A stretch of DNA of 25,748 nt, taken from positions 1-25,748 of IMG/VR virus record IMGVR_UViG_3300015371_000155; one strand, written 5' to 3'. How positions within the stretch are numbered: position 1 is the first letter of the stretch; each line of letters opens with the position of its first letter. This DNA is from a virus. A model generated the notes under the pieces. That model did no database searches. It saw only the letters and a program-made list of their open reading frames with translations, and was not told the origin of the DNA. Below, piece by piece: positions 1-25,748 of this stretch. The translations under genes and the position numbers were made by a program.

Positions 1-469
1 AGACCTCGTATGGCGTGACGTCCTGGATCTGACGCGCCTCGTCGACCACGACACCGGCCGGCGACATGCCCTGCAGCTGCTGCTTCTTGATCTCGTCCTG
101 GACCTCGGCGAGGAGACTGGCCGGCATCACGGCGTTGGTGAAGTTGGCCGCCTTGACCGCGTCCGTTGCGATCTCGAACAGGAGATCCGAGTAGGCCTCC
201 GTGGTCTGGAACTCCTCGAAGGCGCCGACCGGCTTGACGAACTCGTCACCGCGTCGGATGCCGAAGGAGTGCCGCAGGATGTCGTCGAACGTCTCGAGGA
301 TCTCGCCGCCCTTGGCGTTGGGCTTCTGGATCCGTTCGATCTTCTTCGAGAAGCCGGCGTCCTCCGAGAACTCGAGCTTCAGGAGCTCCGCCTTCGTCAT
401 GTTGAAGTAGAAGTCCTTGGTGATCGGATTTCCGTCGATGTCCGCGTACGTCATGGTCTTCTTGAGCAT
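1..469 (-). CDS. Tail-assembly-chaperone-like protein (partial)
   Basis: The frame opens with ATG at 469 behind GAAAGAGA and runs off the left edge without a stop, giving 156 visible residues. The protein starts MLKKTMTYADIDGNP and contains FYFNMTKAELLKLEFS, later AYSDLLFEIATDA and FTNAVMP. From memory, this pattern (a short beta N-terminus, F-N-x-T-K-x-E-L, then a helical region ending in a FxNxxxP motif) is that of small proteins encoded before the tape measure in many siphoviruses and called tail assembly chaperones. Here it lies far from the tape measure, after the small-gene cassettes, and another chaperone-like gene already occupies the tail module. The visible C-terminus is rich in Q, E and K. 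It could instead be a structural protein of unknown role. No promoter element of the type seen at 787 is present in the 61 bases upstream; a terminator hairpin is. Confidence 0.5.
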   Translation of the reverse strand, partial: MLKKTMTYADIDGNPITKDFYFNMTKAELLKLEFSEDAGFSKKIERIQKPNAKGGEILETFDDILRHSFGIRRGDEFVKPVGAFEEFQTTEAYSDLLFEIATDAVKAANFTNAVMPASLLAEVQDEIKKQQLQGMSPAGVVVDEARQIQDVTPYEV

Positions 470-490
470 GGTTCTCTTTCTGGAAGAAAT

Positions 491-522
491 GGAAAACCTA
501 AAGCCCTTGTGGGGGCTCTAGG
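491..522 (-). terminator. Rho-independent terminator after the 76-aa gene
   Basis: On the minus strand, stem CCTAGAGCCC (522-513) pairs with GGGCTTTAGG (506-497), with one G-U pair and a six-base loop, and is followed by TTTTCC. It begins 9 bases after the stop codon of the 76-aa gene. The stem and loop are close copies of those at 2363, 2663 and 2972. Confidence 0.85.
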
Positions 523-530
523 CTTTGAGG

Positions 531-761
531 TCAGTTCTCGGTGGATTCCGAGTCTTCGAGGTCCGTGATGACGTGGATCTTCTCCTCGTCGGCCTTCCGG
601 ATGGAACGGGCCTTCTTGACGATGAAGCCGATCGAAGCGACCATGACGGCGCCGGCAATGGCACCGCCGATGATGGCAGCGGTCGAGTTCGGGGTCTCGA
701 GGTCCGTGTCCTGGGAGGGGACGATGGAGTCGACGTTGGTCTCGACGGGGGTCTCAGACAT
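531..761 (-). CDS. Small single-span membrane protein, 76 aa
   Basis: ATG at 761 follows CTGAAAGGAACCACC, a good ribosome site; an in-frame upstream extension to 944 would cross the promoter and overlap the preceding gene, so the short start is preferred. The protein has an acidic and T/S-rich N-terminus (residues 1-26), one hydrophobic helix of about 20 residues with G/A-rich packing (about 28-48, ending FIV), a KKARSIRK basic stop-transfer segment, and an acidic tail. The positive-inside rule places the C-terminus in the cytoplasm. It is a self-contained cassette with its own promoter (787-817) and terminator (491-522). I do not recognise the family. By analogy with other phage morons it may modify the host envelope or exclude other phages, but nothing in the sequence shows that directly. 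Confidence 0.8.
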   Translation of the reverse strand: MSETPVETNVDSIVPSQDTDLETPNSTAAIIGGAIAGAVMVASIGFIVKKARSIRKADEEKIHVITDLEDSESTEN

Positions 762-786
762 GGTGGTTCCTTTCAGAGGTGAATGA

Positions 787-817
787 GGTCTCATTATAGG
801 GGCGGTAATTTCTGCGA
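787..817 (-). promoter_or_regulatory. Cassette promoter P1 (TCGC-N15-TATAAT-GAGACC)
   Basis: Minus strand: TCGC (817-814), 15 bases, perfect TATAAT (798-793), then GAGACC. It sits between the stop codon at 821 and the start at 761. The same arrangement with identical spacing recurs at 2628, 2937, 3185 and 3629. No TTGACA-like hexamer lies at 16-18 bases from TATAAT. The predicted leader is about 25 bases. Confidence 0.8.
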
Positions 818-820
818 GCC

Positions 821-1606
821 CTAGTGCACCTTGTAGAAGTTCCTGATGGGCTCGACGCCGTAGTCGAACGTCAGACAGGGTCGTCCGTCCGTTGCGAGGT
901 TCGTGTCGAATGACATGTCGATGAGACCGCGATCGGATCGCCATCCCATCTCGTCCGAGTGCTCGGTGTGGGGGAGACCGACCTTGTCGTAGAAATCGCT
1001 GAGTGAGGCATAGCCGTAGTTGAGCACCATGTAGTTGGTGTCGTTCATGGCCTGCTTGAGCTCTTCCATGCTGCTGTCGAAATATCGACCGGTGAACGGC
1101 TCATAGCAGAGCACGTTCCCTCCCCCGGTGATGATGATCTGCTTGTTCTCGACAGGGTCGTTGCGGAGTCGCTCCTGGTTGACCTCAGAGCGGATCTGGC
1201 TCTCCTTGGTCTCGCCCAGCTTCTCGACGACCTTCTTCTGGTACTCGTCGGCCATCCGGTTCGCCGTCACAAACGCCGATGCCATCGCTGCCGTCCGCCT
1301 CGTACCGATCTGGTTTGCGAGTACGATGCTCGTCACGGTCGCAACAGCCAAAGTCGCGGGTGGGATATAGAGCTTCCATACCAGCAACACCTTCTCCTTG
1401 TTGGTGAGCTCGTGGCGTTCGTTCGCGCCGGCGTGGATGTTGACATTGTACTGCTCGCTGTCGATCATACGAGCAGCCTTCATCGACGCTTGACCCGTCA
1501 GTACGGCTGTCGTGAGGGTTCCTGCAACCCCGATCCCCGTGAGGATATGGGGGGAGTTGTCCGCGACGTACTTCTCAGCCAGCTTGGCGATTGTCCCCAA
1601 ATTCAT
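821..1606 (-). CDS. Phage membrane protein, 261 aa (DUF6353-like)
   Basis: ATG at 1606 follows AGGAGA with a six-base gap, which favours this start over an upstream ORF extension. The protein begins MNLGTIAKLAEKYVADNSP, followed by a hydrophobic segment (about 20-45) and a second one around KLYIPPATLAVATVTSIVLA (about 85-110). A soluble part follows with NQIGTRRTAAMASAF, a helical YQKKVVEKLGETKE stretch, IIITGGGNVLCYEPFTGRYF, and a C-terminal region with YASLSDFYDKVGLP. From memory this layout matches an actinophage family known as DUF6353, whose function is not established. The length is as I recall for the family. The gene overlaps the 84-aa gene upstream by 32 bases and is the last of a four-gene cluster. 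No hairpin separates it from promoter P1, which follows the stop by four bases. Confidence 0.85.
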   Translation of the reverse strand: MNLGTIAKLAEKYVADNSPHILTGIGVAGTLTTAVLTGQASMKAARMIDSEQYNVNIHAGANERHELTNKEKVLLVWKLYIPPATLAVATVTSIVLANQIGTRRTAAMASAFVTANRMADEYQKKVVEKLGETKESQIRSEVNQERLRNDPVENKQIIITGGGNVLCYEPFTGRYFDSSMEELKQAMNDTNYMVLNYGYASLSDFYDKVGLPHTEHSDEMGWRSDRGLIDMSFDTNLATDGRPCLTFDYGVEPIRNFYKVH

Positions 1607-1829
1607 TGCGCATCTCCTGATTGATCTCGGAGACGTAGTCAGCCCACGCCTCATCTTCTTTTGCCTTGCGAAGTGCTGCCTTACGCTCCAGGATCCGGAG
1701 AGCGCGAGCGTGGATTTCCTTCTTCCTCTTTCGCTCCTGAAAATGCCAGTGGAGTTCAGTGATAGCCCAGGCGGCAACGAGGCCGAAGAAGAATATGCCC
1801 CCACAGATCAAATTTCGGATCATGTCCAT
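1575..1829 (-). CDS. Small membrane protein, 84 aa
   Basis: ATG at 1829 follows AGAAGGGG with a seven-base spacer; a second ATG two codons later is possible. Residues 4-25 (RNLICGGIFFFGLVAAWAI) form one transmembrane helix, followed by a strongly basic, probably helical region (HFQERKRKKEIHARALRILE) and an acidic-mixed tail. This predicts an N-out, C-in topology. It lies between the 53-aa lysine-rich gene and the 261-aa membrane protein and overlaps the latter, suggesting coupled translation. No family is recognised. Confidence 0.75.
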   Translation of the reverse strand: MDMIRNLICGGIFFFGLVAAWAITELHWHFQERKRKKEIHARALRILERKAALRKAKEDEAWADYVSEINQEMRNEFGDNRQAG

Positions 1830-1846
1830 CGCTGAACCCCTTCTGG

Positions 1847-2008
1847 TTAGAGACCGAAAAGTTTGCCCAACTTCTTGAGTTGGTTTTCCGTATCTTCGTT
1901 CGCGCCGCTTCCGCCCTTGGCGGCCTTCTGGTTCTTGGCCTTGGAGTTCCGGCCGGCCTTGCTGATGTTCTTGTCGTCACCGTGCTTGGTGGGCTTGGGC
2001 TTGGCCAT
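1847..2008 (-). CDS. Lysine-rich small protein, 53 aa
   Basis: This frame is shorter than common ORF cut-offs. ATG at 2008 overlaps the stop of the helix-turn-helix gene by one base (TGATG), a typical translational-coupling junction, and the frame ends with TAA at 1849-1847. The protein starts MAKPKPTKHGDDKNISKAG, continues with KAKNQKAAKGG and ends LKKLGKLFGL. It is about one quarter lysine, low in complexity, and probably disordered apart from a short amphipathic C-terminal helix. Such basic peptides often bind nucleic acid, but that is only inference. Conservation of the exact start/stop overlap and consistent codon use support it as real. Confidence 0.7.
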   Translation of the reverse strand: MAKPKPTKHGDDKNISKAGRNSKAKNQKAAKGGSGANEDTENQLKKLGKLFGL

Positions 2009-2343
2009 CAGGCAACCACTTTCTGTTTGGCTCTCAGAGGAATATCGTTCCGGTGCAGTACTCGGTACACCGTCTTGTGGGTGATCTGGAACATCTCGGC
2101 GATATCGTACGGTCCGAACCTGGTCATGGTGTAGACATCGATGATCTGCCGTTCCATCTCGGCGCCCATCCAGACGTTCCCGCCCCGACCGATGCCGGGA
2201 TTCAGCGTGTTGGGATGCTTCTTCTTGCGCTCAAGAAGTCGCTGCTGCCAGTCGCTCCAAATATGCGGCTGCGGGTTTCCGTCATTGCACACGGTCCAGT
2301 CAAGCCCTACGGGCCGGCCATGTGCGTCGTAGCGTAGCGTCAC
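2008..2343 (-). CDS. Helix-turn-helix DNA-binding protein, 111 aa
   Basis: A GTG at 2343 preceded by GAAAGAGA is the likely start. Residues 64-105 (from ERQIIDVYTMTRFGPYDIA, through FQITHKTVYRVLHRNDIP) read as a helix-turn-helix of the resolvase/sigma-like kind: helix, turn around F-G-P-Y-D-I-A, recognition helix THKTVYRVLHR. The N-terminal 60 residues resemble no domain I know; they contain LDWTVCNDG and WQQRLLERKKKHP. It heads a four-gene cluster that reads down to 821. No cassette-type promoter precedes it; a terminator hairpin (2363-2391) lies 20 bases upstream, so expression may rely on read-through or an unseen promoter. It is a candidate regulator of the nearby repeated promoters, but this is inference. 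Confidence 0.75.
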   Translation of the reverse strand: MTLRYDAHGRPVGLDWTVCNDGNPQPHIWSDWQQRLLERKKKHPNTLNPGIGRGGNVWMGAEMERQIIDVYTMTRFGPYDIAEMFQITHKTVYRVLHRNDIPLRAKQKVVA

Positions 2344-2362
2344 AGGGGTCTCTTTCGAAATG

Positions 2363-2391
2363 AAAAACCTAAACCCCGGGATGGGGTTAGG
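2363..2391 (-). terminator. Rho-independent terminator after the 68-aa gene
   Basis: Minus strand CCTAACCCC (2391-2383) pairs with GGGGTTTAGG (2377-2368) with one bulged base, followed by TTTTT (2367-2363). It lies nine bases after the stop at 2400 and is a sequence relative of the hairpins at 491, 2663 and 2972. Confidence 0.85.
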
Positions 2392-2399
2392 CTTTGAGG

Positions 2400-2606
2400 T
2401 CAGTTGTTCTTCTCGGCGAACGCTTCGGGCAGGTAGTACTCGTCGAGGTCGATGTCCTTCGAGATGAGGAACTTGTCGAACTCCTTTCGGTTGCGCTGCT
2501 GGAGGGCGATCGCTGCGATAGCGACGGCACCTGCAACATACGCAGCCTTGTTGGAGGCGATGTGGTTCTTCACCTTCGAGGGGATGGCCTTGAGGGTGTT
2601 CTGCAT
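2400..2606 (-). CDS. Small single-span membrane protein, 68 aa
   Basis: ATG at 2606 follows CTGAAAGGAAACCAATC. A basic amphipathic N-terminus (MQNTLKAIPSKVKNHIASNK) precedes one short hydrophobic helix (YVAGAVAIAAIAL, about 23-35), a basic QQRNRKEFDK patch, and an acidic C-terminus ending EAFAEKNN. It has its own promoter (2628-2660) and terminator (2363-2391). I do not recognise the family. The design resembles the other cassette proteins, although they share little sequence. Confidence 0.78.
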   Translation of the reverse strand: MQNTLKAIPSKVKNHIASNKAAYVAGAVAIAAIALQQRNRKEFDKFLISKDIDLDEYYLPEAFAEKNN

Positions 2607-2627
2607 GATTGGTTTCCTTTCAGATTA

Positions 2628-2660
2628 GGGGTCTCATTATAGGGCCCGTTTTTTCTGCGA
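2628..2660 (-). promoter_or_regulatory. Cassette promoter P2
   Basis: Minus strand TCGC (2660-2657), 15 bases including a run of A, TATAAT (2641-2636), GAGACCCC. It matches P1 and P3-P5 with no spacing change. It directly follows the terminator hairpin of the upstream cassette. Confidence 0.85.
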
Positions 2661-2662
2661 GG

Positions 2663-2690
2663 AAAACCTAAATCCCTTGTGGGGATTAGG
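2663..2690 (-). terminator. Rho-independent terminator after the 72-aa gene
   Basis: Minus strand CCTAATCCC (2690-2682) pairs with GGGATTTAGG (2676-2667) with one bulge, followed by TTTT (2666-2663). It lies twelve bases after the stop codon and a few bases before promoter P2. Confidence 0.85.
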
Positions 2691-2701
2691 CTTTGGATCT
2701 A

Positions 2702-2920
2702 CTAGTGCTTCTTCACGGTTTCGACGGTCACTTGACGCAAAGTGTCGAGAACGATTGTGCTGCCGATGATGACCACAGCTCCGATGACAGCCTTCTTGCC
2801 GACTTCGGTGATGATGGGTACGTAGTCGGCGAGAGTCTTGTTCTCGGTCTGGGCCTCTTCGGTCGGCTTCTTGTTCTTGACGAGCTTCGTCGTGGTTTGG
2901 ACGGAAAGTCGCTTGAACAT
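2702..2920 (-). CDS. Small single-span membrane protein, 72 aa
   Basis: ATG at 2920 follows GAAAGGTATATTC. The N-terminal half is polar and basic (MFKRLSVQTTTKLVKNKK, then TEEAQTENK). A hydrophobic helix at about 42-60 (KKAVIGAVVIIGSTIVLDTL) is followed by a short polar tail ending VKKH. It begins MFKR like the 95-aa cassette protein at 3611. The gene has its own promoter (2937-2969) and terminator (2663-2690). No known family is recognised; function unknown. Confidence 0.78.
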   Translation of the reverse strand: MFKRLSVQTTTKLVKNKKPTEEAQTENKTLADYVPIITEVGKKAVIGAVVIIGSTIVLDTLRQVTVETVKKH

Positions 2921-2936
2921 GAATATACCTTTCGTA

Positions 2937-2969
2937 GGGGTCTCATTATAGGCCCAGTAAATTTTGCGA
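2937..2969 (-). promoter_or_regulatory. Cassette promoter P3
   Basis: Minus strand TCGC (2969-2966), 15 bases, TATAAT (2950-2945), GAGACCCC. The TCGC block abuts the end of the upstream terminator (stem ends at 2972), so terminator and promoter form one compact junction. Confidence 0.85.
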
Positions 2970-2971
2970 AA

Positions 2972-2996
2972 CCTAAACCCCTTGTGGGGGTTTAGG
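2972..2996 (-). terminator. Rho-independent terminator after the 54-aa gene
   Basis: A perfect 10-bp stem: minus strand CCTAAACCCC (2996-2987) pairs with GGGGTTTAGG (2981-2972) around a five-base loop, followed by TTTCGC. The T run is short because it merges with promoter P3. Confidence 0.8.
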
Positions 2997-3003
2997 CGTG
3001 AGG

Positions 3004-3168
3004 TCAGAGCAGGGTCTCGTTGCGCATCCGGTTGAGCTTCTCGTTCTGCTCGGTACGCATCGCCTTGTACTTCTTGTACTCCAGTTTGGTCACCACAACG
3101 TGGTAGCCATACCAGGCCAGGAAGCCGATGACGGTGAGTGCGAGCAGGATCAGCAGCCAGTTTCGCAT
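3004..3168 (-). CDS. Small single-span membrane protein, 54 aa
   Basis: ATG at 3168 follows GAAAGGATTCATT. A longer in-frame start at 3252 would run through promoter P4 and is rejected. The protein starts MRNWLLILLALTVIGFLAWY, an uncleaved N-terminal membrane anchor or signal-like helix (about residues 4-27), followed by a basic, probably helical cytoplasmic tail (LEYKKYKAMRTEQNEKLNRM). It is below common ORF-length limits with this start. It has its own promoter (3185-3217) and terminator (2972-2996). The shape recalls phage lysis or spanin-like small proteins and superinfection-exclusion peptides, but no motif decides between them. Confidence 0.75.
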   Translation of the reverse strand: MRNWLLILLALTVIGFLAWYGYHVVVTKLEYKKYKAMRTEQNEKLNRMRNETLL

Positions 3169-3184
3169 AATGAATCCTTTCGTA

Positions 3185-3217
3185 GGGGTCTCATTATAGG
3201 CGTTGTGAAACTTGCGA
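3185..3217 (-). promoter_or_regulatory. Cassette promoter P4
   Basis: Minus strand TCGC (3217-3214), 15 bases, TATAAT (3198-3193), GAGACCCC, then TACGAAAGGA leading into the 54-aa gene. It has the same spacing as the other four copies. Confidence 0.85.
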
Positions 3218-3232
3218 CTGAAAATCCCACCC

Positions 3233-3253
3233 GGGCAATTTTCAAAAAACAAA
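3233..3253 (+). repeat. Short inverted-copy element
   Basis: The plus-strand stretch GGGCAATTTTCAAAAAACAA recurs with one mismatch on the minus strand at 25730-25711, just upstream of the small terminase gene. This copy lies between terminator T5 and promoter P4 in otherwise empty sequence (3218-3260). Its role is unknown. Confidence 0.4.
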
Positions 3254-3260
3254 GGCAGAG

Positions 3261-3297
3261 AAAAACTGAAAGACCTGTATTTCTACAGGCCTCTCAG
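3261..3297 (-). terminator. Strong rho-independent terminator after the 95-aa gene
   Basis: Minus strand stem CTGAGAGGCCTGTA (3297-3284) pairs with TACAGGTCTTTCAG (3279-3266), 14 bp with two G-U pairs, closed by a GAAA tetraloop and followed by TTTTT (3265-3261). Unlike the other cassette terminators it is not of the CCTAAA family. Confidence 0.92.
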
Positions 3298-3323
3298 CGG
3301 GATTCCTTCTGTGGGGTCGTGGT

Positions 3324-3611
3324 TCAGCGAGCTTTGAGCACGAAGCCGATCGCCTTGGACGCGACGACGCGCGTGTTCTCGGAGGCGAGGATGGCAACGA
3401 TGCCAGCCAGGTTTGCCGCGACGACGAGCTTCTCGCCATTGCTCGCACGCTTGGGCATGGTGTTCTGCTTCAGCGTGAGGAGCTTGACGAGATGTTCGTT
3501 CAGCGGGGCGTACTGGGGGGAATCGTTGTCCAGTCCTTCCATCCGGGTGATCACGTTGTCGATCGCGGAGTCGAGGCGGGGGTCAACGTACTCGGTGTTA
3601 CGCTTGAACAT
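3324..3611 (-). CDS. Small membrane-associated protein, 95 aa
   Basis: ATG at 3611 follows TTAGGAG; the start at 3638 would overlap promoter P5 and is rejected. The N-terminal 60 residues are polar and helical (MFKRNTEYVDPRLDSAIDNV, then LNEHLVKLLTLKQNTMPKRA). A moderately hydrophobic segment follows (KLVVAANLAGIVAILA, about 63-80), then a second weak one near ASKAIGFVLKAR at the C-terminus. It is the first cassette downstream of the holin and has its own promoter (3629-3661) and strong terminator (3261-3297). No family is recognised. Confidence 0.78.
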   Translation of the reverse strand: MFKRNTEYVDPRLDSAIDNVITRMEGLDNDSPQYAPLNEHLVKLLTLKQNTMPKRASNGEKLVVAANLAGIVAILASENTRVVASKAIGFVLKAR

Positions 3612-3628
3612 AATGTCTCCTAACATAG

Positions 3629-3661
3629 GGGGTCTCATTATAGGAGAAGTTTTTCTCGCGA
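3629..3661 (-). promoter_or_regulatory. Cassette promoter P5
   Basis: Minus strand TCGC (3661-3658), 15 bases, TATAAT (3642-3637), GAGACCCC. It starts four bases after the holin stop codon, so it marks the boundary between the late operon and the cassette array. No terminator hairpin is visible between the holin stop and this promoter. Confidence 0.85.
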
Positions 3662-3664
3662 CCC

Positions 3665-4021
3665 TTACTCGGGCGGAGCCACCACGGCGTCAGGCTCCAT
3701 CGGAACCTTCTTGACCTCGAGGGTGATGTGGCTCTTCTGAGCCAGCTCTTCCGGATGTACTTGGAGATCGAGTCGACCGATGAACCGAGTGTCGTCCTCG
3801 GCCACCTCGAGTGCTCCGTCAGTACCGGGCGTGTAGTTCTTCGCCGCGAGACCCAGAAGGGCACCCAGGAAGGCGTCAAGCGCCATGATCGTCCCGGACA
3901 CCTCCTGTGCCTTCGGGAGGCTCCACAGGCCCGACAGGGCCAGGTACAGTACCGCCAGTGCCGGCAGCGCTACCAGCGCCACCCACTTCAGCTTGTCGTA
4001 CGTTGCGTTGCTGAGTTTCAT
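3665..4021 (-). CDS. Phage holin (Dp-1-like), 118 aa
   Basis: ATG at 4021 follows AGGGAGAACCTAC. The protein begins MKLSNATYDKLKWVALVALP, with a first transmembrane helix at about 12-33 and a second at about 43-60 (IMALDAFLGALLGLAAKNY), separated by SGLWSLPKAQEVSGT. This N-terminal arrangement (K-x-S-N-x-x-Y-D-x-L-K-W, two helices, T-x-x-A-x-D-x-x-L-G-x-L-L-G) matches my memory of the Dp-1-type phage holin family. The extra C-terminal half, about 55 residues ending VVAPPE, is soluble and proline/acid rich. A holin forms the membrane lesion that lets endolysin reach peptidoglycan; here the amidase gene lies about 20 kb upstream at 23972-24742. The 5' half overlaps the preceding membrane-protein frame by 146 bases. 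Confidence 0.75.
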   Translation of the reverse strand: MKLSNATYDKLKWVALVALPALAVLYLALSGLWSLPKAQEVSGTIMALDAFLGALLGLAAKNYTPGTDGALEVAEDDTRFIGRLDLQVHPEELAQKSHITLEVKKVPMEPDAVVAPPE

Positions 4022-4352
4022 GTAGGTTCTCCCTGTTGAACTTCTTGCGAAGATTGATCACCAGCAACGTGGCCGTCAAATATAGCGACGCCAGGGAAAT
4101 GAACGAGAAGCACACCACGTTGATGATGAGAAGTTTCTTGAAGTCTGACGTGAAGGGCCAGAACTGAGCGTAAGCCGTGATATCGATAATCAAAGCTACC
4201 GATACTGATTGAAGTAGAACCGCACGACCCAGATGCGAGTTGTACCACGGGGCTATCAGTCCATACAACACCGGAAACAGCGTCACGCAAATCGCGGTGA
4301 CGAAGAGCATGATTCTGGTCCAGTGAAGCAAGGAATCGACGTCGCTCGGCAT
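3876..4352 (-). CDS. Multi-span membrane protein, 158 aa, overlapping the holin
   Basis: ATG at 4352 follows GAGGGGGTAAG, two bases after the upstream stop. Four hydrophobic stretches are visible: about 12-33, 43-60, 71-88 and 78-104 (IINVVCFSFISLASLYLTATLL), so three or four spans, followed by LRKKFNRENLHETQQ. YGLIAPWYNSHLGRAVLL resembles small membrane proteins often next to actinophage holins. The last 48 residues, rich in G, P, V and E (for example GTVPGPVGPVEPPEG), are read from the +1-shifted frame of the holin gene; such an overlap of 146 bases is long for this genome. The tail may simply be tolerated readthrough of an unused frame. A role as second holin or antiholin is plausible but unproven. 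Confidence 0.65.
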   Translation of the reverse strand: MPSDVDSLLHWTRIMLFVTAICVTLFPVLYGLIAPWYNSHLGRAVLLQSVSVALIIDITAYAQFWPFTSDFKKLLIINVVCFSFISLASLYLTATLLVINLRKKFNRENLHETQQRNVRQAEVGGAGSAAGTGGTVPGPVGPVEPPEGTGGVRDDHGA

Positions 4353-4354
4353 CC

Positions 4355-4546
4355 TTACCCCCTCTCTATGATGATTCGCAACTGCTCTGCGAAATGGTTT
4401 CGCTCTCGGTAGGCTTTGAGAGTTTTGGCGACTGCGCGTACTTCCGGATCTCTGTCGGCTACACGCTTCTTTGCCTTGTTGGCATCCAATATAGCTTGTT
4501 CGGACTCAACAAGGTTCTTCCTGGTCTCACGTCGGCGAAAACCCAT
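4355..4546 (-). CDS. Small charged coiled protein, 63 aa
   Basis: ATG at 4546 follows GGGAGATTC and starts two bases after the previous stop. The protein (MGFRRRETRKNLVESEQAIL to the end FAEQLRIIIERG) has no hydrophobic span and is almost entirely helical, charged and probably coiled. It resembles small conserved actinophage proteins that start MGFRRR and contain E-x-N-H-F-A; I recall no function. Its tight position between two membrane proteins in the lysis region suggests coexpression with the holin. Confidence 0.7.
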   Translation of the reverse strand: MGFRRRETRKNLVESEQAILDANKAKKRVADRDPEVRAVAKTLKAYRERNHFAEQLRIIIERG

Positions 4547-4547
4547 T

Positions 4548-4823
4548 TCATGAATCTCCCGACTTTATCTTCTCGCTGTTCGCATAGACACCAGCCAAGA
4601 ACTGTTGCGAGGTCTTGGCTACCTCCAGGAGTTCGCGAGTTTGGGCATCAGACACTGTCCTAGCGTCTCTCTCCGCCTCGTAGGCTTGACGCCATTGGTT
4701 GGCCTCGACCTTCTTATCTTCAAGAGTGGATCGAGGCACCAGGCGACCTGTAAGCACCATAAGCACTGCAAATAACAACAGCGCGGCAGGAGTTAGCCCA
4801 GCGATGGGAATGTTGTCAATCAC
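4548..4823 (-). CDS. N-terminally anchored membrane protein, 91 aa
   Basis: GTG at 4823 (reads IDNIPIAG after Met) follows TAGGAGAGCCT. One transmembrane helix (PAALLLFAVLMVLTGRLVP, about 12-30) is followed by a long polar helix (TLEDKKVEANQWRQAYEAER, then DAQTRELLEVAKTSQQFL). This arrangement, including G-R-L-V-P-R-S-T-L immediately after the membrane and an N-Q-W-R-x-A-Y-E-x-E-R-D-A-R block, is one I recall from many actinophage lysis/tail-end regions. The long helix could span the periplasm-like space or act as an i-spanin-like part. Function is not established. Confidence 0.72.
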   Translation of the reverse strand: MIDNIPIAGLTPAALLLFAVLMVLTGRLVPRSTLEDKKVEANQWRQAYEAERDARTVSDAQTRELLEVAKTSQQFLAGVYANSEKIKSGDS

Positions 4824-4831
4824 AGGCTCTC

Positions 4832-5530
4832 CTAATCTGCGGTCTCTTTCCAGACACCTTGGGATTTACTCCAAGTGCGAGCCATCTGCCAGACTCCGGC
4901 TACTTTCACGTACGGAACAGCACGTTTCCAGGTAAGACCGACCTTGACCATCGCACCCGCAATCAGAAGTACCGCACCTCGAGCTGACCATTCACTCGTG
5001 CCATACGCGTTCGTTGTCTTCGCCCAGAGGTAATATCCTTTCCCTGGAATCAGACCTGTCAGGTTGAACATCGCTGACTGTTGAGTGATTGATACGTCAG
5101 TGCTGGCCGGACTGGTCCCGTAGGCCAGCGTGTAGCTCGTGATAGGTGCACCGTTGGAATCATTTGGGGCGACCAAAATCTTCACAGACGTCTGTGTCTT
5201 GTTTGAAAATGCCACCGGCATCTTCGGAGGATCTGGTCTGTCTTTCATTGTGACCTGCGTCATGGCAGACAATTCACTCCAGCCGGCGGAATTACGTTGC
5301 CGGTTCCAGAAGTAATATGTCCCGCCAGGAGCAAGTCCGGAGACGAAGCCAGAACCGTCGGAGCTCAGACTCCCAGTGAAAGCCGCTGTGTTTGGGTGAG
5401 TACCCCACAGAAGCTGCCACTCGAGAATCGTCGCTCCGCCGGTGCTGTTGGCGTTCGCCTTACCATTGACTCGCGTGTTCGTCCACGAGGTGATCTTCCA
5501 GGGTCCGGGGGCAGTAGGTACGGATACCAT
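4832..5530 (-). CDS. Minor tail protein with two fibronectin type III domains, 232 aa
   Basis: ATG at 5530 follows TTAGGGGGTCAC. Two fibronectin-type repeats can be seen, roughly residues 8-95 (GSGFVSGLAPGGTYYFWNRQ) and 98-190 (PITSYTLAYGTSP, then NLTGLIPGKGYYLWAKTTNA), with the typical G-L-x-P-G-x-x-Y-Y-x-W core. The C-terminal 35 residues contain a W-rich motif (KVGLTWKRAVPYVKVAGVWQ, then SKSQGVWKETAD) of a kind found at the end of phage tail and surface proteins. Fibronectin domains in phage tails generally mediate weak carbohydrate or cell-surface contacts. The gene is downstream of the tail tip genes, so it is probably virion-attached at the tail tip. It could be a fibre rather than a baseplate part. 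Confidence 0.82.
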   Translation of the reverse strand: MVSVPTAPGPWKITSWTNTRVNGKANANSTGGATILEWQLLWGTHPNTAAFTGSLSSDGSGFVSGLAPGGTYYFWNRQRNSAGWSELSAMTQVTMKDRPDPPKMPVAFSNKTQTSVKILVAPNDSNGAPITSYTLAYGTSPASTDVSITQQSAMFNLTGLIPGKGYYLWAKTTNAYGTSEWSARGAVLLIAGAMVKVGLTWKRAVPYVKVAGVWQMARTWSKSQGVWKETAD

Positions 5531-5538
5531 GTGACCCC

Positions 5539-5778
5539 CTAACTGACGATCTTGAAGTAAATATCGCCGTCATTACCGCCGGTGGGGACACCCGTTCCAG
5601 ACGAGATGCCGGCAGCGTTACGGTATCCACCCTTGCCGACTGGGATGATTCCCTTGAGCAGTGCCAGCAGGTCTCGTGTTCGGGTGATCTCACGGCCACC
5701 CCAACGCACCCGGCCTTCCTCACCGGTGTCGGGTACGACAGGATATCCCGCGGCTGTTGCTTGATCTCCGATAGCCAT
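5539..5778 (-). CDS. Small tail-tip/fibre protein, 79 aa
   Basis: ATG at 5778 follows AAGGAGGGTTGAA, a near-consensus site. The protein (MAIGDQATAAGYPVVPDTGE, then VRWGGREITRTRDLLALLKG) ends with GTGVPTGGNDGDIYFKIVS. The final G-x-x-x-G-x-N-D-G-D-I-Y-x-K motif is common at the C-termini or domain boundaries of phage fibre proteins. Its position between the gp37-like tail protein and the fibronectin protein suggests a small tail-tip subunit. No enzymatic residues are apparent. Confidence 0.7.
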   Translation of the reverse strand: MAIGDQATAAGYPVVPDTGEEGRVRWGGREITRTRDLLALLKGIIPVGKGGYRNAAGISSGTGVPTGGNDGDIYFKIVS

Positions 5779-5789
5779 TTCAACCCTCC

Positions 5790-6971
5790 TTAAGGCATGC
5801 TCGACCAGTAGGTAGTGAGATCGTCGTCGTAGTCAATCCATTCGGCGTTGCCCATGGAAGCCCACGATCCAGGTTCAGCTGTCAGCTTGTTCGACAGAGT
5901 GGGGTAAGACTTGTCACCCTCAGCATCAGACGTGAATATCTGTTCGGTGACACGAACGACAGCGGAGATGCCATCCTTACCGCGCATCTCTACGAGATCT
6001 CCTAGCTGGTAGTCGATCCCATATTTGTACTGCGTTCGTTGTGTTACTTCCCCATCAAACCCGATGAATCTCCGCGCGTACGAGAGCTCTTCTCTGCCTT
6101 TTTGCTGCATCGCTGCAGTGACTGTGGCAGCAGGAGTTCCCGCATCGAAGTCGTCCATCTTGACCACCAGAATATGACGCTCGAAGCCGGCCACAGACGG
6201 GTCGACATCGGTAGCGACAACCTGTTCGAAGCCGAGATTCGAATATACGTACGCGACGTTCTTCACGCCGGCCGTGGTCTCGAGTCTCGTAGTGCTCTTG
6301 AGATTCTGGAAGTCCGGACTGAATATGACCGCCGGCAGAACTGTTTGGTTCGTGGTGCGGTCACTGCCCATGTAAATATCGAACGCGAGCTGAGACAGGT
6401 CGTAATTACGGAGCAAGCGGAAGCCCATGTCGTAAGCTTCACAGATCGGCTTGATCACGTTGTAGACCGTGTCGGGTGTGATCTCGACTGTGATCGTGTC
6501 CGTTGGCTCTGGGATGGAGTCGTCCGGAAGGATCGATACAGCCGTGATGTACGGGAGAATATCGTCAGTGTCGAGTACTCCCAACACACAAATATCGTTG
6601 AAGACTTTGCGTGCTACATCTGCCGGCTGATCGGTGATGACCCACTTCGGATTCGTAGTGAGATCATCCTTGACGTTGAACGCCACACGATCATCGAGCG
6701 TCGGTAGTTCGATTGAGGGACCCTTGACCACGAGAAGTTCCGTACCATCATCGTCAGTTTCGTCACTGACAGTTTCTACCTTCATACACCGGAAGGACTC
6801 GTTGAGAGCCAGCCAGGTGTCTGGGGTGAATATGGCTCGGTTGCCCGTGGTCGACGGGAGTTGGAGCTCGAAGTCTCCCGCGGACTGAAACCTCTCAGTC
6901 CAAATAAGAGACTTGAACTTGTCGACTACTCGTGTTCTTCGGAGAAGACCGTCGAGCGTGTAGATCTCCAT
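5790..6971 (-). CDS. Tail-associated protein, ReqiPepy6 gp37-like, 393 aa
   Basis: ATG at 6971 overlaps the preceding stop by one base (TGATG) with GGAGGTCGCTG upstream. The N-terminus reads EIYTLDGLLRRTRVVDKFKS followed by SLIWTERFQSAGDFELQLPS, the typical opening of the siphovirus ReqiPepy6 Gp37-like family. Later features include LLVVKGPSIELPTLDDR, YNVIKPICEAYDMGFRL, a central VIFSPDFQNLKSTTRLET, and a C-terminal YQLGDLVEMRGKDGISAVVR. These fit the tail-associated (Tal/baseplate hub) fold used at the tail tip. No lysozyme, peptidase or other cell-wall enzyme motif is seen, so the protein seems structural. It follows the distal tail protein as in other Gram-positive siphoviruses. Confidence 0.88.
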   Translation of the reverse strand: MEIYTLDGLLRRTRVVDKFKSLIWTERFQSAGDFELQLPSTTGNRAIFTPDTWLALNESFRCMKVETVSDETDDDGTELLVVKGPSIELPTLDDRVAFNVKDDLTTNPKWVITDQPADVARKVFNDICVLGVLDTDDILPYITAVSILPDDSIPEPTDTITVEITPDTVYNVIKPICEAYDMGFRLLRNYDLSQLAFDIYMGSDRTTNQTVLPAVIFSPDFQNLKSTTRLETTAGVKNVAYVYSNLGFEQVVATDVDPSVAGFERHILVVKMDDFDAGTPAATVTAAMQQKGREELSYARRFIGFDGEVTQRTQYKYGIDYQLGDLVEMRGKDGISAVVRVTEQIFTSDAEGDKSYPTLSNKLTAEPGSWASMGNAEWIDYDDDLTTYWSSMP

Positions 6972-7792
6972 CAGCGACCTCCATACCGTTTGTAGTACGT
7001 AAGGTCGTAGGGGATCGGTGCTCCTTCCGCATAGACGCGGAATTTGTTGTCTCCCTTGAAGAACTCGATCCAGCTGGACGTAGGCGACATCGCGTAGAGG
7101 ATCGGAGTCTTGACGCCGGCCCTCGTGAGACTGATCTCCTTCTGACCCGGGATGCTGTTGATCACAACAATATCGGCCGAGTGCAGCTGCAACGCGAAAT
7201 CAAGTTGCCGGAGATCACCGTTAGGGAGGGTGTGATATACCGTGAAGGCATCCACGTCTCGATCTGGATAGATCTGCAGAATCACACCCGTCTCGACCGT
7301 GCCATCGTAGGAAATCGTCGTATCGAGGGTGTTGGACACCGTGGTGTAGTTGTTCATCACGACGTCCGGATTGACGAAGTCCGACTCGAAGCATCGAACA
7401 GAAATATCCGCGACCGGCTCCTTCACGAACAACGGGGCCTCGAAGACCTCCGTCATACCGGAAATATTCACCGGATCCTTGATGGAGTCGAAGAACTCCA
7501 TGGTGACCCAAGTGTTCGGCATGAAGTATTCGTAGAGCCGGTCGCGGACATCCGAGGGGTACTCGGAAATATAGTCGGGTTCCAGACCCAGCTTGAACGT
7601 GATGTCTCGAGCATCCCTTTGACTGGACATGTACTGCTCGCCCTGTACGTTCGGGAAACTCGACGAGACAATCGTCGTTTTCACTGGGTCCAGCCCGCCA
7701 ATTTCCTTGACTACGACACCCTCTGAAATATCACCCAGAGTCAGCGTGAGTTGGGAGCCTGAACTAGAAGTCAGACGTACTGCAGTCATCAT
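6971..7792 (-). CDS. Distal tail protein (Dit-like), 273 aa
   Basis: ATG at 7792 overlaps the tape-measure stop by four bases (ATGA); the second codon is also ATG. The protein opens MMTAVRLTSSSGSQLTLTLG and contains SFPNVQGEQYMSSQRDARDI, PSDVRDRLYEYFMPN and FEAPLFVKEPVADISVRCFE, which match the N-terminal ring domain of distal tail proteins (siphovirus tail component family). The C-terminal half contains QIYPDRDVDAF and a PTSSWIEFFKGDNKFRVYAE segment typical of the galectin-like second domain. It should form the hexameric ring that joins tail tube to tail tip. Order tape measure, Dit, Tal is canonical. Confidence 0.88.
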   Translation of the reverse strand: MMTAVRLTSSSGSQLTLTLGDISEGVVVKEIGGLDPVKTTIVSSSFPNVQGEQYMSSQRDARDITFKLGLEPDYISEYPSDVRDRLYEYFMPNTWVTMEFFDSIKDPVNISGMTEVFEAPLFVKEPVADISVRCFESDFVNPDVVMNNYTTVSNTLDTTISYDGTVETGVILQIYPDRDVDAFTVYHTLPNGDLRQLDFALQLHSADIVVINSIPGQKEISLTRAGVKTPILYAMSPTSSWIEFFKGDNKFRVYAEGAPIPYDLTYYKRYGGR

Positions 7793-10700
7793 TTGTTATC
7801 CAGAGCTCCCTTCACGACGGCTAGTTGACTCTTAGTCCCGCGGTAGATTTCCTTGGGTGACAGAGCCTTGGGCGAGTTGTTGTTCTGTGTGTAGTTGAGG
7901 TTCGTAACGCTGGGCTCCGGCGGAGGCTGACGGTTGTCCTGAGCGTCAGCAATATCCGAAGACACAGCGTTGGCCATCGCGAGAACCTGATCCGTCTTGA
8001 TCGGAGTAGGAGTCAAGATGGACCCGATTTGCGTTGCCTGGCTCTTCACATCCGTCAGATCCAGAACCGGACGGATGATCGGGCGGAACTTGTCGTCGGT
8101 CACGAGGACGTCGGAAATCCCCGAAATAGACTTCCGGAGTGCCTCGATCGAGTCGGTACCCATGTCCGAAGCAGCCTTAGCAGCCACTCGACCCGAGATG
8201 ACGAACCCGATACCCAGACCTTCGCCAGACCACTCGCCCACCTTACGGAATTCCTTCGAGGGCGAGTTGATGCCCAATGCATTCTTTGCGGCACTCAATG
8301 CATTTTGAGCCATCGATTTGGCTTGACTGACGATCTTACCGGCACCAGCCGCAAGACCGCTAACCATACCCTCAACGATAGCCGAGGCAAGATTTCCACC
8401 CGCCTCGCCGAGAGCTGCCGAGTTTCCGCGAATGGTGCTCGCCAGATTGTTGATGAAGCTAATGATGAAATCAGCTCCAGCCTGAAGAACTCTCGGTTGT
8501 GCTGCCGAAAGCGCATTCAGGAATTTGACGATAATATCGGCAACAACTTTGACGATCTCGCCGATGTGTGCGGAAATACCCTTCAAGACGCCTAGAATTA
8601 TCTTTGCGCCGGCAGAAACCATCTTGGGGATATTCTGCACCAAGATGCTAAGTAGCGAAGCCATCAAGACATTGAAGGTAGAAGCGATCTTCGGCGAAAG
8701 CCTAGTGATCGCATCGAGCAGAGACAACAGAACCACAGTGATTGCCTTGACGATCGCTGGACCTGCTGTCTGAATAACCTTCGCGAATGCCAAGACAACA
8801 GCACCAACTTGGGTGACCACCATTGGGAGGAGACCCAGAAGGGATTTGACGATACCGATGATGACCGCCGCACCAGCCGCACCGGAAGCCGCAAGAGCGG
8901 TAAATCCGGCAGCGAACAGAAATACACCAACGCCAGCCAAAGCAGCACCAGCACCCAGCAGAGTGATGGCGACACCAAGACCGATCAGCGATGGAATAAG
9001 CGGCGTCAGCACAAGGCCGGCAATCCCGATGATTGTTAAAGCTCCAGCCAAGGTGACGAGACCCTTAACGATCTCCCCCCAGGACATCTCGCCGAAGGCT
9101 TGAAGTACCGGAGCGAGAACACGCAGAGCAGCCGTCACCACGAGAAGTGCAGCAGCTCCCGGAAGAGCCGTCGTCATACCGATCATCGCAGCTGTGATGA
9201 GCAGGAGTGAAGCGGCCAAGACCGTCATGGCCTTAGCGATTTCACCCCAACTCAATTCGCCAAACGCTTGCAACGCTGGCGCCATCACTTGAAGTGCCGC
9301 TGCGACAACCAGCAAAGCCGCTGCTCCCGGAAGAGCCTCGGTCATGAATATCATCGCAAGAGTGATGATGGTAAGAGCGCCGGCCAGAGTTACAAGACCT
9401 CGGGCGATCTCGCCCCAGCTCATTCCTCCCATTTTCTGCAGCGCTTCACCGATACGACCCAGGGAAGCCGCTACGATGAATATGGCTGCAGCCGAGAAGA
9501 CTGAGGTTGGTGGAATCAGCGTCAGAGCTGCTCCCATCAGGGCGAGACCGCCGGCCATGGTGACGAGACCCTTAGCGATCTCTTTCCAGGAAAGCTTACC
9601 GAGGTCCTGCATTGCACTCGCGAGAACCTTGACGGCCCCAGCGAGAATAAGGAGACCAGCACCTTGAGCGATGCCACCCTTGTTCACAGCGGAGAACTTC
9701 GTGAAGAGAGCCAGCGCAGCGAGCATACCCGCTACTCCGGTGAGTCCCTTGGCGATGGTACCCCAATTCATACCTCCGAACTGTTCGGCCGACTTGGTCA
9801 AGAGCAATATCGCCCCCGCCAATAGAACCAAACTCGCACCAGAAGCGACCTGAGTACCGCCAAATTTGGTGAACAACATCAGAGACCCGATGAGCGCCGC
9901 AGTGCCCGTGAGTCCCTTAGCCAGTTCCTCCCAATTCAGCTTAGCCATTTTCCCTACGGCAATCGCAAGGAGATCGATGGCAATCGCCATTCCGATAAGC
10001 GCCGTTGTCAAGAACGGCATCTTGACGAAACCCTGAGTGGCCGTGACCTTCCCAAATATGCCCATCGCAACGAGAAGTTGAGTGAACATAGCAGTCAGGC
10101 CGGCCATAGCCGAAGTGAGTTTCTTAGGATCGATGAGCGACAATGCAACGACAGAAGCCGTCAGTAGGGCAATCGCGCCGGCGATCCTGAGAAGCGCGTT
10201 AGCCTTCAGTTGAGCCTGCATAGCGCCGAGTACACCAGTCAGTCCCTCGAAGGCCTCCCCGATTTTCTCGAGGAATCCGCCACCCAGGTCGACATTGATG
10301 CCGCCGGACAGGAACTTCTTGAACAGCAGAACAAGACCTGCGAGCAGACCTGTGTTGATGCCGTCAAGAATATGGTTGTAATCGACGTCGGTGAACCCGC
10401 TCGCGATCTTGTCAGTGACACCCTCGAAGAACTCCGAGAACGCATCGAACACCGGCTGCATCGCCTGGCTGACGCGATTGAAAATATCGAAGACCTTGGA
10501 GAAGCCCTTCCAGATACCGTCAGCAAGTTTACCCAGAGGAGCGAAACGAGCCTTGAAGCTGTTCCCGATACCACTGGCGTCGAGCTTGCCCATTCCAGAA
10601 ATAAGATCACCGACGAAGCCGATGAAGCTCTTCAGGGCCTGGATCGGTACGACGATCGCCTTACCGATGGACTTGAAGAAGTTCTGGAATCCTTTGCCCT

Positions 10701-12198
10701 TCTTGATGGCCTGGTCGAGCTTGACCAACCAGTCCCCAATGCCTCCAGTGAACTCGAGAATCCCACTGGAACCATCAGAAAATGACGAGAAGACGGTCTT
10801 GAGGATCGTCCCGACACCCTTGAGCACCTGTAGCCCGATGTCGATGATGGCAAATAAGCCGCGGAAGGTCCGCCGAATATTGTCCATCGTGTCTTCACCG
10901 AGACGCATCTGCCCCATGAGCTTCGTGAAAGCCTGAGTCAGAGCGAACAGCTGCTTGCCGGTAGTCGGCGGGAAAATATCCCGGAACGCCTTCTTGATCG
11001 GGGTGAGAACATCCATCACGTTGTTGAACGCGATGGCGATACCCTTGATCAACTCGGTACGTCCGCCGAGAGCCTTCCAGTCACCGAGGACCTTGTTTCG
11101 AGCTTGCGCCGAGTTCTGGATGAACCCGCCAAGAACATTCGAGACGTTCGTGAAGAGCGTACGAGCTTCCTCGAAATCACCGAACAGGATTTGGAATGTC
11201 TGAGACCATCCTGAGCCCGCAGCTTCTTGAAGCGTGTTGATCAGCTGGGAAACGGTCTTGACCTTCGTAGCAGCTTCCTGTGCAGTCTTGCCCATCTTCA
11301 TGATGGCCTTGATCTGCTGATCGGTATATCCGAGGGACTTCAGCTGCTGGGCATTCATGTCGCCCGTGAACTTCTGCAGCGTCGCAGTCAGAACCTCGGT
11401 AGTGAGCCAGCCCTCTTGGAGACTGTCTCGGAAGCTTCCGTTCTTCTTGATGATGTCATCGATATTCTTGCCCTGAACCCGGGCGGTCTCCTTCAGAGCT
11501 TCCTGGAAGACCTTACCGCCCATACCGGCGTTAACGACCGAGTTCCAGTCAATCAGGGTCGCCTTACCGGCGGCCATGGCCTGAGACAGCTGGTACATCG
11601 CCGAGGATGCCTGCTCGGAGGACGAGCCAGAAATAGCAGCCAGGTTGGCGATACCCTTGATGGCCGCGGTGGCCGGTTCGAGCTTGATACCGGCAGCCGT
11701 GAAGGTACCGATATTCCGAGCCATCTCCGAGAAGTTGTAGATCGTCTGGTCGGAGTAGTGGTTCAGCTCGCCAAGAGCTTTATTAACCTGCCCAAGGCCA
11801 CTCTTGCCCTCAAGTCCAGTGTTAGCCAGAATTGTTTGGATCGAATTGAGGTTGGTCTCATATTCCTGGAGGCCGGCCTTGAGCGGTCCGAGAGCGAGAG
11901 AGTTAACCAATCTCGAGCCGACACTGACCGCGGTCGAGCCAATCGAAAGAAGTGCGCCGACGCCGATGGTCTTCAGCGCGCTGAATTTGGAACCGAGTCC
12001 GGAAACCCCATTTTGAAGGGGCGCAAGGTTCATCGAGCTCGTCTTTGCCTTGAGCTCGTCCAATCCGGATGTAGCACCCTTGAGCTCCAGACCCTTCTTC
12101 AGGTCTTGAAGCGACTTGAGGGTAGTGGCGACCCCCCGCTGGAAGTCAGAATTCTTGAACAGCATCTCGACAACTTTGGTGTCGATCGTGTTGCTCAT
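7789..12198 (-). CDS. Tape measure protein, 1469 aa
   Basis: ATG at 12198 overlaps the preceding stop (TAATG). The longest gene in the window, it sits between tail genes and Dit, as expected. The N-terminus (MSNTIDTKVVEMLFKNSDFQ) is a polar coiled region, followed by a glycine-rich GFSALKTIGVGALLSIGST-like stretch and an A/S-rich helical core (GSSSEQASSAMYQLSQAM at about 190-210). Hydrophobic repeats span about 750-1090 and a conserved INSPSKEFRKVGEWSGEG motif typical of tape measures lies near 1310. The tail end (about 1400-1469) contains NLNYTQNNNSPKALSPKEIY. Tape length in such proteins usually scales with tail length at roughly 0.15 nm per residue, implying a tail of about 200 nm. No muralytic domain is visible. 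Frequent ATATT strings are present in its coding strand. Confidence 0.95.
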   Translation of the reverse strand: MSNTIDTKVVEMLFKNSDFQRGVATTLKSLQDLKKGLELKGATSGLDELKAKTSSMNLAPLQNGVSGLGSKFSALKTIGVGALLSIGSTAVSVGSRLVNSLALGPLKAGLQEYETNLNSIQTILANTGLEGKSGLGQVNKALGELNHYSDQTIYNFSEMARNIGTFTAAGIKLEPATAAIKGIANLAAISGSSSEQASSAMYQLSQAMAAGKATLIDWNSVVNAGMGGKVFQEALKETARVQGKNIDDIIKKNGSFRDSLQEGWLTTEVLTATLQKFTGDMNAQQLKSLGYTDQQIKAIMKMGKTAQEAATKVKTVSQLINTLQEAAGSGWSQTFQILFGDFEEARTLFTNVSNVLGGFIQNSAQARNKVLGDWKALGGRTELIKGIAIAFNNVMDVLTPIKKAFRDIFPPTTGKQLFALTQAFTKLMGQMRLGEDTMDNIRRTFRGLFAIIDIGLQVLKGVGTILKTVFSSFSDGSSGILEFTGGIGDWLVKLDQAIKKGKGFQNFFKSIGKAIVVPIQALKSFIGFVGDLISGMGKLDASGIGNSFKARFAPLGKLADGIWKGFSKVFDIFNRVSQAMQPVFDAFSEFFEGVTDKIASGFTDVDYNHILDGINTGLLAGLVLLFKKFLSGGINVDLGGGFLEKIGEAFEGLTGVLGAMQAQLKANALLRIAGAIALLTASVVALSLIDPKKLTSAMAGLTAMFTQLLVAMGIFGKVTATQGFVKMPFLTTALIGMAIAIDLLAIAVGKMAKLNWEELAKGLTGTAALIGSLMLFTKFGGTQVASGASLVLLAGAILLLTKSAEQFGGMNWGTIAKGLTGVAGMLAALALFTKFSAVNKGGIAQGAGLLILAGAVKVLASAMQDLGKLSWKEIAKGLVTMAGGLALMGAALTLIPPTSVFSAAAIFIVAASLGRIGEALQKMGGMSWGEIARGLVTLAGALTIITLAMIFMTEALPGAAALLVVAAALQVMAPALQAFGELSWGEIAKAMTVLAASLLLITAAMIGMTTALPGAAALLVVTAALRVLAPVLQAFGEMSWGEIVKGLVTLAGALTIIGIAGLVLTPLIPSLIGLGVAITLLGAGAALAGVGVFLFAAGFTALAASGAAGAAVIIGIVKSLLGLLPMVVTQVGAVVLAFAKVIQTAGPAIVKAITVVLLSLLDAITRLSPKIASTFNVLMASLLSILVQNIPKMVSAGAKIILGVLKGISAHIGEIVKVVADIIVKFLNALSAAQPRVLQAGADFIISFINNLASTIRGNSAALGEAGGNLASAIVEGMVSGLAAGAGKIVSQAKSMAQNALSAAKNALGINSPSKEFRKVGEWSGEGLGIGFVISGRVAAKAASDMGTDSIEALRKSISGISDVLVTDDKFRPIIRPVLDLTDVKSQATQIGSILTPTPIKTDQVLAMANAVSSDIADAQDNRQPPPEPSVTNLNYTQNNNSPKALSPKEIYRGTKSQLAVVKGALDNK
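8931..9951 (-). repeat. Six tandem ~56-aa repeats within the tape measure
   Basis: A unit with core [LM]-[SN]-W-x-E-[IL]-A-[KR]-G-L followed by a hydrophobic ~45-residue stretch occurs six times. The tryptophans are residues 756, 812, 871, 928, 984 and 1040, with codons ending at 9931, 9763, 9586, 9415, 9247 and 9079. Spacings are 168, 177, 171, 168 and 168 bases. Repeats 4-6 are most alike (SWGEIARGLVTLAGAL, SWGEIAKAMTVLAASL, SWGEIVKGLVTLAGAL). The boundaries given are approximate. Confidence 0.8.
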
Positions 12199-12575
12199 TA
12201 GGAGGTCACCGCCTTCAGTACGTCTCGTGCGATCTCGTCAAATATCGGAGCCATCGCTGGGTTGATGTAATCTCGCCCCTGAACATACCCGCCAGTACCG
12301 GTTCCATAGCCGTATTGGAGCATGATGGCTACGGGAAATCCGCTCTCGACGTCTGTGTTGAGCCAAGTGATACGAGCATTACCTCGTCCACCCGAAACAC
12401 GATATGTCCAGGAATGCGCTGCCAGACCGGATTCCACAGGAGTTGCCGCGGCTAGCGCTTTAACACCCTTCTCTCCTCCGGCCTCAAGAACTTTACGAAT
12501 ATCGAAGCGCTGCATACGACGAAGAGCGTCTTCGGTCTTCTTCAAGTCTCCTCGAGAGGTGAAGGATATGGGCAT
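12198..12575 (-). CDS. Tail completion/HK97-gp10-like protein, 125 aa
   Basis: ATG at 12575 follows CTAGGAGTTCGA. The N-terminus MPISFTSRGDLKKTEDALRR and the central ATPVESGLAAHSWTY, then a GYGTGTGGYVQGRDYINPAM segment, fit the HK97 gp10-like family (head-tail or tail-completion proteins); the E-S-G-x-A-x-x-W and G-Y-V-x-G-R-x-Y-I-x-P motifs are the main support. It sits immediately before the tape measure rather than beside the head-closure genes, which is a variant order. It may complete or terminate the tail. Confidence 0.72.
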   Translation of the reverse strand: MPISFTSRGDLKKTEDALRRMQRFDIRKVLEAGGEKGVKALAAATPVESGLAAHSWTYRVSGGRGNARITWLNTDVESGFPVAIMLQYGYGTGTGGYVQGRDYINPAMAPIFDEIARDVLKAVTS

Positions 12576-12583
12576 TCGAACTC

Positions 12584-12976
12584 CTAGGTGCCGGAGATGT
12601 CTGAGAAATCACCGGATCGAAGGATGAGGAGAGCGTTGATCTGTCGAGTCAGCGCCTGAATCTGGGTGTCGTTCTGCTCTACGGTCGGAGATTCGATCGC
12701 GAGAAAATCCCGATTCGGCTGAATGCCGGCAGAAACCCTCTCGAAGAGGATGGTCATGTTCTGGATGATCATGATGCTCGACAGTTGAGCAGCGAACTGT
12801 TCATCCATCTCAGCTTGCGTGATGTCGTCGGGAGCCGTGATCGTCCAGACACCATCCACAGGCCCTGACTTGGAGACCTCCGGATATGGATCCGGTGTCA
12901 TCTCGCCTCGGTTGTTGTAGATGTTCCAAACCATGGCACCCAGATCAGGATCGAACGTGGTTGTCGTGGTAGTCAT
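12584..12976 (-). CDS. Structural protein of unknown role, 130 aa
   Basis: ATG at 12976 follows AGGGGATTGA. The protein opens MTTTTTTFDPDLGAMVWNIY, contains VDGVWTITAPDDITQAEMDE, and ends with TRQINALLILRSGDFSDISG. The T-R-Q-[IV]-N-A-L-I/L pattern near the C-terminus is common in small phage fibre-associated proteins. The GVWTITAPDDI segment resembles GTYTINAPDDI in the second tail-tube protein (13762-14553). It probably associates with the fibre gene upstream. I do not recognise a named family. Confidence 0.65.
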   Translation of the reverse strand: MTTTTTTFDPDLGAMVWNIYNNRGEMTPDPYPEVSKSGPVDGVWTITAPDDITQAEMDEQFAAQLSSIMIIQNMTILFERVSAGIQPNRDFLAIESPTVEQNDTQIQALTRQINALLILRSGDFSDISGT

Positions 12977-12984
12977 TCAATCCC

Positions 12985-13752
12985 CTATCGGATGCACAGG
13001 AAGATGAAAGATCCCGTTCCGCTTGTGGTTAGAGCACCTGCGGTACTGGCGTTCATGAATCTCGCCTTGAACGTGGTGGATGTGATGGTGTCGCAACCCC
13101 ACAGAACCGCGAATCGGGTGCCCGGGTTTGCGCCCATACCGAAAATCATTCGAGGGGCCCAACCGAGGTTATGCGTGACTGTGACATAGCCACTGGCATC
13201 GGGAGTCGTGTCGTTGATGGTGATGTACGCCGCGTTGAAGCCGTCCAAAACCCGCTGCCACGGCATCGAAGTGGTGCCGAGCGTGTCGGTACCCTTGAAG
13301 CTCGTGGTGTAACGACAACCACCGTTGGTTGTGCCCTGCTGGACTCGGACGATGGCGCCGGCGAGCTCGGCGGAGCTGTCCGCATCGGTAGCTCTAGTCC
13401 ATGCACCAGACGCAACGACGTAAATACCGTTGTTGGCCGAAGTGGTCTGGTTTTTGGCCAGAACTCGGTCTCCGACAGCGAGCGCCACACCATCGATCGT
13501 CTGGGTTCCTGTCAGGTTCAGGTTCGTGTTCGGGTCTGAAGCGCGAACCACGAATGCGGCATCGACACCGTTGGCACCAGGGTTTCCTGGGATGCCTTGA
13601 ATACCCTGTGCACCTCGGACGTTTCCGACATCGTGCGGAGTACCATCGTTGCTTGTCAGAACCAGGTTGTCGCCAACCAGACTCGCGTCGACGATGGCGG
13701 CGTCTTCGATCGCTTGCGAACGTTCCGCAGAAAATACGTTGGCGGTGGCCAT
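12985..13752 (-). CDS. Collagen-like tail fibre/decoration protein, 255 aa
   Basis: ATG at 13752 follows AAGGAGGAGAC. Residues 1-45 end in SLVGDNLVLTSNDGTPHDVG, a standard entry into fibre shafts; residues 47-61 are five Gly-X-Y triplets (GAQGIQGIPGNPGAN), a short collagen-like helix. Residues about 70-165 form a domain with DGVALAVGDRVLAKNQTTSA and NNGIYVVASGAWTRATDADS, a module common in phage fibres. The C-terminal 85 residues (ASGYVTVTHNLGWAPRMIF, then GTGSFIFLCIR) look like a compact beta receptor-binding or cap domain. It lies between the second tube paralogue and the tape measure and may decorate the tail or head. Trimerisation is likely but inferred. Confidence 0.8.
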   Translation of the reverse strand: MATANVFSAERSQAIEDAAIVDASLVGDNLVLTSNDGTPHDVGNVRGAQGIQGIPGNPGANGVDAAFVVRASDPNTNLNLTGTQTIDGVALAVGDRVLAKNQTTSANNGIYVVASGAWTRATDADSSAELAGAIVRVQQGTTNGGCRYTTSFKGTDTLGTTSMPWQRVLDGFNAAYITINDTTPDASGYVTVTHNLGWAPRMIFGMGANPGTRFAVLWGCDTITSTTFKARFMNASTAGALTTSGTGSFIFLCIR

Positions 13753-13761
13753 GTCTCCTCC

Positions 13762-14553
13762 TTACAGTGAGCTGATGGCGTAGGTGTTGGGGTCGATCTG
13801 AATGACGGAAGCGTAATCGATCGTCCAGGTTCCATCGCCGTTGTCGACGAGAATGTCGTCTGGAGCATTGATCGTGTATGTTCCATCGCCGTTGTCGGTG
13901 ACCTGAACCGTCGCGAAAGCCTCGAACAGATTCAGAATATCCAACTGCGATGGAAGCTGTGCTTCGGTGGCATCTGTCCCGTACAGCAGACTTTCGAGTT
14001 GTGTCAAAATATCCCCCGGGGTAAATCGGGAGTCCACAACGAAGTGTGCAGTCGGTTTGTAACCGTATCCGTACGAGGCCGGCGGAACCGCCTGAATATA
14101 CCAGCTGAGCGGAGACAGATTCCCATCGCTGTTCCTGGTATTCCGGTTCCGATCAGCTGCAGCAGCCAGAGCGTTGTACACGATATGGAGCTTGTAGCCG
14201 GCGTCCTCGGTCAGATCGTTGTTGATCATCGTCCGGTAAGAAAATCCGAACTCTTTCCGACGCTGTTGAGTTGCGAACAGTCCTTGGTACAAGGACTTGG
14301 TCCCGTCACAAGCGTCGAATGCTTGGGGACTGGAGATTGCGGTGATGGTGGCTTCGTACTCCTCGGCGGTCATCGTAGCGCTGTACTTGATTCCGTCGAG
14401 GTAGTTTGCGTTGTGTTCGCCACCTGTGGGGGATTCAGAAACCGAGACAAGGCCGTTCCAGACGTAACCTACGTCATCGACGTACAAGACCCCACGATCT
14501 ACGCCATCTTCGTACTGCCGTTCTCCTGGGGCACCCCACTTGAGTTGTGTCAC
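13762..14553 (-). CDS. Second tail tube protein paralogue, 263 aa
   Basis: The start is chosen as GTG at 14553, preceded by AGAGGAGG and six bases; it produces MTQLKWGAPGE, which aligns with MTALVWDKVGE of the tube protein at 16018. An ATG at 14613 would overlap the previous gene by 47 bases. Shared features with the paralogue include DRGVLYVDD / CDHGVLYPQD, YVWNGLVSVSESPTGGE / VPWNGLTTVTESPSGAE, RRKEFGFSYRTMINND / RRKTFGFSYRTIVGND, and LLYGTDATEAQLPS / MLYGTAGADAYLPD. The C-terminus differs: two GDGT[YW]TI strands (residues about 215-250) replace the Ig-like domain. It may form a minor tube segment, a tail-terminator-side tube, or a decorating ring. Confidence 0.82.
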   Translation of the reverse strand: MTQLKWGAPGERQYEDGVDRGVLYVDDVGYVWNGLVSVSESPTGGEHNANYLDGIKYSATMTAEEYEATITAISSPQAFDACDGTKSLYQGLFATQQRRKEFGFSYRTMINNDLTEDAGYKLHIVYNALAAAADRNRNTRNSDGNLSPLSWYIQAVPPASYGYGYKPTAHFVVDSRFTPGDILTQLESLLYGTDATEAQLPSQLDILNLFEAFATVQVTDNGDGTYTINAPDDILVDNGDGTWTIDYASVIQIDPNTYAISSL

Positions 14554-14566
14554 GTCAAACCTCCTC

Positions 14567-15106
14567 TCAGCCTCTTGTGCCGTACTGCGCCCTTCTAGCG
14601 TTGTTGAGTTCACGCTGCTTTCGGGCGGCTTCTTGCTTGCTCATCTTCTTGGGGTTGTTCTTCTCGTTGGTGACCTTGATAAGCGTCAACAACTTGTTCA
14701 GATGCCAGTATTGAGCTTCGATCGGGATCTGCAGAGCAATCATCCAGTAGTAAATGACTTCAGCAGTGATCACTTCTCGAGAGCGACCCTTGCCGACGGC
14801 ATTGACCCACGTAGCGGTGTTCTTTGCCTGGATGTACTCGACGATCGAATCGAAGTTCGCCTTTGAAAACCTCTGGAGAATTTCCCCCGGGGGGTTTTTG
14901 TCGACAATCATTGCCGAGATGTACCACAACGTCTCTTCTTCAGTTTTAGGAGTCTCGCTCAAGAACGGTTTCTCGAAGAATGACTCCCATTTTGACACGG
15001 AGACCAGAGAATGCTCGAGCCCCAATGCGTAGGTCTCAGGAGGTACGAATTCATTCGTCTCCTCGTTGAAACCCTCAGGGGACATTGGAACCAGGAGGGT
15101 GAGCAT
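14567..15106 (-). CDS. Tail assembly chaperone-like protein, 179 aa
   Basis: ATG at 15106 follows AAAGGAGACCAGAGA. The protein begins [20 protein letters not shown] and contains [60 protein letters not shown] and [20 protein letters not shown], then a basic tail [20 protein letters not shown] recall this sequence family as widespread in phages of Gram-positive hosts directly after the tail tube gene, where it is usually called a tail assembly chaperone. Its position between the two tube paralogues fits. A C6/G5 run at 14884-14894 might permit slippage but no second open frame of use follows. The mechanism by which the longer chaperone form would be made is not visible. Confidence 0.7.
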
Positions 15107-15127
15107 TCTCTGGTCTCCTTTCGTGTG

Positions 15128-16018
15128 TCAGAAGTTGAACGTCCAGTCCGTGTCGGACGTCTCGGTGAAGCGGTAGTTGTCCGCCGGCATGGCGGTGACG
15201 ACCTCGTCCTCGGTGATCGGTGCCTGCGGACCGGTGGTCAGCAGCTCGCCGTTCATGTAGTACTGGACGCCGGTCACGGCCGGGATGGTGATGACCTTGG
15301 TGCCCGCGTCGTACGTCGGAGCGACGGTCTCGACCGTGGTGATGGTGCCCACGAACAAGGCCAGGACGGTGTCCGGGTCCGGAAGGTAGGCGTCGGCGCC
15401 GGCGGTGCCGTACAGCATGTCCTCGAGCGTCGCGAGGGCCGTCGGGTCGGCGTTCGTGGTGTCGATCGTCAGGAGCGCGGTCGGCTTGAACGGCAGGCCC
15501 GTCTCGGGGTCGATCGTGGTGAGCGAGACCGGAACGGTGTCGAACTCCCAGCTCAGCGCCATGGCCTCGGGGGAGTCGTTGACCGTGGCGTACGCCTTCT
15601 CGGACGGGGCCGCGGTGGCGCCGTACACGAGGTGCAGCTTGTTGCCGGCCTCCGGGTTGATGTCGTTCCCCACGATCGTGCGGTAGGAGAAGCCGAACGT
15701 CTTGCGACGCTGCTGACCGACCGAAACGCCGGGCGAGGGAACCGCCGTACCGTCGCAACGAGCGAACTCGTCCGGGTAGGTGAAGGCCTCGATGGTTCCG
15801 CCGAAGGTCTCCGCCGAACGGAGGGTGACGTACTTGATGTTGTCCGCGTACTGCGGGGTGGCCTCGGCGCCCGAGGGAGACTCGGTGACCGTGGTCAGGC
15901 CGTTCCAGGGGACACCCAGCGGGTAGGCCCCGGCGTTGTCCTGGGGGTAGAGAACTCCGTGGTCACAGCCGGTTTCGAACTCCCGCTCGCCGACCTTGTC
16001 CCACACGAGTGCAGTCAT
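15128..16018 (-). CDS. Major tail tube protein with C-terminal Ig-like domain, 296 aa
   Basis: ATG at 16018 follows GAAGGGAAAACAC. The N-terminal ~225 residues form the tube protein (VGEREFETGCDHGVLYP, YADNIKYVTLRSAETFGGTI, CDGTAVPSPGVSVGQQ, NKLHLVYGATAAPSEKAYAT, MALSWEFDTVPV, LEDMLYGTAGADAYLPD). Residues about 230-296 (PTYDAGTKVITIPAVTGVQY to the end DTDWTFNF) look like a small immunoglobulin-like add-on whose pattern also ends the capsid protein. Codon third positions are almost all G or C, unlike the neighbouring tail genes, as expected for an abundant virion protein. Such add-ons typically project outward from the tube and may touch the host surface. Confidence 0.87.
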   Translation of the reverse strand: MTALVWDKVGEREFETGCDHGVLYPQDNAGAYPLGVPWNGLTTVTESPSGAEATPQYADNIKYVTLRSAETFGGTIEAFTYPDEFARCDGTAVPSPGVSVGQQRRKTFGFSYRTIVGNDINPEAGNKLHLVYGATAAPSEKAYATVNDSPEAMALSWEFDTVPVSLTTIDPETGLPFKPTALLTIDTTNADPTALATLEDMLYGTAGADAYLPDPDTVLALFVGTITTVETVAPTYDAGTKVITIPAVTGVQYYMNGELLTTGPQAPITEDEVVTAMPADNYRFTETSDTDWTFNF

Positions 16019-16029
16019 GTGTTTTCCCT

Positions 16030-16332
16030 TCAGAAGTAGATGTTGAAAACATCGTGGTGGAGGTTGCCGGCCGTGTAGTGCCTGTCATACAGACACAAGG
16101 GCAGGCTTGCGACGTTACCCAACATGGGGCTGTCGGCGTTGCTATCGATCACCTTGACCGAGTAGCGAAATCTCATGGTGTACGGCGCGTTGTCGGCGTA
16201 CCTCGTATCCGAAGCGTCCCTTTCGTAGACGATGCATGGATACTCCATCGTCACGTTCGCCGGAGGCTGGAAATATACCTTGTTGCCTCCAGCGGCCGCC
16301 TCAAGGAGCAACTGGAGTTGCTCTCGGGCCAT
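16030..16332 (-). CDS. Tail terminator-like protein, 100 aa
   Basis: ATG at 16332 (MAREQLQLLLEAAAGG) follows GGGAGG with an eight-base spacer; a GTG at 16341 sits too close to that site to be preferred. Residues 12-40 contain GGNKVYFQPPANVTMEYPCI, followed by VYERDASDTRYADNAPYTMR, RYSVKVIDSNADSPMLGN and a C-terminal LYDRHYTAGNLHHDVFNIYF. The pattern (helix, Q-P-P-x-x-x-x-x-Y-P, then a beta sheet) and the position between head closure and tail tube genes fit a tail terminator. It overlaps the head-closure gene upstream by 32 bases. Confidence 0.75.
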   Translation of the reverse strand: MAREQLQLLLEAAAGGNKVYFQPPANVTMEYPCIVYERDASDTRYADNAPYTMRFRYSVKVIDSNADSPMLGNVASLPLCLYDRHYTAGNLHHDVFNIYF

Positions 16333-16639
16333 TGTAGACACCTCCCAGCCTCAAAAGCAGACGGGGACTCTGCACCTCGACGTCTGAAACCGTCCACAGA
16401 GTCCCCATCCACTCGATGTAGCGAATGGCATGAAAGTTCGCATTGGCATACGCGTCTGCGACAATGCTGATGGAATTGCTGACGGAAATATCGTTGTTGA
16501 CACTTTCGCCATCTTTGAGCTGCCGAGCGTTTCGGAGGACGTCACCGCGGTATTGGTACTCCGTGATGACGTCCTCGTAGACGCCTACGCCTTTATCCAC
16601 CGACTGACCGTAGCCGATTTTGCCGTAGAACTTTGCCAT
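16301..16639 (-). CDS. Head closure protein-like, 112 aa
   Basis: ATG at 16639 lies downstream of AGGAGGAATTAGGTCAAA (a long spacer; the weak TTAGG may also contribute). The protein reads MAKFYGKIGYGQSVDKGVGV, VYEDVITEYQYRGDVLRNAR, NDISVSNSISIVADAYANAN and IRYIEWMGTLWTVSDVEVQS ending RLGGVYNG. I recall this as a compact head-closure/neck family of actinophages with the signature N-D-I-S-V-x-N-S-I-S-I-V-A-D-A-Y and Y-x-E-W-M-G-x-x-W-x-V. It sits directly after the capsid gene and before the tail terminator. Confidence 0.8.
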   Translation of the reverse strand: MAKFYGKIGYGQSVDKGVGVYEDVITEYQYRGDVLRNARQLKDGESVNNDISVSNSISIVADAYANANFHAIRYIEWMGTLWTVSDVEVQSPRLLLRLGGVYNGPRATPVAP

Positions 16640-16667
16640 TTTGACCTAATTCCTCCTGAGCCGAGGA

Positions 16668-18722
16668 TCAGGGCAGACGGGTGAAGCTCCAGTTGGCGTC
16701 CTCGCTGCTCGCGATGAAGTGCGAGGAGTCCGGAACGGCGACGATGTTCAGCGTGTCGCCCACGGCCAGTGCAGGCTGCGCACCAGCGGTCAGGGTCGCG
16801 CCCGTGTCGGCGTTCTCGTAGGTCACACCGGTCGTGGCGACGATGGTCACGACACCCGTCGACTCGTCGAAGGTCGGGTCGTTCGGGACCACCGCGGTGT
16901 CGCCGGCGTCGGCGATCTTGATGATCAGCGCGGACTTGATCTTCACCAGCGCACCGGAGAGACGGGTCTCACCCAGGTACTTGTACTGGTTGTAGTCGAT
17001 GTCGAAGTCGTCGAAGAAGTTGACCTCGCCACCCTTGTCGGTACCGACGTTGTAGTCCGCCAGGTTGACGACGATGCCCAGGACGTCCGGCTCCTGGTCC
17101 ATGACCTCGACCTCGACGATGCTGCCGACACCCAGCTCGGAGGCCAGGTCGTCGCGGTTGCGGTACAGGCGCCGGCCCATGCCGTCCTTGGTCTGCAGCA
17201 TGCGGGTGATGTTCCGCCGGGTGGCGTACAGGGTCGGCGAGCCGGTGCCCTTGTAGTACTCCATGTCCAGCTGGACCTGGTCGATCGCCGCCTGGTACGG
17301 GTTCGAACCCGTGCCGATCTGGACGTACGTCGTGGTGGCGTACAGCTCGTTCTCGTGCAGGATCGACCGGATGCCGTCGCCGGAAGCGGCCGCGGCCGGG
17401 TCCTTGATCTTGTCCGGGTTGGGCTGGCCGGCGTTGTCCGGGTCCTCCGGGTCACGACCGTCGCCGATGAGGATCGCGCGCGCGATTTCCTCCTCGAGCA
17501 TGAGCCGCATCTCACCCTTCATCCACGCCACGACGTCGAGGTCGGTGATGTCGATGATGGTGTCGCGGTCCAGCTTCTGCTTCTTGTAGACCGTGGTCGG
17601 GCCGGTCGAGCGGGACGACAGGTCGAACCACTCTTCCTTCTTGTAGTTCCCGGTGATGTAACCCAGGGCCCGCGCCTTGTCCTGCGTGATGTCCGCCACG
17701 ATGCTCTTGACCTTGGCGAACGGCGACTTGCTGACGCCGCCGAGCACGCCGGCCACCCACTCGGTGCGACGCTTGTTCCACTGCGGGGTGTTCTCGAGGG
17801 TCTTGGCCTCCGGGAACAGCAGCTCGATGTCGTTGATGCCGTGCTCGAGGTGCTTCTCGGCGTAGGCGAGCATCGACTTCTTCAGCGAACCGGTGTGGTT
17901 GAGAGCGTCGTGCACGATGCTGCGCACGTCGTCGCGGGAAATGGAGATGCCGTGACGCAGCTCTCCGCCACCCTGACCGCCCTGCTGGCCGCCACCCTGA
18001 CCGTAGGTCTCGAAGACGTTCCGAGTCATGCCGTTGTTTCCTTCCTGGTGTTCGAGGTTCTCGTCCTCGTCGGGGTCGCCGGCGGGGTCTTCGCCGTCGG
18101 TGTCGGAGTGCTTGGCGGAACCGGCCTGAGCCTGCTCCACCGCGGTTCCGATCATGTATTGCAGGAGCTTGACCTGCTCCTCGTTCAGGGAGTCGTAGAC
18201 GTCCTGAAGGGTGGCGTGAGCCAGCTCGAGCTCTTCCTCGTCGTACTCCTCGCGATCCGAGTGCACGAGCGGGAGTTCCCAGGCGCTGATGATCGCCGCG
18301 TCGTCCAGGTCCTCGACGTCGCCGTCGGAGTGCCGGATCGAGACGTTGGTGATGAACGCACCGGGGTTGGCGCCGGCGAGGCAGAGGCTGACCTCACGGA
18401 TGACACCGTGGAGGACCTGCTTCGACTTCTCGACCAGCTGGTTGGCGAAGATCGACAGCGCCTTGACGTCACCATGCTCGACGAGAGCGCGAGCGGCCTG
18501 GCCGGCCTTGGTGTCGTTGAAGAAGCCTTCGGTCCAGACGCCTTCGGGGCGGTTGTAGAGAACCGCGTGACCGAGAACGTTCTCGGGGGAGTTGTGGCCG
18601 TGCTGCCAGACCAGCGGAACCGTGACCTTGTCCTGATCCTTGAAGGCGTCAGGCCGAATGGTACGTCCGTCGGTGCACTTGAGATTAGCCTTGGTTGCCC
18701 AACCGCTGAAGTTGGCTTCCAT
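16668..18722 (-). CDS. Fused prohead protease, scaffold-like region and major capsid protein, 684 aa
   Basis: ATG at 18722 follows AGGAGA with an eight-base spacer and overlaps the portal frame by 38 bases. Residues 1-130 are an S78-type prohead protease: VPLVWQHGHNSPENVLGHA with His41/His43, and the serine motif REVSLCLAGANPGA with Ser112. Residues about 131-230 are acidic and probably helical, with EEYDEEELELAHATLQDVYD and EDPAGDPDEDENLEH, a scaffold (delta)-like region. From residue 232 (MTRNVFETYGQGG) the capsid follows with QWNKRRTEWVAG, DVVAWMKGEMRLMLEEEIAR, AILIGDG, GSPTLYATRRNITRM and a HK97-like C-terminal half. The last ~70 residues (PTFDESTGVVTIVATTGVTY to NWSFTRLP) are an Ig-like extension similar to that of the tube protein. 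An internal ATG behind GGAAGGA at residue 232 could yield capsid alone. Third codon positions are nearly all G or C. Confidence 0.9.
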   Translation of the reverse strand: MEANFSGWATKANLKCTDGRTIRPDAFKDQDKVTVPLVWQHGHNSPENVLGHAVLYNRPEGVWTEGFFNDTKAGQAARALVEHGDVKALSIFANQLVEKSKQVLHGVIREVSLCLAGANPGAFITNVSIRHSDGDVEDLDDAAIISAWELPLVHSDREEYDEEELELAHATLQDVYDSLNEEQVKLLQYMIGTAVEQAQAGSAKHSDTDGEDPAGDPDEDENLEHQEGNNGMTRNVFETYGQGGGQQGGQGGGELRHGISISRDDVRSIVHDALNHTGSLKKSMLAYAEKHLEHGINDIELLFPEAKTLENTPQWNKRRTEWVAGVLGGVSKSPFAKVKSIVADITQDKARALGYITGNYKKEEWFDLSSRSTGPTTVYKKQKLDRDTIIDITDLDVVAWMKGEMRLMLEEEIARAILIGDGRDPEDPDNAGQPNPDKIKDPAAAASGDGIRSILHENELYATTTYVQIGTGSNPYQAAIDQVQLDMEYYKGTGSPTLYATRRNITRMLQTKDGMGRRLYRNRDDLASELGVGSIVEVEVMDQEPDVLGIVVNLADYNVGTDKGGEVNFFDDFDIDYNQYKYLGETRLSGALVKIKSALIIKIADAGDTAVVPNDPTFDESTGVVTIVATTGVTYENADTGATLTAGAQPALAVGDTLNIVAVPDSSHFIASSEDANWSFTRLP
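18027..18045 (-). promoter_or_regulatory. Candidate internal ribosome site for capsid-only product
   Basis: Within the fused frame, GGAAGGA (18045-18039) lies nine bases before an in-frame ATG at 18029, exactly where the acidic region ends and the capsid part begins (MTRNVFE). Initiation here would give a 453-residue capsid protein without protease. The site is seen; its use is inference. Confidence 0.45.
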
Positions 18723-19965
18723 TTTGACTATCTCCTTCCTGAACTGGTTGTGGAACTGGCTCCGACGGAGCCGGCATGTTGGCATTGACGAGCTTGTCAG
18801 CTTCGGGATCCTTGGAAGGCTTCCGACCAACGACCTGCCGCATCTCGTTGGCGCTGAGAATCTTGTTCCGAGTGAACTTGTCCGCGATGTCTGCGAGCTT
18901 CTCCATCGGAACAAACTTGAACGGATCGTGGAAGGCCATGATCGATTGCTTCTGCTTCCGCGCCGTCTTGGTGAGGAAGGTGCGTCGCATGGCTTCGACG
19001 ATCGCCGTGAGCACAGGCTCGATGGTCCGGTTGTGGTAGTTGAGCATGGCCGCTTCATCGGCCGTGCCCTTCATGATGTCCTCGGTGATGCCGAGTTGGC
19101 CGTACACCTGAGGAACCAACCACTCGATCTGCTTGAGGAGGTTGTTCTCCGCCGGACGGTTCAGCTGAGTGATCTTCTCGGTACCGTCAGCGTAGGCGAT
19201 GCCGTACTGGCTGCCCTTGAGCTGCATCTCGATGTCCTTGCGCCGCTTCTCAGCAGCGTCTCGCCTGGACTCCGACTTGATCACGTATGGAAGCTGAATG
19301 ATCATGTCGATCTTGCCCGAGGCAACCGCTTCGTCGGAGACATCGAGCAGACTGAGCTTCTGTGTCAGCCGCTTGAGCATCGAGTTCGATGAGTTCATCA
19401 CGGAGTAAAACGGATTCTCCGCAATCGCGACGATCTTCTTCGGGAGCGTGATCTCCTCCCGAATGCCCTTCTTCTCGTTGTACAGACTCACCCGTACGTG
19501 ACGAGGGTGGAAGTTGACGACCTCGCCGACCCGCATGGTGTTGATGTCGAACCCGCCCGTAACGAGTGGATTCAACGTCGTATCCACCGGAACTACAGCA
19601 GCAACACCCTTGTCGAACAACGTGAAAGCGATGTCCAAAAGAAGTGCTGTTGCCGCTTGGTCCAAGTTGGCTTCGGTCTTCAGACAGTCGTTGAGATTAC
19701 TGTCGATCTCTTCCGTGAAACGATCTTCGTCATCCAGACGAACGTGCCGGAGATTTGCTGAAGCGACATCGATGGCCATCCGCGTGATGATCGAGGAGAT
19801 GATCGAGCGATCGTTCGAAAAGCTCGTTCGAGGCGCGTATGGACGAAGATCGAAGCTGGCGTTACCGTAGCTGAACTGTTCCATCCGCTCGGTGCCGTCG
19901 TCGATCCGAGAAAATACGTTCCACGCGTGTTTGATCTGCCTCAGTCTGTCGCCGATTCTGCTCAT
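18685..19965 (-). CDS. Portal protein, 426 aa
   Basis: ATG at 19965 follows GAGGAGGTGACCC, an almost perfect ribosome site. The N-terminus (MSRIGDRLRQIKHAWNVFSR) is followed by TSFSNDRSIISSIITRMAID, FTLFDKGVAAVVPVDT, GEVVNFHPRHVRVSLYNEKK, the KGIREEITLPKKIVAIAENP strand region, SYGIAYADGTEKITQLNRPA-like sequence, LGITEDIMKGTADEAAMLNY (a typical portal crown/clip motif) and LTAIVEAMRRTFLTKTARKQ. A C-terminal region contains LSANEMRQVVGRKPS and ends in a low-complexity P/Q/N tail. The portal ring is the DNA entry and exit channel and joins terminase and head-tail connectors. Length is typical of HK97-type portals. Confidence 0.93.
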   Translation of the reverse strand: MSRIGDRLRQIKHAWNVFSRIDDGTERMEQFSYGNASFDLRPYAPRTSFSNDRSIISSIITRMAIDVASANLRHVRLDDEDRFTEEIDSNLNDCLKTEANLDQAATALLLDIAFTLFDKGVAAVVPVDTTLNPLVTGGFDINTMRVGEVVNFHPRHVRVSLYNEKKGIREEITLPKKIVAIAENPFYSVMNSSNSMLKRLTQKLSLLDVSDEAVASGKIDMIIQLPYVIKSESRRDAAEKRRKDIEMQLKGSQYGIAYADGTEKITQLNRPAENNLLKQIEWLVPQVYGQLGITEDIMKGTADEAAMLNYHNRTIEPVLTAIVEAMRRTFLTKTARKQKQSIMAFHDPFKFVPMEKLADIADKFTRNKILSANEMRQVVGRKPSKDPEADKLVNANMPAPSEPVPQPVQEGDSQNGSQLQRLGNQG

Positions 19966-19994
19966 GGGTCACCTCCTCTCTGCGAATATGCGCG

Positions 19995-20408
19995 CTAGCG
20001 GCGGTTCTTGTTGTTCTCCTGGCGCTGCTCGATCGCTCGAGATACCGCAGAGGTGCCAGCGATGGCGCCCGCCGCGCCGGCCGGGGTGGCGAGGATGGCC
20101 AAAGCGATCTTCTCGCCCCGGGTCAGTCGAGCCGCGATGACGCGGTCCGGGTTGTTGAGGAAGTCCGTCTTCATCTTGTCGAACTTCTTCTGCGCCTTGG
20201 CCCGTTCGGCGCTGCCCTTGGGCTTGGCCTTGACCACGTCCTTCTGATCGAGAACGTCGGCAGCCATTCGGCTCACGTTCCGGCGAGCAGCACGGATCTG
20301 AGTGCCGTTGGCCTTGGCGCGGTGTCGGCCCCACTTCATGCCGAGAACGCCATAGTGCTCGAGAGTCTCCTCGGGGGAGGGCCTCTCGAAGCCTACGAAC
20401 TGTGTCAT
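19995..20408 (-). CDS. EHYGVxGMKWG-motif head-associated protein, 137 aa
   Basis: ATG at 20408 overlaps the large-terminase stop by four bases (ATGA) and follows AAGGAGGCTTTCGA. Residues 17-27 read EHYGVLGMKWG, followed by a highly basic stretch (GRHRAKANGTQIRAARRNVS), then KPKGSAERAKAQKKFDKMKT, a DFLNNPDRVIAARLTRGEKI block, and a single hydrophobic helix (ALAILATPAGAAGAIAGTSA, about 103-124) before a polar end. The motif recurs twice in the 2H-phosphoesterase protein at 22165-23508. From memory, proteins with this peptide are common beside terminase and portal genes in phages of Gram-positive hosts, and no function is known to me. It may be a capsid-internal or membrane-ejected protein; the hydrophobic helix supports the latter. 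Confidence 0.75.
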   Translation of the reverse strand: MTQFVGFERPSPEETLEHYGVLGMKWGRHRAKANGTQIRAARRNVSRMAADVLDQKDVVKAKPKGSAERAKAQKKFDKMKTDFLNNPDRVIAARLTRGEKIALAILATPAGAAGAIAGTSAVSRAIEQRQENNKNRR

Positions 20409-22150
20409 TCGAAAGCCTCCTTATGAAGCTTATAGGCTACGTATGCATCCATCATTGCGGACACGTTGTCGATTTTTTCGTCGTAGCGACGCTTCAGAAG
20501 CTTTCGGTTACCATTGGTATCCTCGAGAATCATTGCGTTGCCCATGGTGTACTGCATCAGTGCTTCATCAAACAGAAGAAGACGCTCGCCGGCCAGGATC
20601 TTCAGTTCGCCGAGCGGAACGGATTCCGTCTTAGCGCCCTGAATAACCTTTTCGATTCCGTAAGGTCCGTTCTCTTGCTCGTACCGGTTCACGAACTCTT
20701 TGGCATTGTAGGGGTCGTAGCCAAAGGAGCGGACGTCGTACTCCATGTTCTGAATATGCTGATCGAGGTCGTCATAGACCTCCATCATGTCTAGGACAGT
20801 ACCTTCCATGACATGAAGGCTTCCCTCACGAATGAACTCTTCGTACTTCTGGCGCTGTGCTCCGGGGAGTTTCATCAGAGTTAGATTCGTAATATAGCTA
20901 CGAGTCTTTATGCCGAATCTATCGCCCCTAAGTGGGAACATAAAGGTAAACGCACAGAAGTCATCGCCCATCGAAAGGTCTGCACCCAACGAGCAGGTCA
21001 TACCCCAGAAATTCTGTTGGCGATGTACCAAAGTTTCATCGTACGTGAAGAAGTATGTGAACCCCTCCATCGGAATACCGAACCGCTTCGCCAGGATATC
21101 GTTGCGCGAAGCAGGAGCTTTCTCAGCTCGTTCAACGTCCAGATGATAGACGTCGTATGTGACGGTCTTTCCGAGATTTGGGTTTGCCTTCACCCATGTG
21201 GATGGATCGGCAACTTCCTCGATCTCGTCGAGCTTGTAATGCCAGATGGAAACGTGAGGAGCAATGTACTCGCCCTTCAGAATTTCCATTAGCTCTAGCT
21301 TGATGGTGTCACCAGCACCGTTTCGAACGGTTCCTTCGGAGCTGATAGCTAGAATGATGTAATCATCTAGTTTCGAAGCACCCTGTTCGATAGCACCAAT
21401 GACGTCTTCACGAAGATCACCGGATAGCCACTCATCTACAGTGTTAACCTTGGTGCGAAGACCCTGCAGTTTGTTGATCGCCATGGGGCGAATCTCAACG
21501 ATCGAACCGGTTAAGAAATTCTCGACACCTTTCTTTGTCGAGGCCAACTTAACTCGGTTGGCTCGTGATCCGGTTGTGTTCTGCAGAGAACCTTCGGTGA
21601 GAAATTTGAAGAGCGGACCTTTCGCGCGCGTGATAGACGTGCGCATTGGGGACATGACCTCTTCGGCCTGCTTCATGGTGGGAGCAGTCGTGATCTGATG
21701 CGTAGTGGTGGTGTCGACGTTCAAGAAATAGTTCTGAATGAACGAAGCGTACATCGACTTGGCGGCACCTCGAGCGACGATCAAATATTGCTTAGTGATC
21801 AGTCGCTTCTTGACCTGCTTCGTGACGTACTTACCACTACGACCATCCTTGGCCGGCTCAAAAATCTGTCTCTCGACAAAGTAGAACCAACCAAAAATCT
21901 GTTCGCCCCACAACTTGAACGAGTCAAGCAAATACAGATCGCCGCCGTCTGTGAGAGTCAGTTCTTTCTCACAATATGCAATCCAGCCTTCGACGGCTTT
22001 GTCGTCGTAGTAAATGTTGGGGTTGGCGATGAGCGCATCGATTCGGTTCATCTCCATGGAAATTTCCCGACAAACGGGAATCTCTCCACGAATAACCGCA
22101 TCACGGAACTGGCCGTAATAGATCGGTGTCGCTGTGTTAGACAAACTCAT
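20405..22150 (-). CDS. Terminase large subunit, 581 aa
   Basis: ATG at 22150 lies six bases after AAGGAGG; a TTG six bases upstream would overlap that site. The N-terminal half carries Walker A VARGAAKS (about residues 125-132) preceded by KRLITKQYL, and a Walker B-like VNTVDEW with Asp239/Glu240. The coupling motif region includes IILAISSEGT. The C-terminal nuclease has SLGADLSMGDDFCAF (Asp391 and following acids), SFGYDPYNA with Asp479, and NVSAMMDAYVAY near the end. It is an HK97-type terminase_1 family ATPase-nuclease that cuts and translocates DNA into the prohead through the portal. It sits between the 2H-phosphoesterase gene and the motif protein. Confidence 0.94.
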   Translation of the reverse strand: MSLSNTATPIYYGQFRDAVIRGEIPVCREISMEMNRIDALIANPNIYYDDKAVEGWIAYCEKELTLTDGGDLYLLDSFKLWGEQIFGWFYFVERQIFEPAKDGRSGKYVTKQVKKRLITKQYLIVARGAAKSMYASFIQNYFLNVDTTTTHQITTAPTMKQAEEVMSPMRTSITRAKGPLFKFLTEGSLQNTTGSRANRVKLASTKKGVENFLTGSIVEIRPMAINKLQGLRTKVNTVDEWLSGDLREDVIGAIEQGASKLDDYIILAISSEGTVRNGAGDTIKLELMEILKGEYIAPHVSIWHYKLDEIEEVADPSTWVKANPNLGKTVTYDVYHLDVERAEKAPASRNDILAKRFGIPMEGFTYFFTYDETLVHRQQNFWGMTCSLGADLSMGDDFCAFTFMFPLRGDRFGIKTRSYITNLTLMKLPGAQRQKYEEFIREGSLHVMEGTVLDMMEVYDDLDQHIQNMEYDVRSFGYDPYNAKEFVNRYEQENGPYGIEKVIQGAKTESVPLGELKILAGERLLLFDEALMQYTMGNAMILEDTNGNRKLLKRRYDEKIDNVSAMMDAYVAYKLHKEAFE

Positions 22151-22164
22151 CGCCAACCTCCTTC

Positions 22165-23508
22165 CTACTTCTTGACCGCCTGATCGGCGAGTCCCTTGAG
22201 CTGACCGGTGACCGTCTGAGTGACGACCTGCTTGCCGGAATCCGCGAGGATCTTACCGATCAGAACCCTGCCCTTCTGGACACGAGTCCGATCGTTGCCG
22301 CCGGAAAGACGCGAATACTGCTGCTCGAGGTTCATCCGGGTGATGGCGTCCTGCAGTTCCTTGTTGCTCAGCGGACGAGTGGTCTTCTGAGCCTTGACCC
22401 GCATGTGGATGTCGGTGACGTGCTGCGAGTCGGGGTGACTCGCTTCGGTCTGCCGACTCTTCCGCTTGCCCCACTTCATGCCCTTGACGCCGTAGTGCTC
22501 GATGACGCCCTCGTCGGCCGTGTTGGCATCGGTGATGAAACCGTTCGCGTCCAACTTCAGCTTGATCGTGAGGTCCGGCATCGGGATGGGGTCAGCGTGA
22601 CGGGCGTTCACATCCCGAATTTCGATGCGAGGACCCTGCGAGTCGTTGACGTAGACGGCCCGCTTGGTGCCGGAAGGACTGATGCCGTGAACCTCGTTGA
22701 CCGACTGCTTGTAGACCCGATCATTCAGCTTCGCGTACTCCTTGTAGTAGAGTTCGGCCAGCTTCCTGTTGGTGTTGAGGTTCTTGCCCTTCCACCGGGG
22801 ATCGTTGTTGTGTTTGTCGATCAACCCGTTGTTCATCTTGTGGGCGACGTGGTTGTGCAACGCGACGGCGCCGCGGACCGAGTAAATCGTCTTGGCCCAC
22901 TTCTCGTCCTTGCGATGGCCCCACTTCATGCCTTTGACGCCGTAGTGCTCGAGGATTTCCTCGACCTCCTGGGCGTTCAGTACCTGCGACATGGCTACCT
23001 CCAGGCCACGATCTTCATTGAGTTTGAACGTAGGGCCTTCGGAGTCACCAACCCACATGGCGATCTTGTCGAAGTTCACCCAAGAAATGGGGTAGTCGTT
23101 CGTGTCCTTGTGCGCCGGGGTCTCGGGATACCCAAGCGTGAGATGAGGCGTCCATGACGGGAATTGATCCGCCGACAGATATGCCTTGTCGATGTCTTGG
23201 TTGGCGCGAAGCTGCGAACGGAATCGCTCGAGCTCTTTGAACGACCAAGACTTGTTGAAGAACAGAACGTCTGCAGATTTGTCGCCGAGCACACCACGGT
23301 GATCGACCGACATCCCGAACGAGTGGAAATTTGCGGCTGCGTGCTTCACGTATGAAGCTACTTCAGCCATCTGGTTTCCATCCCAGTTGGTCGAACCGAG
23401 ATACAACAGCGTGATGTGTGGGACCTTCTCGCTGGAGACCTTCCAGGTTCGGTCGTCGTCACTCGGGATGGCTACGATCACCAACTCGAGGCGGCTAGGA
23501 TCTGCCAC
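22165..23508 (-). CDS. 2H-phosphoesterase fused to two EHYGVKGMKWG modules, 447 aa
   Basis: GTG at 23508 is chosen because AGAGGAGG lies five bases upstream; an ATG at 23541 has no such site. Residues 1-135 form a 2H-phosphoesterase (RNA ligase/cyclic-phosphodiesterase superfamily): two HxTL motifs, PHITLLYLG (His31) and PHLTLGYP (His122), about 90 residues apart as in that fold. Residue 187 starts EHYGVKGMKWGHRK, and residue 337 starts EHYGVKGMKWGKRK. Between them lies an independent domain (YSVRGAVALHNHVAHKMNNG, YKEYAKLNDRVYKQSVNEVH). After the second copy comes RPLSNKELQDAITRMNLEQQ and a helical tail ending GLADQAVKK. Domain architecture is unusual. Enzymatic function is inferred from the two motifs; substrate unknown. 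The position before terminase suggests a virion or packaging role. Confidence 0.82.
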   Translation of the reverse strand: MADPSRLELVIVAIPSDDDRTWKVSSEKVPHITLLYLGSTNWDGNQMAEVASYVKHAAANFHSFGMSVDHRGVLGDKSADVLFFNKSWSFKELERFRSQLRANQDIDKAYLSADQFPSWTPHLTLGYPETPAHKDTNDYPISWVNFDKIAMWVGDSEGPTFKLNEDRGLEVAMSQVLNAQEVEEILEHYGVKGMKWGHRKDEKWAKTIYSVRGAVALHNHVAHKMNNGLIDKHNNDPRWKGKNLNTNRKLAELYYKEYAKLNDRVYKQSVNEVHGISPSGTKRAVYVNDSQGPRIEIRDVNARHADPIPMPDLTIKLKLDANGFITDANTADEGVIEHYGVKGMKWGKRKSRQTEASHPDSQHVTDIHMRVKAQKTTRPLSNKELQDAITRMNLEQQYSRLSGGNDRTRVQKGRVLIGKILADSGKQVVTQTVTGQLKGLADQAVKK

Positions 23509-23556
23509 GGTTACCTCCTCTCGTTTGAAAAAACCCGACACCCGGTGAAAGCTGCG

Positions 23557-23928
23557 TCAGGGAATGACGATCACAGTCGGGTCGACCCAGTCGGTCTCCT
23601 CGCGGAGAGCGTTGAGTCGCCACTCGAATTGCTCGATCTGCTCCTTCATCATGGTGTTGGCGATCGACGACTGCGGTGGGTCGAAGAGACTCCGAACCAC
23701 CAGGTAGACGTACGTCTTCACCATGTTGTACTTCGGGTTGGAAGCGAGGAAGGTGTCCCAAGTAGCTTGGTCATCCTCGATCTCAAAACCTTCCACGGGA
23801 CCAACGCCAAGCTGGTTCAGCTTGGAGAAGGCAGTGTTGATGTGAGTCATCACGGAGAAGTCGAAGGCCGTGTAGGACTCTTCGATGTCAAGAATCTTCT
23901 TCGTGCTTTGCAGAATGCTGTCGCTCAT
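23557..23928 (-). CDS. Head-tail connector-like protein, 123 aa
   Basis: ATG at 23928 follows GGAGGTGACCCA, an exact Shine-Dalgarno. The protein (MSDSILQSTKKILDIEESYT, AFDFSVMTHINTAFSKLNQL, VGPVEGFEIEDDQATWDTFL, YNMVKTYVYLVVRSLFDPPQ, KEQIEQFEWRLNALREETDW) is all-helical. It matches the small connector family with the sequence M-V-K-x-Y-V-Y-L-x-V-R-x-L-F-D-P-P and E-Q-x-E-W-R-L that I recall from many actinophage head modules. It likely binds below the portal. It is encoded upstream of the terminase rather than after the capsid, an order also seen in related phages. Confidence 0.72.
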   Translation of the reverse strand: MSDSILQSTKKILDIEESYTAFDFSVMTHINTAFSKLNQLGVGPVEGFEIEDDQATWDTFLASNPKYNMVKTYVYLVVRSLFDPPQSSIANTMMKEQIEQFEWRLNALREETDWVDPTVIVIP

Positions 23929-23971
23929 TGGGTCACCTCCCTCGATTCGCTACCATTTTGACGCTGGTGCG

Positions 23972-24742
23972 TCAGGCCTTGCTGGTGTTGTTGGCGATCT
24001 GCTGGAGCAGACTGTTCTCCTTGGTGCGCTGCGCACGAACCTCGTCCATGTACAGGTCGCCGGTGCCGGAGTTGTTGGTGAGGAACCGCTTGACGTAGGC
24101 GTCCATGCCCTGCTCGGTGCCCTTGGCCGTGGCCCGGGTCAGAGCGGCCTCGAAGTCGGCGGCGGAGTCGTACAGAGCCATGATGTCCTCCAGAGTGCCG
24201 CCGGTGGTGACCGGCGACTTCGGTGTGGTGAAGATCTTGTACCAGGCCTGCACCTCGAGGAGCAGGTCGTTGAAGATCCGATCGATGTACGGGCCGGCGC
24301 AGTCGGTCGACTTCCAGTGGTGATGGACGAAGACGTTGTTCCGGGTCGGAATCGCCTTGATCACATTGGCGAACAGCCAGCCCGCGAGACGAGCGGCGGC
24401 GCGCCAGGTGACCGGGTCGACGATCCAGTCCGGAGCGAGGGTCTTGTCGGCCATCTCGATGGAGATCGACTCGATGTTGCCCTGGGTGTTGCCGGTGGCC
24501 CAGGCATACTCGTACACACCGACGTACTGCCCGATGCGACCAGCGGCGTCAGACTGGAAGTGAGCCGAAGCCGGCCGCGTCTTCCAGACTTCGAGGATGC
24601 CGGCGAGTGAAAGCCGTCCACCGTTGTGGTGGAAGGTCACCGACTTCTTCGTGTAGTTGCGATGCGTGACGTGACCAGTTGCGTCGAGCCCGGCGATGAA
24701 GTTCGCGACGGGCAAGTCGTACTTGATCGGCGCGGCGGTCAC
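23972..24742 (-). CDS. Endolysin, N-acetylmuramoyl-L-alanine amidase, 256 aa
   Basis: GTG at 24742 overlaps the previous stop by four bases (GTGA). Residues 1-170 fit an Amidase_2/PGRP-type zinc amidase: TFHHNGG (His38/His39), WATGNTQGNIESISIEMAD, and the metal-site region VFVHHHWKSTDCAGPYID (His140-142, Cys148), which is the expected H...H-x(6-7)-C pattern. The enzyme should cleave the bond between muramic acid and L-alanine in peptidoglycan. The C-terminal 75 residues (TTGGTLEDIMALYDSAADFE, ALTRATAKGTEQGMDAYVKR, RFLTNNSGTGDLYMDEVRAQ) contain no LysM, SH3 or other known wall-binding module I recognise. The gene lies about 20 kb from the holin. Confidence 0.88.
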   Translation of the reverse strand: MTAAPIKYDLPVANFIAGLDATGHVTHRNYTKKSVTFHHNGGRLSLAGILEVWKTRPASAHFQSDAAGRIGQYVGVYEYAWATGNTQGNIESISIEMADKTLAPDWIVDPVTWRAAARLAGWLFANVIKAIPTRNNVFVHHHWKSTDCAGPYIDRIFNDLLLEVQAWYKIFTTPKSPVTTGGTLEDIMALYDSAADFEAALTRATAKGTEQGMDAYVKRFLTNNSGTGDLYMDEVRAQRTKENSLLQQIANNTSKA

Positions 24743-24915
24743 TCGGGGACCTCCTCGAAGTCGCTCGGCGGCAGCATCTCTTCGACTCGGGACAGATCGC
24801 CGGCAAAGCCGGAGCCATCCTGGGTCGAACGCTCGAGAGCGGCCGGCACGTCGGTCTCATCGTGGCTGTCGGCGACGCTTCCGTCGATCAACGCATTGAT
24901 GTTGTTGATTCCCAT
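24739..24915 (-). CDS. Small acidic protein, 58 aa
   Basis: The likely ATG is at 24915 (MGINNINALIDGSVADSHDE) behind AAGGAGGAAC; a start at 24939 lacks a comparable site. The frame ends by overlapping the endolysin GTG (GTGA). The sequence is acidic (ETDVPAALERSTQD, VEEMLPPSDFEEVPE) and short of predicted domains. The tight overlap suggests it is translated with the endolysin. No family recognised. Confidence 0.6.
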   Translation of the reverse strand: MGINNINALIDGSVADSHDETDVPAALERSTQDGSGFAGDLSRVEEMLPPSDFEEVPE

Positions 24916-24932
24916 GTTCCTCCTTCCCTGGA

Positions 24933-25343
24933 TTACCACAGTTTCGTGTCGCCAGGCCTTCGTTCGATTAAGGGACGGGGGAGGAGTCTCTCATCGCCGA
25001 AGTGAATGGCGTTGTGTGTGTTCAGGTTGACCGTGATCAGGAACTCCGGGTCCATGATGCTCCGAGCACCCTCAAAAATCTCTTCGGGGGTGAGTGGATT
25101 CATGTGATGGACGTAGATCTTGTCATGGATCTCGAAACCTTCGACTGCTAGATCGCAGCCGTTGTCTCGGACGATAACATCACGCCGGGTTCGCTTCCAT
25201 TCGGTCGACCTGTAGAAATGCTGGTTCACCCATCGGTCATGTCCGAAGGTCGGATCCCCAACAGTCCCTTGAAGTGAGAGGTAACGGAAACGTTCCAAGT
25301 GAGTTTTGAACTGAATCAGCTCGGAATAAGTCCTAACCGTCAT
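24933..25343 (-). CDS. HNH endonuclease, 136 aa
   Basis: ATG at 25343 follows AGCAAGG; a GTG at 25349 is an alternative start. It overlaps the small-terminase frame by 11 bases. The protein contains FYRSTEWKRTRRDVIVRDNG, CDLAVEGFEIHDKIYVHHMN and LTPEEIFEGARSIMDPEFLI, ending TVNLNTHNAIHFGDERLLP. The H-H-M-N-P-L and L-N-T-H-N-A-I-H patterns supply the HNH-type metal/catalytic histidines and asparagines. HNH proteins beside terminase genes are common in cos-type phages, where they support packaging-site cleavage; that role here is by analogy. Confidence 0.85.
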   Translation of the reverse strand: MTVRTYSELIQFKTHLERFRYLSLQGTVGDPTFGHDRWVNQHFYRSTEWKRTRRDVIVRDNGCDLAVEGFEIHDKIYVHHMNPLTPEEIFEGARSIMDPEFLITVNLNTHNAIHFGDERLLPRPLIERRPGDTKLW

Positions 25344-25686
25344 AGTCACCTTGCTCGTCTTGCGTTTCGACGCCCTTGTACTCGCGCATTGCGTTGAGAG
25401 CCTCGATCATGAGTTCCTCTTGACGTTGCATGGAAGCCATGTGCTCGATCTTGGCTTGAGCGAGAGCATTCTCGTTACGAATACGTTCCTGCTCGAGTAC
25501 TTCGCGGGAGGAACCCATCTTCAGGAAGAACGAAACCTCCTGAGCCGACGCAGTTCCTTCCGCCATCCGCTTCTCGGCGAGGTCGTAGGCCATCGAGACG
25601 AGCTGATTCTCACGATCGCGAGGAGTCTGAGCCGGACCACTCCGACTTTTGGGGACGCCGCCAGTACTTCCCTTAGGCGCAACCAT
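25333..25686 (-). CDS. Terminase small subunit-like protein, 117 aa
   Basis: ATG at 25686 follows GAGAGGAGTGGAACC; the open frame to 25740 has no ribosome site. The N-terminus is basic and flexible (MVAPKGSTGGVPKSRSGPAQ). The core (QLVSMAYDLAEKRMAEGTAS, AQEVSFFLKMGSSREVLEQE, RIRNENALAQAKIEHMASMQ) is helical with L-K-M/L-G-S/T-x-R-E-x-L-E. I recall this arrangement from terminase small subunits of actinophages. The position immediately before the HNH gene and upstream of the large terminase supports it. No DNA-binding residues can be singled out by eye. Confidence 0.75.
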   Translation of the reverse strand: MVAPKGSTGGVPKSRSGPAQTPRDRENQLVSMAYDLAEKRMAEGTASAQEVSFFLKMGSSREVLEQERIRNENALAQAKIEHMASMQRQEELMIEALNAMREYKGVETQDEQGDYDG

Positions 25687-25719
25687 GGTTCCACTCCTCT
25701 CGAGGTGAGATTGTTTGTT

Positions 25720-25748
25720 GAAAATTGCCCCCCGGGGCATTTTTTGGG
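25720..25748. terminator. GC-palindrome hairpin, candidate bidirectional terminator
   Basis: The plus strand reads AAAATTGCCCCCCGGGGCAT then TTTTT: a TGCCC/GGGCA stem with a T run on the plus strand, and ATTTT after the stem on the minus strand. It lies about 34 bases upstream of the small-terminase start, so on the minus strand it could end an upstream gene outside the window. The stem is short and the loop tight. Confidence 0.4.

Follow-up and report, generated by a model that had tools for sequence, protein, structure and literature searches.

A putatively exchangeable array of box-preceded small genes in a viral contig, with a candidate promoter for a phage two-barrel RNA polymerase

The window studied here (the whole 25,748-nucleotide stretch analysed, positions 1 to 25,748 of the IMG/VR record IMGVR_UViG_3300015371_000155) carries on its minus strand five near-identical 31-nt boxes, each located 5' of one short gene. 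We suggest, with a probability of about 0.6, that this locus is an array of exchangeable units, in which a two-barrel RNA polymerase of the phage recognises the box as its cognate promoter and the repeated unit ends supply the homology for exchange. Its transcription units would be mono- or oligocistronic, each composed of the box, a short leader that includes a Shine-Dalgarno sequence, a small gene usually encoding a membrane protein, and a hairpin whose U-run adjoins the next box. The box would most likely be served by the phage's own single-polypeptide polymerase, which has three conserved helix-turn-helix segments and would recognise TCGCA and ACA within the upstream part of the box and TATAAT-GAGA where transcription starts; no host -35 element would be involved. 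Homology between the repeated terminator/promoter ends would allow cassettes to be gained and lost, with the genes being replaced and the ends retained.

The array (531-3661) is placed after the tail genes, and the primase side lies beyond the window end. The box-linked genes encode 95, 54, 72, 68, and 76 aa and start shortly 3' of the boxes, which were located by motif search; all features listed here are on the minus strand. Box 1 (TCGCGAGAAAAACTTCTCCTATAATGAGACC; 3631..3661) stands 5' of the 95-aa gene (3324..3611; PHROG_5818, E=4.6e-18), followed by a terminator-like hairpin with a U-run (3265..3298; folding z=-4.8). Box 2 (3187..3217) precedes the 54-aa gene (3004..3168), which has an N-terminal membrane segment (ORF list, hydropathy), and a hairpin (2972..2996; z=-5.1) with a UUU tail that overlaps TCGCA in box 3 (2939..2969). 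The third cassette continues with the 72-aa gene (2702..2920; phrog_6618, E=3e-4), having one membrane segment by hydropathy, and a hairpin at 2668..2692 (z=-3.5). Box 4 (2630..2660) is followed by the 68-aa gene (2400..2606; phrog_12653, E=3e-10) and a hairpin at 2364..2393 (z=-4.5), while box 5 (787..817) is followed by the 76-aa gene (531..761), again with one membrane segment (ORF list, hydropathy), and a hairpin at 493..526 (z=-6.3).

The boxes, gene lengths, and hairpins agree with the five promoter-gene-terminator cassettes of the preliminary description, but the array is not contiguous. Four box-less genes, recognised from the ORF list and Pfam/PHROG matches, occupy 821..2343 between cassettes 4 and 5: an HTH-like gene of 111 aa (2008-2343), a gene of 53 aa (1847-2008), a membrane-protein gene of 84 aa (1575-1829), and a DUF6353 gene of 261 aa (821-1606; E=2e-79). 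Beyond cassette 5 lies a gene of the tail assembly chaperone family Phage_TAC_17 (2..469; PF23803, E=3e-33), which is cut by the window end and has no box upstream.

That a near-identical promoter-like element precedes each of the five genes was confirmed: the whole window holds exactly five copies of CCTATAATGAGACC, all on the minus strand (787-800, 2630-2643, 2939-2952, 3187-3200, and 3631-3644). Allowing up to 3 mismatches raises the number of sites to 6, where 1.05 would be expected, and 0 of 100 shuffles gave as many as 6. The repeat is longer than this core, since TCGC[AG] is fixed 19 nt 5' of TATAAT and an internal AC is present as well; the consensus is TCGCA-N6-ACA-N4-CTATAATGAGA in a fixed register. 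The position of the Shine-Dalgarno sequence is variable while the box is rigid. TATAAT is also the -10 consensus of host sigma-A.

All five hairpins of the window fold far better than shuffled sequences (z from -3.5 to -6.3). Four of them carry CCTAAANCCC, as the claim of one shared family had it, and that of cassette 1 is unrelated in sequence to the other four. The putative terminator adjoins the next box, the hairpin U-run passing into the TCGCA of the following box; terminator-like hairpins were found 5' of the box in 41% versus 8%. The hairpins at 2364-2393 and 493-526 lie about 25 nt (24 nt for the latter) 5' of the promoterless starts GTG 2343 and ATG 469, and so cannot be complete stops unless these genes are served otherwise; termination at both may be partial. 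The earlier proposal that the cassettes may be transcribed separately is supported at the level of anatomy, by box, short leader, Shine-Dalgarno sequence, and hairpin; in three relatives, moreover, the box is immediately followed by genes for tRNAs or tRNA-like RNAs.

The box is a lineage-wide element, previously described in cluster DJ phages. It is present in phages of Streptomyces, Gordonia, Rhodococcus, Arthrobacter, Curtobacterium, and oral hosts, and variants that keep the register occur in Lactococcus and Faecalibacterium phages; altogether the register is fixed in 11 phages from at least 7 host genera and two phyla. Viral contigs contain 460 box copies with a median spacing of 418 nt, and in all 95 of their 95 multi-box loci the boxes share one strand. 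The tRNA-type genes begin about 3-5 nt behind the -10 block. Two kinds of match were treated as chance: those in Proteus/Salmonella, which lie inside helicase genes, and a single variant box in a 41-kb contig (G072) that has neither the lineage polymerase nor the terminase.

The candidate reader of the box is a protein of about 900 aa, predicted to be a two-barrel RNA polymerase with three helix-turn-helix segments. It is encoded in 20 of 20 box-bearing contigs of at least 40 kb, and 17 of 17 polymerase-bearing contigs have 2-8 boxes (reversed-pattern control, 0). The tblastn counts of the polymerase by genus (Arthrobacter 95, Gordonia 55, Streptomyces 54, Curtobacterium 7, Rhodococcus 4, Microbacterium 4) are identical to those of the box search. 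Using the Lactococcus- and Faecalibacterium-type variants as bait, we recovered three new multi-box contigs of 51-63 kb, and the polymerase was found in all three at 44-49% identity. These data suggest that the box is probably read by a phage-encoded RNA polymerase. Box and polymerase occur together, and the box changes when the polymerase does, in a manner confounded with common descent: the lineage also has terminase, capsid, primase-polymerase, and other genes in common, so co-occurrence cannot single out the polymerase, and in an attempt to decouple the two by terminase all close terminase relatives also fell into the polymerase lineage. The polymerase gene is absent from the window, a truncated contig that ends before the place where that gene would lie.

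Among the polymerase homologues (PHROG_4291), DFDGD is invariant and the helix-turn-helix segments are kept down to 39% identity. The AlphaFold model is weak (pTM 0.40), and the fold search with it gave no significant match, although most of its best matches were RNA polymerase large subunits; a PDB search with the polymerase profile returned a helix-turn-helix fragment only. Homologues are annotated as "structural protein" in phages 1706 and Poco6. A HYG-type tag is common to the polymerase N-terminus and head-region proteins, being too weak as a packaging sign.

The same box might instead be read by the host sigma-A polymerase, with a phage activator on TCGCA-N6-ACA replacing the -35 element and the phage polymerase serving other genes. 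TATAAT is perfect in most clades, the start-site distance is typical of sigma-A promoters, the conserved upstream block could seat an activator, and the lineage has further conserved genes without an assigned function. We nevertheless consider this arrangement unlikely: the -11 A of the -10 element, required by host sigma and present in actinophage and Lactococcus boxes, is T in the Faecalibacterium clade, whose CTTTAT boxes are poor -10 elements and still keep the register, and no recognised DNA-binding domain was found in the array-side conserved proteins checked, which are part of the core genes. Plain strong sigma-A promoters, either constitutive or early, that belong to moron-like genes and were copied together with them are a distinctly poorer prospect. 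TATAAT would fit them, and the motif was read as a sigma-70 -10 element by the authors of the Vardy paper (PMC9671010), but a -35 hexamer is not found at 16-18 nt, where at least 4 of 6 positions of TTGACA occur in 4% of boxes versus 10% at control offsets; the host sigma-70 promoter with a -35 was rejected for this reason. Moreover, TCGCA, ACA, and GAGA, which sigma-A does not need, are conserved across hosts from Lactococcus to Streptomyces, and the box is confined to one phage lineage. No site matching it was detected in phiC31, and phiC31-type early promoters were rejected, their consensus not being common to the box.

Least probable, in our opinion, is that the repeat serves chiefly as a recombination or translation-start element. 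Cassette junctions do fall in the repeated ends, and the Mossy paper ties the repeat to rearrangements and describes it as a predicted translational start site (PMC11008172). Against this, tRNA-type genes, which need no ribosome site, follow the box directly, and the box stays rigid while the Shine-Dalgarno position varies. Recognition by the phage polymerase is retained as the preferred reading. A bolder form of it, which we put forward tentatively and hold to be rather doubtful, is a self-sufficient, sigma-independent promoter/polymerase pair: a virion-delivered polymerase with its own promoter-reading HTH modules would fire first at the boxes, the cell would be conditioned by the resulting membrane proteins and tRNAs, and the terminator/promoter junctions would double as exchange points.

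In kind, the array is already known. A 43-50 bp motif array was published for Gordonia cluster DJ phages (Vardy, PMC9671010; Conley, PMC10868162; Mossy, PMC11008172), and arrays of small membrane-protein genes for Arthrobacter AM/AU, Rhodococcus Pepy6/Poco6, and Gordonia DJ phages (PMC5513430, PMC13313380). Scanned with one and the same matrix, the window yields 5 copies and Vardy 7 strong ones. The DJ array has the same box in a mid-genome intergenic position with terminators and transmembrane genes nearby, and its repeat, as the box here, is associated with rearrangements; the TATAAT motif, the intergenic site 5' of small genes, terminators, and transmembrane genes are all found in the window. 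The AM/AU, Pepy6/Poco6, and DJ arrays belong to the same lineage, lie downstream of tail genes, and hold the same gene type, but, unlike here, these genes were published without regulatory elements. In the DJ papers the motif is interpreted, within one cluster, as a sigma-70 -10 element or a translation start; new here are the TCGCA/ACA register across phyla, its variants, the polymerase link, and the exact cassette gain and loss in relatives.

Two systems are comparable with respect to the polymerase. The two-barrel RNA polymerases of Thermus phage P23-45, both virion and non-virion, have promoter motifs of their own (PMC10770324); as here, the enzyme is a single chain and the lineage-specific motif was inferred partly from motif/polymerase co-occurrence, but polymerase and motif are different, and the inference there is supported by ChIP-seq and start-site mapping. 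YonO of Bacillus phage SPbeta, which belongs to the QDE-1/YonO type, is likewise a single-chain phage enzyme and has a DxDGD site; it transcribes one late operon from a promoter sequence reported as unknown (PMC5467207), and matches the lineage polymerase over 20 columns only. If our reading is true, a promoter can be predicted for a whole class of two-barrel phage polymerases that consist of a single chain and are related to YonO, a class with about 250 phage records and about 450 viral contig stretches; sigma-less promoter reading would become directly testable, and polymerase and box could serve as a compact, orthogonal pair for transcription in Streptomyces and Lactococcus.

The cassette products were described earlier as having one hydrophobic segment each. 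With a 19-residue hydropathy window and a cut-off of 1.6, this holds for the 54-, 72-, and 76-aa products, while the 95-aa (1.56) and 68-aa (1.48) products have marginal segments under the cut-off; family-wide, about 55% of box-driven genes pass. Membrane segments are enriched in box-driven small genes (16/27 versus 21/99, p=2.6e-4), and this enrichment, seen by hydropathy alone, is consistent with the supposed "envelope-acting" role for a part of them; many lack such a segment, and some units are tRNAs. The 95-aa gene, with relatives in 119 phage records, is the conserved first ("anchor") cassette of the lineage. No detectable relative of the 68-, 72-, and 76-aa genes was found among 50,697 phage records, and Pfam, PHROG, and PADLOC searches of the five products matched only phage families of no known function; PDC-M09A (PADLOC, E=8e-4) for the 76-aa gene was discounted because the match covers little beyond the membrane segment.

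Lambdoid phage morons are genes that bring their own promoter and terminator and that some relatives have, and others lack, between the same neighbours; in the strict sense they are expressed from a repressed prophage. The window resembles them in its own promoters and terminators, as sequence features, and differs in the tandem array on one shared box and in the lineage-specific promoter. Viral contigs yielded no close relatives of the window via DUF6353, and exchange was therefore examined in other phages. The Rimavirus (Streptomyces) phages Maya and Soshi are otherwise 93-97% identical at the array; one promoter-plus-gene unit is exactly absent, with the junction within the shared terminator, and one extra gene unit is present between repeated promoter/terminator ends. 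This exact presence or absence between adjacent genes bears out, in relatives, the proposed gene exchange between conserved ends and supports modular exchange, for which homologous recombination may be the route. If our reading is true, the box with its terminator would also give a search handle for small phage membrane proteins, hundreds of them uncharacterised, which would turn over in the manner of host-interaction genes.

The window, a viral record of 25,748 bases and apparently a genome fragment, carries on its minus strand the HNH, lysin, terminase, portal, capsid, tail, tape measure and small genes in this order. Five copies of a putative promoter element, the “box” (TCGC[AG]-N6-AC-N5-CTATAATGAGACC), are located 3' of the tail genes, each shortly 5' of a small gene (95, 54, 72, 68 and 76 aa), which confirms the promoter-like elements of the preliminary description. 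Its five stable hairpins, one 3' of each box-driven gene and four of them from a single sequence family, were likewise found, although the array is not unbroken because four promoterless genes, including DUF6353, intervene. Two promoterless genes start on the minus strand (2343 and 469) about 25 nt behind a terminator-like hairpin and lack a box; since these hairpins lie just 5' of the starts, read-through or an additional promoter is needed, which implies partial termination or an unknown promoter. Gene 36 of Streptomyces phage Maya (L130:27764) resembles these starts, having a hairpin followed by a gene without a box. The promoterless 111-aa gene inside the array (2008-2343) has a weak HTH match at its C-terminus, and the membrane-associated DUF6353 family (821-1606; L131:28307-29209 in a related phage) is kept within or beside the array across the lineage.

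The array is best explained as a set of exchangeable small transcription units, each on a lineage-specific promoter. The earlier suggestion of gene replacement between conserved promoter and terminator ends is supported in relatives, as the Streptomyces phages Maya and Soshi differ by whole units at shared ends. The Maya unit (promoter plus gene 35) is absent from Soshi, the junction falling inside a GACCCC...GGGGTTTGGGTTT hairpin common to both flanking terminators, while Soshi has an additional 306-bp gene that is equipped with a box of its own and set between terminator and promoter repeats; these differences are read as presence/absence, gain or loss alike. The ORFs behind the boxes are short, with a median of 76 aa, and 97.5% do not exceed 120 aa. 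In four annotated genomes, a membrane segment, called by hydropathy window only, occurs in 16 of 27 box-driven small genes versus 21 of 99 small genes not driven by a box (p = 2.6e-4). Terminator-like hairpins lie 5' of 41% of boxes versus 8% of random places, and T-runs of at least 4 precede 40% versus 2%. The 95-aa gene is an anchor present lineage-wide; a search with the 68-, 72- and 76-aa genes found no relatives in the phage collection.

Viral contigs contain at least 120 stretches that match the exact core pattern. The 216-229 distinct copies compared have an A/T-rich spacer, and their leader is CCCTACGAAAGGAA, ribosome site included. Public phage records with the box come from Arthrobacter (95), Gordonia (55), Streptomyces (54), Curtobacterium (7), Rhodococcus (4) and Microbacterium (4), and oral phages have it as well. 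Arthrobacter phage Qui (113 kb) has at least 13 boxes and a long small-membrane-gene array (L140:37645-47847). The motif is already published for the cluster DJ phages Vardy, Conley and Mossy (PMC9671010, PMC10868162, PMC11008172), and small membrane-gene arrays for Arthrobacter, Rhodococcus and Gordonia phages (PMC5513430, PMC13313380); therefore, the array belongs to a kind already known. The open-access literature searched yielded no mention of the cross-phylum register, the variants or the link to the polymerase.

The polymerase that reads the promoter of the array is probably the phage's own, a predicted two-barrel enzyme whose gene is known here from relatives. A tblastn search with this polymerase gave genus counts identical to those of the box search, plus Lactococcus (13 records) and Faecalibacterium (2). 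In the actinophage set, every box contig that reaches 40 kb (20 of 20, by our own count of result rows) encodes it, and each of 17/17 polymerase contigs has 2-8 boxes, with 0 for a reversed-pattern control. The Lactococcus and Faecalibacterium phages were inspected for boxes after the polymerase had matched them: phage 1706 has the variant TTTTACA-N4-CTATAGT (10 forward, 0 reverse; none expected) and Oengus the variant CGCG-N6-xCA-N4-xCTTTATG (CTTTATG 11 forward versus 0.4 expected), both keeping the box register. With these variants as bait, the viral contigs yielded three new large contigs carrying several boxes (51, 59 and 63 kb); a polymerase homologue (44-49% identity) is encoded in every one.

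Nevertheless, these phages form one lineage with most core genes in common, so descent alone could yield the co-occurrence. No -35 element was found at the boxes, and the Faecalibacterium clade has lost the -11 adenine with the register kept, which together favour a phage factor over a host sigma; a phage activator of the host polymerase may possibly act at the box. A reading of the box as a translation element is opposed by tRNA-type genes directly behind it. A tRNA in Pepy6, a tRNA gene call in Oengus and, by eye (ARAGORN made no call), a tRNA-like sequence in saliva phage D_HF5_2C start some 3-5 nt 3' of the -10 block, and all run into U-rich tails (L136:16206-16280; L142:2935-3006; L135:27880-27958); as judged from these sequences, a transcription start at the usual distance would fit.

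The Pepy6 gene at the genome end is annotated as RNA-dependent RNA polymerase, similar to gp75 of phage 1706, a structural protein; Pepy6 and Poco6 are reportedly the subject of Summer et al. 2011. Homologues of this Pepy6 gene product are some 900 aa long, share a DFDGD that is invariant and match PHROG_4291 (“RNA-dependent RNA polymerase”), and five of them (39-57% identity) have three HTH segments, of which two are N-terminal and the third C-terminal. The predicted structure model is weak, and any relationship with YonO itself is tentative. Many phage records label the polymerase “helix-turn-helix DNA binding domain protein” and Siphovirus contig89 “tail fiber protein”; genes of this kind, carrying DFDGD, lie at L131:40648-43377 and L133:20513-23173. 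HYG-type peptide tags (HYGVKGMKWG), possibly capsid-targeting, occur in head-region proteins of the window (20357, 22947 and 22497, minus strand), and a related tag, HYGVLRRSGRYPWGSG, stands at the polymerase N-terminus (L131:40717).

Follow-up and report, generated by a model that had tools for sequence, protein, structure and literature searches.

What does a 2H phosphoesterase do among the head genes of a phage, and might it travel with the particle into the cell? We asked this of one gene in a virus fragment of 25,748 bases (the window, by which we mean the whole stretch of DNA analyzed). The gene occupies positions 22165-23508 and encodes 447 amino acids. These coordinates, as given in the earlier note, were correct, and the coding strand, which that note left unsaid, is the minus strand. 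The reading frame opens with a GTG at 23506-23508, preceded by the ribosome-binding site GAGGAGG (23514-23520, minus strand), and closes with a stop codon at 22165-22167. Genes for a small protein, an HNH protein, an amidase and a Phage_connect_2 connector (23557-23928; Pfam E 8.3e-36) precede it on the same strand. It is followed, again on the minus strand, by the terminase large subunit gene (TerL, 20405-22156), a second DUF7211 protein of 137 amino acids in the TerL/portal interval (19995-20408, with its motif at 20313-20375), the portal (18685-19965) and a head maturation protease-major capsid fusion (16668-18800, part of an open reading frame spanning 16668-19058). With connector, TerL, portal and protease-capsid fusion as its surroundings, the gene does lie in a head module, as had been suggested. 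The whole protein has matches in 275 of 50,697 phage records and its 2H domain alone in 126; some relatives of the whole protein were named "RNA ligase" by their depositors. Neither PADLOC nor a sequence search of the PDB returned a match to the 447-residue protein.

The N-terminal domain (residues 5-168; 23005-23496, minus strand) is very probably an intact enzyme, judging from sequence conservation and a predicted structure. Pfam 2_5_RNA_ligase2 matches residues 28-133 (E 1.4e-8) and LigT_PEase matches the N-terminus (E 1.1e-5), both above their curated cut-offs. The paired HxTL motifs are found where the earlier note placed them, at His31-Ile-Thr33 (HITL; 23410-23418, minus strand) and His122-Leu-Thr124 (HLTL; 23137-23145, minus strand). 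Both HxT motifs are invariant in all 67 aligned 2H domains, in which R71, G75, D80, Q115, W152 and G158 are also conserved at 1.0. In the AlphaFold model of the protein, built with 59 sequences, the pLDDT of this domain is mostly >90. Together with the Pfam matches above cut-off and VIA Z scores of 12-13, this confidence marks a LigT-like fold, and the conserved HxT motifs in a confident model support an intact predicted active site over a degenerate pocket. It is very improbable that the domain is a dead fold kept as a mere building block of the head. This idea has no direct support, and against it stand the invariance of both motifs and the HxT/S pairs readable in all four MuF, protease or portal fusions that we read (the first motif of the OneinaGillian protein is HLT in the printed sequence).

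Which substrate the domain would act on is less clearly indicated by its fold. The closest solved structures in VIA are plant CPDase (1jh6; Z 13.1, 146 aligned residues, 3.6 Å), YjcG (Z 12.9, 139 residues, 3.3 Å), Usb1 (Z 12.6, 148 residues, 3.3 Å) and LigT/ThpR (Z about 12.3-12.4, 142 residues, 3.1 Å). These enzymes share about 10-18% identity with the domain, and we know of none that carries a head tag. Rotavirus VP3, a virion protein, follows with its C-terminal 2',5'-phosphodiesterase (Z 11.2, 137 residues, 3.6 Å); it too has a 2H domain, on a different carrier and in a eukaryotic RNA virus. FBB1 Acb1 ranks lower (Z 9.0, 116 residues, 3.2 Å, 21% identity). Foldseek gave a similar picture, with Usb1 (E 8e-7), plant CPDase and E. 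coli LigT among the matches and Acb1 at E 4e-3; a profile search of PDB sequences with the 2H family returned weak, unrelated rows. Acb1 is described, in sections of Hobbs et al. 2022 (PMC9117128), as an anti-CBASS 2H phosphoesterase with aromatic stacking residues (Y12, W74, F107, W147) and a C-terminal lid. LigT-like viral enzymes that cut cGAMP are described in Nomburg et al. 2024 (PMC11410667). The T4 and FBB1 Acb1 proteins and the domain studied here are phage-encoded and have in common the 2H fold and, within it, the HxT/HxT tetrad, whereas Acb1 is a small single-domain protein and ours is a head-module fusion. Because Acb1 ranks below CPDase, YjcG, LigT and Usb1, a preference for cyclic dinucleotides is not indicated. 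On the predicted model, the ranks do not separate an Acb1-like from a LigT/Usb1-like enzyme, the latter standing higher.

This ranking of RNA and ADPR-cyclic-phosphate enzymes speaks for a second reading, in which the protein, delivered in the virion or made late, would be an enzyme that trims or cuts RNA, either a Usb1-like RNase acting on host RNA or an enzyme that opens 2',3'-cyclic phosphates at RNA ends so that host enzymes can repair them. A weak match to TIGR02258 (RNA 2',3'-cyclic phosphodiesterase; 29.9 bits, below the cut-off of 65.7) points the same way, as do the "RNA ligase" names of some relatives and the RNase role that a passage in Iyer et al. 2017 (PMC5512222) offers for 2H fusions to MuF and portal proteins. 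We looked for RNA_ligase, KptA and RtcB at E 0.001 in 18 records with a fused 2H domain, some of which are metagenome contigs and may be incomplete. None of the 18 had a match, and the controls were recovered; a further search with RNA_lig_T4_1 matched nothing anywhere, control genomes included. Because all three partners are missing from these 18 records, RNA repair encoded by the phage looks less likely. A repair partner could nonetheless come from the host, and for an RNase no partner would be required. The earlier note called repair of RNA or tRNA ends an equally open alternative; its phage-encoded form is weakened, and the protein may still act as an RNase or in an RNA role coupled to the host. 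Overall we consider an RNA enzyme unlikely, though clearly less so than the other alternatives weighed in this study.

The rest of the protein suggests how the enzyme would be held. The two copies of a putative head-docking module reported earlier correspond to Pfam DUF7211 (PF23847), a 25-residue motif that matches in two stretches (E 7.1e-24). Motif 1 covers residues 180-202 (22903-22971) and motif 2 about residues 336-358 (22435-22503), with HYGVKGMKWG copies at residues 188 and 338. The pLDDT is <50 in the motif regions, and motif 1 is predicted to be flexible. Between the motifs lies a middle helical/beta domain (residues 203-332; 22513-22902), and a C-terminal helical core (LSNKELQDAITRMNLEQQYSRL; residues 359-447; 22168-22434) ends the protein, all on the minus strand. 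Relatives of the core occur in 198 of 501 unique motif proteins collected from 293 loci (72 with 2H and 126 without), and relatives of the middle domain in 25, of which 14 lack 2H. A likeness of the middle domain to AriA was set aside, its fold rows reaching at most Z 6.2, under the level that the tool treats as meaningful. Sequence and profile searches of the PDB turned up no DUF7211 protein of solved structure, the profiles of 93 motif proteins giving weak and unrelated rows, and our literature search found no paper on DUF7211 or KGMKWG.

DUF7211 proteins keep close company with the terminase. We surveyed 48 phage records (8 named phages and 40 virus contigs), of which 35 were chosen for holding a motif or 2H protein and 13 through the connector alone. 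DUF7211 and TerL were both present in all 48, including all 13 connector-chosen records. Each of the 150 listed DUF7211 matches (152 in all by sum) shares the strand of TerL. Measured between low coordinates, and so accurate to <1 kb, the distance to the TerL nuclease domain is at most 3 kb for 130 of these 150 matches and at most 6 kb for 148, a range in which 22.5% would be expected by length. The motif also occurs at the C-terminus of a portal protein (L192:5124-6575). DUF7211 core genes were seen as well in genome contigs labeled Clostridia, Bacteroidales, Succinivibrionaceae, Saccharibacteria and a Thermoplasmata MAG (L205-L216), taxon labels that may be wrong for these MAGs.

The 447-residue gene fills the slot between connector and TerL, whose core is known with or without 2H, the latter in most relatives. 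Of 80 loci found through the connector alone, 18 have in the slot a motif protein with fused 2H, 44 a core no longer than 215 amino acids and 8 the motif with another domain; seven were missed by the regular expression and three lacked TerL by the criterion used. By eye, a degenerate motif can be seen in five of the seven missed loci (L233, L270, L281, L284, L286), and none is visible in the frame before TerL of L221 and L234. When fused 2H is mapped on a tree of 76 TerL rows, it requires at least six state changes, two of them forced by strongly supported branches. The slot protein of Streptomyces phage Bilo consists of GNAT and two DUF7211 motifs, and that of Lactococcus phage 1706 has two DUF7211 motifs without 2H and is annotated as "structural protein", presumably on the basis of mass spectrometry. 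A 2H gene that is divergent and stands on its own lies directly upstream of TerL in 8 of the 80 loci (L220, L221, L222, L231, L232, L234, L241, L273), and the separate and fused forms are homologous (hhalign probability 97.7). The two forms never overlap in these slots, an exclusion that is not significant (P 0.11).

These slot contents also bear on whether the protein is packaged at all. The DUF7211 core might be an assembly or scaffolding factor that stays in the cell, with the 2H domain working there late in infection, and the motif itself could be an assembly or portal-binding element that leaves the particle. The frequent short, cargo-free cores (44 of 80 loci) and the predicted disorder of the motif agree with this, as does the divergent separate 2H gene beside the core, which implies that fusion is not required because it adjoins the core in 8 of the 80 loci. 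We nevertheless regard an unpackaged protein as improbable, since the 2H domain is fused to MuF, protease and portal proteins as well and since the other enzymes found on DUF7211 proteins belong to classes typical of delivered effectors.

The first of these arguments comes from the 126 phage records that contain the 2H domain, of which we listed 60, picked at even steps. Of those listed, 31 are from Streptomyces, Gordonia and Rhodococcus phages, where the protein is called hypothetical, RNA ligase, phosphoesterase or by a gene number; we take these to be the slot gene. Another 27 bear names such as capsid maturation protease, MuF-like fusion, capsid morphogenesis, head maturation protease or virion structural protein. 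The remaining two are a "membrane protein" (Sunfish), with its 2H domain N-terminal, and a portal-annotated protein (Rasputia, E 5e-4), with its 2H domain at residues 877-1012. In OneinaGillian and Odyssey395 a MuF match precedes the 2H match, that of OneinaGillian lying below the cut-off for MuF. The 2H relatives on MuF/protease fusions and on the one portal are recognizably related to the domain studied here, at about 25-39% identity. Iyer et al. 2017 (PMC5512222) and a paper of 2022 (PMC9503650) already propose that 2H fusions to MuF or portal are packaged, injected and possibly act against host nucleotide signals as counter-defense enzymes. In both cases a 2H domain sits on a head protein. 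Here the carrier differs, being a DUF7211 protein of the connector/TerL interval in which Pfam detects no MuF or portal domain. The proximity of DUF7211 to TerL, the slot and the 2H domains on other head proteins all lend indirect support to the head association suggested in the earlier note, and on these comparisons of sequences and gene order we think it quite likely that the 447-residue protein is head-associated. Virion proteomics of actinophages with these DUF7211 genes was not found in our literature search.

The second argument is the mixture of enzymes found on DUF7211 proteins. The 293 loci are a biased sample, drawn through overlapping 2H (80), motif (at most 120) and connector (80) queries, and counts from them should be read with this in mind. 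Local profiles detected 2H in 74 of the 501 motif proteins, an ART-like domain in 40, GNAT in 21 and Gln_amidase in 16; at least one of these four classes occurs in 144, two occur in 7, and 357 have none of the four. Some proteins combine 2H, GNAT and two DUF7211 tags. For 93 motif proteins that do not belong to the 2H cluster (from 109 clusters), Pfam found Gln_amidase in four, GNAT in two and portal in one, and NCBIfam likewise gave GNAT and portal names; a XopAD-type NCBIfam match was taken to be a repeat artefact. In Gordonia phage Mossy, gp13 is a 2H-DUF7211 protein, gp17 reads DUF7211-GNAT-DUF7211-Gln_amidase, and further DUF7211 genes (16, 19 and 20) surround TerL.

The ART-like passengers (L162:2161-3003, L112:3395-4480 and 38 others), a second large family on DUF7211 proteins, have a predicted ADP-ribosyltransferase/NADase-like fold. 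The model has a mean pLDDT of 76.5 and, in structure comparison, comes closest to MbcT (Z 8.1, 143 aligned residues, 3.9 Å); most of the next matches are ADP-ribosyltransferase folds at Z 5-6.5, where values <8 count as weak for this tool. Its best Foldseek match is a chain of the cyanophage A4 pre-ejectosome (E 9e-4); a literature search found nothing on BCSR5 or the cyanophage A4 ejectosome. A papain-fold, glutamine-deamidase-like C-terminal domain was matched by Pfam in L198:1029-2090 and recognized by resemblance or A1 scan in L130:4209-5207, L149:2037-3206 and L139:2021-3043. A small N-terminal domain (KPWSDYT...YT.EQW..ACLI) precedes DUF7211 in the slot genes L104:11019-12215, L108:4035-4808, L252:1750-2586 and L277:5164-5964. 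MuF-fused effector proteins and T4 Alt, both named in a passage of PMC5512222, are comparable as head proteins with interchangeable enzyme domains or as a virion enzyme; the effectors have a MuF domain, in place of which a short 25-residue motif is found here.

We propose that the 447-residue protein is a minor head protein, which the helical core at its C-terminus, together with one or two DUF7211 motifs, would dock in or on the head. The N-terminal 2H phosphoesterase would be cargo, packed at assembly and entering the cell with the DNA. Its two HxT motifs would cut 2',3'-cyclic or 3'-5'/2'-5'-linked (oligo)nucleotides, with host defense nucleotide signals as the likeliest target. We put the probability of a head-docked, injected 2H cargo that cuts host defense signals at roughly one in two, and that it is both delivered and acts mainly on defense nucleotides at even odds or a shade below. 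More broadly, with slightly less than even confidence, DUF7211 may be a short signal that loads cargo in one widespread type of phage head, its carriers being drawn into the head or kept at it and delivered with the DNA. Fusion to the tag would then let phages trade 2H, ART-like, GNAT, papain-fold deamidase and other domains, in some cases with several enzymes on one chain and tags between them. New here are DUF7211 as the carrier and its mixed enzyme cargo.

If this is right, a 25-residue motif would mark injected proteins in many phages of Actinobacteria and Firmicutes, and could be used as a loading tag. Hundreds of nameless genes next to the terminase would become testable effectors of early host takeover or counter-defense. 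The 447-residue protein itself would predict counter-defense that precedes any phage gene expression, unlike that of enzymes made after infection.
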